DNA of 64,000 bases from an uncultured Clostridia bacterium (lineage in GTDB: Bacteria > Bacillota > Peptococcia > Peptococcales > Peptococcaceae), in contig CALXUG010000003.1 in NCBI GenBank assembly GCA_944391625.1, positions 62,001 to 126,000 of the forward strand, given 5' to 3'. Every line of letters starts with the position of its first letter. Positions within the stretch are counted from its first letter, which is position 1. The position numbers were made by a program, and so were the translations under genes. The notes under the pieces are model-generated. The model saw only the letters and a list, made by a program, of their open reading frames with translations, searched no databases and was not told where the DNA came from. Below, piece by piece: positions 1 to 64,000 of the stretch.

Positions 1-2299
1 AGCTGAACGGTTTACCCTGTGCAGTCTGCAAATCGCAGTCAGAGCATACAGATGCAACCCATTTGCCGGAATATTTTGTTGGAATATTTTCTGCAACCAT
101 TTCATCATAAGTACGATAGGTACCGTCTGCTTTCCGCATTGCTTTCAGCAACATTTCACTGCCCACACGGATGGCATTCCCAACAACAACGTTGGAACGG
201 CTGCCGCCGGCTGGACCGGAGTTTGGAGTTACAGCCATATCGTTCATGATTAATTTGAAATCTTCTGGTTTGAAACCAGCTTCACGCAGAGTTTCATGCG
301 CCATTGCCAAAGTACCCATATCAGCACCCTGACCATGGTCTTCCCAGGAGTCAAATACAGTTACACCTTCCGGAGTCAGTTCTACATAAGCCTCTGCAGA
401 ATCGGCACCGTCCAGACCACTGCCATATACACCGATGGCAAAACCAACACCGTATTTATAGCCATCTTTCTGTTTGGCAGCAACACGGGCTTTTGCAGCA
501 TCGTACAATGGTTTTGCTTTATCCATTACAGCTTCCAGGCAGTAAACATCTGGTTCACAGCCGGTTGGCGTGGTGGAGTGATTTTCTTCCCGATAGATAT
601 TTTTATAACGCAGTTCCCATGGATCCATGCCCAACTCAGCAGCCATCATATCTACCGCAACTTCTGTTGCCAATGCAGACTGCGGTCCGCCGTAACCACG
701 GAATGCAGAACCCCACTGATGGTTGGTGCAGACAGTAAAGCTCTTATTGCGGATATTTTTAATGTCATAACCGGCACCCATGAACTGAGACAGACGCAGA
801 GTTACCAAGTCACCAAATTCAGAGTATGGGCCATGATCCAGATAGTTTTCGCCTTCCAGAGCCAGGAAGTTACCTTCTTTGTCAGCAGCCAGTTTTACAT
901 CAATAAATACAGGAGAACGTTTCCCTGTATAAATCAATGTCTGATACATGGAGTAGTTCAGAGCAACCGGTTTGCCAGTAGCCATTGCAGCTACACCCAG
1001 CAAAGCTTCCATAGTTGGGCTGAATTTATACCCGAATGTACCGCCGGCATGGTTCTGAATCAGATGGCATTTATCCGGTTCTACACCCAAACCAGCACAG
1101 ATCATGCCATGGTGCAGATGGATACCGATGGATTTGGAATGAATTTTCAATACGCCTTCTTCATCCACATAAGCGAACCCAACATCCGGTTCCAGCGGCA
1201 GATGTGGCTGACGGCTGGAATAGCCTTTCATATTTACCACAACATTGTCTGCATCATCCATGATTGGCGCAGTTTCTTCCCCTTTGATACAGTTGGTTTC
1301 AAAGTATACGTTTGGTGTGCCAGGATGGATTTCGATAGCATCCGGCGCAGCAGCAGACAGCGCGTCCATGTAAGCCGGCAGAACTTCCAGCTCAATTTTT
1401 ACTGCCTTGGCAGCAGCTTTCGCATGTTCCTCGGTATCAGCTGCTACAATTGCATAAGCGTCACCGATCTGGAAGATTTTTTCATCATTCAAAATCGGAC
1501 GTTCATTACCGTCCCCTTTATTGGTTGGGAAGGTAATCAGACCGGAAATCCGGTTGTTCCCTTTTACATCTTTATAAGTCAGAACTTTTTCAACACCCGG
1601 CATTTTTTCAGCTTCGGAAGTATCAATGCTGATGATATTGGCATGTGCTACTTCAGCCTGCGCCAAAGCCAGATGCAGTGTATTTTCCGGCATCTGCTGG
1701 ATCATATCGGCACCAAAATCCCATGTACCGGTAACTTTTGCTACAGCAGAAGGACGGATATATTTACTGCCTACGATACTGTTGTTGTCCACCTGTTTGA
1801 ACAGCAGATCTTCTTTTTTCATTTCACCGCGCATAACTTTTGCTGCATCCATAACAGCATCAACCAGTGGTTTATAACCGGTGCAGCGACACAGGTTGCG
1901 GTGTTTGTTGAACCAGTCGCGCACTTCTTCTCTGGTTGGAGCCGGATTTTCTTCCAGCAAACCTTTAGCGGACATAATAAAGCCAGGGCTGCAGAAACCG
2001 CACTGCGCGCAGCCATGAGCCATCCATGCTACCTGCAGTGGATGCAGATCATCAGCTGTACCCAGACCTTCGATGGTTTCAATCACTGCATCGTCAGCCA
2101 CACGGCTCATTTTTGTAATACAGGAACGTACTACTTTGCCGTCCAGTAAAATACTGCAGGCGCCGCATTGTCCCTGTCGGCAGCCTACCTTACAGCCTGT
2201 CAGCATCAGGCGTTTTCTCAATACGTCAGCCAGCATTTCATCTGCTTCGCAGAATACAGTACGGCTTACACCATTGATGTTTAATCTTTTTTTAATCAT
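1..2299 (-). CDS. mop: Molybdenum aldehyde oxidoreductase (Mop type), 3' end outside window
   Basis: Single-chain xanthine-oxidase-family hydroxylase that oxidises aldehydes at a molybdopterin-cytosine-dinucleotide centre and passes electrons through two [2Fe-2S] clusters. The 766 visible codons read very like Desulfovibrio gigas Mop (907 aa). The plant-ferredoxin-like cluster cysteines are at 40, 45, 48 and 60, the second cluster cysteines at 100, 103, 137 and 139, and the linker SKYPRP-like stretch is followed directly by the Mo domain with no FAD domain, which separates it from xanthine dehydrogenase. The last ~140 residues, including the catalytic glutamate region, lie left of the window. 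The ATG at 2299 has a strong upstream GGGGAGAGG. It diverges from the small gene at 2484 and sits near XdhC and MoeA-like genes, which fits a dedicated maturation set. The physiological substrate is not known. Confidence 0.93.
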
Positions 2300-2343
2300 T
2301 TGCCTCTCCCCTTTGCAAATATTAAAATAAATAGTAATTTCTA

Positions 2344-2367
2344 TATAAAACGGGAACCGTTTTTATA
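2344..2367. promoter_or_regulatory. Palindrome upstream of mop
   Basis: A near-perfect inverted repeat (TATAAAACGG, three-base centre GAA, CCGTTTTTATA) lies in the intergenic region between mop and the divergent small gene. Its place, just upstream of the mop ribosome-binding site, suggests an operator or promoter-proximal element. The binding protein is unknown. Confidence 0.35.
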
Positions 2368-2483
2368 GCATTAAAAATAGAAAACAATTCGTCTGTTCCG
2401 CCCCTTTCTTTCTGCCATGCAATTCGCTATAATAAAACCAGAGCACATATACAAAAACAAAATCTTGAAAGGGGTACAATTTT

Positions 2484-2870
2484 ATGGAACACATTACAAC
2501 CCGATTACAACAGCTGTTAGAACAGCAAGCCACTGGCCTTACACCTGCAGAAACGGCTTCCCTGCGTGTCCAGTGCATGGAAACCATCAATACATTTTTC
2601 GACCAGCTGCCAGCAGAACAGCAACAGCCTGTCAGTCATCTTTCCGCTCACCAAGTAACGGTGGAATTTACAGATGAAACTTCCGGATTGCTTTATCGCC
2701 GTACACTCCCTATTGATTTAGAAGAAACCGGCAATGGCATCCAACTAACTGCCGAAGATATACACGGCCGCCCACTGCAAATGGTATTTTACACCGCAGC
2801 CAGCGCCCGCCGGATTCATGACCTGATGGGCGAAGGGCCTGATGAAGACCACTGCCATACCCATTCTTAA
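2484..2870 (+). CDS. Small uncharacterised protein with His-rich tail
   Basis: A 128-residue soluble protein that I do not recognise. The N-terminal half is helical and Gln-rich, the middle looks like beta strands, and it ends in HCHTHS, which could bind a metal. It has no signal peptide or membrane segment. The start is supported by AAAGGGG about 10 bases upstream and a TATAAT-like box near 2428. It is divergent from mop and points toward xdhC, so a role in the molybdo-enzyme locus is possible, but this rests on position only. Confidence 0.7.
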   Translation: MEHITTRLQQLLEQQATGLTPAETASLRVQCMETINTFFDQLPAEQQQPVSHLSAHQVTVEFTDETSGLLYRRTLPIDLEETGNGIQLTAEDIHGRPLQMVFYTAASARRIHDLMGEGPDEDHCHTHS

Positions 2871-2896
2871 TTGGTATAAAATCCTATAAATGCAGT

Positions 2897-2963
2897 ATAA
2901 CACAGGAAAAACTTTTTCTCAATAAATTTTAATTATAAAGAAAAGTTTCACAGCCTGTGTTAT
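2897..2963 (+). promoter_or_regulatory. Inverted repeat in xdhC leader
   Basis: The 184-base stretch before xdhC holds a long inverted repeat: ATAACACAGG at 2897-2906 pairs with CCTGTGTTAT at 2954-2963, and an inner AAACTTTT pairs with AAAAGTTT. A second small palindrome, TATGTT-T-AACATA, follows at 2961-2973. It may act as an operator or RNA hairpin controlling xdhC. I could not match it to a known riboswitch. Confidence 0.4.
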
Positions 2964-3054
2964 GTTTAACATAGAAATTACAAAAGGATTCAGCTCTTTA
3001 CGAATGCTCCGCAAAAACTTATAGTAAACACAGATAGAAAAAAGAGGTGCTTTT

Positions 3055-4059
3055 ATGAAAACTTTATTCTCTGCTTTACAGACAGCTATTCAGCAGCAAC
3101 AGGACTGCATGCTGGTCACCGTTATCGCAGGTTCTGGTTCCACCCCCCGCGGCGCAGGGGCAAAGATGGCAGTCTTTGCTGACGGTACCATCACAGGTAC
3201 CATCGGCGGCGGCGCTCTGGAATATAAAGCGCAGCAAATGGCCCAGGACGCTTTGCAGCAGCACAAATCCTACACTTGGGAATTCAAACTGCATCCCAAT
3301 CAAGTGGCTGATTTGGGCATGGTTTGCGGCGGTGATGTAGAAGTATATTTCCAATATCTGAACAGCGCTGCGGCGCAAACCGCCGACCTGCTGGAACAAA
3401 TTTTGCAGGCTTTAAACAAAAATGCAGACAGCTGGCTCATCACTGGCATTGCAGAAGGGCAGCACTGGGCGCAGCAAACGCAAATTGCTGACAAAAAACT
3501 GCTGAGCCAAATGGGCTTTCCTGCGCCGCTGACCAATAAAACAGCAATTGTAACCTATCAGGAACAAAAATATTATGCCGAACCGTTGCAAACCGCCGGA
3601 CGGGTTTACATCTTCGGCGGCGGCCACATCAGCAAAAGCCTGGTGCCGGTGCTGTATCCTCTGGGATTCCGCACCGTTGTGGTGGACGACAAAGCCGAAT
3701 TTGCCGACCCTGCCCGTTTTCCGCTGGCAGAACAGACGATCCAGACACAATTTACCGACTATTCTGACGCCGTTCCCATTGACGAATCCGACTACGTTGT
3801 CATTATGACCCGCGGCCACGCCAACGATTATGATGTACTGGTACAGGCTTTACGGACAAAGGCCTGCTACATTGGCATGATCGGCAGCCGCAGCAAACTG
3901 AAAACCACCAGAGAAAAACTGCTGGCTGATGGATTCAGCGATGAAGATTTTAATCGGGTACACGCCCCGATCGGCCTGGCCATCAAAGCAGTTACACCAG
4001 AAGAAATCGCCATCAGCATTGCCGCGCAGCTGATTATGGAACGGGCGCAGCTTACTTAA
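3055..4059 (+). CDS. xdhC: XdhC/CoxF-family molybdo-enzyme maturation factor
   Basis: Members of this family bind molybdenum cofactor, protect or help sulfurate it, and hand it to xanthine-oxidase-family enzymes. The 334-residue protein has the expected two parts: an N-terminal XdhC/CoxI domain (about 10-100) with GSTPRGAGAKM and the conserved GMVCGG at 88-93, and a C-terminal Rossmann domain opening with the glycine motif GGGHIS near 188-193. The ATG follows AAAAAAGAGGTG. With mop on one side and a molybdopterin-binding protein downstream, its client is most likely the Mop-type oxidoreductase. The family assignment is secure; the pairing is inferred from position. Confidence 0.92.
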   Translation: MKTLFSALQTAIQQQQDCMLVTVIAGSGSTPRGAGAKMAVFADGTITGTIGGGALEYKAQQMAQDALQQHKSYTWEFKLHPNQVADLGMVCGGDVEVYFQYLNSAAAQTADLLEQILQALNKNADSWLITGIAEGQHWAQQTQIADKKLLSQMGFPAPLTNKTAIVTYQEQKYYAEPLQTAGRVYIFGGGHISKSLVPVLYPLGFRTVVVDDKAEFADPARFPLAEQTIQTQFTDYSDAVPIDESDYVVIMTRGHANDYDVLVQALRTKACYIGMIGSRSKLKTTREKLLADGFSDEDFNRVHAPIGLAIKAVTPEEIAISIAAQLIMERAQLT

Positions 4060-4161
4060 CCAACGTATCAGAGGTAACCATGCAGTAAGTTTTCACACTG
4101 AAACTTTCAAACTGAAAATTATTATGCATCATCAAATTTCGTATTGTCGGGAGAGGATTTT

Positions 4162-5184
4162 ATGAAGTTAATTAAAACAACAGAAGCAGTGGGACATGTG
4201 CTCTGCCATGACCTGACGCAAATCATCAAAGGCGTAACCAAAGACGCGGCATTTCGCAAAGGACACATTGTGACAGAAGAAGATATCCCTGTACTGCTCT
4301 CAATGGGAAAGGATCATCTTTATATCTGGGAAAAAACAGAAGGTATGCTACATGAAAATGAAGCAGCCGAACTTTTGTATGGCATCTGCAAAAATGACCA
4401 TATAACACCCAGCGAAGTAAAAGAAGGCAAAATTGAGCTGATCGCCGCCGAGGACGGCCTGCTAAAAATTGATACCCAACGGCTGCAGGCCATCAATTCT
4501 CTGGGTGAAATGATGATTGCCACCCGCCACAGCAATTTTCCTGTGCGCAAGGGGGATAAAGTGGCCGGCACCCGTATTATTCCGCTGATTATCTCCAAAG
4601 AAAAAATGGATCAGGCCATTGCCCTGGCCGGAGATCAGCCATTGATGGACATTCTACCCTATACCCATAAAAAAGCCGGTGTGGTTACTACTGGTAATGA
4701 AGTATTTCATGGACGGATTCAGGATACCTTCGGCCCTGTTATCTTTGACAAACTAAAAGAATATAACGTGGAAATTTTAGGACAAACCATCTGCGATGAC
4801 AATCCAGAACACATCAGCAAAGCCATCAACGACTTTATTGAAGCAGGTGCTGATTTGATCTGTTGCACCGGCGGCATGAGTGTGGATCCGGACGATACCA
4901 CACCAAGCGCCATCAAAGCCTCCGGCGCAGATATTGTATCCTACGGCGCGCCAGTTCTGCCGGGCGCTATGTTCCTGCTGGCATACCACCATAAAAATCA
5001 TGTGCCCATCCTGGGACTGCCCGGCTGTGTCATGTACGCCAAACGGACTATTTTTGATTTGGTACTGCCCCGCATCATGGCTGACGAAACATTGACACAA
5101 GATGATTTGGCAGCTTTGGGGCACGGCGGCCTGTGCCTGTCCTGTCCGGTATGCACCTTCCCCAACTGCGGATTCGGCAAATAA
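4162..5184 (+). CDS. MoeA/MogA-like molybdopterin-binding protein
   Basis: A 340-residue protein with a MoCF-biosynthesis (MogA/MoeA) fold in its C-terminal half: TTGNEV near 176-181 and CTGGMSVDPDD near 235-245 are the pterin-binding loops, followed by a GLPG motif. The N-terminal part replaces the usual MoeA domains. This form occurs next to molybdenum hydroxylases in Firmicutes, where it is thought to take part in cofactor handling. The C-terminus adds a Cys-rich tail (CLSCPVCTFPNC) that could hold a metal. An earlier TTG at 4144 is in frame, but the ATG at 4162 has GGGAGAGG six bases ahead and is preferred. A terminator follows. Confidence 0.85.
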   Translation: MKLIKTTEAVGHVLCHDLTQIIKGVTKDAAFRKGHIVTEEDIPVLLSMGKDHLYIWEKTEGMLHENEAAELLYGICKNDHITPSEVKEGKIELIAAEDGLLKIDTQRLQAINSLGEMMIATRHSNFPVRKGDKVAGTRIIPLIISKEKMDQAIALAGDQPLMDILPYTHKKAGVVTTGNEVFHGRIQDTFGPVIFDKLKEYNVEILGQTICDDNPEHISKAINDFIEAGADLICCTGGMSVDPDDTTPSAIKASGADIVSYGAPVLPGAMFLLAYHHKNHVPILGLPGCVMYAKRTIFDLVLPRIMADETLTQDDLAALGHGGLCLSCPVCTFPNCGFGK

Positions 5185-5228
5185 ATTTTACAAAAAATCG
5201 GCTGAAATCAATCCCATAAACAGCCCAC

Positions 5229-5278
5229 CAAAAAAGACGTTTCCTGAGTGACTCAACCATCAGGAAACGTCTTTTTAT
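5229..5278. terminator. Bidirectional terminator between moeA-like gene and deoC
   Basis: AAAAAGACGTTTCCTGA pairs perfectly with TCAGGAAACGTCTTTTT around a 12-base loop. T-runs on both strands serve the convergent genes on each side. Confidence 0.9.
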
Positions 5279-5295
5279 TATGATACCCGTTTATA

Positions 5296-5937
5296 CTATT
5301 TTTCTGCCAGTAAAGCACTACTGCCCAACCGATGTGCCCCCGCATCCAACATCTGCGCAGCGGTTTCCAAGGTGCGGATACCGCCGGCAGCCTTAATCTG
5401 TACCCGACTTCCGATTTCCTGCGCAAACAACTGTACATCCTCAATGGCAGCACCGGAACTGCCAAAGCCGGTACTGGTTTTGATATAATCTGCGCCTGTA
5501 TCCGTGACAATATGACACAATGTCACCTTTTCTTCCTGCGTTAAATAGCAAGCCTCCACAATCACCTTTAAAATCCGCTGTCCGCAGGCCTGCTTCAACG
5601 CCTTGATCTCATGCTGCACCTTCTGCCATTCCCCATTTTTTACATCGCATAAATTAATCACCATATCAATTTCATCGGCGCCGTTGGCCAGTGCTTCCTT
5701 GGTTTCCACCAGCTTTACCAGCGTTGTCTGGTATCCATTGGGAAATCCTACCACCGTACAAATTGGTATGCGCTCCTGCACATAGGCTTTTACACTGGCA
5801 ACATAACAAGGCGGAATACACACCGATGCCGCACCGCCAGCTATGGCCTCATCACACAATTTCTGTATCGCAGGCCAATCAGCAGTCTGTTTCAATACTG
5901 TATGGTCAACCGAACGGAAAATTTTTTCTTGATTCAT
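5296..5937 (-). CDS. deoC: Deoxyribose-phosphate aldolase
   Basis: Cleaves 2-deoxyribose 5-phosphate into glyceraldehyde 3-phosphate and acetaldehyde, the last step of deoxynucleoside catabolism in the cytoplasm. The 213-residue TIM barrel shows the Schiff-base lysine in DYIKTSTGF (K153), the proton-relay Asp91 in DEIDMVIN and Lys182 in QIKAAGG. The ATG at 5937 follows AAAAGGGAGTGG; the reading frame is open a little further upstream but without a ribosome site. It stands alone here, not with other deo genes. The acetaldehyde it makes could in principle feed the nearby aldehyde oxidoreductase, though that link is speculative. Confidence 0.93.
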   Translation of the reverse strand: MNQEKIFRSVDHTVLKQTADWPAIQKLCDEAIAGGAASVCIPPCYVASVKAYVQERIPICTVVGFPNGYQTTLVKLVETKEALANGADEIDMVINLCDVKNGEWQKVQHEIKALKQACGQRILKVIVEACYLTQEEKVTLCHIVTDTGADYIKTSTGFGSSGAAIEDVQLFAQEIGSRVQIKAAGGIRTLETAAQMLDAGAHRLGSSALLAEK

Positions 5938-6129
5938 TATACCACTCCCTTTTCCTGTTATATTATATGATAATAGACGAAACCCTGTAGTAAAAAGTTG
6001 CAAACAAACGTGCTGTAAGGAACCATTGCATGCCAGGATATTCTAACATAACATACGGGGAGCATAGTAAACCGTTTTTGTAATTTTTTATATAGCTAGA
6101 ATACGACCTGCTCGAAAAAATAATAAAAA

Positions 6130-9100
6130 TTATTCTCGCTCTGCAACCATCATCAATTCTTGTTCCGGTATTTCATAAGAAACAGAGCGAACCGTTGGCA
6201 TTACAGCATTATCTGTCCATAATTCACATTGACTGATGACTGTGTCGATTGCCATATCATAATCTTCCGGTGGATAATCATGTTTTCTCAATAGCCGTTT
6301 TACCATCTTGCGCATTTGGGCTCGCGCTGTTTCTTTCTTCTGCCAGTCAATGGTTCTGTTCTTGCGCAGCATTTCCGTCAGTTCTTTCGTCAGTGCGATT
6401 AATTCGTCATTCTGGTAAAAGTCCTTGATATGCTCCGGTTTGGTCAATGCATCATAGAAAGCCAATTCTTCCTGAGAAAGACCTAGCTTTACACCATTGC
6501 GATACAACTCTGCAATTTCCTGCGCTGTCATCATTAACTCTTTAATGACTTCTTCATTGGTAATCAATCCATTGTAATACTGATTCATTAATTTCGTAAT
6601 TCTTTCTGAAAATTTTTCTGATTGAACTACGTTGGTTCGTTTATACAACTGTACCTGTTCTGCCATTAATTTTTTCAAAATTTCTACTGCAATATTTTTT
6701 TCTTTCATCCGAGAGATTTCTTCTATCACAGCGGGATCAAACAGATTAAAATTTTCTCCGTTTGCTTTGCTGTCAAACAAATTAATGACACCTTCACTCT
6801 GAATGCTGGCTTTCAGCAGTTCATTGATTTGTGCATTAATTTCTCTTAAGGACAATGTTTTACCGCCAGTTCCACCATAGGTTATTTTAACCACTGTAGA
6901 CCGCACAGCCTCCATATAAGCAAATTCATGCCGCTCCTGCTCGGTGGCCATACTGGAACATAGCGAATAGGACTGCTTCAGCAGCATTGCTTCTTTTAGG
7001 AATAAATCCTTTCTGTCCGGCTTTCTCTGGTCAAGCACAAAGTTAGCGCCACCAGTCACCAGTTTTGCCATAGTCAATGGTGTGCCTCCAATAAAACCAC
7101 TAAAGTCAAAGCCATGCAATAAATCCTTACAAACCTGCAGTTTCTCCTGGAATTTTGGATACGCAACCTTAGCAATATTCATATCCCCATATTTACTCTG
7201 GTCACGCTTGGTGTATTCTTTCATAGCAGCTTTTAATGCAGATGCAATCCCTACATAGTCAACAATCAAGCCGCCCTCTTTATCCTGAAATACACGATTG
7301 ACTCTGGCAATGGCCTGCATTAAATTATAACCGTGCATCGGCTTATACACATACATGGTTGCCAAAGATGGTACATCAAAGCCAGTAAGCCACATATCCA
7401 CCACAATAGCAATTTTCATTGGATCATCGTTATCTTTGAACTTTCTGGCTAATTCTTCTTTATGCGCTTTCGTGCCAATAACTGTTTTCCAATCTTCTGG
7501 ATCATTGTTACCACCTGTCATAACTACACCAATTTTTTCCTGCCATTGCGGCCGTAGTTCCAACAGTTCACGATAAATCTTCATGGCAATAGAACGGGAA
7601 TATGCTACAATCATTGCTTTCCCAGTCAAAAGATTAGCGCGGTAGTTTTCATAGTGCTCTACAATATCTTCACACAGTGACGTGATAGTAGAATCCGCAC
7701 CCAGAACGCTTTCCATCTGGCCCAACATTTTTTTACTTTTCTCAATGGTCGCCGTATCAGACTGCTGTTCCAGAATATCGTAAGTGGTGTCAATCAAAGC
7801 AAGGGTATTTTCATCTAGCTTGAGATGAACCACTCGGCTTTCATAATAAACCGGACGAGTAGCGCCATCTTCCACCGCCTGGGTCATATCGTAAATATCA
7901 ATATAATCACCAAATACCTCACGGGTGTTACGGTCTTTTGCAGAAATAGGCGTTCCAGTGAAACCAATAAATGTTGCATTCGGCAATGCTTCATGAATAA
8001 TCAGCGCATTCCCCACAACGGTATACGCTTCTTTTTCGCCATGTTCATTTTCCTTCATAACAATGCGTTCATCAAACCCATACTGACCTCTGTGCGCTTC
8101 ATCCGCCATTACCACAATATTTCGCCGTTCCGACAATGGTTTTTCGCCCCGCTCAAACTTAAACATGGTGGTAAAAATAATGCCATTGGCTGTTCTGCCA
8201 TCCAATAACGATTTCAAATGATCTTTACTTTCCGCCTGTACCGGTGTTTGCCGCAGGAATGGCGCACATCTGGCAAACTGCGCATACAACTGGTCATCCA
8301 AATCAATACGGTCTGTCATTACCACAATGGTAGGACTATCCAAAACATCTTGCAGTAAGTGGGCATAGAACACCATAGACAACGATTTCCCACTGCCTTG
8401 CGTGTGCCAGAACACACCGCCTTTCCCATCGGTTTGCGTCGCAATTTTCGCTTTTTCAATGGCTTTGTGAACCGCAAAATATTGATGATACCCTGCTAGT
8501 ATTTTAATCGGCTTCTGTCCATCACCAGAAAAAAGAATAAAGTTTTTTATAATATCCAGCAGCCGTTCCCTCTGAAACATCCCTTCATAGAAAGTATCAA
8601 ACTGCACATACGCAGCATCCTCATAATTTCCGTCTTTCGTTTTCCACTCCATAAAGCGATCAAAACCAGAAGTGATAGTACCCGCCTTATTGGTGGATAA
8701 ATCACTGATTACACAAATGGCATTATAATAAAATATAGATGGGATATCCTGCATATAATTACGAATCTGTTGAAATGCATTTTCCGCACCCACATCATCC
8801 TTTGACGGACTTTTCAACTCCATCAAAACTAATGGCAAGCCATTCACAAACAAAATAATATCCGGACGGCGATTATTACCATTTTCAAAAAAGGTAAACT
8901 GATTCACCACATAAAAGGTATTGTTGCCGACATTGCTGTAATCAATCAACCGTACAATGGAAGAACGCTCCTCACCCTTCACAAAATATTTCACCGTGAT
9001 ACCATTTTGCAAATAGTCCATAAACGCCATATTCTTCTGCACAAGGCTACCATTATCAAAATTTTTCAACTTAGAAAGCGCTTCCTCTATGGCATCCAAT

Positions 9101-9261
9101 GGCAAACCACGATTGATACGTACCAGACTATCACGCAAAACAGAATCTAACAGAGGACTATCATAGTCGCGGTCTAAACCTGGTGCATATAAATGGGTAT
9201 AACCCATGTTTACAAAAAGTTCTATTACAGCTTGTTCAAATGTGTCCTCAGTAAAAACCAC
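6130..9261 (-). CDS. hsdR: Type I restriction enzyme R subunit
   Basis: The ATP-driven translocase and nuclease subunit of a type I restriction-modification complex (R2M2S). The 1043 residues show the PD-(D/E)xK nuclease motif (D134 and E148-L-K150), Walker A HTQGSGKS near 286-293, the DEAH box at 387-390 inside MADEAHRGQYGFD, the helicase motifs FTGTP and VVDMWLTGFDVPSLA, and the arginine-finger region QAIARVNRVF. A helical C-terminal region follows. Length is normal and no frameshift is seen. It is the last gene of the minus-strand hsd cluster, separated by two bases from the FRG gene, which implies co-transcription. Confidence 0.96.
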   Translation of the reverse strand: MVFTEDTFEQAVIELFVNMGYTHLYAPGLDRDYDSPLLDSVLRDSLVRINRGLPLDAIEEALSKLKNFDNGSLVQKNMAFMDYLQNGITVKYFVKGEERSSIVRLIDYSNVGNNTFYVVNQFTFFENGNNRRPDIILFVNGLPLVLMELKSPSKDDVGAENAFQQIRNYMQDIPSIFYYNAICVISDLSTNKAGTITSGFDRFMEWKTKDGNYEDAAYVQFDTFYEGMFQRERLLDIIKNFILFSGDGQKPIKILAGYHQYFAVHKAIEKAKIATQTDGKGGVFWHTQGSGKSLSMVFYAHLLQDVLDSPTIVVMTDRIDLDDQLYAQFARCAPFLRQTPVQAESKDHLKSLLDGRTANGIIFTTMFKFERGEKPLSERRNIVVMADEAHRGQYGFDERIVMKENEHGEKEAYTVVGNALIIHEALPNATFIGFTGTPISAKDRNTREVFGDYIDIYDMTQAVEDGATRPVYYESRVVHLKLDENTLALIDTTYDILEQQSDTATIEKSKKMLGQMESVLGADSTITSLCEDIVEHYENYRANLLTGKAMIVAYSRSIAMKIYRELLELRPQWQEKIGVVMTGGNNDPEDWKTVIGTKAHKEELARKFKDNDDPMKIAIVVDMWLTGFDVPSLATMYVYKPMHGYNLMQAIARVNRVFQDKEGGLIVDYVGIASALKAAMKEYTKRDQSKYGDMNIAKVAYPKFQEKLQVCKDLLHGFDFSGFIGGTPLTMAKLVTGGANFVLDQRKPDRKDLFLKEAMLLKQSYSLCSSMATEQERHEFAYMEAVRSTVVKITYGGTGGKTLSLREINAQINELLKASIQSEGVINLFDSKANGENFNLFDPAVIEEISRMKEKNIAVEILKKLMAEQVQLYKRTNVVQSEKFSERITKLMNQYYNGLITNEEVIKELMMTAQEIAELYRNGVKLGLSQEELAFYDALTKPEHIKDFYQNDELIALTKELTEMLRKNRTIDWQKKETARAQMRKMVKRLLRKHDYPPEDYDMAIDTVISQCELWTDNAVMPTVRSVSYEIPEQELMMVAERE

Positions 9262-9263
9262 TA

Positions 9264-10484
9264 CTATCCCTCCCTTACATATTTTCCAGTTGGCTTGAGC
9301 AATAACTCTAGAATCTGATTCGCATATTCTTTACTTAATATAGCAGAGTACTGCTTCTGTAAACACTTTGATATATGCAGTCTAATTTTACTTCGGATTT
9401 GATACTTACTTTTCCAATCAATATAATCTATTTCCCCCGTAATTATATCCGTCAATTCCTTTTTTACTAAAGGTGGAATTTCGGGAATGACAGAATCTAT
9501 AATTACTGTAATGTTTGGTACCGCATCATTATATTCTTCCACAGTAGCATCTGCTAATATTTCTGGCTTATATTCTTGAAATTGAGAGACCTTCCCTGAA
9601 ACAACAATATTTTTCTTTTGTATATATGTCATTTGGTGTTCTAATTCTGGAAACATTGTTGCTTCATTAATATTAAGAAAATCTAATTCTTCACGAATTT
9701 GTTCTTTATATTTACTAGGCACAATAAGATAATTTCCCTCAAACTCGCTTGTTAAATCCTGATATGTTTTTTCAACACGTTTATCTTTTAACTCTATTTC
9801 ATCTGTATTTATTTTAATTGCTGTTGGTAAAATAAACGCACCACTTTGCCGAGTTAGTCTTTCATTACTATGTGTAGATACTACAAAATAATTATCTTGT
9901 ATATACTCGATAAATAACTTGTAATTATCTTTTTGTAAAGACCCATATTCTTCTTCTGAAATTACCTTACTCACTAGCAAATGATTCAACAAACTATCCA
10001 CTGTATACTGTTGTTCAAAATCAATAAAAGGAATAACCATCGCAATCCGTGTACTCAATTCATTTTCTGAATGCCAAGGAACATGATTATAATATATAAC
10101 TCCATCTTTTTCCACTTGTTTATAACGTTTATCTTTACCACGTTCATAAGTAACTGCAGGTTCCGTTGCAAAATATAATGCAACCAATGGGTTAAGTGTT
10201 ATATCTAATAATCGCGTACCTAATCCATAATGTTGTAACTTTGTAAGTGTTTCAAATTCTGTTAATGTTCTAAACTCAAAAGGATTCTGACGTACTGCAT
10301 TTTGAATAATGGCATATTCATTCTGAAGTTTTTCTTCACGAAAGATATTGGGAATAATAGACCATGTTGAGTCTTTCTGGCCTCTGAAAAACCATTGATA
10401 AGAATGTAACTCTTGCTCAGCTCGTTCTTTTTTTAATCGCATAATAAAAGATATATACTTTTCTATTGATGTTATTTTTTCCAC
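9264..10484 (-). CDS. FRG-domain protein embedded in the type I RM locus
   Basis: A 406-residue protein with an N-terminal FRG domain: WFFRGQKDS near 31-39 and the hallmark LQHYGLGTRLLDITLNPLVA about 50 residues later. FRG proteins are often found in phage-defence neighbourhoods, but their biochemical role is largely unsettled. The C-terminal ~150 residues are not recognised. I chose the GTG at 10484 because GGGGGAGGG lies just upstream; extending further only runs through the hsdS recombination repeat. It lies between hsdS and hsdR, two bases from hsdR, and is more AT-rich than its neighbours. This suggests an acquired module that is expressed with the restriction subunit. Confidence 0.85.
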   Translation of the reverse strand: MEKITSIEKYISFIMRLKKERAEQELHSYQWFFRGQKDSTWSIIPNIFREEKLQNEYAIIQNAVRQNPFEFRTLTEFETLTKLQHYGLGTRLLDITLNPLVALYFATEPAVTYERGKDKRYKQVEKDGVIYYNHVPWHSENELSTRIAMVIPFIDFEQQYTVDSLLNHLLVSKVISEEEYGSLQKDNYKLFIEYIQDNYFVVSTHSNERLTRQSGAFILPTAIKINTDEIELKDKRVEKTYQDLTSEFEGNYLIVPSKYKEQIREELDFLNINEATMFPELEHQMTYIQKKNIVVSGKVSQFQEYKPEILADATVEEYNDAVPNITVIIDSVIPEIPPLVKKELTDIITGEIDYIDWKSKYQIRSKIRLHISKCLQKQYSAILSKEYANQILELLLKPTGKYVREG

Positions 10485-10510
10485 AGAACCCTCCCCCTTC
10501 TTTAAATTTG

Positions 10511-10525
10511 ATAAACGATAATTTA
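10511..10525 (+). repeat. hsdS inversion site A-distal
   Basis: ATAAACGATAATTTA lies just downstream of the complete hsdS. It is a perfect inverted copy of the site inside that gene at 11200-11214. It is followed by GCGGCTTAA, so inversion would end the reading frame as INDNLAA-stop. Confidence 0.85.
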
Positions 10526-10530
10526 GCGGC

Positions 10531-11724
10531 TTAAAGCTGGATGTCGGAAATATCAATCTCGCCGGACATGAGCTTCGGAAGAAGGGTGTCTCGTAAATCT
10601 GCTAATTTTTGATTTTCTTGTTGCGTTTCTAAAATCATAGAAAAAAATGGTGCAACTACATTGTCAAACTGATGCATAACCTCAATAGAAGGAATTAATA
10701 CAGCTATTTTACCAAACTGCGTCTTGTTTAAATTTGCAATAGTGCTTCCACCTTGACCAAGTTTATTAATGGTTTCTGACATTGTCTGCATCGTCAAATA
10801 AACATAAAAGGGTGAAATTTCGTCTCTTGGAATTATTGAGTTAATCTGCTGATTTGTTTGGCTAGGGAATGGTATTAAAGTGACCAAACCAGCTGTACCA
10901 ATGCAACTTACAGCGATACTATTTTTGGGAAGCATTTTTTTTGGTTGACTCTCGACCCCGAGTATAGATAATGACCGTTCTGTATTTAAAGCATATACTT
11001 TTCCATGCATATCTGGGATTGTAATGAATGGAATAGTATTTCCATAATACTCCTTTTTCTTGGTAGATGGAGTTTTTCCACAAACAATTTCAGTTGCAAG
11101 GTCATCAACTGTCCCTTGTAACCAATCATTCGGTTGTTTATAATCGAACGGCTCAAAGTCAACAAACCACGACTTAAAAATTGTCTGTGCTTGTGCTAAT
11201 AAATTATCGTTTATGTGTTGATTGATTTCTATTTTATCATCTATAGCAGACAAAATTTTTCCAATTATTTTTTGTTCAGCTAGTGTAGGTATGGATACTT
11301 CAATATTCGTGAATGTATCTCGCGTAATAGTATCAAAAACCGAACCATGAGATATTACTTTCAATTTACCAATACTAGCTTTAATAAGATAATATATAAA
11401 AGACTTGTCATACCCATCTTTAGCTCGAATACCATAGCATGACTGGTTGAACGTCATTGGAAATGGTATCATGGCCATTTCTCCAACGGTTCCTCTCGCT
11501 GAAATGATTATATCGTCTTTTTGTAATAATTTAGTTGTACTATTTTTTAACCCAATTTCCGAGATATGTTTTTCTGTAGTATAAACATATCTATTATCAT
11601 TATTAAAGTCTTTGACCGAAAGCCAAGGTATTTCTCCATCCCAATATTCTTTTACAGATGTTTTCGGAGTACCACCACCTATAAGTTCTATTGCATCAAT
11701 TAACGCACACTTCTTCCATCCCAT
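10531..11724 (-). CDS. hsdS: Type I restriction enzyme specificity subunit (complete, ON orientation)
   Basis: DNA-recognition subunit that directs both methylation and restriction. The 397 residues contain two target-recognition domains (about 1-150 and 195-345), each followed by a helical conserved region. The first spacer contains INQHINDNLLAQAQ and the C-terminus ends SGEIDISDIQL. The INDNL codons are the recombination site at 11200-11214, whose inverted partner lies 6 bases past the stop codon. The second half of the gene is therefore an invertible cassette and the gene is shown in its full-length state. It is 12 bases downstream of the recombinase gene. Confidence 0.93.
   Translation of the reverse strand: MGWKKCALIDAIELIGGGTPKTSVKEYWDGEIPWLSVKDFNNDNRYVYTTEKHISEIGLKNSTTKLLQKDDIIISARGTVGEMAMIPFPMTFNQSCYGIRAKDGYDKSFIYYLIKASIGKLKVISHGSVFDTITRDTFTNIEVSIPTLAEQKIIGKILSAIDDKIEINQHINDNLLAQAQTIFKSWFVDFEPFDYKQPNDWLQGTVDDLATEIVCGKTPSTKKKEYYGNTIPFITIPDMHGKVYALNTERSLSILGVESQPKKMLPKNSIAVSCIGTAGLVTLIPFPSQTNQQINSIIPRDEISPFYVYLTMQTMSETINKLGQGGSTIANLNKTQFGKIAVLIPSIEVMHQFDNVVAPFFSMILETQQENQKLADLRDTLLPKLMSGEIDISDIQL
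11200..11214 (-). repeat. hsdS inversion site A-internal
   Basis: On the minus strand this reads ATAAACGATAATTTA and encodes INDNL in the central conserved region of the complete hsdS. It forms a 15-base perfect inverted pair with 10511-10525. Confidence 0.85.
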
Positions 11725-11736
11725 AAGCTCACCATC

Positions 11737-12720
11737 CTAACCAATATATTTTCTATGCGCCAGCTTTACATTTTGTTGTTTTACCATGGCATAGTGCATG
11801 GTGGTATCTATTTTTTGATGCCCCAAAAGCTGCTGGACTTGCTCTATGGGCATCCCTTTATCTATCGCTGATGTGGCCATGGTGCGCCGGAATTTATGCG
11901 GGTGTACTTTTGGAATATTCAATCTTCGCCCCAATTCCCGCAATCGCACTTCCACACCGCCAATCTGTAATCTTTCATATGGCGCTTTTAATGACACAAA
12001 CAGCGCAGGATTTCCATCTGTCCTACTTGCAAGATAATTTTGCAGATGAATTTTAGTTCTGGCATCAAAATAAACAAATCGTTCTTTGTTGCCTTTGCCA
12101 AGTACTACACATTCTCGTTCTGCAAAGTTTATATCTTCTCGATTCAGACGAACAAGTTCGCCCACACGCATACCCGATGAAGCAAGTAAATCAATCAAGG
12201 CTAAATCACGCAATGTCAATGCATGATCCCGTAGCAATTCTAATGCTTCATCGGTGTAGGTATCTTTTACAATCTTTGCTGTCTTAACTTTATGAATCCT
12301 GCGCACAGGACTTTTCACAATATAATCTTCATCTTCCAGCCAAGCAAAAAAGCTGGACAAAATACGCCGAATGTTATCAATGGTCACACGGCTGGACTTA
12401 TGCTCTGTCTGATAGTTGGTTAAATAATTTCGCAAATCTTCCGTTGTAATCTGCTGTGCTGTTTTACCAACCACAATAAGCATAGATTCTATGGTTTTCT
12501 GATAATACCGCAAAGTCTTTTCAGAACAGCCTTCGATACGCTTGGCAGATAAAAACGGCTGTACAACTTCTGCTTCTCCTGCTTTTTGTACTGCATCGTC
12601 TGCCGTACAGATAACACCATACAGCGTATGCTCCAAAACTTCCTGCAATTGTTTCCTCTGTTCATTATTCAAATACGGCAGCATCTGTGCCTGTATCTGG
12701 TTAATCAATGCTTTCTTCAT
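11737..12720 (-). CDS. Tyrosine recombinase, probable hsdS invertase
   Basis: A 327-residue XerC/D-like site-specific recombinase. The N-terminal SAM-like core-binding domain spans about 50-135. The catalytic residues are all visible: R185 (SSGMRVGEL), K209, H275 and R278 (HPHKFRRT), H301 (LLGHQK) and the nucleophile Y310 (TTMHYA). Recombinases of this type sit beside invertible hsdS genes in many bacteria and catalyse cassette exchange at short inverted repeats. Its place between two hsdS loci that carry such repeats strongly suggests the same role. It has a good ribosome site (AGGAGGAG). Confidence 0.93.
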   Translation of the reverse strand: MKKALINQIQAQMLPYLNNEQRKQLQEVLEHTLYGVICTADDAVQKAGEAEVVQPFLSAKRIEGCSEKTLRYYQKTIESMLIVVGKTAQQITTEDLRNYLTNYQTEHKSSRVTIDNIRRILSSFFAWLEDEDYIVKSPVRRIHKVKTAKIVKDTYTDEALELLRDHALTLRDLALIDLLASSGMRVGELVRLNREDINFAERECVVLGKGNKERFVYFDARTKIHLQNYLASRTDGNPALFVSLKAPYERLQIGGVEVRLRELGRRLNIPKVHPHKFRRTMATSAIDKGMPIEQVQQLLGHQKIDTTMHYAMVKQQNVKLAHRKYIG

Positions 12721-12815
12721 GTGTTATACTCCTCCTAACAGTAAGAGAACAACACACAGTGGCAGTTCTTTTGATATACTCCCGCCACTTAGGAAAGATA
12801 TTACATTCTTGAGAA

Positions 12816-13172
12816 TTAATTATCATTATTCATTCTTGATTCTATATTAGAAATACCTCTTTCTAAATCTAAAATATCATTTTCTATTTGTTCCAGCTTA
12901 CTTTCTAAATCAACTTGTACTGTTTCAACATCAGAAAGTCTTTCTTGAAATCCTCTAATTGCAAAAACAAGTTCTACCATGATTTCTTTATCACTTAGTT
13001 CCAATAATCGCACCTTTTCTGCTTTGAGCTTCGCTTCTTCTTTAGCCAGTCTTTCCTGCTCTCTTTTAGTTTTCCTAGCTTCATATTCAAGGCGTTCTTG
13101 TTCTTTTCTCGCCTTTGTTTTCTGCCGTTCTTCTTTGACTTTTGCAGCATTTTCCTTAATTTTTCCAAGCAT
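12816..13172 (-). CDS. Small highly charged coiled-coil protein
   Basis: A 118-residue protein composed almost entirely of Lys, Glu, Arg and Leu heptads, predicted to be one or two long coiled coils (about 5-60 and 75-112) with a short non-polar hinge near 62-75. I do not recognise a family. The ATG follows GGAGGTG at a suitable distance. It lies between the silent hsdS cassette and the recombinase, so it could be an accessory factor for either, or simply cargo of the inversion locus. Confidence 0.7.
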   Translation of the reverse strand: MLGKIKENAAKVKEERQKTKARKEQERLEYEARKTKREQERLAKEEAKLKAEKVRLLELSDKEIMVELVFAIRGFQERLSDVETVQVDLESKLEQIENDILDLERGISNIESRMNNDN

Positions 13173-13190
13173 TATTCAAACACCTCCGTA

Positions 13191-13913
13191 GAAAAAGTAA
13201 ACGATAATTTACATGAGCAAATCAAAGCCTTATGCACCTCATATCTAAGCGAGTATCTACCATATGGCGGTGAAATGCCTGACGAGTGGATTGAAACTCC
13301 ATTAGATTCTATTGCTGACTTTATAAGTGGCTACTCGTACAAGGGCAAAGAGCTGATTGAGTCAACAACAGCAATGGCTACTATCAAGAACTTTGACCGA
13401 AGCGGAGGGTTTAAACTTGATGGATATAAGGAGATTATTCCTTCGGGCAAATTGAAGCCAACTCAACACGCGGAACTCTTCGATACACTTGTTGCACATA
13501 CGGATTTGACGCAAAATGCGGAGGTTATTGGCAATGCTGAACTCGTAATGAGCAAAGCTGGCTATGATGACATTGTTTTTTCAATGGACTTAGTCAAGGT
13601 GCTACCCAAGAAGAACAAAATTTCTCATTTTCTGCTTGCTGCAATTCTTCAGGACAAAAAATTCAAGGCTCATTGCTTAGGCTATGTCAATGGTACAACA
13701 GTGTTGCATTTGAGCAAAAAAGCACTTCCTGAATATTCACTGTTTCTTCCACGCGATATGGAGGTGCTAAAACCACTTGATGAAGCGGTATCTGCGATGT
13801 ACCTACAAATTGCTGCACTCATTGAGGAAAACAGAAAGTTGAATGCTTTACGAGATATATTGTTGCCCAAACTCATGTCCGGTGAGATTGATGTTTCTGA
13901 CATCCAGATTTAA
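13191..13913 (+). pseudogene. Silent inverted hsdS 3' half (second target-recognition cassette)
   Basis: An open frame on the plus strand that encodes the second half of an HsdS without any start: EKVNDNLHEQIKA, then a target-recognition domain (PDEWIETPLDSIADFISGYS onwards), then the helical tail LRDILLPKLMSGEIDVSDIQI and a stop. It points opposite to all other hsd genes. Its first codons contain the recombination site, and a second inverted copy follows the stop. Inverting 13197-13933 would fuse it in frame to the truncated hsdS at 13910-14434, giving a full-length protein. It is therefore a storage cassette, not a decayed gene. Confidence 0.88.
13197..13211 (+). repeat. hsdS inversion site B-left
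   Basis: GTAAACGATAATTTA, in the frame of the silent cassette (VNDNL). Thirteen bases (TAAACGATAATTT) are shared with the inverted partner at 13919-13933. Confidence 0.82.
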
Positions 13914-14434
13914 GCTGCCAAATTATCGTTTATCTTTTTATTTAAAGCTATTTTATCATCAAAAGATTTCAGCAAAGAACCGACTTTTTTTTGTATTTCT
14001 AGTTCAGGCAAATCAAGTTCAATATTTTTTACTACATCTGTTTGCACACGTTGTCTGCCAGATGAACCAACCATAGATTTAATTGCAATATCACGAACAA
14101 CAGGACTACAAATCAAGTAGTACAGGTAATCTTCACCTGCAACTCCATCAATCGCGCGAAAAACTATATATTCCGTTGAACCGAAACCAATCTCGTCTTC
14201 ATCTAAAATATTGACCTTAGCTGTTTTTCCATTTTCCAAACATGGCGTAATTCTAGCCATAATTGTATCACCATTTCTAAATTTTGTACCACCGTTAAAC
14301 TCAGCAATCTCACAAGAAGGAATGTCGCGACAAAAAGGTTGAAGCTTTTCCATTGCAACTTTTTTTGCCCAAGTTCCTTTTTTGAGAGATTCTGTAGGAT
14401 TAAACAGCGCAATCTCTGATAACTTACACTTCAT
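13910..14434 (-). CDS. hsdS: Truncated specificity subunit (N-terminal half, OFF orientation)
   Basis: A 174-residue protein with one target-recognition domain and the first conserved helical spacer. It stops right after the recombination site as KKINDNLAA, the same ending that the other hsdS would gain on inversion. The start ATG at 14434 overlaps the end of hsdM by 11 bases, so it is translationally coupled. It is not damaged: the stop is a product of cassette orientation. Half-size HsdS proteins in other type I systems can dimerise and give symmetric recognition, so this form might still be active, but that is inference. Confidence 0.9.
   Translation of the reverse strand: MKCKLSEIALFNPTESLKKGTWAKKVAMEKLQPFCRDIPSCEIAEFNGGTKFRNGDTIMARITPCLENGKTAKVNILDEDEIGFGSTEYIVFRAIDGVAGEDYLYYLICSPVVRDIAIKSMVGSSGRQRVQTDVVKNIELDLPELEIQKKVGSLLKSFDDKIALNKKINDNLAA
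13919..13933 (-). repeat. hsdS inversion site B-right
   Basis: The minus strand reads ATAAACGATAATTTG and encodes INDNL at the 3' end of the truncated hsdS. It is the inverted partner of 13197-13211. Confidence 0.82.
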
Positions 14435-15926
14435 ATCCAATCGCCCCCAAGTTCTTCCGAATTTCATCTTCTAACGCATGGGATTTGGCAAATAAATCAG
14501 ACAATTCACTGGTCAAACGGCTCATTTTTTCTTCAAATGGTTCCCCATCATCTTCCTGTTCCTCAATACCCACATAACGGCCTGGGGTTAAGATATAATC
14601 TTGTTTGGCAATTTCTTCTGTATCGGCAACAGCGCAGAAGCCTTTTACATCTTCCAAGGTACCATCTACAAAAGCACTGTAAGTATCAGCGATTTTCGCA
14701 ATATCTTCATCGGTTAGTTCCCGCAGCTTACGGCTTACCATGGTGCCCATTTTGCGAGCATCAATGAACAGTGTTTTGCCTGTCTGCTTCTTTTGTTTAT
14801 TTAAGAACCATAAGGAAACCGGAATCTGAGTTGTATAGAACAACTGCGTAGGCATAGCTACAATACATTCCACTAAATCTGCATTGATAATATTTTTACG
14901 GATTTCCCCTTCTCCACCGGACTGTGAGGACAGAGAACCATTCGCCAGTACCATGCCAATTTTCCCTGCAGGTGCTAAATGATAAATCATGTGCTGCAAC
15001 CATGCAAAGTTGGCATTGCCAGCAGGCGGCATACCATACTGCCAGCGCACATCATCTCTTAATTGGTCTGCACCCCAGTCAGATAAGTTAAATGGAGGAT
15101 TTGCCAAAATATAGTCTGCACGAAGTGTTGGGTGGCGGTCATCCAAGAAGGTATCTGCTGCATAAGTGCTCAAATCTGGCTCAATGCCACGGATTGCCAA
15201 GTTCATCTGCGCCATCTTCCATGTGGTAGGGTTAGAATCCTGTCCATAGATGGAAATATTGCTGATATTGCCGCTGTGGTTTTCCACAAATTTTGCAGAC
15301 TGCACAAACATACCGCCACTGCCGCAGCAAGGGTCATATACACGGCCTTTAAATGGCTGCAACACTTCTACTAAAGTGCGAACTACACAGGATGGTGTAA
15401 AAAACTCACCGCCGCGTTTCCCTTCCTGCTCCGCAAACATAGACAGGCAGTATTCATAAGTGCGACCAAGAACATCTTTTTCGCTGCCGTGTTCAATCAT
15501 CTCAATGTTGGTGAACAGGTCAACCACATCGCCCAAACGGCGCTTGTCCAACTCTGGGCGGGCAAAGTTTTTAGGCAGAATGTCTTTCAAGCGTTTGTTT
15601 TCTTTTTCAATGGCACGCATAGCATCATCAATCACCATTCCAATTTCAGGAGTGTGCGCTTTGGCAGCGATCTCGCTCCATCGCGCGCCAGCAGGAACAA
15701 AGAAAATACCCTCAGAAGTGTACTCATCCACATCTTCCTCAAAACCATCGCCTTCCTCCACCAGTTCATGATATTTATCTTCAAAACGGTCAGAAATATA
15801 TTTCAAAAAGATTAACCCTAACACAACACTTTTATATTCCGATGCATCTAAATTGCCACGCAGCACGCAAGCAGCATTCCATATTTGTTTTTCAAAGCCA
15901 ATGTTGGCAGTGCTTTTTTCAGCCAT
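14424..15926 (-). CDS. hsdM: Type I restriction enzyme methylase subunit
   Basis: N6-adenine methyltransferase subunit that modifies host DNA together with HsdS. The 500 residues include an N-terminal helical HsdM domain (about 10-130), the SAM-binding motif DPCCGSGG at 198-205 and the catalytic NPPF at 276-279. The length is normal. It is the first gene of the minus-strand island and has its own promoter at 15985-16013. The truncated hsdS overlaps its end. The methylase would pair with whichever HsdS form is in frame. Confidence 0.96.
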   Translation of the reverse strand: MAEKSTANIGFEKQIWNAACVLRGNLDASEYKSVVLGLIFLKYISDRFEDKYHELVEEGDGFEEDVDEYTSEGIFFVPAGARWSEIAAKAHTPEIGMVIDDAMRAIEKENKRLKDILPKNFARPELDKRRLGDVVDLFTNIEMIEHGSEKDVLGRTYEYCLSMFAEQEGKRGGEFFTPSCVVRTLVEVLQPFKGRVYDPCCGSGGMFVQSAKFVENHSGNISNISIYGQDSNPTTWKMAQMNLAIRGIEPDLSTYAADTFLDDRHPTLRADYILANPPFNLSDWGADQLRDDVRWQYGMPPAGNANFAWLQHMIYHLAPAGKIGMVLANGSLSSQSGGEGEIRKNIINADLVECIVAMPTQLFYTTQIPVSLWFLNKQKKQTGKTLFIDARKMGTMVSRKLRELTDEDIAKIADTYSAFVDGTLEDVKGFCAVADTEEIAKQDYILTPGRYVGIEEQEDDGEPFEEKMSRLTSELSDLFAKSHALEDEIRKNLGAIGYEV

Positions 15927-15984
15927 AATAAATCCTCTCTTTTCTCTGCAATAATTAAAAATAATTGTCTCTTCTTAATTTATC

Positions 15985-16013
15985 ATTATATCAAGACTGT
16001 TGATTTTTGTCGA
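15985..16013 (-). promoter_or_regulatory. Candidate promoter for hsdM
   Basis: On the minus strand TCGACA, a 17-base spacer and TATAAT lie about 60 bases before the hsdM start. The -10 is a consensus match; the -35 is partial. Confidence 0.6.
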
Positions 16014-16111
16014 ATAATTCCACTAATAATAGCTAGTGTAAATTGACTGTCAGAAAGAAAAGGCAGCACCTTACGGAACTACAATCCCTTTTTTATCAGC
16101 ATATACCTTTC

Positions 16112-16310
16112 CTCCATTTACATTGACCTTTCCCAAACCCTCAAGAGGGCAATATCTTTGCAGAAAGTCCACCTCTGGATGGACTGTAGCAAGGGTATTT
16201 TATGGAGCTGGACGCAGTCCATAGCGACAAAAATACGTGCAGCTACTGCCCAGAGCAGCGTGTGGACGCTGCAACAGATATTGCCCGATAAAGCGTCATG
16301 TTCTTTACAC
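16112..16310. repeat. Intergenic mosaic repeat, copy 1
   Basis: This gene-free stretch shares about 75 bases (16112-16185) with 42362-42441, including TTTGCAGAAAGTCCACCTCT. It also carries, on the minus strand, the block GGACTGCGTCCAG that recurs inside the copies at 21.7 and 36.9 kb. It contains several small hairpins. No plausible gene is present, although short frames are open through it. Confidence 0.6.
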
Positions 16311-16392
16311 TTGACCAAATTTATTTATCATAATCTTCTACAAAAACTTTACACCATCCACTCATAATGAGCATTCACTCTTTTTTGCAACA

Positions 16393-16438
16393 AAAAAAGT
16401 TAGCCTTAAGAGATTTCTCTCCCAAAGCTAACTTTTTC
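16393..16438. terminator. Terminator downstream of pyrE
   Basis: AAAAAGTTAGC and GCTAACTTTTT form the stem, with T-runs on both sides. It lies about 75 bases past the pyrE stop and ends the pyrBCFE transcript. Confidence 0.85.
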
Positions 16439-16514
16439 CGTTGATGCAGCAATCCATTCTTTATCCTTAGTTAGAACCATATGGATCATACCAGCATATC
16501 GTTTACTGCATTGA

Positions 16515-17102
16515 TTATTTTTTTTCCGGTCTGCTGCCTGGTTTCACAGCTGGAATACCCTGTTTACACATTGGGCAAACTTCCGGGTCATAAGTCTGGA
16601 ATTCAAATTTAATTAAGGACTGGAATGGTACTTTTAATTTAACAGTATTGCCTGCGGTACGGTCAATGATAGAACCGGCTGCAATCACATCGCCGCCCAT
16701 ACTTTGTACCAGTTCTACTACTTCTTGCGCAGACCCGCCTGTTGTAAATACGTCCTCGGTAATCAATACTTTTTGTCCCGGTTCTACGGTAAAACCGCGG
16801 CGCAGTGTCATAACGCCATCCTGCCGTTCTGCAAACATAGCCGGTACATCTAATGCCCGCGCAACTTCATAAGCAACCAGAATGCCGCCGATGGCAGGCC
16901 CGATTACCACATCAGGTTTGTTGTCTGCAAATTTTTCAGCCAGTGCGCTGCACACCTTTTCGGCAATGCGAGGATATTTTAACAGCTGGGAACACTGCAC
17001 ATAATGGTCGCTGTGCAGACCGGATGTCAAACGAAAATGACCTTCTTTCAGCGCTCCGGTTTCTTTTAAAATTGCCAAGGTTTCATCATAACTTAAACTC
17101 AT
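16515..17102 (-). CDS. pyrE: Orotate phosphoribosyltransferase
   Basis: Joins orotate to PRPP to make orotidine 5'-phosphate in de novo pyrimidine synthesis. The 195-residue protein has the PRPP-binding loop VLITEDVFTTGGSA near 117-130 and the family core VVIGPAIGGILVAYEVAR. It ends with a Cys pair (CPMC) and a basic tail, as in the longer PyrE subtype. Its ATG overlaps the pyrF stop (ATGA), so the two are translationally coupled. It is the last gene of the pyrBCFE operon, under the leader attenuator upstream of pyrB. Confidence 0.95.
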   Translation of the reverse strand: MSLSYDETLAILKETGALKEGHFRLTSGLHSDHYVQCSQLLKYPRIAEKVCSALAEKFADNKPDVVIGPAIGGILVAYEVARALDVPAMFAERQDGVMTLRRGFTVEPGQKVLITEDVFTTGGSAQEVVELVQSMGGDVIAAGSIIDRTAGNTVKLKVPFQSLIKFEFQTYDPEVCPMCKQGIPAVKPGSRPEKK

Positions 17103-17815
17103 TTTGTAACGCCTCCGATTTCTTCTACAATTTTTAATGCTGCTTCTCTTGGATTATCTGCTTTGGTAATAGGACGCCCTACTACCATATAGTCAACGCC
17201 AATTTTAATGGCATCAGATGGTGTGGTAATACGTTTCTGGTCGCCTTTGGCTGCCCAAACCGGACGAATCCCCGGGCATACTGTCAAAAAGTCCTGTCCG
17301 CAAACTTTTTTGATTTCAGCTACTTCATGGGGAGAGCAGACGATACCGCGCATGTTCGATTCCTGACACAATCTTGCCAGATTTAATACGGTATTGGCGA
17401 TGTTGTCTTTATATCCTACCCGCGCAATGCCTTCTTCATCAAAGCTGGTCAAAATGGTAACGCCAACCATCTGTGGCATTTTTACATTCAATTTATCGCA
17501 GATATCATTTACAGTATCCACACTGGTGCGCATCATTTCTGCGCCGCCGGAAGCATGCAGTGTAAACATATCTACCCCGAAAGATGCTGCCCAGGCAGCA
17601 GCCTGCGCCACTGTATTGGGAATATCATGAAATTTTAAATCCAAAAACACTTTTTTGCCGCAATGCTTCAGATAATCAATGATACTGCCTCTGGTATTTA
17701 AAAACAATTCCAAACCAACTTTGTAATAGCTGACCGCATCATCCAGCTGACTGACCAGATCACGGGCTTCATTTTCATAAGCGTAGTCCAATGCAACGAT
17801 TAATTTTTCATTCAT
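17099..17815 (-). CDS. pyrF: Orotidine 5'-phosphate decarboxylase
   Basis: Decarboxylates OMP to UMP, the final step of the pathway. The 238-residue barrel shows the catalytic D-x-K-x-x-D array in FLDLKFHDIPNTV near residues 57-69, the phosphate-loop region near VGRPITKADNP and a normal length. It sits between pyrC (18-base gap) and pyrE (4-base overlap). Confidence 0.96.
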   Translation of the reverse strand: MNEKLIVALDYAYENEARDLVSQLDDAVSYYKVGLELFLNTRGSIIDYLKHCGKKVFLDLKFHDIPNTVAQAAAWAASFGVDMFTLHASGGAEMMRTSVDTVNDICDKLNVKMPQMVGVTILTSFDEEGIARVGYKDNIANTVLNLARLCQESNMRGIVCSPHEVAEIKKVCGQDFLTVCPGIRPVWAAKGDQKRITTPSDAIKIGVDYMVVGRPITKADNPREAALKIVEEIGGVTK

Positions 17816-17833
17816 GGCTCCGTTTCACTCCTC

Positions 17834-19117
17834 TTAACATAATACCCCTTGTTTTAATACAATCCGTCCGTCCTTGAGTACCATTTCAGGCCAGCCTTTC
17901 AGCTGCATCCCCTGGAACGGCGTGTTTTTGCCTTTGGAATAAAACCGGGATTTTTCCACTGTTTTTTCGCTTTCCGGATCAATGACAACGATATCAGCAA
18001 TTTTTCCAGCCTGCAAAGTACCTTTGTCAATGCCCAAAATATCTGCCGGACGTTTACTCATAGCCAGCGCCAGTTCTGCCCATGTCATTTTACCGGTCGC
18101 TACAAAATTTGTCCAGATCAACGGCACCGCTGTTTCCAAACCGCTGATGCCATTAGCGGCATAAGCGTATTCCACTTCTTTTTCCTGAATGGTGTGCGGC
18201 GCATGATCGGTGGCAATGCAGTCAATCACACCGTTTTTCAGACCATTCCACAAAGCTTCTCTGTCTGCTTCTGTACGCAACGGCGGATTCACTTTGGTAT
18301 TGGTATCATACCCCCGTACGGCTTCTTCAGTCAAGCACAGATGATGGGGGGTTGCTTCTGCTGTTACCCGCACGCCATCGGCCTTTGCTCTGGCGATCAT
18401 TTTCACACCGCCTGCTGTGCTTACATGGGCAATGTGAATCCGGCAGCCGGTCAGTTTGGCCAGCATCAAATCCCGGGCAATCACCAAATCTTCCACTTCG
18501 TTGGGAATACCCGCCAGGCCCAGCTCGGTACTAATGATTCCTTCATTAACCACGCCGCTGCCCAGCAAATCTTCATCCTCACAGTGAGAAATCAGCAATC
18601 CATCCAACGCTTTGCTGTAATCCATAGCGCGGCGCATCACCCCGCTGTGCTGCACAGTCCGTCCGTCATCACTGAACGCAACAGCACCGGCCTGATGAAG
18701 CAGCAGCATTTCTGTTAATTCTTCTCCCTTTTGCCCTTTGGTAATGCAGGCAATGGGATATACATCTGCCAGATTTGCTTTCTGCGCTTTATATAAGACA
18801 GCTTCCACAATGGCTTCATTATCCGCTACCGGTGTGGTATTGGGCATACAGGCAATGGAGGTAAAACCGCCGTGAATGGCAGCCTGTGTACCTGTCAGCA
18901 CTGTTTCTTTATCTTCACGGCCAGGCTCCCGCAAATGTACATGCATATCAATAAATCCAGGCATAACCACTTTTCCTTCCAGATCAATAACCTGGGCATC
19001 TGCCGCCTGTAAATTGGGGCCCACCGCCTGAATCACCTGTCCGTCAATTAAAATATCTGCAACGCCGTCCCAATTTTGAGCAGGATCCACTACATGACCA
19101 TTTTTCAGTAAAATCAT
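17834..19117 (-). CDS. pyrC: Dihydroorotase, class I
   Basis: Interconverts carbamoyl-aspartate and dihydroorotate using a binuclear zinc site. The 427 residues include the metal motif DMHVHLREPG (H59 and H61), later His residues in HIAHVSTAGG and TAEATPHHL, and the catalytic TDHAPHT. The length and motifs fit the class I (Gram-positive) type. The ATG overlaps the pyrB stop by four bases. No dihydroorotate dehydrogenase or carbamoyl-phosphate synthase gene follows, so those steps are encoded elsewhere. Confidence 0.95.
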   Translation of the reverse strand: MILLKNGHVVDPAQNWDGVADILIDGQVIQAVGPNLQAADAQVIDLEGKVVMPGFIDMHVHLREPGREDKETVLTGTQAAIHGGFTSIACMPNTTPVADNEAIVEAVLYKAQKANLADVYPIACITKGQKGEELTEMLLLHQAGAVAFSDDGRTVQHSGVMRRAMDYSKALDGLLISHCEDEDLLGSGVVNEGIISTELGLAGIPNEVEDLVIARDLMLAKLTGCRIHIAHVSTAGGVKMIARAKADGVRVTAEATPHHLCLTEEAVRGYDTNTKVNPPLRTEADREALWNGLKNGVIDCIATDHAPHTIQEKEVEYAYAANGISGLETAVPLIWTNFVATGKMTWAELALAMSKRPADILGIDKGTLQAGKIADIVVIDPESEKTVEKSRFYSKGKNTPFQGMQLKGWPEMVLKDGRIVLKQGVLC

Positions 19118-20037
19118 TTGGATACACCTCCCATGATGGACAATAACGCCATTCTCACTGCAAGACCATTATTGACCTGTTCTTCGATTACAGCCTGTAC
19201 GCCGTCAGCCACTTCCGGCGTAATTTCTACACCGCGGTTAATGGGGCCTGGGTGCATTACCAGACAATCGGGTTTGGCAAGCTGCAGACGCTGCGCATTT
19301 AATCCATAGAATGCAGCATATTCGCGAATAGACGGGAACATGCCGCTTTTCTGCCGTTCCAGCTGAATCCGCAGCATAACGATAACATCGGCATCCCGCA
19401 CTGCTTCATCCATATTGTATGTTACTTTTACTCCCAGCTGCGCTACTTTTGCCGGCATCAAAGTTGGCGGTGCACACAGGGTAACCTCCGCGCCCAACGC
19501 CTGAAATCCCCATAAGTCAGAACGGGCCACGCGGCTGTGCAGAATATCTCCCACAATGGCAATTTTCAAGCCTTCTAAAGATTGTTTATGTTCCACTATT
19601 GTCAATAAATCTAATAAACTCTGGGTAGGATGCTGATGGGCACCATCACCGGCATTGATTACTCTGGCTTTTACATGACGGGCTAAAATTTCATGAGCGC
19701 CGCTGCAGCCATGACGCATAACAATTACGTCCGGCGCCATACGGTCTAAGGTCAGCGCGGTATCCTTTAAGGATTCCCCTTTCATCACACTGCTGCTGCT
19801 GGTATTGATATTGACAACATCAGCCCCCAGATATTTTCCGGCAAATTCAAACGAAGATCTGGTCCGCGTACTGTTTTCATAAAACAGGTTGATCACAGAA
19901 CGTCCCCGCAATACAGGATGCTTTTTATCGTCTCTGGTTAAAACCTGTTTCATTTCCCGCGCAGTATCTAAAACCTGCCAGATTTCTTCAACGGTTAAAT
20001 CACTGAGATGAATCAGGTCTTTCTTTGCAATTGGCAT
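19114..20037 (-). CDS. pyrB: Aspartate carbamoyltransferase catalytic chain
   Basis: Condenses carbamoyl phosphate with aspartate, the first committed pathway step. The 307-residue protein carries the carbamoyl-phosphate loop ENSTRTRSSFE (about 54-64), HPTQ in the GDGAHQHPTQ motif and the aspartate-site MHPGPINRG. No regulatory pyrI gene is adjacent, as expected for the Bacillus-type trimer. The start has AAGGAGGTAGG ahead. It is the first gene after the PyrR-type leader. Confidence 0.96.
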   Translation of the reverse strand: MPIAKKDLIHLSDLTVEEIWQVLDTAREMKQVLTRDDKKHPVLRGRSVINLFYENSTRTRSSFEFAGKYLGADVVNINTSSSSVMKGESLKDTALTLDRMAPDVIVMRHGCSGAHEILARHVKARVINAGDGAHQHPTQSLLDLLTIVEHKQSLEGLKIAIVGDILHSRVARSDLWGFQALGAEVTLCAPPTLMPAKVAQLGVKVTYNMDEAVRDADVIVMLRIQLERQKSGMFPSIREYAAFYGLNAQRLQLAKPDCLVMHPGPINRGVEITPEVADGVQAVIEEQVNNGLAVRMALLSIMGGVSK

Positions 20038-20121
20038 ACTCCTACCTCCTTGAAATGATTCAATCCGGAATCTCTTGACTCCCGATGGCAGAAACTTTTT
20101 CCGGCTGCCGCCGGACAGACA

Positions 20122-20150
20122 ATAAAAAAACCGGACACAGTCCGGCCCGG
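20122..20150 (-). terminator. Attenuator terminator of the pyr operon
   Basis: On the minus strand CCGGAC, loop TGT, GTCCGG followed by seven T residues forms a compact intrinsic terminator between the leader hairpins and pyrB. Confidence 0.85.
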
Positions 20151-20212
20151 TAAAATGACAGTATAAAACATACAGACACCTGAATCTCCTGTCTGTATCT
20201 TATATCATGTGT

Positions 20213-20243
20213 TTACCTTGCCCGCCTCACAGGACCGACTTAA
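20213..20243 (-). promoter_or_regulatory. pyr leader: PyrR-binding loop in the pyr leader
   Basis: The minus strand reads AGTCGGTCCTGTGAGGCGGG then CAAGGTAA, which fits the PyrR anti-antiterminator consensus (TCC-N-GNGAGG..GCAAGG). It is followed by a hairpin (ATACAGACA pairing with TGTCTGTAT, 20171-20200) and then the terminator. When UMP is plentiful PyrR would stabilise this loop and favour termination. The pyrR gene itself is not in the window. Confidence 0.8.
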
Positions 20244-20342
20244 AGGTTTTCATTGTCTTATTTTTAATATTATAACAAGTCCGCATCTAGTTTTCAAGCA
20301 AAAAGTGATACAAGAAAAAATTACCAGATATTCCTGTACCAC

Positions 20343-21032
20343 TTAAAATCCAAGATATAAAAACCAGAAACCAAGCAATAATATTACCGTTCCCATCATA
20401 ATTCGGCTGATGGTGCTGAATGCTACATATCGGCTGCTGTGTTTCATCTGCTGCACTGCGCCTAAGGAAGTGCCCAGTATCACAATCAAGAGTCCGTTTC
20501 CCAGCGCATAGCAGAACAGCAGCACAATACCCCAGGATAACTGATCCAGACTGACGATAACCGTTAGCAGCGCCATTAACACAGGGGTTGCGCAGGAAGA
20601 AGCAAACAGTCCGCTCAGCAATCCGGCAAGCAATGCGCCGGCATAGCCCCGCAGCTTACTCTTGCCTAATAACGAAGAGGACGGCACAAAGGTGTAAATT
20701 TCCCAGATTTGCAAGGCCATCAGAATCATTAAAATACCGGCTATCCAATACCACCATTGTCCGGCAGCGGATATTAAATGACCAGCCAACGCCGCTGCCA
20801 CGCCCAAAACCGTTATGGTAATAGCTGTACCCAAGGCAAAGATAAGGGATAGTCCAAAAGCACGGCGCCCTTCCGCTTTGCCCCCGCCCACATAACCAAT
20901 GATCAAGGGCAGCATGGACAATGAACAGGGACTGATTGAAGTCAGTATACCAGCCGCAAAGGCCAGTAAAGGCGCCAACCATCCGCTTTGTCCCAATAAC
21001 CCTGATAGTTGTTCCAGCAAACTCTCTACCAT
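20343..21032 (-). CDS. ccdA: CcdA/DsbD-type thiol-disulfide membrane protein
   Basis: Moves reducing equivalents from cytoplasmic thioredoxin across the membrane. The 229 residues form about six membrane helices with the two redox cysteines in the expected places: C36 in TSISPCSLSM and C147 in FASSCATPV. It overlaps the upstream thioredoxin-like gene by seven bases, so the two form a tight operon for extracytoplasmic thiol reduction. Its exact partner protein (cytochrome c maturation or other oxidised proteins) cannot be told from this locus. Confidence 0.9.
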   Translation of the reverse strand: MVESLLEQLSGLLGQSGWLAPLLAFAAGILTSISPCSLSMLPLIIGYVGGGKAEGRRAFGLSLIFALGTAITITVLGVAAALAGHLISAAGQWWYWIAGILMILMALQIWEIYTFVPSSSLLGKSKLRGYAGALLAGLLSGLFASSCATPVLMALLTVIVSLDQLSWGIVLLFCYALGNGLLIVILGTSLGAVQQMKHSSRYVAFSTISRIMMGTVILLLGFWFLYLGF

Positions 21033-21562
21033 AGCGCACGCTCCATATCCTGCAAAATCAACGTCATTTGTTCTGCAGTCAGCATACCTTCATGAACAGT
21101 GGACAGATGCCGTTCTGTTCCTTTTTCTCTATAATATAAAAACGCAATTTGATTTAAAACCGCTTCACTGGGCTGATAAGGCGTTCCATCGCCATTGATG
21201 AAAATCTGCATGGGCGTTGCGCGAAACTGCACCGGAATTTGTGTTTGCAATTGTATCGCTGCTTCTAACTGTTCGTCCACATTCAGTACCCGAATAACGG
21301 CAGTTTCTTTATTCTGGCGGTAAGCTTCTGCCAGTTCCGGCTCCATAATGACACAATAGGGACAGCTGTCAGAGCTAATATCGATCAGCACAGGTTTTCC
21401 TTCGGCCAACAGCAGTTGTAGATCAAATTGCTCCAGCTCCATCTCTGCAGGCGTTCCTTTTGCTTCTGATTGGGCGGGCACTGTTTTCCACACCCACAAA
21501 GACAGTACCGTACAAACTATCAATAATAACACGATTGGCATAAGGCCTTTTTTTTGATCCAT
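21026..21562 (-). CDS. Membrane-anchored thioredoxin-like protein
   Basis: A 178-residue protein with an N-terminal uncleaved signal anchor (about 8-25, VLLLIVCTVLSLWVW) and a thioredoxin fold outside the membrane. The active site is C67-P-Y-C70, preceded by VLIDISSDS, and the cis-Pro region is RATPMQIF. The likely role is as redox partner of the overlapping CcdA-like protein, receiving electrons and reducing exported disulfides. CPYC is more oxidising than CGPC, so an oxidase or isomerase role is also possible. Confidence 0.88.
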   Translation of the reverse strand: MDQKKGLMPIVLLLIVCTVLSLWVWKTVPAQSEAKGTPAEMELEQFDLQLLLAEGKPVLIDISSDSCPYCVIMEPELAEAYRQNKETAVIRVLNVDEQLEAAIQLQTQIPVQFRATPMQIFINGDGTPYQPSEAVLNQIAFLYYREKGTERHLSTVHEGMLTAEQMTLILQDMERALW

Positions 21563-21589
21563 CTTTTTCCTCCTGTTTATTTATTATTT

Positions 21590-21930
21590 TTGGTTAATAA
21601 GAGTGTTTCATGTGAAACAATTTTGTTTTGCAATGTTCCATTGTCGGGAGATTGTTTGTTGCCTGCCCTCCTTCAGTGGACATCTGCTTGTCAGTCTGCT
21701 TCACTTTGGACTGCGTCCAGTTCAGCAAGACAGACTGCGCATCTGTCCGCTTCAATGTCGACAACGGCAACAAAACATCTCCCTAAGTTGCGTACATAAG
21801 GCTGGCCTATCTTTTGCCAAAATTCCGAATTACGGCGGTCATTTTTGCAGACTGTCTAAATCGTGGCAGACGCAGTCTGACTAAGATAGACAGTCAATAA
21901 AATGTCCGAAGCGCTGAGGGATAGGCAAAG
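21590..21930. repeat. Intergenic mosaic repeat, copy 2
   Basis: A gene-free stretch whose core 21648-21815 matches 36916-37083, with about eight differences by eye over 168 bases. Both copies are preceded by TTGGTTAATAAGAGTGTTTCA and a parS-like palindrome. The right part (21840-21897) is shared with 42440-42500 (AATCGTGGCAGACG, then GTCTGACTAAGAT). Near the right end GGCTGGCCTATCTTT reappears inverted around 21910-21930. The conserved core stays open in one frame but has no ribosome site or known family. Confidence 0.75.
21604..21619. promoter_or_regulatory. parS-like palindrome (one mismatch)
   Basis: TGTTTCATGTGAAACA differs from the ParB-binding consensus TGTTTCACGTGAAACA by one central base. 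It sits at the left end of repeat copy 2. Confidence 0.55.
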
Positions 21931-22047
21931 ATAGGACAAGCCGACCACTCAACGCTCACACCAAACATGTTTCCGCTACCTCTAACATCAGATAAAGATA
22001 ACGTATTGGCAAACAATCATAATATTTTTATGCGTAGGTAAATAAAC

Positions 22048-22245
22048 TTATTGATCAGCATCGGCATCAAAAATATTCCGATACTGAAAACCATGATCCC
22101 CTTCTAACGGTCGGTCATGATTAGTTTTTCCCAGAACAATATCTGCCGGAATGCCGTCCGGGTAGGCCTGACATTTAAATTGTTCTAATTCGCCGCCAGA
22201 AATAAAATACTTACACACATAACATTTCGAGAATTGTACGCCCAT
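22048..22245 (-). CDS. Small Cys-containing conserved-looking protein
   Basis: A 65-residue soluble protein starting MGVQFSKCYVCKYF, with a third cysteine in FKCQAYPDGIP. The C-x-x-C plus C pattern suggests a small metal-binding or redox fold. The ATG at 22245 follows AAAGGGGAGGCGC; the longer upstream frame has no ribosome site. It is upstream of the CcdA pair and downstream of the dehydratase-like genes. I cannot assign a function. Confidence 0.75.
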   Translation of the reverse strand: MGVQFSKCYVCKYFISGGELEQFKCQAYPDGIPADIVLGKTNHDRPLEGDHGFQYRNIFDADADQ

Positions 22246-22416
22246 GATGCGCCTCCCCTTTCTGATTTCTGACTTTAGTATAACACAAATCCCATTTACA
22301 CACAGCATAAAAATTGCCAGCAGGCAAAGTATGGTGCCCACTGGCAAAAATTTCAGTTTTATAATTGATTGGACAATGTAGTCATACAGCAAATCATATG
22401 GACTTTGTAGCGTTTT

Positions 22417-23688
22417 TTATACAGTCTGATGCTGCCGACGAGCTGTAGCCAGCATTAATTTTAGACGATTTTCCTGGTTCACTCTGGTAGCGCTGGCATC
22501 GTAATCAATTGCCACAATATTGGCATCTGGATGCATGGTTTTAATCCGACGCATCATCCCCCGTCCGCACACATGATTTGGTAAGCAACCGAAAGGCTGG
22601 GTGCAAACGATATTATTGACGCCTTCATCAATCAGCGCCATCATTTCTGCGGTCAATAACCAGCCTTCACCCATTTTTACACCGTAATCAATCACGCCCT
22701 TGGCCAACTCCTTGGTTCGGCTAAAAGATGATGGTGCGTGGAAACAACCAGCTTTTTCAATGGCCTTGATCATGTCTTTCTGAATACCGCCAAACAATTT
22801 CAGCAAATAACCGGTAATTACAGGTTTAATCAACTTGCCGCCATAGCGGATATAATCTTCAATTCCTGTATCGATGGTGTACAGCAAAAAATCCAACAAA
22901 CCGGGGACAACCGGTTCTGCATTTTCTTTTAACAGAAATGCTTCTAAATTATTATTTCCCAGCGGCGCAAATTTTACATAAATTTCTCCCACAATACCCA
23001 CTCTGACCTTATCCTTTTTATGGACAGGCACTTTGGCAAAGGCAGACACAATTTCATCCATCTTTTTACGGATGGCTCTCGGCCCCATGCTTTCCCCTTT
23101 TGAAAAATCTTGATTTAACATTTTTGTAAAATGATCTACAAGATACTGGGAAGCACCGGGTTCTTTTTCATAGGGCATGGTCTGATTATGCAGGCACATC
23201 AGTAAATCACCATAAATAACCGCATTTGCCATTTTGTAAATCATATTTTTAGTAATAACAAAACCCGGATTGTCTTCTAAACCGCTGAAATTGATAGAAA
23301 CAACCGGCACATACTCCAACCCTGCTTTCTGCAAAGCTTTGCGCAGCAAGCTGACATAGTTGGACGCACGGCAGCCGCCCCCTGTCTGGGACAACATCAC
23401 CGCTACCTTATGTTTGTCATATTTACCGCTCTGCAAAGCGTCCATCAGCTGCCCAATGGTCAGCTGCGCCGGATAGCAAATATCATTGTGGCAATATTTC
23501 AGCCCCATTTGAATAATATTGCTGTTTTGCGTTTCCAGTACCTCCATATGATATCCTTCATACTGAAAAATAGCTCGCAGCATAGAAAAATGAATAGGCA
23601 ACATCATGGGCACTAAAATGGTATATTCTTCTTTCATTTCCTTGGTAAACATCAATCGTCCGTTTTTATCATATTCCAATTTGGCCAT
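22417..23688 (-). CDS. 2-hydroxyacyl-CoA dehydratase-like protein (partner of activase)
   Basis: A 423-residue protein resembling the C-terminal part of large acyl-CoA dehydratase activase proteins (DUF2229/HgdB-like). Conserved Cys motifs are CHNDICYPAQ, GGGCRASNY and QPFGCLPNHVCG, which could ligate an Fe-S cluster. The start MAKLEYD at 23688 follows AAAGGGGTGA. It begins seven bases after the stop of the 979-residue activase-like gene, so the two are one transcription unit and probably one complex. The reaction catalysed is not known; the Cys pattern argues for an Fe-S redox role. Confidence 0.8.
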   Translation of the reverse strand: MAKLEYDKNGRLMFTKEMKEEYTILVPMMLPIHFSMLRAIFQYEGYHMEVLETQNSNIIQMGLKYCHNDICYPAQLTIGQLMDALQSGKYDKHKVAVMLSQTGGGCRASNYVSLLRKALQKAGLEYVPVVSINFSGLEDNPGFVITKNMIYKMANAVIYGDLLMCLHNQTMPYEKEPGASQYLVDHFTKMLNQDFSKGESMGPRAIRKKMDEIVSAFAKVPVHKKDKVRVGIVGEIYVKFAPLGNNNLEAFLLKENAEPVVPGLLDFLLYTIDTGIEDYIRYGGKLIKPVITGYLLKLFGGIQKDMIKAIEKAGCFHAPSSFSRTKELAKGVIDYGVKMGEGWLLTAEMMALIDEGVNNIVCTQPFGCLPNHVCGRGMMRRIKTMHPDANIVAIDYDASATRVNQENRLKLMLATARRQHQTV

Positions 23689-23695
23689 GTATCCG

Positions 23696-26635
23696 TCACC
23701 CCTTTGCTCTTTTCTTTTGGTTAATGGCAGCAAACAAGCTGCGCAGCCGGATTTTTACTGCTCCCAGATTGTTAATTTCATCTATTTTGATTTGTGTATA
23801 TAATTTTCCGTTCTCTTCCAAGATATCCCGCACTTCATCAGTAGTAATAGCATCCAGACCGCACCCAAAGGATACCATCTGCACCAGATACATATCCTCC
23901 TGCTGGCTGATATAATGGGCTGCATTATACAAACGAGCATGGTAGGTCCACTGGTTCAGCACCTTGGTATAAAAACGACTGGAAGCTAACGGCAAACAAT
24001 CCTCAGAAATGACCACTGCCCCATAGCTGGTAATCAGCTGGTCAATGCCATGATTAATTTCCGGGTCCACATGATATGGCCGTCCTGCCAGCACAATAAT
24101 AGGCAGATGATGCTGCCGGGCATATTGAATGGCCTCTTTGCCGTATCGTTTCAAATCTTTCAGATAAGCTTCCTGCTGCTGGTAGCCAAGAGCGGCAGCC
24201 TCTTTGGCTTCTTTCCGGGTTACGTGATCCTGCTGAAAGGCTTCTGCAAGCTTAGCCACAAAATGCTTTTCGTTATGCGGCCCCAGATAATTTTTCATAA
24301 AACGGACTTCCTGCAGCGCTGTCATATTGGCAGACAGCACTTCGGGATAGTAAGCCACCACCGGACAATTATAATGATTGCCGCTGATTTTTTCATCAAA
24401 ATTATATGGCATACAAGGATAAAAGATTTTGTTGATGCCTTGTTTTTGAATCAAATGCATCACACTGCCGTGCATCATTTTGGCAGGATAACAGACGGTG
24501 TCAGACGGGATGGTTGCCTGTCCTTCCAAAAATAACTCTCTACTGCCAAAAGGCGCGCGTACTACCTCATACCCCAATTTGGTCAGAATCGGATGCCAGA
24601 AATGATAATTTTCATATAGATTCAGCCCCATCGGAAGACCAATGCGCCCCCGTTTGCCTTTTTCACTTTTGCGTTTTAAAATCTGTTCCCGTTTATAGCG
24701 ATAGGCATTGTACGTTATATTGACAAAGTTTTTATCCTGACTTTTTATCGGCCGTTCACAACGATTGCCTGCAATCAGCTCTCGATTATTGTTGAATTGA
24801 TTCACCGTCAGTTTGCAGTGATTGCCGCACAACTGGCAAACCCGTTCTGTGGTCTCATGGTAAAAATGTTCCAGCCCTGCTGCATCTAATATCTGCGACT
24901 GTTCCAAGTCCAGAGCTCTGGCATACAATGCTGCGCCATAAGCGCCCATCAACCCTGCCAGGTTAGGCCGAATGACTTCCACACCAACTTCCTGTTCAAA
25001 GGCACGCAAAATGGCATCATTCAAAAAAGTACCGCCCTGCACAATAATATGCTTGCCTAAACTTTCTGCCGTGGTTGCACGAATTACTTTGTACAAAGCA
25101 TTTTTTACAACACTGATAGAAAGCCCTGCAGAAATATCTTCAATTTCTGCTCCTTCTTTTTGCGCCTGTTTCACAGAGGAATTCATAAAAACGGTACAGC
25201 GGGAACCCAAATCTACCGGATGCTTAGCGAACAGACCTAACGCTGCAAAATCTTTGACTGAATACCCCAATGCAGTAGCAAAGGTAGAGATAAAGGAACC
25301 GCAGCCGGAGGAACATGCTTCATTCAAAAAGATGGTATCAATCACATGATTCCGAATTTTAAAGCATTTCATGTCCTGTCCGCCGATATCAATAATAAAA
25401 TCCACTTCCGGCATCATTTTCTGCGCTGCTGTTAAATGGGCCACTGTTTCCACCAGACCGTCATCCAGCGAAAAAGCATTTTTCACCAATTCTTCCCCAT
25501 ACCCGGTAGCTGCGCTGCCAATGATATGCAGTTGGGGATTTGTTTGATAAATTTCCTGCAAGGTTTCCCGCACCAGTTCAACCGGTTTTCCATTACTCAA
25601 CATATATTTACGAAATAAAATTTCATCCTGCTCGCCAACTACAACCAGCTTAACTGTTGTAGAACCTGCATCAATGCCAATGGTTACCTTTCCTGTATAC
25701 CCTTCCAGTTTTCCCTCTGGAATAACAGCCCGCTCATGCCGCTGCCGAAACTGTTCGTATTCCTCCTGGGTGGAAAACAAAGCCGGCAACTCACTGTCAT
25801 ATTGTTTGAGTTCGCCTGCAATCTGCATCTGCTGCGTCAGCGCTGCAAAATCAGAAGGCTGTTCATTGGCAGCATACAACGCCGCGCCATAGGCAACATA
25901 ATATTGGGCATTTTCCGGAAAAATACCCGTATTTTGATCCAGCTGCAGCACTTCCACAAAACTTTTTTGCAATCCTTTTAAAAAGGTTAAGGGACCGCCT
26001 AAAAACATCATTTTTCCTTTTAATTCACGGCCCTGTGCCAAACCGCCGATGGTCTGGTTTACAACCGCATGAAAAATGCTGGCAGCCACATCTTCTTTGC
26101 TGGCGCCCTGGTTTAATAATGGCTGTACATCGGTTTTGGCAAATACACCGCAACGGGACGCGATGGGATAAATCCGCTCTGCCCGCAAAGCCAGTTTATC
26201 CATTTCCTCTACAGAAACATCCAGCAAAACAGCCATCTGATCAATAAAGGCACCCGTACCGCCGGCACAGGTGCCATTCATACGCACCTCTACACCGTTT
26301 GTTAAAAATAAAATCTTAGCATCTTCACCGCCAAGCTCAATCACCACATCTACCGTTTCCGGATATTGTTCTACTGCAATCTGGGTGGCTACAACTTCCT
26401 GCACAAATGGAATTTTAAAATATTCTGCCAGCCCCAAAGAAGCCGAACCTGTTAAGGCCAAGCTGGCCGTTTCACCCTGCAGAATATCGTTTTGAATCAT
26501 CTGCACAAGTTCAGTCACCTTCTCCTTTATCATCGCCCGATGGCGACGATATGATTTGTACACAATATTATGCGTTTCATCCAATACAACACACTTGATT
26601 GTAGTGGAGCCCACATCAATTCCTACCTTATACAT
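23696..26635 (-). CDS. Large CoA-dehydratase activase-like ATPase (BadF/BadG/HgdC family, two ATPase domains)
   Basis: A 979-residue protein with two ASKHA ATPase domains of the type that activates 2-hydroxyglutaryl-CoA or benzoyl-CoA enzymes by ATP-driven electron transfer. Domain 1 (about 1-260) has GIDVGSTTIKCVV, C123 in GTCAGGTGAF and C162 in SRCGVF, matching the two cysteines that hold the shared [4Fe-4S] in HgdC. Domain 2 (about 316-580) repeats GIDAGSTTVKLVV and has C441/C445 in NEACSSGCGSF plus SRCTVF. A Cys cluster (CQLCGNHC) and a dehydratase-like C-terminal part follow. In many anaerobes the downstream protein is fused on; here it is separate. Its substrate is unknown. Confidence 0.88.
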   Translation of the reverse strand: MYKVGIDVGSTTIKCVVLDETHNIVYKSYRRHRAMIKEKVTELVQMIQNDILQGETASLALTGSASLGLAEYFKIPFVQEVVATQIAVEQYPETVDVVIELGGEDAKILFLTNGVEVRMNGTCAGGTGAFIDQMAVLLDVSVEEMDKLALRAERIYPIASRCGVFAKTDVQPLLNQGASKEDVAASIFHAVVNQTIGGLAQGRELKGKMMFLGGPLTFLKGLQKSFVEVLQLDQNTGIFPENAQYYVAYGAALYAANEQPSDFAALTQQMQIAGELKQYDSELPALFSTQEEYEQFRQRHERAVIPEGKLEGYTGKVTIGIDAGSTTVKLVVVGEQDEILFRKYMLSNGKPVELVRETLQEIYQTNPQLHIIGSAATGYGEELVKNAFSLDDGLVETVAHLTAAQKMMPEVDFIIDIGGQDMKCFKIRNHVIDTIFLNEACSSGCGSFISTFATALGYSVKDFAALGLFAKHPVDLGSRCTVFMNSSVKQAQKEGAEIEDISAGLSISVVKNALYKVIRATTAESLGKHIIVQGGTFLNDAILRAFEQEVGVEVIRPNLAGLMGAYGAALYARALDLEQSQILDAAGLEHFYHETTERVCQLCGNHCKLTVNQFNNNRELIAGNRCERPIKSQDKNFVNITYNAYRYKREQILKRKSEKGKRGRIGLPMGLNLYENYHFWHPILTKLGYEVVRAPFGSRELFLEGQATIPSDTVCYPAKMMHGSVMHLIQKQGINKIFYPCMPYNFDEKISGNHYNCPVVAYYPEVLSANMTALQEVRFMKNYLGPHNEKHFVAKLAEAFQQDHVTRKEAKEAAALGYQQQEAYLKDLKRYGKEAIQYARQHHLPIIVLAGRPYHVDPEINHGIDQLITSYGAVVISEDCLPLASSRFYTKVLNQWTYHARLYNAAHYISQQEDMYLVQMVSFGCGLDAITTDEVRDILEENGKLYTQIKIDEINNLGAVKIRLRSLFAAINQKKRAKG

Positions 26636-26687
26636 ATTTCCACCTCTATTATGGATTCCAGAATATTCTTATGTTCATACTTTTAAT

Positions 26688-26716
26688 ATTATACCGAAAG
26701 CATTTTCAAAACTCAA
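26688..26716 (-). promoter_or_regulatory. Promoter of the activase operon
   Basis: The minus strand has TTGAGT, a 17-base spacer and TATAAT about 50 bases upstream of the activase start. The rest of the gap to pyc (26717-27000) is AT-rich and shows no gene. Confidence 0.7.
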
Positions 26717-27000
26717 CTGACAAATCGTTCATTTTGTCACAAAAAAGGAGATACTGTTTCTTCCCTGCTTCTATTGTTTTTTAAACAAAAAATTTATTTA
26801 TGCCTGTTTACGACCTATAGTAAAAATCACCAGTTGGTACAAAGACAGTGGTAAACCATATTACACGTTCTTCTTTCTTACAGTATGTATTCTTAACCTC
26901 CGCTAAGAATTTGTTAAGATATTAAAAAAAGTCTATCAATAATCATATTTTATTCGTTTTATGCAAATATGCAAAAAATATGCATCTATTTTGACAAAAC

Positions 27001-27032
27001 AAAAAGGCCGGTAATAATCTACCGGCCTTTTT
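27001..27032. terminator. Terminator downstream of pyc
   Basis: AAAAAGGCCGGTA pairs with TACCGGCCTTTTT around a six-base loop, about 55 bases beyond the pyc stop. Confidence 0.92.
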
Positions 27033-27085
27033 ATACATTTTCTAATATATTCACCGCTTATACAAAACAGCAATACACATATCGA

Positions 27086-30000
27086 CTATTCAATTGTTGC
27101 AATCAATTCGCCAGCAACTACCTGCTGTCCTTCTGTTACATTAATTTTGCCAATTTTACCGGTTGCAGTAGCCAGTACATTTGTTTCCATTTTCATAGCT
27201 TCCAGTACAGCGATTGGTTCGTTTTCTTTTACTTCATCGCCAGCTTTTACTAACAATTTCATCAGAGTACCTGGAATGTTAGCGCCAACTTCGTTAGGGT
27301 TGTTTTCGTCAGCCATAACGGTGGAAGAAACGGTTGCTACAGATTTAGCAGCTTTATCCAGAATTTTTACAGTTCTTCTGTTGCCATTTACTTCAAAAAT
27401 CAATTCGCGGAAACCTTCCATGTCTGGTTTACGGATTTCAACCAGTTTGGTTACCAGGATTTTACCTTCGCTCAGAGCGATTTCACAGGTTTCACCTTCG
27501 GTGATGCCGTGGAAGAATACATCACTGCCCATATGAACGAATTCACCGTTATCCAGTTTTGCTTCCAGATAATCTTCATATACTTTTGGATACATGCAGT
27601 AACTCATTACCTGTTTCATGTCTGCATCAATACCAAACTGTTCATCCAGATGTTTCTTAATTGCATCAAAGTCATCTGGTGGCAGCAATTCGCCAGGACG
27701 GCAGGTAATGGCTGGTTTGCCTTTCAGTACCAGCTGCTGCAGCGCTTCTGGGAAACCGCCTTCCGGCTGACCCATCATCCCTTCAAAGTAAGACACTACA
27801 GAGTCAGGGAAGTCCATACCTTTTGCTTTATCATAAATGTTTTCTGGTGTCAGATCATTCTGAATCATGAAGATGGTCAGGTCACCAACTACTTTGGAAG
27901 ATGGAGTAACTTTTACAATGTCGCCCAGCATCAGATTGACATCGCGATACATTTTCTTCACATCATCAAATCTATGACCCAGACCAAAGCTTTCAACCTG
28001 GGCTTTCAGGTTGGAATACTGACCGCCAGGAATTTCATATTTATAAATTTCTGCATTGGTTGCTTTCAGACCGGATTCAAAACCACCGTATACAGGACGT
28101 ACTGCTGCCCAGTAATCAGATACTTTCTGCAGATCATCAACAGACATACCAGTTTCCCGTTCGGTATTTTCCAGTGCAGCTACGATGGAGTTCAGAGCTG
28201 GCTGGCTGGTTAAACCTGCCATAGCATTGATTGCGCAGTCAGCAATATCCACACCAGCTTCGGAAGCAGCCAGAACGGTTGCTACACCATTACCGGTGGT
28301 ATCATGGGTGTGCAGATGAATTGGAATACCGATTTCCTGTTTCAAAGTGCTGATCAGTTTTCTGGCAGCAGCTGGTTTCAGCAGGCCGGACATATCTTTA
28401 ATACCCAGAATGTGCGTACCGGTTCTTTCCAGTTCTTTTGCTTTTTTCACATAGTATTCCAGAGTATATTTATCACGAGAAGCATCCATGATGTCGCCGG
28501 TGTAGCACAGGCAAGCTTCACAGACTTTGTTCTGTTTCAGAGTTTCGTCGATGGACACTTCCATACCTTTCAGCCAGTTCAGAGAGTCGAAAATACGGAA
28601 TACATCAATACCTGCTTCGGCAGCTTCTTTTACGAACGCGCGGATTACATTGTCCGGATAGTTTTTGTAACCTACAGCATTGGCGCCGCGCAGCAACATC
28701 TGGAACATCACATTAGGAATTTTAGCACGCAGAACGTCTAATCTTTCCCATGGAGATTCTTTCAGGAACCGATAAGCAACGTCAAATGTAGCACCGCCCC
28801 ACATTTCCAGAGAGAATGCATCTTTTTCAATTACAGATGTAGCATCTGCAATCAGGTTCATATCTCTGGTACGTACACGAGTAGCCATCAGGGACTGATG
28901 TGCATCACGGAATGTGGTATCTGTCAATAACAGTTTTTTCTGTTCCAGTACCCATTTAGCTAGTTTTTCTGGACCGTGCGCATCCAGATACTGTTTTGTA
29001 CCAGTTAAATCGGATGGTACAGTGTAGCTGGCCGGTACACGTGGTACGTCAAATTTAGGTTTTACACCTTTTGTTTCGTTTACAACTTTTTCACCCAGGA
29101 ATTTCAGCAATTTTAATTCTTTATCGCCTTTTTTATTGGCAGTAAACAATTCCGGTGTTTTTGCAATAAAGTTGGTATCGCATTTACCATTGCGGAAATC
29201 TTCATGATTCAATACATTCATAATAAAACCAATATTGGTTTTTACCCCTTTGATATTGGTTTCTTTTAAAGCACGCAATGCTTTGTTTACAGTATCATTA
29301 AAGGTTCTGCTATGAGCAATTACTTTTACCAGCAGACTGTCATAATACGGACTGATTACAGAGCCGGTGAATGCGTTGCCGCCATCCAGACGAATCCCAT
29401 TGCCGGAACTGGAACGATATACATCAATAATACCGGTATCCGGTGCAAAGTTATTGGCTGGATCTTCAGTGGTAATACGGCACTGAATGGCATATCCGTT
29501 TGCTTTTACATCATCCTGAGATTTGATGTTAATTTCATCAGAATTTAAAGGATACCCTTCTGCTACCAAAATCTGCGCCTGTACGATATCAATTCCGGTA
29601 ATCATTTCAGATACAGTATGTTCTACCTGAATACGAGGATTCATTTCAATAAAATAGTGCTGTCCGGTTGCATCTACCAAAAATTCTACAGTACCTGCAC
29701 CGCGATACTGTACAGAACCTGCAATTTTCAAAGCATCGCCGCAGATCGCCTGGCGCTGTTCTTCGGTCAGACATAATGCAGGACCAAATTCAATTACTTT
29801 CTGATGACGTCTCTGAATGGAGCAGTCACGTTCAAACAGATGTACCAGGTTGCCATGTTTGTCACCCAGTACCTGAACTTCGATATGTTTTGGATTTTCA
29901 ATATATTTTTCTACGAAAACAGTGTCAATCCCGAACGCTTTTTTCGCTTCGCTTTTTGCACTTCTGTATTCCTGCAGCAGGTCTTTTTCATTCCGTACAA

Positions 30001-30517
30001 TACGCATACCGCGTCCGCCACCGCCGGCAGATGCTTTTAAAATCAGCGGGTATCCGCATACTTTAGCATATTCCTGCACTTCTTCTTCATTTTCAGCAGC
30101 TTTTTCTACCCCAGGAATGGTTGGTACGCCAACAGATGTAGCTACAATTTTGGACTGAATTTTATCGCCCAAAGCGTTCATCATTTCATGGGTAGGCCCA
30201 ATGAACGCAATTCCTGCTTCTTCACATTGCTTTGCGAAATCAGCATTTTCAGACAAGAAGCCATAGCCTGGATGAATGGCATCAACCGCCTTTGCTTTTG
30301 CCAGTTCAATAATTTCACCAATGCTCAAATAAGCATCAACCGGTGATTTGCCCTTACCAATCTGATAAGATTCGTCAGCCAGTGTTCTGAACAGAGAGTT
30401 TTTATCTTCCTCTGAATAAACTGCCACGCTGCGAATTCCCAGTTCACGACAGGCACGGAACACGCGAATCGCGATTTCTCCACGATTTGCTACCAATACA
30501 CGTTTAAATTTTTGCAT
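27086..30517 (-). CDS. pyc: Pyruvate carboxylase
   Basis: Biotin enzyme that carboxylates pyruvate to oxaloacetate with ATP and bicarbonate. The 1143 residues run in the standard order: biotin carboxylase (about 1-450, with GGGGRGMRIV and EMNPRIQVEHTVSE), carboxyltransferase barrel (about 530-800, LLLTDTTFRDAHQSLMATR and HTHDTTGNG), allosteric linker, and a biotinyl domain with the acceptor K1109 in EAMKMET. The length equals single-chain PycA proteins. The ATG has GGAGG upstream. It is a monocistronic gene with its own terminator. In a fermenter it would feed the reductive branch to succinate or propionate, or aspartate synthesis. Confidence 0.97.
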   Translation of the reverse strand: MQKFKRVLVANRGEIAIRVFRACRELGIRSVAVYSEEDKNSLFRTLADESYQIGKGKSPVDAYLSIGEIIELAKAKAVDAIHPGYGFLSENADFAKQCEEAGIAFIGPTHEMMNALGDKIQSKIVATSVGVPTIPGVEKAAENEEEVQEYAKVCGYPLILKASAGGGGRGMRIVRNEKDLLQEYRSAKSEAKKAFGIDTVFVEKYIENPKHIEVQVLGDKHGNLVHLFERDCSIQRRHQKVIEFGPALCLTEEQRQAICGDALKIAGSVQYRGAGTVEFLVDATGQHYFIEMNPRIQVEHTVSEMITGIDIVQAQILVAEGYPLNSDEINIKSQDDVKANGYAIQCRITTEDPANNFAPDTGIIDVYRSSSGNGIRLDGGNAFTGSVISPYYDSLLVKVIAHSRTFNDTVNKALRALKETNIKGVKTNIGFIMNVLNHEDFRNGKCDTNFIAKTPELFTANKKGDKELKLLKFLGEKVVNETKGVKPKFDVPRVPASYTVPSDLTGTKQYLDAHGPEKLAKWVLEQKKLLLTDTTFRDAHQSLMATRVRTRDMNLIADATSVIEKDAFSLEMWGGATFDVAYRFLKESPWERLDVLRAKIPNVMFQMLLRGANAVGYKNYPDNVIRAFVKEAAEAGIDVFRIFDSLNWLKGMEVSIDETLKQNKVCEACLCYTGDIMDASRDKYTLEYYVKKAKELERTGTHILGIKDMSGLLKPAAARKLISTLKQEIGIPIHLHTHDTTGNGVATVLAASEAGVDIADCAINAMAGLTSQPALNSIVAALENTERETGMSVDDLQKVSDYWAAVRPVYGGFESGLKATNAEIYKYEIPGGQYSNLKAQVESFGLGHRFDDVKKMYRDVNLMLGDIVKVTPSSKVVGDLTIFMIQNDLTPENIYDKAKGMDFPDSVVSYFEGMMGQPEGGFPEALQQLVLKGKPAITCRPGELLPPDDFDAIKKHLDEQFGIDADMKQVMSYCMYPKVYEDYLEAKLDNGEFVHMGSDVFFHGITEGETCEIALSEGKILVTKLVEIRKPDMEGFRELIFEVNGNRRTVKILDKAAKSVATVSSTVMADENNPNEVGANIPGTLMKLLVKAGDEVKENEPIAVLEAMKMETNVLATATGKIGKINVTEGQQVVAGELIATIE

Positions 30518-30686
30518 CCTTGGTACCTCCTAGAATTATTGTCACATTTATTGAATTATGTCACATATTATTATGATTATACTACATTTATTGCAATTGG
30601 CACAGTACTATTTTTTGATTTTTATATAAATGAAATTTATTTAGCTGTTTTTTATTGTATCACAATTGAACGAAGGTGTACCTGCA

Positions 30687-30736
30687 AAAATGGAGCTACT
30701 TTACCGGAATCAACCCGGCGCAGCAGCTCCATTTAA
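30687..30736 (-). terminator. Terminator downstream of aspS
   Basis: AAATGGAGCT pairs with AGCTCCATTT around an inner CCGG/CCGG stem, followed on the minus strand by a T-run. It lies between aspS and pyc. The remaining 150 bases before pyc are AT-rich with no gene. Confidence 0.8.
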
Positions 30737-30831
30737 TATAATCAGATTCAATCATCCATTATGTTTTAAACACATTTATTTTTTTGTATATTGAAGTACA
30801 ACGCAACAAAAATCAACCAGAACTTTCCAGC

Positions 30832-32607
30832 CTACTTTTTAATATCCAGTTTAATATGCAATTCATGCAACTGCGCATCGGCAACCGGAGATGGTGCTTC
30901 CATCATCACATCCATTGCGCTCTGTGTTTTTGGGAACGGAATTACATCACGAATGGTGTCTCGTTTTGCCATCAGCATCAATAAACGGTCAACCCCAAAA
31001 GCCAAACCGCCATGTGGTGGCGCGCCAAACTGGAATGCAGTCAGCAAACCGCTGAACTGTTCGTTATACTCTTCCGGAGCCATATTCAGTAATTTAAACA
31101 TTTTTTCCTGTAATTCGCCGTCATGAATACGGATACTGCCGCCGCCGACTTCTACACCGTTCAGTACCATATCATAAGCACGAGCTCTTACTTTGCCAGG
31201 GTCGGTTTCCATCAGAGGCACATCTTCCAGCATTGGGCAAGTGAATGGATGGTGCATTGCATAGTAACGCTGTGTTTCTTCATCCCATTCTAACAATGGG
31301 AATTCGGTTACCCATAAGAAATTCAATTCATCTTCATCAATCAAGTCAAAACGTCTGCCCAGTTCCAGACGCAAATGACCTAAGCTGTCGCAGGTAGTCA
31401 GGAATTTATCTGCCACACAGAAGATAATATCCCCCGGTTCTGCACCAACGCGGTCGAAGATCGCTTTTACTTCTTCTTCGCTCAAGAATTTCAGCAGTGG
31501 AGATTTTACTTCGTTTTCATCACTAATCTGGAAATATGCCAATCCTTTTGCACCGTAGATTGCCACATATTTGGTCAGCGCATCAATGTCACGACGAGAC
31601 AGTTTGTGTACGCCGCCTTTGGCATTGATTGCTTTTACCACACCGCCATTGGCAACAGTCTGCGCAAATACTTTGAAACCGCAGCCATCAGCGATATCGC
31701 TCAAATCTACCATTTCTAAGCCAAAACGCAGATCCGGTTTATCAGAACCGTATTTGTTCATAGCTTCGTCCCAGGTCATTCTGCGGAATGGTGTTGGGAT
31801 ATCGCGATCCAATGCTACTTTAAAGATATGTTTAATCAAACCTTCATTCAATGTCATGATATCTTCTTCATCTACAAAAGATAATTCCATATCCAGCTGG
31901 GTAAATTCCGGCTGACGGTCGGCACGCAAATCTTCATCACGGAAGCAGCGGGCGATCTGGAAATACCGTTCCATACCGGCTACCATCAGCAGCTGTTTAA
32001 ACTGCTGCGGAGACTGGGGCAGCGCAAAAAATTCGCCTTCATGCACACGGCTTGGCACCAGATAGTCACGAGCACCTTCCGGTGTACTCTTCTGCAGAAT
32101 TGGTGTTTCGATTTCTAAAAATCCCTGTTCATCCATGTAGTCCCGCATTGCTTTTACAACACGATGGCGCAGGATAATATTATTTTTCATTTCCGGACGG
32201 CGTAAATCCAGATAACGATATTTTAAACGAATATTTTCATCTACATCCACATCATCTGTCAAATAGAATGGTGGTGTTTTCGCCTTATTTAAGATAATCA
32301 GTTCAGTGGCAACGACATCGATTTCGCCGGAAGCCAGTTTATCATTGACCATACCTTCCGGACGCTGACGCACAGTCCCTTTTACAGCCAGCACATATTC
32401 ACTTCTTACAGAATCAGCCGCTGCAAATACTTCCTCACTGCAGGTTTCCGGACTGGCAGTTACCTGAGCAATACCGGAACGGTCACGCAGGTCGATAAAG
32501 ATAACACCGCCATGGTCACGACGTTTCTGCGCCCAACCGGTCAGGATCACTTCCTGACCTACGTGGTCTTTGCGCAAATCATTACAATTGTGTGTACGTT
32601 TTAACAT
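30832..32607 (-). CDS. aspS: Aspartyl-tRNA synthetase
   Basis: Charges tRNA-Asp (class II synthetase). The 591 residues comprise the OB-fold anticodon domain (about 1-105), the class II catalytic core with motif 2 FRDEDLRADRQPEFTQ, the bacterial GAD insertion (about 300-410) and motif 3 GLAFGVDRLLM near the C-terminus. Bacterial length and insertion are as expected. It starts one base after the hisS stop, the common hisS-aspS pairing. Confidence 0.97.
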   Translation of the reverse strand: MLKRTHNCNDLRKDHVGQEVILTGWAQKRRDHGGVIFIDLRDRSGIAQVTASPETCSEEVFAAADSVRSEYVLAVKGTVRQRPEGMVNDKLASGEIDVVATELIILNKAKTPPFYLTDDVDVDENIRLKYRYLDLRRPEMKNNIILRHRVVKAMRDYMDEQGFLEIETPILQKSTPEGARDYLVPSRVHEGEFFALPQSPQQFKQLLMVAGMERYFQIARCFRDEDLRADRQPEFTQLDMELSFVDEEDIMTLNEGLIKHIFKVALDRDIPTPFRRMTWDEAMNKYGSDKPDLRFGLEMVDLSDIADGCGFKVFAQTVANGGVVKAINAKGGVHKLSRRDIDALTKYVAIYGAKGLAYFQISDENEVKSPLLKFLSEEEVKAIFDRVGAEPGDIIFCVADKFLTTCDSLGHLRLELGRRFDLIDEDELNFLWVTEFPLLEWDEETQRYYAMHHPFTCPMLEDVPLMETDPGKVRARAYDMVLNGVEVGGGSIRIHDGELQEKMFKLLNMAPEEYNEQFSGLLTAFQFGAPPHGGLAFGVDRLLMLMAKRDTIRDVIPFPKTQSAMDVMMEAPSPVADAQLHELHIKLDIKK

Positions 32608-32608
32608 T

Positions 32609-33874
32609 TTATTTTAATCTCCCTTCCAGAGTATCAACTAACTGGGATAATGCTACTTCAAACTGTTCCCCGGTAGCCATTTCACGGACAACAGCTATCT
32701 GTTTTTCCAACTCGCTGTCGCCAATGATCACTGTATATTTTACCTGAAATCTGTCCGCTGCTTTCATTTGCGCTTTCAGACTTTTGTTCAGATAATCCTT
32801 TTCTGTATAAATACCTTTATTACGCAATTGCAGTGCCAAAACAAAAGCTTCTTTCTGTGCTGCTTCACCAAGCGGTGCAATATATACATCGGGATGGTTG
32901 CTGACAGGCAATTCAATCCCCTGCTCTTTCAAGGTCAGCAAAAGCCGTTCCAAACCAATGGCAAACCCGATTCCTGGTAAATCATCTCCGCCAAACTGAG
33001 CCAGCATACCATTATAACGGCCTCCGCCGGCAATGGCATTCTGCGCAGAACCCACACTGTTAATCACAATTTCAAAAGCGGTGCGTACATAATAATCCAA
33101 TCCCCGCACCAAATTGGTATCAATTTCAAAGTTGACGCCAATGGCATTGAGATATTCCTGCAGTTTTGCAAAATGATTGCTGCAATTGTCACAGGCAGCT
33201 TCAATGGTAGTTGGCGCTCCTTTGCATACTTCTTTACATCCATCCTCCTTGCAATCCAGGATACGCAGCGGATTGCGTTCCAGACGATCCCGGCAGGTAT
33301 CGCAAAGCTTGTCTTCATATTGATGGAAATAAGCTTTCAGTTCCTCCATATGGGCCGGACGGCAATCAGCGCAACCAACGGTATTGACTTTCACTGTCAG
33401 ACCAGTCAAACCCAATCGTTTGAAAATTTCTACTGCCAAAGCAATCACTTCTGCATCAATGCCAGGATGGTCAGCACCAAACACTTCTACCCCAAACTGA
33501 TTAAACTGCCGATATCGGCCAGCCTGCGGTTTATCATAGCGGAACATCGGCCCCATATAATACAGCTTGGTAGGCTGCGGATCTGCATACAGCTTGTTTT
33601 CCAAAAAAGCCCGCACCGTTCCCGCTGTTCCCTCAGGACGCAACGTAACATGAGTAAATCCTTTATCTTCAAAGGAATACATTTCTTTTTCAACAATATC
33701 ACTGGTTTCGCCTACACTGCGCAGATATACTTCTGTATGTTCAAATATTGGCAGACGAATCTCTTTATAACCATATTCCGCACAAACCTGACGGCATAAT
33801 TGCTCAATATATTGCCATTTTTCACTTTCACCAGGGAGAAAATCATTGGTTCCTCTTGGTCTTGTGGTTAACAT
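32609..33874 (-). CDS. hisS: Histidyl-tRNA synthetase
   Basis: Charges tRNA-His. The 421 residues start with the class II motif 1 region (RGTNDFLPGE), have motif 2 FRYDKPQAGRYRQFNQ, the histidine-A motif LVRGLDYYVRTAFE and motif 3 GIGFAIGLERLLL, then the C-terminal anticodon domain. A Cys-rich insertion (CDTCRDR, CKEVCKG, CDNC) is visible around 190-235, as in other bacterial HisRS. It is transcribed from a strong promoter at 33915-33943. I looked for a T-box leader and found none. Confidence 0.97.
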   Translation of the reverse strand: MLTTRPRGTNDFLPGESEKWQYIEQLCRQVCAEYGYKEIRLPIFEHTEVYLRSVGETSDIVEKEMYSFEDKGFTHVTLRPEGTAGTVRAFLENKLYADPQPTKLYYMGPMFRYDKPQAGRYRQFNQFGVEVFGADHPGIDAEVIALAVEIFKRLGLTGLTVKVNTVGCADCRPAHMEELKAYFHQYEDKLCDTCRDRLERNPLRILDCKEDGCKEVCKGAPTTIEAACDNCSNHFAKLQEYLNAIGVNFEIDTNLVRGLDYYVRTAFEIVINSVGSAQNAIAGGGRYNGMLAQFGGDDLPGIGFAIGLERLLLTLKEQGIELPVSNHPDVYIAPLGEAAQKEAFVLALQLRNKGIYTEKDYLNKSLKAQMKAADRFQVKYTVIIGDSELEKQIAVVREMATGEQFEVALSQLVDTLEGRLK

Positions 33875-33914
33875 ATTCTCAATCCTTTCCAGTTTGACAA
33901 TCTTTATCTAATCA

Positions 33915-33943
33915 ATTTTAGTAAACCAAGACAAATTTGTCAA
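33915..33943 (-). promoter_or_regulatory. Promoter of hisS-aspS
   Basis: The minus strand has a perfect TTGACA, a 17-base spacer and TAAAAT about 40 bases before the hisS start. Confidence 0.8.
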
Positions 33944-34037
33944 CAATCCATCCATTTTTTTGTAAAGAAAACTGTAGTTTTGCTGGCAAGAGCAAACAAA
34001 ACGGCTGAGAATCATCTTCAAGAACCAAAAATAATTA

Positions 34038-34991
34038 CTATATTATATTAAAATTGCTCTGCCGCAAAGGCGTCTGAAAAAGCTGTTCTATCAATATTTG
34101 ATATTCGCTGATACGCCCTGTCTTTTGTATTTTTTTTTCGTAAAGTTTTCCATCTGCAAATACTGGCAGCATATAACTCCATATCTCCTTCATTTTAAAT
34201 AAAACCGGTTTTTCTCCGGAAAAAGCTTCCTGGTATCCCCGCAAGATGGTATCATGAAATTGCCGCAGCACCTTTTTATCTAACGGTTTCTGCTGCTGTA
34301 TTTCATCCAGTAATCCCGGATTTTTCAATATCCCCCTGCCCAGCATAATGGTGTCTACCTGAGGAAATGCCTGACAAAAGCGCTGATAATCATCCACAGA
34401 AAACAAATCACCGTTATAGCAAATCGGATTTTTACTGTTTTCTACACCGTAAGCAAACATTTCCCAGTTTGGTTTGTTATTGTATAAATCTTTCTGCACC
34501 CGCGGATGGATAATCAATTCCGTTATCGGAAATTGATTGTATAAATCCAACAACTCTGTAAACTCTTCCGGCTGCACCACTCCAATTCTGGTTTTTACCG
34601 AAATATTTATGGGCACAGCGGAGAAAATATCCTCTAAAAAATGTTCCAGTTGGGCAAGTTCTGCTAAAAAGCCAGCTCCTTTTTTCTTGGTTACCACAGT
34701 GGCAGACGGACACCCCAAATTTAAGTTAACCTGGCGATAACCCAACTGTTCAAGCGCTTTGGTAGTGCCAATAAAGGCTTCTGCCCGATTGGTCAAAATC
34801 TGCGGCACAACACACATCCCCTGATTATGTTCAGACAAAACATCATTTTTTTCCCTGCTGCTAAAGCACTGATTTTTATTTGGCGCAATAAACGGCGTAT
34901 AATAACAATCTACATTATGAAAAAATTTTTGATATGCATTGCGGTAAATATACCCGGTAATCCCTTCTAACGGTGCAAAATAATATCTCAT
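34038..34991 (-). CDS. dus: tRNA-dihydrouridine synthase
   Basis: FMN enzyme that reduces uridines in the tRNA D-loop. The 317 residues start with YFAPLEGITGYIYRNAY (flavin site). They contain the catalytic cysteine in NLNLGCPSATVVTKKKGAG and the conserved KTRIGV, HPRVQ and MLGRGIL motifs of the barrel, then a short helical domain. It lies upstream of hisS with its own start region. Which uridine it modifies cannot be told. Confidence 0.92.
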   Translation of the reverse strand: MRYYFAPLEGITGYIYRNAYQKFFHNVDCYYTPFIAPNKNQCFSSREKNDVLSEHNQGMCVVPQILTNRAEAFIGTTKALEQLGYRQVNLNLGCPSATVVTKKKGAGFLAELAQLEHFLEDIFSAVPINISVKTRIGVVQPEEFTELLDLYNQFPITELIIHPRVQKDLYNNKPNWEMFAYGVENSKNPICYNGDLFSVDDYQRFCQAFPQVDTIMLGRGILKNPGLLDEIQQQKPLDKKVLRQFHDTILRGYQEAFSGEKPVLFKMKEIWSYMLPVFADGKLYEKKIQKTGRISEYQILIEQLFQTPLRQSNFNII

Positions 34992-35573
34992 ATCAACGCT
35001 CCATTTCTATCTATATCTGTTGTACCTGTTTATTGCGCTCGTTATTCCCAAATTTCATAACAAAAAACGCAAAATTTGCGTTTATCATTATAACAAAACG
35101 CTATTATAAAATCTATCCTTCTCTGTTTTTCCTTTGTTAAAGACAACTTTCTTTTGATTTATATATTCAATTTGCAATTTTTATATTTATGTCTCTTATG
35201 GTATCAACCATTAGTCGCTCCAATGTTTCTTGTATCACCAAACAATACTTCCTGTTGCCTATATCTGTAAAAAGGAATATAAATTCCTTGCTGAAACGAT
35301 TACTGAACCTTTACCATATAGCTACAAGAAAAAGTAACATATTGTTATTATATTTTAAATCATTTGCAATTTATGTTACAAAAATATTAAATTTACAGAA
35401 TCAAAGAGCTAAGAACTATTATTAAAATCAGTAACTGTAAAGTTTTATCTAATTTTGCATCTGTTCTGCATTTCAATTCAATACAATACTAGATTACTTT
35501 CTATGATTGAAAAGTTATGCTTCCAGCTCCCCCAGACGATTTTAAAATTCAGCCTAAAGGAATGGTGAAAAAC
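34992..35573. other. AT-rich intergenic region upstream of dus
   Basis: About 580 bases with very high A+T. It must hold the dus promoter and the promoter for the small gene at 35574. One frame of 78 codons (35189-35425) is open, but it lacks a ribosome site and has a composition expected by chance. I see no RNA gene or repeat in it. Confidence 0.6.
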
Positions 35574-35846
35574 ATGTTGTACCTACAACAAACAAATGAC
35601 AATCAAACACTTACACAATGGGAATACCATGCAATCTCAGAAATCTGTTCACATCCCGACTGCGGAGAATATATTTCTTACGGCATTCAGGCATTTCAAC
35701 AAGAACATGGGAAGCTGCATCTGATTGCAATGATACATGACATTTCTACAAAGAGTACTGTTGTAGAAGAACTGGCGCATCTTTTCACGCTGCATCAACT
35801 CTCACCACTTCATTTTCAAGAAGCGGTGGAAGATTTTATATCCTGA
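35574..35846 (+). CDS. Small uncharacterised protein (DUF6514-like)
   Basis: A 90-residue soluble protein. The tail VEELAHLFTLHQLSPLHFQEAVEDFI resembles a small clostridial family of unknown function in which a 'disordered N-terminus, beta sheet, then Leu-Pro-His helix' pattern recurs (DUF6514 from memory, not verified). I prefer the ATG at 35574, which follows GGTGA; in-frame ATGs at 35517 and 35562 are alternatives. No functional clue comes from its neighbours. Confidence 0.65.
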   Translation: MLYLQQTNDNQTLTQWEYHAISEICSHPDCGEYISYGIQAFQQEHGKLHLIAMIHDISTKSTVVEELAHLFTLHQLSPLHFQEAVEDFIS

Positions 35847-36004
35847 TTCAACCAATGCCTTCAGGAACATTAGTTGTTAAATATTGTTTCAGCTCGTTCA
35901 GTTTCTGCAATCAGGATAAAATCAAATTTTTATTGGATATATCATCAGAAGCACGGTTTTATGTTATCGATCCTTCGATTGTTACACATAAGGTCAAATT
36001 TATA

Positions 36005-36033
36005 TTGAAACCATCTTGTCAATATGGTACTAT
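36005..36033 (+). promoter_or_regulatory. Promoter of the gene at 36094
   Basis: TTGAAA, a 17-base spacer and TACTAT, about 60 bases before the GTG start. Confidence 0.6.
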
Positions 36034-36093
36034 TTACCCGACAGAGCAAAATACAAAAACGGCAGTTTACGCTGTATGACAAGGAGGCGTTTT

Positions 36094-36750
36094 GTGCTGG
36101 AACATATACCACAGACAGAAATGAAAAACCTGCTGAAGAAGCAAGCAATTCTGGATATTGTGATTACGCCGGAATCAGAGTCCTGGCTGCGTCTGGTATC
36201 TTACTCTTATAACAAAGAAAAACAATGTGATATCTTTAAAATCGATAATGGCGGAGGAGATCATCTCTATGCTTTGTTCTCCAAAGAAGGGGCGATTTTA
36301 AAATGTTTTGACCATGAGTCCTGCCTGTCCCCTTATTTGAATCACGATGTATCTGTCGCGCCTGTTTTTTATGCGCAAATTCCCGATGCGCTCCAAAGTT
36401 TGTTGGAACTGGAAATAGAGCAGGAGGATGTTACCAGTTGCCTCTGGCAATTATCGGGAGAAACCACCTGGCATCATGCATCGCCGAAGCTGCCCGACCT
36501 TTGCTGGCAAAAAAATGCGCAAGAGCTGGATGATGGTGGTGAGGCATTCCTCTTAGGATATATTTTTGCCGATGCCAAAGATTGGTACGAATGGGCCGCT
36601 GTTTATTATGAACTGACAGAAGAAGCCTGGGATGCTGTTGAATTACTATATGAAACCGGCGAGCTTACCCGCTCCATGGTTGTTGATTTAAATGCAGAAC
36701 GAGATTATGATACCATCATAGATGAATGCATCGTAAATGGATTATTGTAG
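36094..36750 (+). CDS. Acidic uncharacterised protein
   Basis: A 218-residue acidic cytoplasmic protein. It opens VLEHIPQTEMKNLLKKQAILDIVITPE and ends with a helical acidic region. The middle (DIFKIDNGGGDHLYALFSKEG) reads like a small alpha/beta sensor or immunity-type domain, but I do not recognise the family. I start it at the GTG at 36094, which has a perfect AAGGAGG six bases ahead; upstream in-frame ATGs at 36016 and 36076 lack one. It has its own promoter and a strong hairpin follows. Confidence 0.75.
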   Translation: MLEHIPQTEMKNLLKKQAILDIVITPESESWLRLVSYSYNKEKQCDIFKIDNGGGDHLYALFSKEGAILKCFDHESCLSPYLNHDVSVAPVFYAQIPDALQSLLELEIEQEDVTSCLWQLSGETTWHHASPKLPDLCWQKNAQELDDGGEAFLLGYIFADAKDWYEWAAVYYELTEEAWDAVELLYETGELTRSMVVDLNAERDYDTIIDECIVNGLL

Positions 36751-36772
36751 AAATCACAAATGGCTCTAAAAT

Positions 36773-36828
36773 CAGACAGCCCAAAATTAGTATGAAACAT
36801 TCTTTCACACTAATTTTGGGCTGTCTGT
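36773..36828. terminator. Long hairpin after the acidic protein gene
   Basis: A 19-base perfect stem (CAGACAGCCCAAAATTAGT pairing with its complement) with a 17-base loop. It may terminate the gene at 36094. Part of its right arm (TTTCACACTAATTTTGGGC..GTCTG) is echoed as a direct repeat at about 37080-37108, on the far side of the repeat element. Confidence 0.75.
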
Positions 36829-36832
36829 TAAA

Positions 36833-37094
36833 TTTGGTTAATAAGAGTGTTTCACGTGAAACATCCATGTTAGCCGTAAATTGGCTAACAGAAATAGATA
36901 ATGAAAGAAGGTCGAGAGACTGTTTGTTGCCTGCCCTCCTTCACCGGACATCTGCTTGTCAGTCTGCTTCACTTTGGACTGCGTCCAGTTCGGCAAGACA
37001 GACTGCGCAGCTGTCCGCTTCAATGTCGACAACGGCAACAAAACATCTCCCTAGGTTGCGTGCATAAGGCTGGCCTATCTTTCACACGAAACAA
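36833..37094. repeat. Intergenic mosaic repeat, copy 3
   Basis: Begins TTGGTTAATAAGAGTGTTTCA like copy 2, then a perfect parS palindrome, then a core (36916-37083) nearly identical to 21648-21815. It ends in TTTCACACGAAACA, a degenerate second parS-like half. It holds several short inverted repeats (CAGTCTG/CAGACTG). No gene is evident, although the core is open in one frame in both copies. Confidence 0.78.
36848..36863. promoter_or_regulatory. parS: Perfect parS-like palindrome
   Basis: TGTTTCACGTGAAACA is an exact 16-base palindrome and matches the consensus centromere site bound by chromosomal ParB/Spo0J. It lies in the left end of repeat copy 3, between an unrelated gene and an ABC operon. 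No parAB genes are in the window. Confidence 0.7.
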
Positions 37095-37147
37095 TTTGGG
37101 CCGTCTGGCAATATCCTCTATCTCGTTTTCATCACTGTGCTGTTTCT

Positions 37148-39733
37148 TTATAACAGCGCATCACCAAGTGCGTCTATAATATTTTCTGTTTTCATCTTAC
37201 GCACCGAATACATCATGGTTACCCCTATCACAATCAGTACACTGCATACACTGATCCCCATACTGCCCCATGGAATGATAAACTGAATCGTATCCGCCCC
37301 ACCGAAAAACAAACCGCTGTAAATCAACCAGGCAGCCAAAACAGATAATGGTAATCCCCACACCAATGCTTTCATACCATAAAACAAACATTCAAAACAC
37401 AGCATTCTGTGAAACATCCTGTCAGACATTCCCACAGAACGAAGCATGGCAAACTCATGCCGACGCAATCTCATATTGGTCGAGATGGTATTAAACACAT
37501 TGGCAATTGCAATCAGCGAAATAATCACAATAAACGTATAGGCAAATACATTGGCAATAAAAATATAGCTTTTATTTTCTTCCAGAATCTCTGCAAAATT
37601 GAGCAGAAAATATTGGTCTGTAACGCCGACATCCGTTATTACCTGCCGTATCTCCGTTACTGATTGAGATGGTTGAACAGAACAAAAGGTTATCCCGTTC
37701 ACTCTGCAATCCGCTGTATATCCTGCCTGCTCTAATTGCGCTTTGAGTGACCATGGCGCAACTGCTTCAAAAACATATTCCCGTTGTTCCGAATAACTGG
37801 TTTGCTTTTGTGTCGGCGGAATATCCGGCAGCGGCAACTCAACCAACGTAATTGATACGGCCTGTTCTTGTTCTTCATCAGCTACTCCATGGATTACAGG
37901 TATGATATCAGCATAAATAGATCCACTGCTAAACAAATCTACATAGCTGTCGGTATCTGCATCACTGTCGGCCCGCAGTTTGGCCACAGCAAACAGATGC
38001 ATCCCCTGCCCATCTTCTACGGTCGGCTCAACACCGGCATAAGCCAAAAGCCGCTGATATGCAGCATCATCAAGAAAATGAATCTCCATTGGCAATCCTA
38101 CTACATCCCTGTCTGCAACCATAGCAGCCGCCTGTTCCGAAAATCCATCTGCAGGAATATCGCATCTATATTCGACCACTGCCTGATACGCGCTCTCATA
38201 AACGCCGTTTATCTGTTGCAAACTGTCATACAAATTCAATAAGGCCGCATCGCTCATATCCTGCGTTCCCAAACCAATATCATAGGTAGTTGCTACTGCC
38301 GTCTGCTCCATAGTTTGCCGTAAATCCAATACAAAAGCGCTGGCGGAAACAAAAAGCACAACACTCAATACCAATGACAGCACAACACTGCCATACTGCT
38401 TTCTATTGCGTCTGAAATTTTTCAGCGCAAGCATGCCTTCTAATCCAAAGAACCGATATAACCATTTCGGCGTATTCATACGTTTTGGATCCAGCATTGC
38501 CTCGTTGGATTGTCGAATACATGCCATAACAGGCATGTTAGACGCTTTGGCGGCTGGAATATAAGCGGATATGAAAATGGTAAGCAAACTGAGCAAAACT
38601 GTTCCCACAATACTCCAAATAGAAATTTGCATTACCAAAGGAACACCGTCATATAAAATAGCGTTAAATCGTTGGGCAACAGCCCAGATAACGATCTGCA
38701 TGCCGCACAAACCAAGCAAAATCCCAATGGGAATCCCAACAAGACCAATACACAGTCCTTCAAACAAAACCACACTTCGCAGCTGACCGGCGGTGGCGCC
38801 CACAGAAGCCAGCATCCCAATCTGCTGTATTCGCTCATTCAAGGAAATACTGAATCCGTTGTATATCAAAAAGACAGATCCAACTACCACAATGGCAAGC
38901 ACAACACCGCCAATGGCATATAACAGCGTATTAAATATGGTATCGGCAGAATCCTCCGAAAGCCCCCAAAACCGCAAAACCTTGTTGTTAAAACTATAGT
39001 CATAGCCATCTGCCGTATCAGCCATATAAGAGCGAATTTGCCAGGGCTGATGCAGTGTTACAAACAAATTAAATCGATCAGCTGTTGTTGCTGCATCTGT
39101 TTTGGTGATAGCTGTATAACCCGGCGCTGTGTAAGCTTCAAAGGAAGGGCGCAGATAAATTCCCACAACTGTATAGGTCTGTTCCTGTTCCACCTGTAAC
39201 AATTCATCGGCAGCATAAGCATCCTGCTGACTGAGTACCTGTTCTCCGGCCATGCGCTGACCAATCCCCAAAGTCAGTTGATCTCCAACGGATAATTCCA
39301 CGCCGCCGTTGGCAGCAACATGAGATGCGATCAAAATTTCATTGCTATTTTCAGGCATCCTGCCGGAAAGTAGGGAAATGGGCAACGCAGCAAAAGCCTC
39401 TTCATCAAAGCTGGTGATATAAAGATAGGGCTTATCAGCATTGACACCGCCACGCAGCATGGCATAACCAACGGTTTCTGTCTGTATAGTTTGGGCAACA
39501 GCAGCATTATTGTTTTGTCTTTGTATAAAATCTTCATCTACATCCCAAAAAAGTCCCTGCCATGCGCCATATTTTTGCGCAGCCCCCTCCGCTGCATAGT
39601 TCAGCAGCGAAACGCCAAAGGTAATCACTGCTGTAATCAACGCTGTGGATAAGGCAACTCCTATAATGGTTACCATTGTTCTGGCGCGGCTGTTCTGCAT
39701 TCCCCGCAAAGCAATCTTATAAAAAATATTCAT
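37148..39733 (-). CDS. FtsX/MacB-type ABC transporter permease
   Basis: An 861-residue membrane protein with two FtsX modules. It has an N-terminal anchor (about 17-45), a large extracytoplasmic domain, three helices (about 270-395), a second helix and extracytoplasmic domain starting near 437, and three C-terminal helices (about 735-850). This duplicated layout is typical of Firmicutes ABC exporters for peptides or lipids. Its ATG overlaps the stop of the ATPase gene by four bases. With the two-component genes upstream it forms an antimicrobial-peptide- or envelope-stress-type module. Its substrate is not known. Confidence 0.9.
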   Translation of the reverse strand: MNIFYKIALRGMQNSRARTMVTIIGVALSTALITAVITFGVSLLNYAAEGAAQKYGAWQGLFWDVDEDFIQRQNNNAAVAQTIQTETVGYAMLRGGVNADKPYLYITSFDEEAFAALPISLLSGRMPENSNEILIASHVAANGGVELSVGDQLTLGIGQRMAGEQVLSQQDAYAADELLQVEQEQTYTVVGIYLRPSFEAYTAPGYTAITKTDAATTADRFNLFVTLHQPWQIRSYMADTADGYDYSFNNKVLRFWGLSEDSADTIFNTLLYAIGGVVLAIVVVGSVFLIYNGFSISLNERIQQIGMLASVGATAGQLRSVVLFEGLCIGLVGIPIGILLGLCGMQIVIWAVAQRFNAILYDGVPLVMQISIWSIVGTVLLSLLTIFISAYIPAAKASNMPVMACIRQSNEAMLDPKRMNTPKWLYRFFGLEGMLALKNFRRNRKQYGSVVLSLVLSVVLFVSASAFVLDLRQTMEQTAVATTYDIGLGTQDMSDAALLNLYDSLQQINGVYESAYQAVVEYRCDIPADGFSEQAAAMVADRDVVGLPMEIHFLDDAAYQRLLAYAGVEPTVEDGQGMHLFAVAKLRADSDADTDSYVDLFSSGSIYADIIPVIHGVADEEQEQAVSITLVELPLPDIPPTQKQTSYSEQREYVFEAVAPWSLKAQLEQAGYTADCRVNGITFCSVQPSQSVTEIRQVITDVGVTDQYFLLNFAEILEENKSYIFIANVFAYTFIVIISLIAIANVFNTISTNMRLRRHEFAMLRSVGMSDRMFHRMLCFECLFYGMKALVWGLPLSVLAAWLIYSGLFFGGADTIQFIIPWGSMGISVCSVLIVIGVTMMYSVRKMKTENIIDALGDALL

Positions 39734-40416
39734 GGCCGCTTCACCCTGCCATCTCGCACAACCTTCCCATCAGCAATGGTAATAATGCGGTCCGCCTGCA
39801 GCGCAATGGATTCATCGTGGGTAACCAGCAGCAAAGTTTGCTGATATTTTTTATGACTTTCCTTTAACAGCTTCATAATCTCATAGCTGTTTTTGCTGTC
39901 CAGACTGCCGGTAGGCTCATCTGCCAGCATCACCGCCGGCACATTCATCAAAGCCCGTCCAATGGCCACACGCTGCTGCTGACCGCCGGACAGTTGATTG
40001 GGCAGATGATATTTTCGCTCCTCCAGTCCCAACAATGCCAACAATTCATTGAGCCGTTGCTGATTGACCTTTCGCCGGTCCATCAAAACCGGCAGCGTTA
40101 TATTCTCCACCACATTCAGTGTGGGAATCAGATTGTGGAACTGATACACCATACCAATCTGCCGTCGGCGAAATATGGCCAGATGCTCCCTGCTCTGTCC
40201 ATACACATCCTGCCCGTTCAAATAAATATTACCGCTGCTGGGCACATCTACACCGGCGATTGCGTGTAAAAGCGTTGACTTTCCTGATCCGGAAGCCCCC
40301 ACAATGGCAATAAATTCACCTTTTGTTACGGTCAGCGAAACATGATCCAATGCAGTTACCTGATTCTCCCCTTTGCCATAGAACTTGCACAGATTCTCAA
40401 TTCTTAAAAATTCCAT
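39730..40416 (-). CDS. ABC transporter ATPase (LolD/MacB type)
   Basis: A 228-residue ATPase with Walker [10 protein letters not shown] at about 40-48, signature [15 protein letters not shown], Walker [12 protein letters not shown] and the H-loop LLVTHDE. It energises the overlapping FtsX-type permease. The start follows AAAGGAGCGG. A promoter-like region with direct repeats lies between it and the kinase gene, so it may be induced separately from the regulators. Confidence 0.94.
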
Positions 40417-40445
40417 GGATACCGCTCCTTTCTGTTGCTATCTAT

Positions 40446-40487
40446 AGCATAACCGATTGGCCTTACAGCTCGGTGACTTTTTGGTGA
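40446..40487 (-). promoter_or_regulatory. Promoter with response-regulator-type direct repeats
   Basis: On the minus strand TCACC occurs twice 11 bases apart (40483-40487 and 40472-40476), followed about 30 bases later by TATGCT (40446-40451) and the ATPase gene. An 11-base direct repeat upstream of the -10 is the usual binding layout for OmpR/PhoB-family regulators such as the one encoded at 41472-42158. Confidence 0.5.
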
Positions 40488-40495
40488 GAGATTTG

Positions 40496-41485
40496 TCACT
40501 TTGGAAAACGAAGTATAAACATAGCACCTCCCTGCGGGTGATTTTTGGCAGTGATGGTTCCGCTCTGCTGTACGATAATACTCTGGCACAGTGCCAGACC
40601 AATGCCATATCCGGAAGCATGCTCCTGACTGCCGCGGTAAAACCGCTCAAACACATGGCCCAGTTCTTCTTCACAAAATCCTGCGCCGCTGTCGTGAATT
40701 ACCAGCTCACTATATAGGAATGTATCGCTGCCCAGTATCTCAATGCGCCCATTGCTGCCGATACTCTGCATACAGTTTTTCAAAATATTCTGCAGCGCTT
40801 CTGACAGCCAGCTTGCATCTCCCTGCAGCACCATACCCTTTGGCACTGATTTTTGCAGTGAAATTTCACGCAGCTCTAACGCAATAGCCAACGGCCGAAC
40901 CGCATGGGCAAGCAACTGCTCCACAGCAATCTGCTCCCTTTGAAATTCCACCATGCCCGCATCCAACCGCGACAATTTTAATAATGTGCTCAAAAGCCAA
41001 TCCATCTGCAAAAACAGCGCTTCCTCTTCCCGCAGCAGCTCTTTTCGTTTTCGTTCATTGGATTCTGTTTCCAACAGTGAGATAATCAAATTGGCTGATG
41101 TCAGCGGTGTACGCAGCTGGTGGGCAATATCTGCCAGAGATTGGGCAAGCTGCTCTCGTTCTTTTTTTAACTGCCGATTCTGCTCCTGAATCCGCAATGT
41201 CATTTTGGCAATTTCGCTTTGCAGGATTGCCAACTCTCCTTCCTCTGCCTGATGAATCCACAGGACATCTGCATTATGAAGCACCTGATCAATCTGTTCC
41301 GATAATGAGGCAATCCGCTGATAACGCTTTGCAGTAAACATAAAAAATGCCGTGCTGAACACAGCGGCAGAAACCAAAACCATACCAGCTGCTGCCGGAT
41401 GTACGGCCAACGCCAATAAAGCCAGAACCGCCGTAATCAGCAGCAGCCACAGGCAAAACTGCCGCACCTCTTTATTTCGCAGCAT
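40496..41485 (-). CDS. Intramembrane-sensing histidine kinase
   Basis: A 329-residue sensor kinase with two closely spaced N-terminal helices (about 10-28 and 32-52) and almost no external loop. This form usually senses through a partner transporter. The phospho-acceptor is H122 in ADIAHQLRTPLTS and the ATPase domain shows NILKNCMQS, DSGAGF and GYGIGLALC. It overlaps the response regulator gene upstream by 14 bases and precedes the ABC operon, as in Bce-like detection modules, though the permease here is of a different FtsX class. Confidence 0.92.
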   Translation of the reverse strand: MLRNKEVRQFCLWLLLITAVLALLALAVHPAAAGMVLVSAAVFSTAFFMFTAKRYQRIASLSEQIDQVLHNADVLWIHQAEEGELAILQSEIAKMTLRIQEQNRQLKKEREQLAQSLADIAHQLRTPLTSANLIISLLETESNERKRKELLREEEALFLQMDWLLSTLLKLSRLDAGMVEFQREQIAVEQLLAHAVRPLAIALELREISLQKSVPKGMVLQGDASWLSEALQNILKNCMQSIGSNGRIEILGSDTFLYSELVIHDSGAGFCEEELGHVFERFYRGSQEHASGYGIGLALCQSIIVQQSGTITAKNHPQGGAMFILRFPK

Positions 41486-42158
41486 GGCAGTCTCCCAACC
41501 GATACCCCAATCCCCGCACAGTTAAAATAATCTGCGGTTCCGCTGGATTGGTTTCGATTTTTTCTCTTAACCGTTTAATATACACCGTCAATGTATTATC
41601 ATTGACAAATTCTCCTGCAGCATCCCATAACTCATCTAATAGCTGCTCTCTGGTCATAATCATCTGCGGATGATTAAAAAACAGCAACAACAGCCGATAT
41701 TCCAACGGAGAAAGAAATACTTCCCTGCCGTCTTTTTTTACAATGCCGCTGCCGGTGTCAATCTGCAAACCACCAATTTGAAAAACCGCCGCGCTGCCCC
41801 CACTTTTGCGCAATGCGGCTTTTATGCGGGCAATCAACTCCCGAGGACGAAACGGCTTAATGATGTAATCATCAGCGCCCATATTCAATCCTGTCACCAC
41901 GCTGGCTTCATCACCGGAAGCAGTGAGGAAAATCACCGGTATCTTTTGCATCTCCTTCACCTCTGTGCAAACTGCAAACCCATTTCCATCAGGCAAAGAA
42001 AGGTCTATCAAAGCCAGATCAAATTGATGTTCCGCCAGCAAAACAACGGCTTCTTTCTGTGTTGCCCCATGCACAATGCCATACCCCTCTGCACGGAGCA
42101 GCAAAATCAGATTTTTGGCAATGGCTTTATCATCCTCCACTAAAAGAATTTGTTTCAT
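41472..42158 (-). CDS. OmpR-family response regulator
   Basis: A 228-residue regulator with a receiver domain (phospho-acceptor D52 in LALIDLSLPDG, acidic pocket EDD at 8-10, signalling lysine in YIIKPF) and a winged-helix DNA-binding domain (about 130-228, ending VRGLGYRLG). I use the ATG giving MKQILLVEDD; in-frame ATGs up to 42188 could add ten residues. Its probable target is the ABC operon promoter at 40446-40487. Confidence 0.92.
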   Translation of the reverse strand: MKQILLVEDDKAIAKNLILLLRAEGYGIVHGATQKEAVVLLAEHQFDLALIDLSLPDGNGFAVCTEVKEMQKIPVIFLTASGDEASVVTGLNMGADDYIIKPFRPRELIARIKAALRKSGGSAAVFQIGGLQIDTGSGIVKKDGREVFLSPLEYRLLLLFFNHPQMIMTREQLLDELWDAAGEFVNDNTLTVYIKRLREKIETNPAEPQIILTVRGLGYRLGDCHAAK

Positions 42159-42361
42159 GATCTCCATCATCCTCTCTCTAGCATTCACTCTATTATGCGC
42201 TGTCTAATAACGCAATCATCCACAGGAATTCCACTTTCCCAATTCTGGTTTCATTATAATTCTTTCCTATAGCCAATACAATGAAAGTAGCATAATGGAT
42301 CGTGTAAATTTCCTGTAGGTAAAGAAAAGACAGCGCTATCCTAAAACACAATATATTTACT

Positions 42362-42500
42362 CCATTCTACATTAACCTTTCTCCAAAATCACCAAGAGAG
42401 CAATCTCTTTGCAGAAAGTCCACCTCTGAATGGAGATTTCTGCCGACTGTCCCAATCGTGGCAGACGTAGTCTGACTAAGATGGACAGGCTAAGAAAAAA
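42362..42500. repeat. Intergenic mosaic repeat, copy 4
   Basis: The left half (42362-42441) matches 16112-16185 and the right half (42440-42500) matches 21840-21897, so this copy joins pieces of two other copies. The whole gap 42159-42618 contains no gene. Confidence 0.65.
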
Positions 42501-42577
42501 GTATCCCAAACCCTCTGATTTCCCATTCCACTCTCTACCACGGACAAGGTTTTAAAATGCCAAATAGGAACAAAAGA

Positions 42578-42612
42578 AAAACGTTGCACCTATAAAAGAT
42601 TACAACGTTTCT
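42578..42612 (-). terminator. Terminator of the TetR gene
   Basis: AAACGTTG and CAACGTTT form the stem, followed by a T-rich run on the minus strand just after the TetR stop codon. Confidence 0.75.
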
Positions 42613-42618
42613 TAAAAC

Positions 42619-43170
42619 TTAAAATTGTTTCAATGTATGCTGAAGGAGTTTCTCTGCAAAATCTACGACTTCGTCAATCGGTTCGACCATGCCAGAAATA
42701 ATCCACTGGTCTAAAATTCCGCTACACCCTTGGGCGATAAAATAGTAAAGCCATTTTTGTTGAACCGGGGACAGTTTTTCAAATTTTTTGTCTTTACCCA
42801 TAGAACTGTTTTTATAACACAAAGTAAAAATACGGTTTGGAAAATATTTATCTCCGTTCTCTGAAAACAATATTTGGTATAATTCGCCGTTTGCTTTTAT
42901 GCTTACCATAATAAGAGTAAGCGTATCCTTAAAGTCATGTTGAGCAGGATTTCCTATATTCTGAAATAGTTCATCTAAAAACTCCTGTTCTATCTTTTCC
43001 AATAAATCGTACGCATCACAATAGTATTTATAAAAGGTAGCTCTGTTGATTTCCGACAACTCACAAATTTCTTTTACAGTTACTTTGGTTATTGGTTTTT
43101 TCTTTAGCAATTCTATAAAACTGGTTTTAATGACCATTTTTGTGTATCTTACCCGCGCATCTGTACTCAT
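42619..43170 (-). CDS. TetR/AcrR-family regulator
   Basis: A 183-residue repressor with an N-terminal helix-turn-helix (about 8-55, KPITKVTVKEICELSEINRA..FYKYY) and a helical ligand/dimer domain of the TetR_C type found in Firmicutes regulators (DhaS-like). The ATG at 43170 follows AGGGG. It is divergent from three small membrane-protein genes and a candidate operator overlaps their promoter, so it probably represses them. The inducer is unknown. Confidence 0.9.
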   Translation of the reverse strand: MSTDARVRYTKMVIKTSFIELLKKKPITKVTVKEICELSEINRATFYKYYCDAYDLLEKIEQEFLDELFQNIGNPAQHDFKDTLTLIMVSIKANGELYQILFSENGDKYFPNRIFTLCYKNSSMGKDKKFEKLSPVQQKWLYYFIAQGCSGILDQWIISGMVEPIDEVVDFAEKLLQHTLKQF

Positions 43171-43267
43171 ATTTTTTCCCCTAACAGTCAATTTTTCTTT
43201 TTATGATAGTTTCTAAACACAAAACTCATTTCTGTTTACTAAGTTTCAATTGCTTTTACATTGCTGA

Positions 43268-43298
43268 TTGAATGTCGTGCACAGTGTTATTATACTGT
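43268..43298 (+). promoter_or_regulatory. Promoter and candidate TetR operator for the small membrane-protein operon
   Basis: TTGAAT, a 17-base spacer and TATACT make a good promoter. The inverted repeat ACAGT, eight bases, ACTGT (43281-43298) covers the -10, an ideal place for repression by the divergent TetR protein. Confidence 0.6.
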
Positions 43299-43359
43299 AA
43301 TCAAGAAAGAAAAACAACATCTGTCTATAATCAAACATTATGAAAAGGAGATGATACCA

Positions 43360-43485
43360 ATGCTTGTGTTCCTTAATTTAAGGCTTGTGCTTAAAATCAT
43401 GTTCTGTGCGACAGTCGGTACAGCCACAATTTTATTGTCACTTATGACAATCCCAATTTCACTATTTTTTTATCCGTTACATTAA
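43360..43485 (+). CDS. Tiny single-pass membrane protein
   Basis: A 41-residue peptide, MLVFLNLRLVLKIMFCATV and onward, almost entirely one hydrophobic helix with a basic N-terminal side. AAGGAGATGATACC gives a strong ribosome site. It is first in a run of three small genes downstream of a TetR-controlled promoter. No family is recognised. Confidence 0.65.
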   Translation: MLVFLNLRLVLKIMFCATVGTATILLSLMTIPISLFFYPLH

Positions 43486-43518
43486 AGAAATCAAAAAAAA
43501 TACGAAAGGAATTTCATT

Positions 43519-43698
43519 ATGAGCTTTATAGTTGGACAGTTACAGCAAATCGGAATGGTTGCCCTTATCATGGGCTGTGCCGTTGGCGGCACAGTAGGGA
43601 TTTTGAAGCTGATTAAGCGCTTCGCACCGGGCAAAGATTTTCCCCAAGATCTTATTTCAAAAAAATTAGAAGAAGAAAGAAAAAGGGAAAATGATTAG
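43519..43698 (+). CDS. Small membrane protein with charged tail
   Basis: A 59-residue protein: one glycine-rich helix (about 4-30, GMVALIMGCAVGGTVGILKL) and a highly charged C-terminal helix (SKKLEEERKREN). GAAAGGA precedes the ATG. It overlaps the next gene by eight bases, so the two are coupled. It resembles no family I know. Confidence 0.7.
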   Translation: MSFIVGQLQQIGMVALIMGCAVGGTVGILKLIKRFAPGKDFPQDLISKKLEEERKREND

Positions 43699-44029
43699 GG
43701 CAATTATGTTTTTCTCACTAATTGGGGCAGTCATTTTGATTGGCATATGCTTACCATTTTCCAAAATCGCCCAAACAACTATACCCCCAAATACTGCGGA
43801 TATAACACTATCTTCCGCAGACACACAACATAAAACGGAGGAATTGTATATGCCAGAAGAAACTGTAAAAGATATGTTTCGCAGTGAAATCGTCAGCAAA
43901 TCCATTCAGATTTTGCGTTCACATGGGAAGACCGACGAAGAAATCAAAGAAATGTTGTTAAATGATTTTTCAATCAGTGAAACAGCCCTTGATGAACTAT
44001 TGAACACACATATCACTATACACGCCTAA
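43691..44029 (+). CDS. Membrane-anchored small protein with helical soluble domain
   Basis: A 112-residue protein with an N-terminal signal anchor (about 4-22) and a predicted extracytoplasmic or cytoplasmic helical domain (MPEETVKDMFRSEIVSKSIQ and following) that ends in a helix-turn-helix-like FSISETALDELL. The internal sequence DEEIKEMLLNDFSIS resembles a short clostridial domain in which an acidic helix precedes a DNA-binding-like turn, but I cannot name it. It is third in the TetR-controlled operon and is followed by a hairpin. Confidence 0.72.
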   Translation: MIRAIMFFSLIGAVILIGICLPFSKIAQTTIPPNTADITLSSADTQHKTEELYMPEETVKDMFRSEIVSKSIQILRSHGKTDEEIKEMLLNDFSISETALDELLNTHITIHA

Positions 44030-44039
44030 ATAACTTATA

Positions 44040-44085
44040 TTACCAAACGCCTATATGGCTTTGCGACTGCATAGACGTTTGGTAA
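44040..44085 (+). terminator. Hairpin after the small membrane-protein operon
   Basis: TTACCAAACG pairs with CGTTTGGTAA, extended inward by CTAT/ATAG. No clear T-run follows, so termination is uncertain. Confidence 0.5.
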
Positions 44086-44395
44086 TAGCTCCTAAGATTT
44101 TGTTTCGTGTAAACAGCTACATGAATTGCCATACTAATGTTACGCAATAGAAAGCAAAAAATCCTTTATTTGAGCGACTTACAAGTACAAAAATATCGAG
44201 CGTTCTACTGCGTAAAAATGCGGAGATAGAAAAACAGGAGCCGACCACTTTTGAAAGTAATTAACTCTCTGTTTCTGTTTACAAACCTATTTGTCAGCAT
44301 TAGTGATATGTTGGTTAAATACTTCCTTATCGCTGCAAAACTAAGATTTTTATCATTTTTTATTTCTGCTTTTCTTTATCCATAAAGCTGTCTGC
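44086..44395. other. Gene-poor stretch with possible gene remnant
   Basis: No complete gene. One plus-strand frame ending at the stop 44262-44264 reads KISSVLLRKNAEIEKQEPTT, which looks like a protein C-terminus without a start and may be a leftover of a deleted gene. The family is not recognised. Confidence 0.35.
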
Positions 44396-45136
44396 TCACT
44401 CTTTGGCAGCCAGATCAACCTGATGCAGATATAAAATGGTCAACAAAAGAAACAGCAGCATGTAACTGATAGAAAAAAATAAAAAAGGGACTGTTCCACA
44501 ACTCAAAGCGCTATCCGCTGTATTGGCCCGCATGCCGATCGACATTAACGCATAGGGAAAATAAGCGCCCCAGCCTTTGGCCACAGCAGCCAGTCCCGCA
44601 ACACCACCAAGCAGAGCAATCCCCACTGGCAAAGCAAAGCTGCGAATCCATAAGGATAAAAAAAGCTGCAAAACACAAATCACCATACCGCCTAACCAGC
44701 CGCACAACAGCCAGTTTATCACATCAAGCAGCGGAAAAGGCGCGGTTAAACCGCAAAGCAAACCAGAGCCAAAAAATAACAGCCCAATCCAAATCTGTGT
44801 CAAAAACAATACCACTGCCACCGTAATCAGCTTGGCGCTGTATAAATAGCCTACTGGCACCGGCATGGTCAGCACCAGATTCCAATTATGCTGCTGATGC
44901 TCCAGCCGCCACAGCCACGCACAATAAACTCCCAACAATACTGGCAGAAAAAAATAGCAGCTAAACAATGTATGCTGTGTCCACAAATCCTGCCACTGGT
45001 TCTGCAATAAATCCTGATTGTTCCAATAATTTAACGTGCCCAACACAGCAGGAATCATCGGCAAAACAAAAAACGCAAACCATACCGGACTATTGTGTGC
45101 CTTTAACCGCTCCGCTTCCATCACGTTCCAAAACAT
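44396..45136 (-). CDS. Lantibiotic-immunity-type ABC permease (MutG/EpiG-like)
   Basis: A 246-residue protein with six membrane helices and the N-terminal LKAHNSPVWFAFFVLPMIPAV pattern of lantibiotic-immunity permeases. It is the third gene of a minus-strand ATPase-permease-permease set and probably works as a half transporter with the neighbouring permease to expel membrane-active peptides. No lantibiotic biosynthesis gene is nearby, so resistance to foreign peptides is more likely than self-immunity. Confidence 0.85.
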   Translation of the reverse strand: MFWNVMEAERLKAHNSPVWFAFFVLPMIPAVLGTLNYWNNQDLLQNQWQDLWTQHTLFSCYFFLPVLLGVYCAWLWRLEHQQHNWNLVLTMPVPVGYLYSAKLITVAVVLFLTQIWIGLLFFGSGLLCGLTAPFPLLDVINWLLCGWLGGMVICVLQLFLSLWIRSFALPVGIALLGGVAGLAAVAKGWGAYFPYALMSIGMRANTADSALSCGTVPFLFFSISYMLLFLLLTILYLHQVDLAAKE

Positions 45137-45139
45137 GCT

Positions 45140-45895
45140 TCAACACTCCTTTCGTTCTAACAGCCGCCAGCCAACCACAATGGTCAGCAAAAAACCTGCA
45201 GTCAGTAAGAAAAATCCTGCCCAGTCGGGCTGAATCCAATACATCTCTGTAATCCGAGTTTCTTTATCCCAGTTCATGCCGCAGAGAAACAGCTGACTGT
45301 AATAGGTCCACAGAATCAGACGACTGAACCAGTATTGCTGAAAAAACAAACTGAACAAACCGCAAAAACTGCCTGCTGCCCCCACCAACAACGGAATCAG
45401 CTGATTGGTAATAAACAACGACAGCAATAGTTGCACCAAATAAATACACCAGGTTATCACAAAAGTAAATAACAAGTAGCAGCCAAAATATCCCCAGGGA
45501 ATGGGCCCGTAAAAACCTTTATATAAACCGATCAGCAGCATGGTGAGCAGCTGACCTGCCAGCAATAATACCAAATACCAGCCGCCGTATAATAATTTGG
45601 ATAACAACAACTTACCAGCGGGCTGTATGGTATACAACTGCCGCAGCATAGTACCTTTATGCTCAATATCCGCCGCACGAGAAGCCATCACCGCCATCAG
45701 TACCGGAAGCAAGATAGCATTGAGCACCGGCAGCTGATACAAATAATGCTGCCATCCCTGTATAATTTCCAGATGGCTCATACTTTTAAAAGTCCACCAA
45801 AGCCAGGCCCCCTGCACCAGCAGACAAAGCAGCAGCAATAGCCCAAAACAGCGGCCCCGCATCTTAAAAAATTCCAGCCTGATCGCCTGCACCAT
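45140..45895 (-). CDS. Lantibiotic-immunity-type ABC permease (MutE/EpiE-like)
   Basis: A 251-residue protein with six predicted helices. The early motif RLEFFKMRGR followed by a long hydrophobic stretch and DIEHKGTMLRQLYTIQPAGKLLLSKLL is typical for the E-type permease of this transporter class. It lies four bases after the ATPase gene and three bases before the G-type gene, forming one operon. Confidence 0.87.
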   Translation of the reverse strand: MVQAIRLEFFKMRGRCFGLLLLLCLLVQGAWLWWTFKSMSHLEIIQGWQHYLYQLPVLNAILLPVLMAVMASRAADIEHKGTMLRQLYTIQPAGKLLLSKLLYGGWYLVLLLAGQLLTMLLIGLYKGFYGPIPWGYFGCYLLFTFVITWCIYLVQLLLSLFITNQLIPLLVGAAGSFCGLFSLFFQQYWFSRLILWTYYSQLFLCGMNWDKETRITEMYWIQPDWAGFFLLTAGFLLTIVVGWRLLERKEC

Positions 45896-45899
45896 CTCA

Positions 45900-46805
45900 T
45901 CACGCCCTCTCTGTCAATTCCAGAAATATATCCTCCAGGCTTTTCTGCCGTTCCTCAATGCGAAGCAGATGAATCCGCTGCTGCAGCAACAACCGTTCAC
46001 AGGCAGCTACCGTATCATCATCCAGGTTGGGCACCAAAAGCCATTGTCCATTGCGCTGCACCGGCACATTTCTTGCAGACAAAAAAGTTTCCGCCCGCAG
46101 ATTATCATCGGTACGCAAAGCCAACTGTTTTTGACCTCTCGCATGCAGCCGCTCCAGCCGATCCTGAAAAATCATCTCTCCATCGCGGATAATCCCCACC
46201 ACATTGGCCATCTGATCAATTTCACTGAGCAGATGACTGGAAATCAGCACTGTCATATCATACCGTTCCGGCAAAGAGCAGATTAGTTCCCGCATCTCCT
46301 GTATACCGGCCGGATCCAGGCCATTGGTTGGTTCATCCAAAATCAACAGCCGGGGAAAGGCCAACAATGCGCCGGCCAGACCCAAACGCTGCTTCATCCC
46401 CAACGAATAATGGCTGACCTTTTTATCCCGATGGGCTTCCAGCCGTACAATTTTTAACGCCTCCTGCACATTCCGTTCCGGAAGCTGGCGCATCTTTTGC
46501 AGGATATGCAGATTTTCCTCGCCGCTTAAATGCCCATAATAACTGGGTGATTCAATCAACGAACCTACTTGCCGCAAAATCTGCAACCGATTGGCACTAT
46601 TGACATTTTTCCCAAACAGCTCAATCTCACCCGCTGTTGGCCGCACCAGGCCCAACAACATCTTTAATGTGGTAGATTTGCCTGCCCCGTTCGGTCCCAA
46701 GAAACCATAAATAACCCCTTCCGGCACCGTTAAGTTTAATTGCCGTACCCTGTCCATTCTGCCGTATCGTTTGGTTAAATCCTGTGTCCATACCACTGTA
46801 TCCAT
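45900..46805 (-). CDS. ABC transporter ATPase (BcrA/MutF-like)
   Basis: A 301-residue ATPase with Walker A GPNGAGKST, signature YSLGMKQRLGLA, Walker B LLILDEPTNGLDPAG and the switch SSHLLSE, then a C-terminal extension typical of bacitracin/lantibiotic export ATPases. The ATG at 46805 follows GGAG; a GTG nine bases upstream is less likely. It is divergent from a response regulator and kinase that probably control it, as in the Cpr system of Clostridioides difficile. Confidence 0.92.
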   Translation of the reverse strand: MDTVVWTQDLTKRYGRMDRVRQLNLTVPEGVIYGFLGPNGAGKSTTLKMLLGLVRPTAGEIELFGKNVNSANRLQILRQVGSLIESPSYYGHLSGEENLHILQKMRQLPERNVQEALKIVRLEAHRDKKVSHYSLGMKQRLGLAGALLAFPRLLILDEPTNGLDPAGIQEMRELICSLPERYDMTVLISSHLLSEIDQMANVVGIIRDGEMIFQDRLERLHARGQKQLALRTDDNLRAETFLSARNVPVQRNGQWLLVPNLDDDTVAACERLLLQQRIHLLRIEERQKSLEDIFLELTERA

Positions 46806-46995
46806 ACCAATCACTCCTATTCCATCGCCGCGGCCTGAAAAACCTGCGCTGTTTATTTCAAGGTATCAACTTCTGCCAATATCATAAACAACAGGTCTTA
46901 CAAACAGCTGACAATAAACTTACATTTTCCTTAAATTTTGCCCGCAATACTGCATGACTGCAAAAAATAGGCTATAATAGATACGGGTGATATAC

Positions 46996-47715
46996 ATGCA
47001 ACAACTATATACTTTGAAAATTTTACTGGTGGATGATAACAAAGAATTGCTGCAGATGATTTATAATATCTTAATTCAAGCAGGTTTTCAAAATGTGACA
47101 ACCGCCAGCAGCTGCGCACAAGCCAGACAAATATTTTTGCGCCAGCCGCCTGATGCCGCAGTACTGGATATTATGCTGCCCGATGGAGATGGGTTTTCTC
47201 TGCTGCAGGAGCTGCAGGCGCAGCGGGATATTCCTGTTCTGTTTTTATCAGCAAAAGATCAGGATGCGGACCGACTGCAAGGCTTGGGATTGGGGGCGGA
47301 CGATTATATTACCAAGCCCTTTTTGCCCAAAGAATTAATTCTGCGGTTAACAGCAGTTTTACGCCGCACTTACCGTCCCATTTTACAGGAGCCAAAAACT
47401 GAAGAAGAAACTGCACTGGGGGAAACCATTATTCATTGGGGCAGCGGCACCATTACCACCGCCAACGGACAACAGACACTGACCGCCAAAGAATTTGCGC
47501 TGTTAAAAAAGCTCTGGGAAAATCAGGGGAATATTGTCACCACCGACAGCCTTTGCCAAGCTGTGTGGCATGATGATGCTTTTGGATACGAAAACACACT
47601 GATGGTACACATTCGCCGTCTGCGGGAAAAAATAGAACCGGACCCTTCCCATCCTCAATACTTGCTGACAGTGCGCGGACTGGGCTATAAGTTGGTCAGA
47701 AAGGCATCGCCATGA
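46996..47715 (+). CDS. OmpR-family response regulator
   Basis: A 239-residue regulator: receiver domain with the phospho-acceptor D58 in AAVLDIMLPDGDG and the conserved ITKPF, then a winged-helix DNA-binding domain ending VRGLGYKLV. The ATG at 46996 follows GGGTGA, and a TATAAT box lies at 46973-46978. Its stop overlaps the kinase start (ATGA). It probably activates the divergent lantibiotic-type transporter. Confidence 0.92.
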   Translation: MQQLYTLKILLVDDNKELLQMIYNILIQAGFQNVTTASSCAQARQIFLRQPPDAAVLDIMLPDGDGFSLLQELQAQRDIPVLFLSAKDQDADRLQGLGLGADDYITKPFLPKELILRLTAVLRRTYRPILQEPKTEEETALGETIIHWGSGTITTANGQQTLTAKEFALLKKLWENQGNIVTTDSLCQAVWHDDAFGYENTLMVHIRRLREKIEPDPSHPQYLLTVRGLGYKLVRKASP

Positions 47716-49073
47716 ACAGTTTATACAAAATCATCAGCCGTTCTGTTCTGATGACTTCCCTGATTGCGCTGCTGCTTCTGCTAATGAACTTTTTCTTTAC
47801 ACTGACATGGCTGCAGGAGCATCCCCAGGATTATCCCATGCATTATCGGGCTATCTCCGATAATCTGATTTTGGAAAACCAGCAATACCATCTAACACCG
47901 GAGGGAATGAGTCAATTACAGCAGGAATTTGACTGGGCCATGCTGTTAGATGCCAACGGCAGCATCATCTGGAGCTGGCAGCTGCCCGAATCTTTGCATC
48001 ACGACTACACACTAAATGAGGTGGCTGCTTTCTCCCGTTGGTATTTGCAGGATTATCCTGTCACCATCTGGACCAGAGAGGACGGCTTGCTGGTGCTGGG
48101 CAACATGCAAGGCAGTTATTGGAAATATGTGCTGACAGCGCCTACCGCTTCTATGGAACAGCTGCCTTCTTATTTCCGCAGCTTTGCCCTGTTAAATGCA
48201 GTTACCGCTCTCTTGCTGGCTTTGTTGTTCGGCGTATGGCTTTATAATAAACTGAAACCGATTTCCAAAAGTATTACGGCATTATCGGTGCGGCAGCCGG
48301 TCCATCTTCCCGAGAAAGGCATCACCGGCGACTTAAACCGCAAATTGAACAATGCCTCTGCCATGCTGATCCGCCAGCAGCAAAAGCTGCACCAACGGGA
48401 CGAAACCCGAACCCGTTGGATTTCCGGTGTGTCCCACGATATCCGCACACCACTGTCCATTGTAATGGGCTATGCCAGCCAGCTGGAAGAAGATGATAGC
48501 TTAACCGACCAGCAGCATCAGCAAGCGGTCATTATCCGTCAGCAAAGTGAACGAATCAAAGCCTTGATTTCCGATTTGAATTTGGCTTCCAAATTAGAAT
48601 ACGGCGCCCATCCATTGTCCTTAATCCGCTTTTCGCCAGCAGTACTGATTCGGAAAACGGCTGTGGCTTTTTTAAATCAATATCAGGACAACAGCTATCC
48701 CATTGAGGTGGAAATCAGCGCCGAAGCAGAGGCAACTCAAATTGTAGCAGATGAACTGTTATTGCAGCGTGTGTTTGAAAATCTGATCGGCAACAGCATT
48801 CGCCACAATCCCAACGGCTGCACCATTTTTATTGATGCCCGCATTGTAGAGCAGCAATATCAGATTACCATCCGTGATGACGGCAAAGGCTTCCCTGACA
48901 CTGTGTTACACAACCTGCGCACCAATACATCCCTGCAGCAACATCAGGACCATGGCCTTGGCCTGACCATTGTGCAGCAAATCATCAAAGCCCATAACGG
49001 TATTGTACATTTTTCCAATATCAGTCAGGGCGGCTGCTTAGTCGGGATTCAACTGCCCTGTACCTTGGATTAA
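47712..49073 (+). CDS. Sensor histidine kinase
   Basis: A 453-residue kinase with two membrane helices (about 12-34 and 158-178) enclosing an extracytoplasmic domain of roughly 120 residues, a HAMP-like linker, the phospho-acceptor H242 in SGVSHDIRTPLSI, and an ATPase domain (ENLIGNSIRHNPN, DDGKGFP, DHGLGLTIVQQ). Coupled to the response regulator by a four-base overlap. The likely signal is a membrane-active peptide or the transporter state. Confidence 0.92.
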   Translation: MNSLYKIISRSVLMTSLIALLLLLMNFFFTLTWLQEHPQDYPMHYRAISDNLILENQQYHLTPEGMSQLQQEFDWAMLLDANGSIIWSWQLPESLHHDYTLNEVAAFSRWYLQDYPVTIWTREDGLLVLGNMQGSYWKYVLTAPTASMEQLPSYFRSFALLNAVTALLLALLFGVWLYNKLKPISKSITALSVRQPVHLPEKGITGDLNRKLNNASAMLIRQQQKLHQRDETRTRWISGVSHDIRTPLSIVMGYASQLEEDDSLTDQQHQQAVIIRQQSERIKALISDLNLASKLEYGAHPLSLIRFSPAVLIRKTAVAFLNQYQDNSYPIEVEISAEAEATQIVADELLLQRVFENLIGNSIRHNPNGCTIFIDARIVEQQYQITIRDDGKGFPDTVLHNLRTNTSLQQHQDHGLGLTIVQQIIKAHNGIVHFSNISQGGCLVGIQLPCTLD

Positions 49074-49118
49074 ACAGCCAATGAACAGCTTGTCCTGCCC
49101 TTTTTGTGCTGTAGCAGC

Positions 49119-49147
49119 TTGTGACTTGCTTTGCGTTTCGGTATAAT
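49119..49147 (+). promoter_or_regulatory. Promoter of the NimA-like gene
   Basis: TTGTGA, a 17-base spacer and a perfect TATAAT, about 40 bases before the start. Confidence 0.7.
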
Positions 49148-49187
49148 AACAATATCAAACAATTAAGTAGACAAAGGAGAAATTTTT

Positions 49188-49661
49188 ATGCGCAGAAAAG
49201 ACAGAGAAGTAACCGATGTAACCCGCATTACTGCCATCATGGATCAGTGCGACAGCTGCCGTCTGGGGCTTTGCGAAAACAATGCACCTTACATTGTGCC
49301 CCTTTGCTTTGGTTATGAGCAAAACGGAGAGTCTTTTACCCTTTATTTCCACAGTGCCGGAGAAGGCCGCAAGCTGGATTTGATCCGGAAAAATCCAACT
49401 GTTGCCTTTGAAATGGACACCTCCCGCCAGCTATTCGGACAGAATGATGAAACTGCCTGCATTTTCGGTATGCACTTTGAAAGCGTCATGGGCACCGGCA
49501 CAGCCCGTATCCTGACCGACGACCAAGAGAAAAAACACGGCTTTGATTTCATCATGGCTCACTACACCGATAAAAAACTGCCTTATACAGAGCAATATCT
49601 GCACGCTGCGGCTGTTATCGCCGTAGAAGTTACATCCATCAGCTGCAAAGTCAATCTTTAA
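49188..49661 (+). CDS. NimA-like pyridoxamine-phosphate-oxidase-fold flavoprotein
   Basis: A 157-residue split-barrel protein of the pyridoxamine 5'-phosphate oxidase superfamily, closest in pattern to the 5-nitroimidazole reductase/resistance group: LGLCENNAPYIVPLCFGYE, YFHSAGEGRKLDLIRKNP. Such proteins bind FMN or pyridoxal-type cofactors and reduce small molecules. The role in antibiotic tolerance is known for some relatives only. It has its own promoter and a terminator follows. Confidence 0.85.
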   Translation: MRRKDREVTDVTRITAIMDQCDSCRLGLCENNAPYIVPLCFGYEQNGESFTLYFHSAGEGRKLDLIRKNPTVAFEMDTSRQLFGQNDETACIFGMHFESVMGTGTARILTDDQEKKHGFDFIMAHYTDKKLPYTEQYLHAAAVIAVEVTSISCKVNL

Positions 49662-49762
49662 TGCCAGTTGAGCAACACATTATAAAAGCCGCTTAAGCAG
49701 ATTTAACCAACCTATCAATCCTGTTTAAGCGGCAGCACTGCTTGCATGAAAAGTATGCTAGT

Positions 49763-49813
49763 AAAAAAGCAACTGTCTTGAATCGTTTATTGATTCAAAA
49801 CAGTTGCTTTTTT
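49763..49813. terminator. Bidirectional terminator
   Basis: AAAAAAGCAACTGT pairs with ACAGTTGCTTTTTT, extended by TTGAATC/GATTCAA. It serves the plus-strand NimA-like gene and the minus-strand kinase. A second hairpin (GCCGCTTAA/TTAAGCGGC) lies just upstream at about 49688-49733. Confidence 0.88.
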
Positions 49814-49907
49814 ATTGCTATTCCTACTAGAACATCTTGGCTTCCTAATCTACTGTACTTGATTCGTCGCTGAAGGCATCTCTCAAAATACAGATACATC
49901 AGCCATT

Positions 49908-50642
49908 TTAACCATCTATATCCTGCTGTACAGATGGATTTGGCTGTATCGGCAGCGCAAAGGAGAGTACCGTCCCCTGGTCCTGATTACGTTCCACCCA
50001 GATATAACCTTGATGCAGCTCAATCACCGAGCGGCAGATCCAAAGGCCCAAGCCGGTGTTGCTTTCCTCCCCGGGACGATTGACACCCTTTGAAAAAGGC
50101 TGAAACAACTGCGCCGCTTTTTCCTCACTAATCCCGCAGCCATTATCGGTGACAGTGGTAATCAAATACTGATCCTTACGGGCAAAGGAAATCTTGATAC
50201 TGCCGCCATTATCAGTAAACTTGATGCTGTTGCCAACCAAATTAACCAGCACCTCCCGAATACGTCCCCAATCGCCTTCCACATGAGCCCAGTCCACCAT
50301 GTCGATATGATACTGCAACTGTTTATCCCTCAGGCGCAGCTCCAACAAACCGCCCACTTCTACAGCAATCCGGCACAAATCCAATTCCTGGTATTGCAGT
50401 GTAATTTGATTGGATTCTATCTTGGCCCAATCCAAAATCTGATTGACCACCAACAATAATTTTTGCGCACTGTCGGTCATTTTTCCCAGATATTTTTTCT
50501 GCACCGGATTTAACTCACCAACCCGTTCCTCCACCAATAAATCGCCAAACCCTTTAATAGCATTTAACGGCGTGCGTATCTCATGACCAATCTGCGCCAG
50601 AAAACGGGCAAATTCTAACTGTTCCTTGCTTTTTTCTGTCAT
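49908..50642 (-). CDS. Soluble histidine kinase without sensor domain
   Basis: A 244-residue protein that starts almost at the phosphotransfer helix: H20 in LAQIGHEIRTPLNAIKGFG, followed by a complete ATPase domain (NLVGNSIKFTDN, DNGCGIS, NTGLGLWICRS). It has no membrane segment and no PAS or GAF domain, so it must take its signal from another protein. The gene starts one base after the ferritin-like gene's stop, which makes that protein a candidate partner. No response regulator is next to it. Confidence 0.9.
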   Translation of the reverse strand: MTEKSKEQLEFARFLAQIGHEIRTPLNAIKGFGDLLVEERVGELNPVQKKYLGKMTDSAQKLLLVVNQILDWAKIESNQITLQYQELDLCRIAVEVGGLLELRLRDKQLQYHIDMVDWAHVEGDWGRIREVLVNLVGNSIKFTDNGGSIKISFARKDQYLITTVTDNGCGISEEKAAQLFQPFSKGVNRPGEESNTGLGLWICRSVIELHQGYIWVERNQDQGTVLSFALPIQPNPSVQQDIDG

Positions 50643-50643
50643 A

Positions 50644-51057
50644 CTACCGGCCTTCCTTTACCCGCTGATATACATCGCCGATCTGACGCAAATGCATCCG
50701 TTCTTCTCCCTGAATTTCTTTGCACAATCGTTCTATTTCCGGTTCCTGCAGCAGCTTTTCCAAGGCTTCATAATAAAATACGGCAGATTCTTCTCTGGCC
50801 ATATATTCAATCAAATACAGGTAAAGATCATCCATTTCTTCTACCGATAAAGAAATATTCTGAACCTCTGCCTGCAGCTGTTCCATCAGGGACAGCAGTT
50901 TCTGTGCATGCCGCAATTCTTCCCCGGCATAAGACAAAAATTCTTTTTTGACGGCAGTGTCTCCATGCTTTCCCGCCAAAGCAATATACTGCAATGCCGA
51001 ATTCATTTCATCCTGCAATCCCTGCTGCAAAATTTCTGCAATCTGTTCCTGTGCCAT
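50644..51057 (-). CDS. Ferritin-like di-iron protein (rubrerythrin/bacterioferritin type)
   Basis: A 137-residue four-helix bundle with an intact di-iron site: E17, E47-x-x-H50 on the first helix pair and E90 and E119-x-x-H122 on the second. It lacks a rubredoxin domain. Proteins of this type reduce peroxide or oxygen, or store iron, in anaerobes. It is first in a two-gene unit with a soluble histidine kinase one base downstream, which is unusual and suggests redox or iron signalling. The link to the kinase is inferred. Confidence 0.87.
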   Translation of the reverse strand: MAQEQIAEILQQGLQDEMNSALQYIALAGKHGDTAVKKEFLSYAGEELRHAQKLLSLMEQLQAEVQNISLSVEEMDDLYLYLIEYMAREESAVFYYEALEKLLQEPEIERLCKEIQGEERMHLRQIGDVYQRVKEGR

Positions 51058-51072
51058 TTTTCATCTGCCTCC

Positions 51073-51525
51073 TTAATATCGTTTCTTAAGAAAAAGCTTT
51101 GGCGCTTTCATCACTTTCCACATCCGCACCAAAGAAGATACTGTCATAATTCCCAACGCAATAGCGCCGGCCAGGGCCAGCGTATGCAGTCCGGTTTCCA
51201 TAAACAAGCTGGTTTCTCCGCGCACGCAATATTCCATGGTATAGTACATGCCGCCCCCTGGCACCAAAGGCAGTACCGCTGTGGTTAAAAATAAAGTTAC
51301 CGGCACTTTGCAAACCCGCGCCATAATTTCTGAATAAACAGAAATCACCACTGTAGCAATAAAATATTTGGGAACATCGCTGGGAAAATCCAACAGCAAA
51401 TAGACCAGCCAGCCCAACGCACCGCCCAAGCAGGTCAGCGGAATTCGTTTCCAGCCCACATGATACACAATGGAAAAAGCGATACAGGCTAAAAAAGCAT
51501 ATAGACAAGGCATCATCAATTCCAT
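51073..51525 (-). CDS. ThrE-type exporter, small subunit (YjjB/DUF3815)
   Basis: A 150-residue protein with four to five membrane helices and the LPLVPGGGMYYTMEY motif of the C-terminal half of threonine/serine exporters. It starts one base after the large subunit gene, so the two form a split ThrE transporter that probably exports threonine, serine or a small organic acid such as succinate in Negativicutes relatives. Confidence 0.87.
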   Translation of the reverse strand: MELMMPCLYAFLACIAFSIVYHVGWKRIPLTCLGGALGWLVYLLLDFPSDVPKYFIATVVISVYSEIMARVCKVPVTLFLTTAVLPLVPGGGMYYTMEYCVRGETSLFMETGLHTLALAGAIALGIMTVSSLVRMWKVMKAPKLFLKKRY

Positions 51526-51526
51526 A

Positions 51527-52303
51527 TTACAGACCCCCCATCACAACTAACGCCATACCAGTTCCCAACGCTAAGGCCAAGGCTACCAGCAGCGCCTCCA
51601 GTCCCTTCATGGTGCCAGCTACCAAATCGCCTGCAATAATATCCCGCATTGCGTTAGTCACAGCAACACCGGGCACAAGACTCATCAATGTGCCGATAAT
51701 AATGCGGTCACTGTGATCAGCAATTTGATAACGTACTGCCAGCAAAGCAATCAAGGTCACCAACAAGCTATTGATCAAATTGATAAAAAAACCATTGGTA
51801 TGCACCCGTTCCATACCCTGTATAACAACACGAATCAGCGCACCGGCAAAGGTCGCCACCAGGGCATCCCGCAAATTGCCGCCAAAAAACAGCGTGAAAG
51901 AAAACCCAACACCGGCAAAAGCAACCACCATCATCCAAAAGGGATATCCCTTTTTATGATAAATTTCTTTCAGCCGCTGACGGAACTCCTCCACAGGCGG
52001 TCGATAAATACAGATATAACGGCTTAAATTATTTAAATCCTCTATCATCTGATAATTGGTGCCGCGGGAATAAATGCGGCGCAAACGGGTAAAGCAGGTG
52101 TCATCAGCCATGGTAATGGTGACCGTGATACTGTTGGTAATGGCAAACACATCTACATGTTTAATCCCGTAGGCATACAGCACCCTTTGAATGGACTCCT
52201 CCACCCGATAAGTTTCTGCACCGGCCTCCAATAAAAAATGACCCAAATCGATAGCAGTATTTAATAATTTTTGATAATCACCCAAAGATATTTTTTCTTC
52301 CAT
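51527..52303 (-). CDS. ThrE-type exporter, large subunit (YjjP/DUF1212)
   Basis: A 258-residue protein with a soluble N-terminal region (LLNTAIDLGHFLLEAGAETYRVEESI) and five membrane helices (about 120-258), including LMSLVPGVAVTNAMRDIIAGD, the hallmark of the family. It pairs with the DUF3815 protein downstream. In full-length ThrE proteins both halves are fused. Confidence 0.9.
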   Translation of the reverse strand: MEEKISLGDYQKLLNTAIDLGHFLLEAGAETYRVEESIQRVLYAYGIKHVDVFAITNSITVTITMADDTCFTRLRRIYSRGTNYQMIEDLNNLSRYICIYRPPVEEFRQRLKEIYHKKGYPFWMMVVAFAGVGFSFTLFFGGNLRDALVATFAGALIRVVIQGMERVHTNGFFINLINSLLVTLIALLAVRYQIADHSDRIIIGTLMSLVPGVAVTNAMRDIIAGDLVAGTMKGLEALLVALALALGTGMALVVMGGL

Positions 52304-52389
52304 CGCTCCACTCCTTTTTATTTTTCATTCTATCAGATTCTTTTCAGAAAAACCAGAACCATCCGCAATTCCTTTCATAAAATCACAAA

Positions 52390-52430
52390 CTGCACCAAAG
52401 TCCAAAATCATATTGGCTCTGGTGCAGCGT
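52390..52430 (-). terminator. Hairpin downstream of the CBS gene
   Basis: TGCACCA and TGGTGCA form the stem after the CBS gene stop, with a T-rich minus-strand tail. Confidence 0.65.
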
Positions 52431-52447
52431 TTATATTTCTATGCAGT

Positions 52448-52894
52448 TTATTCCACCATACTCCGAATAATGTCATGGCGGGAAATAATACCTACTACTT
52501 CATGTATTTCATTCACAATTGGAATTCGATTAACTTTTTTATTGATAACCAGTTCGGCAATCTCAGCAATAGGCGTATTCTCATAAGCATAAATAGGCGG
52601 CTTTGACATCAAATCACCCACTTTATAAGCAGCAATACGTTTCATATCCTCCTGAAACTCCTTGCGGTCGATCTGAATCAGACCATCAAACAGATTGATA
52701 AACAGTGGTGGTTTTACCGGCTTCTGTTTATATACCAAATCGCCTTCACTGATAACCCCTACCAGTTTGTTGTACTGATTGACCACCGGAAGACCGCTAA
52801 TGTTTTTATCCACAAAGATTTTACTCACTTCATCAATGGTTGTATCCTCGCTTACTACAATCACATCTTTTGTCATAATTTCATTTGCCAGCAT
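52448..52894 (-). CDS. CBS-domain-pair protein
   Basis: A 148-residue stand-alone Bateman module. CBS1 starts MTKDVIVVSEDTTIDEVSKIF and reads SGLPVVNQYNKLVGVISEGD; CBS2 has MSKPPIYAYENTPIAEIAEL and NRIPIVNEIHEVVGIISRHDI. Such modules sense adenosine nucleotides and regulate other proteins. The ATG at 52894 follows GGAGTG; the upstream frame contains the promoter. It is monocistronic. Confidence 0.92.
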   Translation of the reverse strand: MLANEIMTKDVIVVSEDTTIDEVSKIFVDKNISGLPVVNQYNKLVGVISEGDLVYKQKPVKPPLFINLFDGLIQIDRKEFQEDMKRIAAYKVGDLMSKPPIYAYENTPIAEIAELVINKKVNRIPIVNEIHEVVGIISRHDIIRSMVE

Positions 52895-52939
52895 GGAAAC
52901 CACACTCCTGTCAGAAATATAAATTTTGTTGATGGGTAT

Positions 52940-52968
52940 AGTATAACATATATTGGCAATCACGACAA
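52940..52968 (-). promoter_or_regulatory. Promoter of the CBS gene
   Basis: On the minus strand TTGTCG, a 17-base spacer and TATACT about 45 bases before the start. Confidence 0.65.
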
Positions 52969-53123
52969 CTGATTTCTGTAAAGTAAAAAATACTTACTTG
53001 TCAACACTCCCACGAAAAATAATATTTTTAGTTTCACTGACTTGCAATCATGCACTACTTTTAATATACTTATTATTAAGGTAAACAGCATAGTTTTTTA
53101 CATAAACAACATGGGGTGATTTT

Positions 53124-54053
53124 ATGCGAACAGAACATTTAGAATATCTTCTTGATTTACAAAAAACAAGTTCTTTGTCTAAGACTGCTGAAAACTACTT
53201 TACATCTCATCAGGTAATCAATAATGCTATCAAAACTTTAGAAAAAGAATTTAATGTCACAATTCTAAATCGTACCCATCGCGGCATTCATTTTACAGAA
53301 GCAGGGGAGTTATTCTGCAACTATGCAAAAAAAATTTTCAGTACACAGCAGGATTTTTTGGAACAATTGCATCCATACGCTAATCCAAGTGTTCCTGTAT
53401 TAAATGGAGAATTGGCTATTTACACGATTCCCAGGTTTTCCAATAGATTTTTTCTTGACTTTTTTGATACCTATTGCAGCAAGCATCCCCAAATGAATAT
53501 TTCACTAAAAAATCTGGCTTTTGATAAAATATTAAAACAAATTGAACAGGAAAATAATCCTTTTATTATCCTAACAGCGATTAGCGATCTTCATTCGCAG
53601 GTAAGTGATGATATTCTGCAATTATCGTCCCATTTTTTAACCTATGATATTTTAACTACACAACTACTTGGTTATTGTATTTCCAAAAATTCTAAATATT
53701 ATGATATGCTTTTAGATTCTCTCATGCTGAAAAATTCAATTGATGACGTTAAACTCCCAATCATCGTCCACAATTACTCCATTGAAAGTATTTATTCCTC
53801 CACCTCAGTTCCTGATTCCTATCATTTGGTGGATAATTTTGAAGTACAGCAACGCATGATTAAAAGCGGCAATTATATCGGTATCTGGACATATCAAGAA
53901 TACCAGCAGCATTTTAGCAAAAATTCCAATATACAATTCTTGCCCTTATTAGACGATACCCCATTTCACTATTTAGCTCTATATCACACCGATTGCGCAG
54001 AAGATCCGGCAATTTCTTCTTTCATTGCTTCACTAAAAAGATTATATCAGTGA
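53124..54053 (+). CDS. LysR-family regulator
   Basis: A 309-residue transcription factor with an N-terminal winged helix (about 1-60, LLDLQKTSSLSKTAENYFTSHQVINNAIKTLE cut across the HTH) and a periplasmic-binding-fold effector domain. The gene is AT-rich like the neighbouring permease and AlkP genes, which lie on the opposite strand beyond a three-gene operon. A link to those transport and hydrolase genes is possible but is based on proximity only. Confidence 0.88.
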   Translation: MRTEHLEYLLDLQKTSSLSKTAENYFTSHQVINNAIKTLEKEFNVTILNRTHRGIHFTEAGELFCNYAKKIFSTQQDFLEQLHPYANPSVPVLNGELAIYTIPRFSNRFFLDFFDTYCSKHPQMNISLKNLAFDKILKQIEQENNPFIILTAISDLHSQVSDDILQLSSHFLTYDILTTQLLGYCISKNSKYYDMLLDSLMLKNSIDDVKLPIIVHNYSIESIYSSTSVPDSYHLVDNFEVQQRMIKSGNYIGIWTYQEYQQHFSKNSNIQFLPLLDDTPFHYLALYHTDCAEDPAISSFIASLKRLYQ

Positions 54054-54080
54054 TATACAACTGTTACTGATATAATCTTT
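54036..54080. terminator. Bidirectional terminator overlapping the LysR stop
   Basis: AAAAGATTATATCAGT pairs perfectly with ACTGATATAATCTTTT (16 bases) between the two convergent genes. Confidence 0.88.
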
Positions 54081-55033
54081 TATATATTGTCCGAAACAAA
54101 CAGCCCCATTTTCTTACCATACAATAAAAAATCTTTTAACTCTTGCTGATTAAAACTATCTTTGTTTTGAATATATAATCTTTGATAATTTTTTTGCAGT
54201 TCATCCCTAGGCAGTTTATAAATTTGTAGCAACAATTCAAAATATTTATCATCTATCGTTTGCTGCAATAAATTTTCAAATACATACTTTTTTTCTTGGA
54301 TAACTGTAAAATCAATGGCATCAAAATATAGCTCTTTTGTCAAAATAGGAGATACCATTTTCCCCTGTTCCAAAAATATTTGCCGTTCCTGCCAGGCTGT
54401 ATAATACTGCGAATAAATTTTATATTCACGGTTTTGTCCATCCAAATCCATATAACCAAATCCTGCATAGATATGTTTCTCCCCATCTTGCAAGATATAC
54501 TCATGTTCTAACTGTTTTTTTATCCGTTTTGTATGCTGAAGCAGTTTTTGCCCATGCTCAATTGTCAACACCTTCATGTACATCGCCATAGATAAAGTAG
54601 CTTCAAACAAATTGATTAAATTTTCATCATAACAATCTTCTATTTGCTTCCACCAATACTGCAACATAGCTGCCGCAGTATTTTGTACTGCGATCTGCTT
54701 TAATTGTACTATAGTATCAAAATAGCTATCACTATATAGATGCCTGATTGTATTTAATACCTCTAATTGATACCGCCGTTTTATGGTCTGCTTCATCCCC
54801 CCAGAGATCTTACCCCAATAACTTTTCTTCATTCCAGATGTACAATAGATATCCTGTTGCTCACATTGTAATACAAAATCAAAAAACTTCTTTTCCTTTC
54901 CCGTCACAAAATATCCAATAGAGCTTCCTGTTAAATAACTACAGGCAAAAAACTGAAACTCTTCCTCTACGGCTCCTGCATTTTTCAATTTTGTATATAA
55001 CAATCCTGTAGCACTGTCGCGTCCGGCATACAT
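54080..55033 (-). CDS. Uncharacterised helical protein
   Basis: A 317-residue cytoplasmic protein rich in Gln, Tyr and Leu, predicted mostly helical, with no signal peptide or membrane segment. It opens MYAGRDSATGLLYTKLKNAG and contains an apparent conserved-looking stretch GFGYMDLDGQNREYKIYSQY. I do not recognise a family. It begins three bases after the ATPase gene, so it is probably the partner or target of that ATPase. Confidence 0.75.
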   Translation of the reverse strand: MYAGRDSATGLLYTKLKNAGAVEEEFQFFACSYLTGSSIGYFVTGKEKKFFDFVLQCEQQDIYCTSGMKKSYWGKISGGMKQTIKRRYQLEVLNTIRHLYSDSYFDTIVQLKQIAVQNTAAAMLQYWWKQIEDCYDENLINLFEATLSMAMYMKVLTIEHGQKLLQHTKRIKKQLEHEYILQDGEKHIYAGFGYMDLDGQNREYKIYSQYYTAWQERQIFLEQGKMVSPILTKELYFDAIDFTVIQEKKYVFENLLQQTIDDKYFELLLQIYKLPRDELQKNYQRLYIQNKDSFNQQELKDFLLYGKKMGLFVSDNI

Positions 55034-55036
55034 ACG

Positions 55037-55825
55037 CTACACCCTCTCTTCCTGTAACCGAATATGAAAATAATCTTTCTCCTGTAGTACCTCTACTGTT
55101 TGTGAAAAAAATTCAGATAATACCTGAGAACAAAAAACATCTCGCATTGCACCTTGCTGAAAAATTTTACCATGTTTTAATAACAAACAGTGGGTAAATA
55201 TCGGTGGGATTTCCTCTGGGTAATGGGTCACATAAACAAATGTGACTTGCCGCTGATTGGCCATACGCATCAAAATACGTTTCAACTGCATCCTTGCCAG
55301 AAAATCCAATCCTGAATTGGGTTCATCCAACAAAAAAATTTCCGGTTCGGCAAAAAAAGCTCTCGCCAGCAACACATTCTGTTGTTCCCCTTTACTCAAC
55401 ATCTTATAAGGCAAATCCTTTTTCTGTGCTAAGCGAAACACCTGCAATAATTGTTTGGCTCGCAAAATATCCTGATTATCTATATATTCTGAAAGACCTA
55501 GTGTTCCTGTTTTCCCTGAAAGCACAATGGATAATACAGACTCTTTCTGCAATATTTTATTAAAAAATGATGTACTCACCCAGCCAATTTTTTTTCGATA
55601 TTCCAACAAATTTGCAGCATCATAGGGGCTATCAAACAAAGAGAGATTTCCAGCAGTATAGTTTCGATACCCCACAATGGCACTTAACAACGTCGTTTTA
55701 CCACTACCATTTTCTCCAAAAACCAACCACTGTTCGCCTTGCTTTACCTGCCAGGTTATATTTTGCAATAAATAATGCTTACCAATCTTACAAGACACTT
55801 GCTGCATTTTTATTAAATGATTCAT
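55037..55825 (-). CDS. ABC-type ATPase without membrane partner
   Basis: A 262-residue ATPase with Walker A GENGSGKTT, Walker B IFLLDEPNSGLD and H-loop VTHYPEEIP. The signature is a divergent LSKGEQQNVLLARAF. It most resembles soluble ABC proteins such as the ModF/YlmA group. No permease gene is adjacent; instead it lies between a zinc-ribbon protein and an unknown helical protein. I chose the ATG giving MNHLIKMQ, which has AGGTGA nine bases ahead; a GTG and an ATG slightly upstream are alternatives. A non-transport role is likely. Confidence 0.82.
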   Translation of the reverse strand: MNHLIKMQQVSCKIGKHYLLQNITWQVKQGEQWLVFGENGSGKTTLLSAIVGYRNYTAGNLSLFDSPYDAANLLEYRKKIGWVSTSFFNKILQKESVLSIVLSGKTGTLGLSEYIDNQDILRAKQLLQVFRLAQKKDLPYKMLSKGEQQNVLLARAFFAEPEIFLLDEPNSGLDFLARMQLKRILMRMANQRQVTFVYVTHYPEEIPPIFTHCLLLKHGKIFQQGAMRDVFCSQVLSEFFSQTVEVLQEKDYFHIRLQEERV

Positions 55826-55830
55826 ATCCA

Positions 55831-56250
55831 TCACTCACCTATTAATAACTGTAAATCCTCTTTTTTTACATTGAGCCACTCATGCAATAACTGTTCCAGA
55901 GTTTTTACCGGGTATATAAAACCTGTTTCACTTAAATAACCTAAGGTAACAAACCCCCAAGAAATGATCTCTACTACTTTTGCAATGGTCATTTGCCGTT
56001 GTTGCGGTATATTTTCAATATCTGAATAACATTGAAATTCCATTTCGTCCACAAAATATTCCGCTGCCGCATAAATTTCTTTCTCCACACCAAACTCAAG
56101 TTTTTCGCAAATAGGGCAATATAACTCTGCTCTGGCATTATCATCTTCACTAAATACAAGCCGTTGTAATTCCAAATCGCTGCCGCAGTATTTACAACAG
56201 CAGTGAAATTTTCTTGATTTCAATACTTCCGTCCTGTTTTTTTGCTCCAT
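55831..56250 (-). CDS. Zinc-ribbon protein of unknown function
   Basis: A 139-residue protein with an N-terminal metal-binding region (FHCCCKYCGSDLEL, then AELYCPICEKLE) that forms a C-x-x-C...C-x-x-C ribbon, and a C-terminal helical domain that resembles no family I know. It is the first gene of the three-gene unit: its stop overlaps the region of the ATPase start. Similar small ribbon proteins occur next to nucleic-acid or ribosome-associated ATPases, but the role is open. Confidence 0.75.
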   Translation of the reverse strand: MEQKNRTEVLKSRKFHCCCKYCGSDLELQRLVFSEDDNARAELYCPICEKLEFGVEKEIYAAAEYFVDEMEFQCYSDIENIPQQRQMTIAKVVEIISWGFVTLGYLSETGFIYPVKTLEQLLHEWLNVKKEDLQLLIGE

Positions 56251-56280
56251 ATAAAATATCCCCCTCTTTTATGTAAAAAG

Positions 56281-56306
56281 TCAGGAGCAGAATCGCTCTG
56301 CCCCTG
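56281..56306 (-). terminator. Terminator of the permease gene
   Basis: TCAGGAGCAGA pairs with TCTGCCCCTGA (one mismatch) and is followed by a T-run on the minus strand. Confidence 0.75.
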
Positions 56307-56366
56307 AAAATTTTTCAAATTAAAAATTATTTATCAAAATATATCTACAATTAAAATACAGCCTCT

Positions 56367-57809
56367 TTAAAACGTCAAATTTAACAACGGCATCATGATT
56401 ATCAAAACCGCACAATTGACTATATAAAACATCCACCCATAAATATACGAATGTTTTACTGGTACCCCATCTTTACCAAAAATTAAAGCTGCCATCATGG
56501 AACCAGCAGGTGTTGCATATGCACAACACAAGGTCAGATAAATCATGAAGAAGAAGGTGGTTGGATTCCCACCCATATTCATAATAAATGGAGCAAAAAT
56601 CGGAATAAACAGAGCACCCATCACTACATTATGCATAAATTGTGTCAATAAACCAACTACAATTACTATGAGTATTAACAAAACAGTTACACTCATATCA
56701 GAAAATAATGTATTGCAAAACATGTTGATAGATGCCATAATTCCTGTATCCGCTGATTCCATTGCAGTTGCCACTGGAATCGTCACCATGAATAACAACA
56801 GAGTATTCCAAATGACACCATTCTTAAAACACGCTCCCATATCACATACAGCCTTATTGTTTTCATCTTTCCACACACAAAATACAACCATATACAAAAT
56901 TGAGAACCCTGCCACTCCCCATGTCGCAAACATAGTCCAAATAGCTCCTTTAAATATAGAAGGTAAGAGTAATCCCAAAAAATAAAGGACTAACAAAATT
57001 AACCCAACCTTCTGCACAGAAGTCATTTTTTTACTTGCATACTCCTTACGCATTTCTTCACTTAAATTAAAGTTGCTTACATCCACCTTCAAGAAAACTT
57101 TACTAATAATAATCATTACGCCAAATGTAAGCAAACTGTAAACGATAGCATTCAGCAAGAAAGATACCGTTGGAATTGATAACCCCGTAGCCGCTGTATA
57201 AAATCCTCCATAAAGAATAACACCACCATAAAACGGAACCACTGATCCCCCTGTCATTCCTGAAAACAACACCATCGCATATAACATACTCAAAAGTACA
57301 TTCCCATTTTTAATGCCATTTACTTCAGCAATTGCTGCAATTACTGACCAAATTAAGAAAATTGCTGCAAAACCACCGCCTAATAAACTCATAACAAAAA
57401 CACCAGCAATAAGCGCAATACATAATAACCATGGTCGCCCTACAAAAACTTTTCGTCCCATTAAATAATATGCAATAGCTTCACTAACACCGATTCTATG
57501 CAAGCATTCCGCAAATGCAAAGCATATTAAAATAATTATTGTTGTTGGATTAGTAAATGCTTCAACAAATGCTGCAATAAGATTAGTATAGCCCGTTAAT
57601 GCTAAAGTAAAAAATCCCAAAACACTAGTCCATAACAAATCAATAAAACACCAACCATATACAAGTCCCAAAAATACACCCAGTACTTTCATACCCATAG
57701 GTGTTATCTCTGCAAATGGTGGTAAATACCCAAAAAACAGCATAAGAACAAGCATAACTGCAACATGAATATAACTAATTATTTGTTTTTTACCAACTGC
57801 CGTACCCAT
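56367..57809 (-). CDS. SLC13/DASS-like anion permease
   Basis: A 480-residue membrane protein with about twelve helices. The two related halves of an ion-transporter/DASS fold are visible, with the helix hairpin signature LTQFMHNVVMGALFIPIF and a second conserved segment CCAYATPAGSMMAALIFG near the C-terminus. Relatives move carboxylates or other small anions with sodium. The ATG at 57809 follows GGAGG. It lies beside an AlkP-superfamily gene, and a second permease of the same family is at the right edge of the window. The substrate is unknown. Confidence 0.87.
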   Translation of the reverse strand: MGTAVGKKQIISYIHVAVMLVLMLFFGYLPPFAEITPMGMKVLGVFLGLVYGWCFIDLLWTSVLGFFTLALTGYTNLIAAFVEAFTNPTTIIILICFAFAECLHRIGVSEAIAYYLMGRKVFVGRPWLLCIALIAGVFVMSLLGGGFAAIFLIWSVIAAIAEVNGIKNGNVLLSMLYAMVLFSGMTGGSVVPFYGGVILYGGFYTAATGLSIPTVSFLLNAIVYSLLTFGVMIIISKVFLKVDVSNFNLSEEMRKEYASKKMTSVQKVGLILLVLYFLGLLLPSIFKGAIWTMFATWGVAGFSILYMVVFCVWKDENNKAVCDMGACFKNGVIWNTLLLFMVTIPVATAMESADTGIMASINMFCNTLFSDMSVTVLLILIVIVVGLLTQFMHNVVMGALFIPIFAPFIMNMGGNPTTFFFMIYLTLCCAYATPAGSMMAALIFGKDGVPVKHSYIYGWMFYIVNCAVLIIMMPLLNLTF

Positions 57810-57933
57810 AGTACACCCTCCATTCTTAACATTCATTCTCAATTATTACTAAAATATTTCTAAACAATCAGATTTTTCATTATCATTAAGTTACACATTT
57901 TTCAACCACTTATGATATACCACAAATGAAAAC

Positions 57934-57977
57934 TCAGGTGAGTAAACAATATATATTTTATTTTTTTACTCACCTGA
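57934..57977 (-). terminator. Terminator of the first AlkP gene
   Basis: TCAGGTGAGTAAA pairs perfectly with TTTACTCACCTGA, followed by an AT-rich run. It separates the AlkP gene from the permease downstream. Confidence 0.85.
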
Positions 57978-58004
57978 TAACGAACCCATCAACTACTTAT
58001 AATT

Positions 58005-60029
58005 TTAATCCACTAAAATCTGATGCACCACTGCACCATCTGCCTGTTCTGGCACACGTACACCCATAATGGCGGCTACCGTTGGTGCAATATCTACTTC
58101 ACGAATCTGTCGCTGCATTTCATAACCAGCTTTTACACCTTTTCCTGCTGCTACAAAAATTGGTGATACTGATGTGCCAAAATATCCTTCTGTAGTTGAC
58201 AATGCATCACCATGCAAACGGTTAAAGCCTTCTTCTAAGAAATAAATAATATCACCGCATTTTGGACCGCTCATACCCAATAGCACTGCATCTTTATTGC
58301 GCATTGCAATATTAACAACACGTTTTCCATTTAAGCGATAATTATATAAATCATCAATAATTTGACGTTCCAGTTCATATTTATCGGCAGGATCGACAAT
58401 CCCATTATCATTTCTGCCTTTCAAATTGATATAAATATGATTACCGCGCGGTGCTACCGCTCTTGTTTTGGACCAATCTACAATATGTAGTTCTTGTCCA
58501 TTTTTTCCTTTTTTCAAAACAGTGTATCCAAGTTCCTTTAAAACTCCAACATTCATAACAAAACCTTCACCCAGCATAGGTAATTCATCTTCTTCACTAC
58601 ACAACAAACCATGATCGCTGGTTAAAATCAAAGTCCAACCTTTATCCATCAACGGCATTAAACGACCTACATAATCGTCGGCTTGTAAATAAATTTCCTC
58701 CATAAACCCTTGATAAATTTTTTCATCCTGATTACCATAACGATTTCTTGTTTTTCCCCATCTCCAACACGCATGCCCAATATGATCACAACTGTGTAAA
58801 TGGGTGAATACTGCATCATAATCATTCTGCTCTATTAAACCTAACAACGCTGTCGCCTGCCACTTTTCCATATAATCCCAAGATGGCAAACTTCTGCGGC
58901 TCATCATCTCTGGATAACCACCACCGCTATTATTAGCCACTGGACAATAGCCTGCAATATCTACAGCTTTCTGATATAAAGATTTTGGATGCCAAGTCGC
59001 CTCTTTTACATTTGTGGTAATGTCTAAACATTGACCCATATCAATGCGAACACTCGGTATTTCCTGCTCAATTTTTAAAATACTAACAGAACGGGTTCCT
59101 CTCACCTTCTGTCCTTCTTCATTAACAAGTTCGATAACTTGTACAGGTAAATATTCACCTTCTGATAATGCTGACCAAGGCTCTAAATCCTTTTTGCTCA
59201 TATAAATCTCAACCCTATCATATACTCCAGTTTCATTTTTCAACAATAAAGAAGGGAGCTGCTTCATGCCATTAGAAACAATTACCGGAAATTCCAATGC
59301 ACCTTCTGGTATCTCATGCATCCAACCCGCTGGTTCATGTAACGGCACCTCAAAACGGGCTAAATTAGTATCGAACTCACCTGCTTCTTCACCTTCCATA
59401 TGATCTAATAGCGGCCAAGCGTCGCCTCCATTTGCAGCAAAAGTAGCGGAACACCCACCTGAAACATCTTCAAATTCTTCAATAGCACCTTCAATAATGC
59501 AACCTGCCCCCCCATGATTTTCTCCTACTATCTGTGCAATAACCTTATTATTAGATACAGATGCCGTTGTAATCGTCTCTTGATCCAAATCACAACCAGC
59601 CATATTTGGTCCCATTGGGCACATACCACCAACCACATGCAAATTTTCACTTGAATGGCTTGGCGGCCAGCTAGCACCGGGCCATGTCCATACCAATACT
59701 TTTTTACCTGCTTCTACAATGCAGTTCCAAACCTGCTCTGCTTGGCATTCACCAGAATCAAATGCATATACTAATCTACCAATATCGGTTGGATGTTGAT
59801 TCCAGTAACAGGTGATTCCATGAGTAGACGGGTAAGATCCTGTGGCCAAAGTTGTCCACATTGGCGGTGTGATGGTAGGCATTGCACCCAGTAATACTAA
59901 GTCTTTCCGTGCTGAACCCTGTTCAATCAATTTTTTAATATTTGGTAATTTTCCTTCATCCACCATTCTTCTAGTCATTTTGGGATCCATACCGTCAATC
60001 CCAATGACAAATACTTTATTATCACTCAT
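58005..60029 (-). CDS. AlkP-superfamily hydrolase, copy 1
   Basis: A 674-residue cytoplasmic protein of the alkaline-phosphatase/phosphodiesterase superfamily. Metal and catalytic residues are visible: D12 in GIDGMDPKMTR, the probable nucleophile T54 in PTITPPMWTT, a D and H in HSCDHIGHACW, DHG in ILTSDHGLL, H in NRLHGDALS, and the C-terminal REVDIAPTVAAIMGV. A ~200-residue insert between the nucleophile and the DHIGH motif is specific to this subgroup. There is no signal peptide. It forms a pair with the permease 200 bases downstream. The substrate (phosphate, phosphonate or sulfate ester) cannot be named. Confidence 0.85.
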   Translation of the reverse strand: MSDNKVFVIGIDGMDPKMTRRMVDEGKLPNIKKLIEQGSARKDLVLLGAMPTITPPMWTTLATGSYPSTHGITCYWNQHPTDIGRLVYAFDSGECQAEQVWNCIVEAGKKVLVWTWPGASWPPSHSSENLHVVGGMCPMGPNMAGCDLDQETITTASVSNNKVIAQIVGENHGGAGCIIEGAIEEFEDVSGGCSATFAANGGDAWPLLDHMEGEEAGEFDTNLARFEVPLHEPAGWMHEIPEGALEFPVIVSNGMKQLPSLLLKNETGVYDRVEIYMSKKDLEPWSALSEGEYLPVQVIELVNEEGQKVRGTRSVSILKIEQEIPSVRIDMGQCLDITTNVKEATWHPKSLYQKAVDIAGYCPVANNSGGGYPEMMSRRSLPSWDYMEKWQATALLGLIEQNDYDAVFTHLHSCDHIGHACWRWGKTRNRYGNQDEKIYQGFMEEIYLQADDYVGRLMPLMDKGWTLILTSDHGLLCSEEDELPMLGEGFVMNVGVLKELGYTVLKKGKNGQELHIVDWSKTRAVAPRGNHIYINLKGRNDNGIVDPADKYELERQIIDDLYNYRLNGKRVVNIAMRNKDAVLLGMSGPKCGDIIYFLEEGFNRLHGDALSTTEGYFGTSVSPIFVAAGKGVKAGYEMQRQIREVDIAPTVAAIMGVRVPEQADGAVVHQILVD

Positions 60030-60137
60030 CGTTATTTCCTCCTAATCCATAAATCATCACACTTTGCAACGGCCGTTACATCTATCTTCCATATGCTTAT
60101 TGTAACTATAAATTTTTCTTTTTAGAAGGGCAGGTAT

Positions 60138-60184
60138 TTTCCCCTTTTTACCGGTAATTTCAAATTACCACTAAAAAGGGGAAA
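60138..60184. terminator. Nested hairpin upstream of AlkP copy 1
   Basis: TTTCCCCTTTTT pairs with AAAAAGGGGAAA and encloses a second stem GGTAATTT/AAATTACC. It probably stops transcripts arriving from the 60600-62633 gene. Confidence 0.7.
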
Positions 60185-60215
60185 TCGGCATTAGCCAACT
60201 TCGACTGATTATAAG

Positions 60216-60288
60216 AAGAAACAGCAAGAACCCGTAGAAATGCGTGCCTTTCGGCATCGTCATATTCCACGGGTTCTTGCTGTTTCTT
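60216..60288. repeat. Long inverted repeat, 20-base arms
   Basis: AAGAAACAGCAAGAACCCGT is repeated perfectly inverted at 60269-60288 with a 33-base spacer. It abuts the transposase remnant and may be an element end or its terminator. Confidence 0.75.
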
Positions 60289-60293
60289 AAGTA

Positions 60294-60550
60294 CTAATAT
60301 TTTAGGGCGCAAAAAATAAAGGTATCCTCATCTATGATTGGCACTTTATAGGCACGGGGCTTCCGTTGTTCATACTCCTGCAGTTTAATATAACTTTCTA
60401 TGTGATGTTCTTTTAAGAACATCAGTTTTTCTCGCTGCAATAACCACTGTCTACAGTGGCTTCTTTTAGCACTTCCCCAAACGCTTTGATATGTTTCTTT
60501 ACAACCGGAATCAGAGTATTATAATCTGTTCTGTCATTACTTATATAACC
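60294..60550 (-). pseudogene. Transposase remnant (IS1182/IS5-like DDE type)
   Basis: The minus strand keeps VDSGYCSEKN and, after a one-base frameshift, LMFLKEHHIESYIKLQEYEQ and a basic stretch, as in the C-terminal part of the catalytic region of IS1182-like transposases (DDE family). Only about 85 codons are left and the frame is broken, so it is dead. It lies exactly between the two AlkP genes and suggests the duplication or arrangement was shaped by an insertion sequence. Confidence 0.8.
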
Positions 60551-60599
60551 GTTTCCCATTCTCCTTTATCGACTTTACCCTATTATTGATATTAAGCTA

Positions 60600-62633
60600 T
60601 TAAAATTCTTCCGCAAAAATCTGATAAGCTGGCGCACCTTCACACTGCGCAGGCATTCTTACCCCACCTAACGCGGCCATCGTCGGGGCAACGTCTACCT
60701 CACGAATTACACGATCAGTGTAAAATCCTTGTTTAATACCTTTCCCTGCTGCAATAAAAATAGGAGAAACAGATGTGTCTGCATGGCCTTTCAAAGTAGA
60801 AAGCGCATCACCATGCACTCGGTTAAATCCTTCTTCTAGAAAATAAATAATATCACCAGAATCCAATCCATTCATTCCTAACAATGCAGCTTCCTGATTA
60901 CGAATTGCCAAGCCAATAATTCGTTTACCATCCACATTTCTATAGGCATATAAATCATCTATAATCTGTCGTTCCAATTCATATTTATCCTCTAGATCTA
61001 CAATCCCATATTCATATTTCCCTTTTAAGTTAATATAAATATGATTTCCCCGACTTGCCACTGCACGAGTTTTACTGTAATCAATTTCGCGTATTTCTTC
61101 ACCTTTTTCATTTCGTTTCATCACTGTATAACCTAACTCACGCATAATCGTCGTATTAATAACAAATCCATCACCAAGTCCAGGAGGTACGCCAGGTTCT
61201 TCTTTACACAACAGACCATGGTCCGAAGTGATAATTACGGTCCAGCCTTCATCTAATAAATGTAAAAAATCTCCTAAATATCTATCCGTATCAACGTACA
61301 ACTGCTGGAACAGCTTTTCATAGACTTCTTCCTGTTCTTCATTTCCAAAACCATTCCGATATTCGTATAAAGAGTGAGCAAAATTATCAATATTATGGTA
61401 ATGACTGTACACAACTTCATAGCCTTCCTGCTCAATTAAATAGTTCATGGCTTTTGCCTGCCAGTCCCCATACTCTCTCCAGGTTCGATTCATAAACTCA
61501 TCCCACAAATGAGGGGATCCTCCTAAGTTATTTTGCAGTTCAAAACTTGGCACATAACCTACATGCTCAACAACATCTTTATATAAATGTTTTGGCCAGA
61601 ATAAATCATCACAATCTTTTTTCAAGGCGTTTCCCAGCCATAGTGTAAAACCAGAACCATTGGGAGCACAGTCAATTAAAATAACACCACGAGTAACTGC
61701 CTGTTTTTCATCATTTTTATCTAATAATTCATCTTCCATATAAACAACATACTCACCATTTTTAATTCTTATCAATGGTTGCTCTACTTTTTTAGAGGTA
61801 TAAATTTCCACTGTGTTATATGCACCAGTTTCATCTTTCTTTAACAACCCGACACGACGAACTTTACCTTCACAAAGCATTAATGAAAATTCTTTTGCAT
61901 CAGCAGGGGCATTTGCCCAGCCATGTGCGGTTTTCAAGGGTTCTTCTGTTGTAAATGGTGCTTCTTTCCCAAAATTCTGGTTTTCCCCTTCAAATGGATT
62001 CATTGAAATTGGCTGCGGTTCTGGCATAGATAAGCTAGCCATACAATCTGCTGCATCATTTTTTTCAACTTCCAAGCCTTCCACAATACATCCTGCACCA
62101 TTCATTTTAACGCCTTCAAATGTGTGCTCTTCCTCCTTTTGGATTTTTTCTGCAACTACAAAAATCTGTGCTCGATCCATTGTGCCAATCGTATAGTTTA
62201 CCCCACTAGGCTGCGTTCCTTCTACAACATGCAGATTTGCATTGTCACTGGTTGGAGGCCAAGAGCAACCGGGCCAATGCCATACCAAAGTTTTCTTCCC
62301 TGCTTCTGCAAACACATTCCATAATGGTTCCGCTTTACATTTTCTTGAATCATTTGCATATACAAAAGTATCAATTTTAGTTGGGTGCTGACTCCAGAAG
62401 CAAGTAATCCCATGCGTTGCTGGATTAGCCCCAGTAGATAATGTTGTCCACATTGGAGGGGTGATTGTTGGCACGCCGCCCAACATAACTAAGTCCTGGC
62501 GTGCAGCACCTCTATCCAGATATTTCTGAACATTCGGCATTAACCCCATATCCACATACTTCCGTGTTAAGCGTGGGTCCATACCATCAACACCTAACAC
62601 AATAATTTTTTCTGTCATTGCTGTTCTTGCCAT
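60600..62633 (-). CDS. AlkP-superfamily hydrolase, copy 2
   Basis: A 677-residue paralogue of the gene at 58005-60029 with the same motif order: GVDGMDPRLTR, PTITPPMWTTL (nucleophile Thr), HYHNIDNFAHSLY in place of DHIGH, TSDHGLL, NRVHGDALS and REVDVAPTMAALGGV. The two copies diverge most in the middle insert, which probably shapes the substrate pocket, so the substrates may differ. The start MARTAMTEKIIVLGVDG at 62633 follows AGGAGG. It probably works with the permease beginning right of 63.3 kb. Confidence 0.86.
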   Translation of the reverse strand: MARTAMTEKIIVLGVDGMDPRLTRKYVDMGLMPNVQKYLDRGAARQDLVMLGGVPTITPPMWTTLSTGANPATHGITCFWSQHPTKIDTFVYANDSRKCKAEPLWNVFAEAGKKTLVWHWPGCSWPPTSDNANLHVVEGTQPSGVNYTIGTMDRAQIFVVAEKIQKEEEHTFEGVKMNGAGCIVEGLEVEKNDAADCMASLSMPEPQPISMNPFEGENQNFGKEAPFTTEEPLKTAHGWANAPADAKEFSLMLCEGKVRRVGLLKKDETGAYNTVEIYTSKKVEQPLIRIKNGEYVVYMEDELLDKNDEKQAVTRGVILIDCAPNGSGFTLWLGNALKKDCDDLFWPKHLYKDVVEHVGYVPSFELQNNLGGSPHLWDEFMNRTWREYGDWQAKAMNYLIEQEGYEVVYSHYHNIDNFAHSLYEYRNGFGNEEQEEVYEKLFQQLYVDTDRYLGDFLHLLDEGWTVIITSDHGLLCKEEPGVPPGLGDGFVINTTIMRELGYTVMKRNEKGEEIREIDYSKTRAVASRGNHIYINLKGKYEYGIVDLEDKYELERQIIDDLYAYRNVDGKRIIGLAIRNQEAALLGMNGLDSGDIIYFLEEGFNRVHGDALSTLKGHADTSVSPIFIAAGKGIKQGFYTDRVIREVDVAPTMAALGGVRMPAQCEGAPAYQIFAEEF

Positions 62634-62949
62634 AATAAAACCTCCTAGTATAATACAGAGACAAAACACTGTTCAAACGAACCGCTTGATCATCTTTATC
62701 TTCGGTAAATACGTTAATCGTCTCAATACCTGCGTCCTGCAATTTTACTGCTGTATCACCGCTTGCATTTGCCATACCGTCAATAAATTCTCATAAACCA
62801 TTACCGCCAAGCCCCTCTTTTTCCTCATAATTACTATCATGCTTGATTACACAAGGAGTACTAGCTTCTCCTAAAGTATCTATCCTTATCAAAGTTTGCT
62901 ACAGCTATATCTACGCTAGCGCCAATAACAAGTTCACTATCGCATTACC

Positions 62950-63264
62950 AAGAGCAGTACCAAGAGCAGTACCATCAATAACAATCAGGTTCTCGCTATC
63001 GCTGATTGGAGGCTAAGCACTTCCCGGCCAATGAAATACTGCTGTTTTAAAACCTGCTTCTACTAAGCAATTCCAAACTGGTTCAGTCTTGCAAACACGA
63101 GAGTCGATATTGTAATCCCATTGTGTAATCAATCCCAGAATACAGCGACTAAATTGTGTAATACTATGGGTAGATGGATAGGTACCAATTGCTAAGGTAA
63201 TCCATTGTGGTGGTGTAACGGTAGGTTGCACACCAAGATAATAGCCATTACATATTGGCTGCAT
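62950..63264 (-). pseudogene. Decayed third AlkP-superfamily copy
   Basis: The minus strand keeps YLGVQPTVTPPQWITLAIGT, then VWNCLVEAG and FHWPGSA followed by an in-frame stop where the intact copies have a Trp or Ser, and then PPISDSENLIVIDGT, which matches WPPTSDNANLHVVEGT of copy 2. The first metal-binding motif and everything past about residue 130 are missing. A further scrambled stretch (62640-62950) has many stops. The gene is inactive. Confidence 0.82.
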
Positions 63265-63292
63265 TATTTATTATAGTTATAAATGTTTACTA

Positions 63293-64000
63293 TTAAATTC
63301 TAAATAACATATTTCCTAATGGAATACCTACTACTGCAAATACAATCCATGCAATTACCAGTAACATAATACCCATGAGATAGGCATGTTTTCTTTCCAT
63401 CATATCATGTCCAAACACCAAAGCTGACTGGAATGAACCAGCTGGTGTACAATACGCCAAATTCAAAGTCAAAAATAAAATGAACCATAAAGTATATATG
63501 TTTCCACCTAGTGACTCTAAAATCGGTAACAAGAACGGCATAAATATTGCAGCTAATACAATATTATGGGTCACTTGTGTAAGAATACCTAAAACGACCA
63601 TACAAAGAATCATAAATGGAACCGGACCTAACCCTGAAACAATTGGTGTAACGGTCTGCAAAATTGTAGGCATAATACCTGCTTCTTCGTGTTTCAATAA
63701 ATCAGCAAGAGGATACGTAACCGCCAATAAGAAAAACAGTGTCCAGTCTAATTTAGCAAATACAGTACGAAGTTCAATGTAGCCCTTCCCTTTATAATTC
63801 AATACTGCTAACACCAATAAAGCAATACCACTAATTCCACCAACACCTAATGTGTTAATCCATTTTGCCCCCGGAAATGTGAATAAAGATGCCAGTAATA
63901 AAACTAATACATATGCGACCAACACGAGCAAAGAAATTTTTTGTTTTTGCGTAGCTTGTTCTGCCTTAATTTCTTCCAATACATATTCTGGTAAGATAAA
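63293..64000 (-). CDS. SLC13/DASS-like permease, second copy (5' end outside window)
   Basis: The visible 235 residues are the C-terminal half of a second permease of the family at 56367-57809: a soluble basic linker (EEIKAEQATQKQKISL), then helices including ILTQVTHNIVLAAIFMPF, which aligns with LTQFMHNVVMGALFIPIF, and NLAYCTPAGSFQSALVFGHD. The reading frame stays open to the right edge. It lies upstream of AlkP copy 2, with the decayed copy between them, so the permease-AlkP pairing occurs twice. Confidence 0.85.
   Translation of the reverse strand, partial: FILPEYVLEEIKAEQATQKQKISLLVLVAYVLVLLLASLFTFPGAKWINTLGVGGISGIALLVLAVLNYKGKGYIELRTVFAKLDWTLFFLLAVTYPLADLLKHEEAGIMPTILQTVTPIVSGLGPVPFMILCMVVLGILTQVTHNIVLAAIFMPFLLPILESLGGNIYTLWFILFLTLNLAYCTPAGSFQSALVFGHDMMERKHAYLMGIMLLVIAWIVFAVVGIPLGNMLFRI

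Follow-up and report, generated by a model that had tools for sequence, protein, structure and literature searches.

The nine-gene cluster described here is read, with a probability of roughly 0.5, as a regulated module for uptake and cleavage, one among about 30 that would supply sulfite respiration in an uncultured bacterium of a gut Peptococcaceae family. The evidence is the gene content of the cluster, a conserved hydrolase active site, the expansion of the hydrolase family across the genome, its co-occurrence with the sulfite reductase subunit DsrA, the absence of ATP sulfurylase from the gut family and the presence of thioredoxin operons around hydrolase genes outside it.

Organization of the cluster

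The cluster lies partly in the window (the whole stretch of DNA analysed, 64,000 nucleotides), which carries genes for two DASS/CitMHS-type permeases along with those of two full-length AlkP-fold hydrolases and the pseudogene remnant of a further one. These genes are found at the positions given in a preliminary description of the sequence, all on the minus strand. The order of transcription on the contig is AlkP3, Perm2, remnant, AlkP2, AlkP1, Perm1, Zn-ribbon, ModF-like ABC ATPase and U317, followed by a LysR gene on the opposite strand. AlkP3 (C3:126833-128857) is a third full hydrolase found beyond the window edge, 101 bp past Perm2, and the tree pairs it with AlkP1 as recent sister duplicates. 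Perm2 (63293..64000, minus strand) is cut by the window edge; the full protein of 479 aa on the contig scores 51.6 bits for CitMHS, above the cut-off of 31.9. Perm1 (56367..57842, minus strand, 491 aa) is a putative, divergent DASS/CitMHS (SLC13-like) anion permease whose matches to TIGR00785 dass (E 1.1e-11) and CitMHS (E 0.0011) are both under cut-off. The two are 35% identical in an alignment that took in 24 Perm1 paralogues, in agreement with their earlier assignment to a single family.

AlkP1 (58005..60029, minus strand, 674 aa) and AlkP2 (60600..62669, minus strand, 689 aa, the true start being probably the ATG at 62633) belong to the AlkP superfamily and exceed the PF01663 (Phosphodiest) cut-off of 23 bits with 104 and 87 bits, respectively. 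AlkP1 has an NPP-like site and is assigned to the cytoplasm; neither sequence shows a recognisable N-terminal signal peptide, as had been remarked before. The dead third hydrolase of the preliminary description corresponds to the remnant (62830..63237, minus strand), which covers residues about 49-185 (tblastn up to E 8.7e-33; PF01663 40 bits) in a frame holding one internal TAG.

The downstream genes code for a Zn-ribbon-like protein (55831..56250, minus strand) with two CxxC motifs read from its sequence and no Pfam family, a soluble ModF-like ABC ATPase (55037..55834, minus strand; NCBIfam ModF 126 bits, under the cut-off of 459) and U317 (54080..55033, minus strand), a 317-aa protein with no match in Pfam, NCBIfam or PADLOC. 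The AF2 model of U317 is confident (pLDDT 89) and retrieves no PDB fold below E 0.14. Nine copies each of U317 and of the Zn-ribbon-like protein, and 12 homologues of the ATPase above 200 bits, are present in the regions examined. Copies of U317 (e.g., L059:8748-9689, L040:6001-6957, L047:11770-12714) are found beside hydrolases, near a ModF-like ATPase and usually also a Zn-ribbon protein. A defence system was considered and rejected, PADLOC giving no match. The LysR-type regulator (53124..54053, plus strand; HTH_1 45.8 bits) has its best homologues in relatives next to the AlkP1 orthologue (218 bits in locus L054, 231 bits in L059), and the L059 locus of UBA7185 repeats the module with AlkP1, permease, Zn-ribbon, ABC ATPase, U317 and LysR.

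Hydrolase active site and expansion of the family

The preliminary description held that both hydrolases keep the catalytic threonine and the metal ligands and differ in the middle insert, a claim borne out by the alignment of 98 family members. In AlkP2 numbering the nucleophile T70 is kept in 97 of them, and the metal ligands are D28 (97/98), D428, H432, D483 and H484 (98/98 each) and H619 (95/98). Trp74 is kept in 97 or 98 of the 98 sequences; the T and W of the nucleophile motif T-P-P-x-W are present in all 97 sequences that cover the site. As judged from these residues, the site is an NPP-type/AlkP two-metal site with a Thr nucleophile. The motifs TFPNH and FWPGS of NPPs resemble TPPxW and WPG of the hydrolases.

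The AF2 model of AlkP2 (pLDDT 85.5, pTM 0.88) finds its best PDB folds in PafA, SPAP, the phosphonoacetate hydrolase PhnA and NPPs including ENPP6. The AlkP fold, the Thr nucleophile and the two-metal ligands are common to the hydrolases, to NPPs (PF01663; XaNPP 2gsn, ENPP6 5egh) and to PafA/SPAP, but identity in structural alignments is 9-14% and the proteins described here differ in being cytoplasmic, in their length of 670-730 aa, in an insert of roughly 250 aa with an invariant cysteine and in their ties to DsrAB, LysR and DASS permeases. PhnA (3szy, TIGR02335) is the best match in a PDB profile search (E 2.5e-10) and also has the Thr nucleophile; unlike the hydrolases it lacks the insert and is a single-substrate C-P hydrolase, and TIGR02335 itself reaches 36.2 bits, far under its cut-off of 407.55. 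Formylglycine sulfatases such as choline sulfatase (PMC5870055) share the superfamily and the substrate class proposed below, but their Cys/Ser-x-Pro-x-Arg signature is absent at the nucleophile position in the family alignment, where Thr is found instead.

The insert (residues about 150-400) is variable among the hydrolases and no close match to it was identified. Between Gly151 and Trp251 nearly every position varies except Cys194, which is present in 97 of 98 sequences and sits in a loop modelled with low confidence by AF2. The sole hydrolase without this cysteine, L098:447-2555, is also the longest branch of the tree, and its function has possibly changed.

The genome codes for 32 full-length PF01663 hydrolases of 660-730 aa spread over many contigs, of which 29 are paralogues outside the cluster. 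Local duplication, the only expansion seen in the preliminary description, is thus rejected as the whole story. That description had also missed the third full hydrolase, the ModF-like ATPase, the Zn-ribbon protein, U317, LysR and the 29 paralogues. Its proposal of a catabolic module fits all the findings as regards import of an organic anion followed by cytoplasmic cleavage; it had left the choice between phosphate, phosphonate and sulfate esters unmade. The reservation it attached, that permease and hydrolase genes might not co-occur elsewhere, falls because their pairing recurs many times: for 20 of the 32 hydrolases a DASS-type permease is encoded no more than 2 kb away. A LysR gene is found within 2 kb of 27 of the 32, a count that leaves out the LysR gene of the window, located outside the stretch analysed for it. 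The PF00884 matches of this genome sit elsewhere, away from the hydrolase cluster, and canonical sulfatases were rejected since the PF00884 proteins inspected resemble lipoteichoic-acid synthases.

Hydrolase copies in the gut family range from 2 to 82 per genome or, the mouse-gut MAG iMGMC-349 apart, from 2 to at least 29. The 82 matches of iMGMC-349, about 75 of them full length, make up roughly 5% of its 3.0-Mb genome, an unusually large expansion of a single family. Most genomes compared are MAGs; named carriers are gut 'Peptococcaceae' MAGs including UBA7185, one Gracilibacteraceae MAG and three Secundilactobacillus species. The search for plasmid homologues gave only remote haloarchaeal and other matches. 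No description of the hydrolase family, of its expansion or of sulfate-ester respiration was found in a literature search.

Co-occurrence with sulfite reductase and gene neighbours

The searches for the hydrolase and for DsrA were compared over the same sample of 398 genomes of the phylum. The hydrolase was found in 16 genomes, belonging to six families, and DsrA in 54; all 16 hydrolase carriers have DsrA. In a simple draw, without correction for kinship, such an overlap would arise with a probability of 1.5e-15 if genomes are counted, of 6e-10 if genera are, and of about 5e-6 at the level of families. A further carrier (G020) lies outside the DsrA sample. The Gracilibacteraceae genome (G429), which has seven hydrolases, was predicted from the co-occurrence to hold sulfite reductase, and a DsrAB-like tandem was then found there. 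In the tree, the carriers of four other families group tightly in a single clade whose branches are short, a pattern that suggests either transfer or strong conservation. Lactobacilli hold hydrolases of this outside clade (loci L060, L061 and L063 of Secundilactobacillus), evidently acquired by transfer to judge from the tree. A siroheme sulfite reductase adjoins the hydrolase in Secundilactobacillus similis, whereas S. collinoides and S. paracollinoides carry the hydrolase gene and no sulfite reductase domain. Overall, and as far as co-occurrence can speak for function, the near confinement of the family to sulfite-respiring microbes suggests a sulfite-releasing role and not that of common phosphatases.

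The genome under study codes for DsrA (549 bits, above cut-off), DsrB and DsrC (135 bits) together on contig C55. Tandem dissimilatory sulfite reductase genes, whose NIR_SIR products measure 402-429 and 358-368 aa, are found in every gut-family genome that is complete enough to judge; the three genomes with no clear tandem (G003, G006, G011) are 79-85% complete. ATP sulfurylase is absent from the 13 genomes of this family, which should therefore respire sulfite and not sulfate, and sulfate respiration by the host was rejected on this ground. Matches to the PAPS_reduct family are patchy and are absent from the complete genomes G010 and G012. Among the 12 carriers of the sample outside the gut family, ATP sulfurylase is present in six and absent in six; release of sulfate would suit the six that have it.

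A thioredoxin and/or a thioredoxin reductase is found beside the hydrolase in 10 of the 13 loci examined outside the gut family. In nine loci (L081, L082, L083, L086, L088, L090, L091, L092, L094) the thioredoxin is a small protein with the motif CHVC; eight of these, and L089 as well, code for a thioredoxin reductase bearing a thioredoxin-like tail. The thioredoxin gene at locus L128 of the Gracilibacteraceae genome is divergent from a hydrolase gene. Homologues of this thioredoxin in the genome under study are limited, in the regions examined, to C12:41787-42149 and C36:10250-10570, some kilobases from hydrolases and near copies of the Zn-ribbon/ABC/U317 trio. The link between thioredoxin and hydrolase is clear mainly outside the gut family.

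Within the gut family, genome G010 has an arylsulfotransferase-like gene (65 bits) directly downstream of a hydrolase, at L095:9745-13584. A binding protein of the NMT1 type (SsuA/TauA-like) is another neighbour, and NitT/TauT-type ABC transporters are found near some hydrolase copies. Outside the gut family the neighbours also comprise AAHS-type MFS and EamA transporters, the choline TMA-lyase CutC (1541 bits), BCCT and pyrrolysine-type MttB. The MttB-type trimethylamine methyltransferase genes near hydrolase and thioredoxin genes (L090:14750-16228 and L092:4196-5674) have an in-frame stop, as expected of a pyrrolysine codon; L090 also carries a BCCT transporter.

Proposed function and alternatives

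The co-occurrence with DsrA, the sulfur-linked neighbours and the invariant cysteine point to a sulfur substrate. Several facts count against the reading: the characterised proteins closest to the hydrolases act as phosphatases or phosphodiesterases or, in one case, on a phosphonate; to our knowledge, no natural AlkP-superfamily sulfatase uses Thr; some neighbours are choline or trimethylamine genes and not sulfur genes; six carriers have ATP sulfurylase; and the two Secundilactobacillus species named above have no sulfite reductase domain. On balance we somewhat favour a substrate that contains sulfur, while the odds that it is a sulfate ester appear about even. In the module as proposed, the LysR protein would sense an organosulfur anion, the DASS/CitMHS-type permease would import it, and the cytoplasmic AlkP-fold hydrolase, with its Thr nucleophile and two metals, would strip the sulfur group, the variable insert setting specificity. 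DsrAB and DsrC would then reduce the freed sulfite. Sulfate esters with differing alcohol or phenol parts would be the likeliest substrates, a difference that would account for the many paralogues.

Organic sulfur feeds Dsr in a similar way in Bilophila wadsworthia, where organosulfonates donate sulfite and spare the ATP of sulfate activation (PMC8667426); the enzymes there are glycyl-radical and other sulfo-lyases acting on taurine or isethionate, and no comparable AlkP-fold expansion is known. A host without ATP sulfurylase could not reduce sulfate, the product of a plain sulfatase. Since the gut family cannot activate sulfate, a further step is proposed in which the sulfuryl group would pass to Cys194 and exit as sulfite with the aid of thioredoxin, by analogy to APS/PAPS reductases, whose enzyme thiosulfonate intermediate is resolved by thioredoxin to sulfite (PMC6827007). 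The parallel is hypothetical, as sulfonucleotide reductases have an unrelated fold and are restricted to activated nucleotide sulfate. Glutaredoxins of E. coli likewise reduce S-sulfocysteine to cysteine and sulfite (PMC3528435). A Cys/thioredoxin step as in PAPS reductase is held as a tentative and rather unlikely feature of the hydrolases, partly because hydrolase and thioredoxin are less clearly linked within the gut family. The complete proposal, that these are 'reductive sulfatases', formylglycine-free AlkP-fold enzymes which convert a sulfate ester to alcohol and sulfite via a thioredoxin-resolved Cys-S-sulfonate, is put forward with considerable doubt.

The alternative that survives best, itself doubtful, is that the hydrolases act in the manner of NPPs, as phosphodiesterases or phosphatases drawing carbon or phosphate from many imported phosphate esters (e.g., glycerophosphodiesters or nucleotide-like anions), with the link to DsrA reflecting shared ecology. 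It retains this weight because AlkP enzymes of the Thr type otherwise work on phosphate compounds, and it agrees with the NPP/AlkP site and its WPG motif, with PafA, SPAP, PhnA and the NPPs (ENPP6 included) as nearest structures and with the choline and trimethylamine genes close to some copies. It does not explain the invariant cysteine of the insert or the thioredoxin operons, and is opposed by the complete co-occurrence with DsrA across six families and in the Gracilibacteraceae genome and by the arylsulfotransferase and sulfite reductase neighbours. A role limited to glycerophosphocholine or choline, suggested by the CutC, BCCT and MttB neighbours, is kept only within this alternative because it leaves DsrA, thioredoxin and the expansion unexplained.

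It is improbable that the hydrolases represent a new kind of sulfatase that lacks formylglycine and works by plain hydrolysis, the sulfate being excreted, or respired where ATP sulfurylase is present, and the alcohol part serving as nutrient. AlkP-superfamily chemistry, the ATP sulfurylase of six carriers and the arylsulfotransferase adjoining one copy are in line with such a role; however, release of sulfate would not account for the tie to DsrAB in the gut family, which has the largest expansions and no ATP sulfurylase, nor for Cys194 and thioredoxin. It is very improbable that the hydrolases split the C-S bond of sulfonates or the C-P bond of phosphonates, the latter being the reaction of phosphonoacetate hydrolase, and that sulfonate sulfur passes to DsrAB: PhnA as best PDB sequence match, the NitT/TauT-type transporters and the organosulfonates known as sulfite donors of gut sulfite reducers (PMC8667426) speak for it, but the leaving group would have to be a carbanion, which is implausible across dozens of distinct substrates, and simple hydrolysis would yield sulfate, not sulfite.

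Peptococcus niger, a named gut Peptococcus, has long been known to desulfate steroids (Van Eldere et al. 1987, 1991, as cited in PMC3508456 and PMC9631449) and also acts on phenyl sulfates (as cited in PMC3508456); our literature search found no gene for the steroid desulfation of P. niger. The string 'Peptococc' is absent from the main text of a global dsrAB genome survey (PMC10591310) and from that of a gut sulfur-gene survey (PMC9016944). Steroids, phenols and bile acids are abundant in the gut as sulfate conjugates, and the sulfite source of sulfide producers matters for host health. The hydrolase family, which reaches about 75 full-length copies in one genome, is a candidate for a gut sulfite source and for steroid desulfation. 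If its substrates are phosphate esters, the expansion still wants explanation. If the proposed function is true, it adds a route to gut sulfide overlooked by surveys based on known desulfonation genes; and if the hydrolases are 'reductive sulfatases', bacteria without ATP sulfurylase would use dozens of sulfate conjugates from host and diet for respiration, reducing them to sulfide at no cost in activation ATP.
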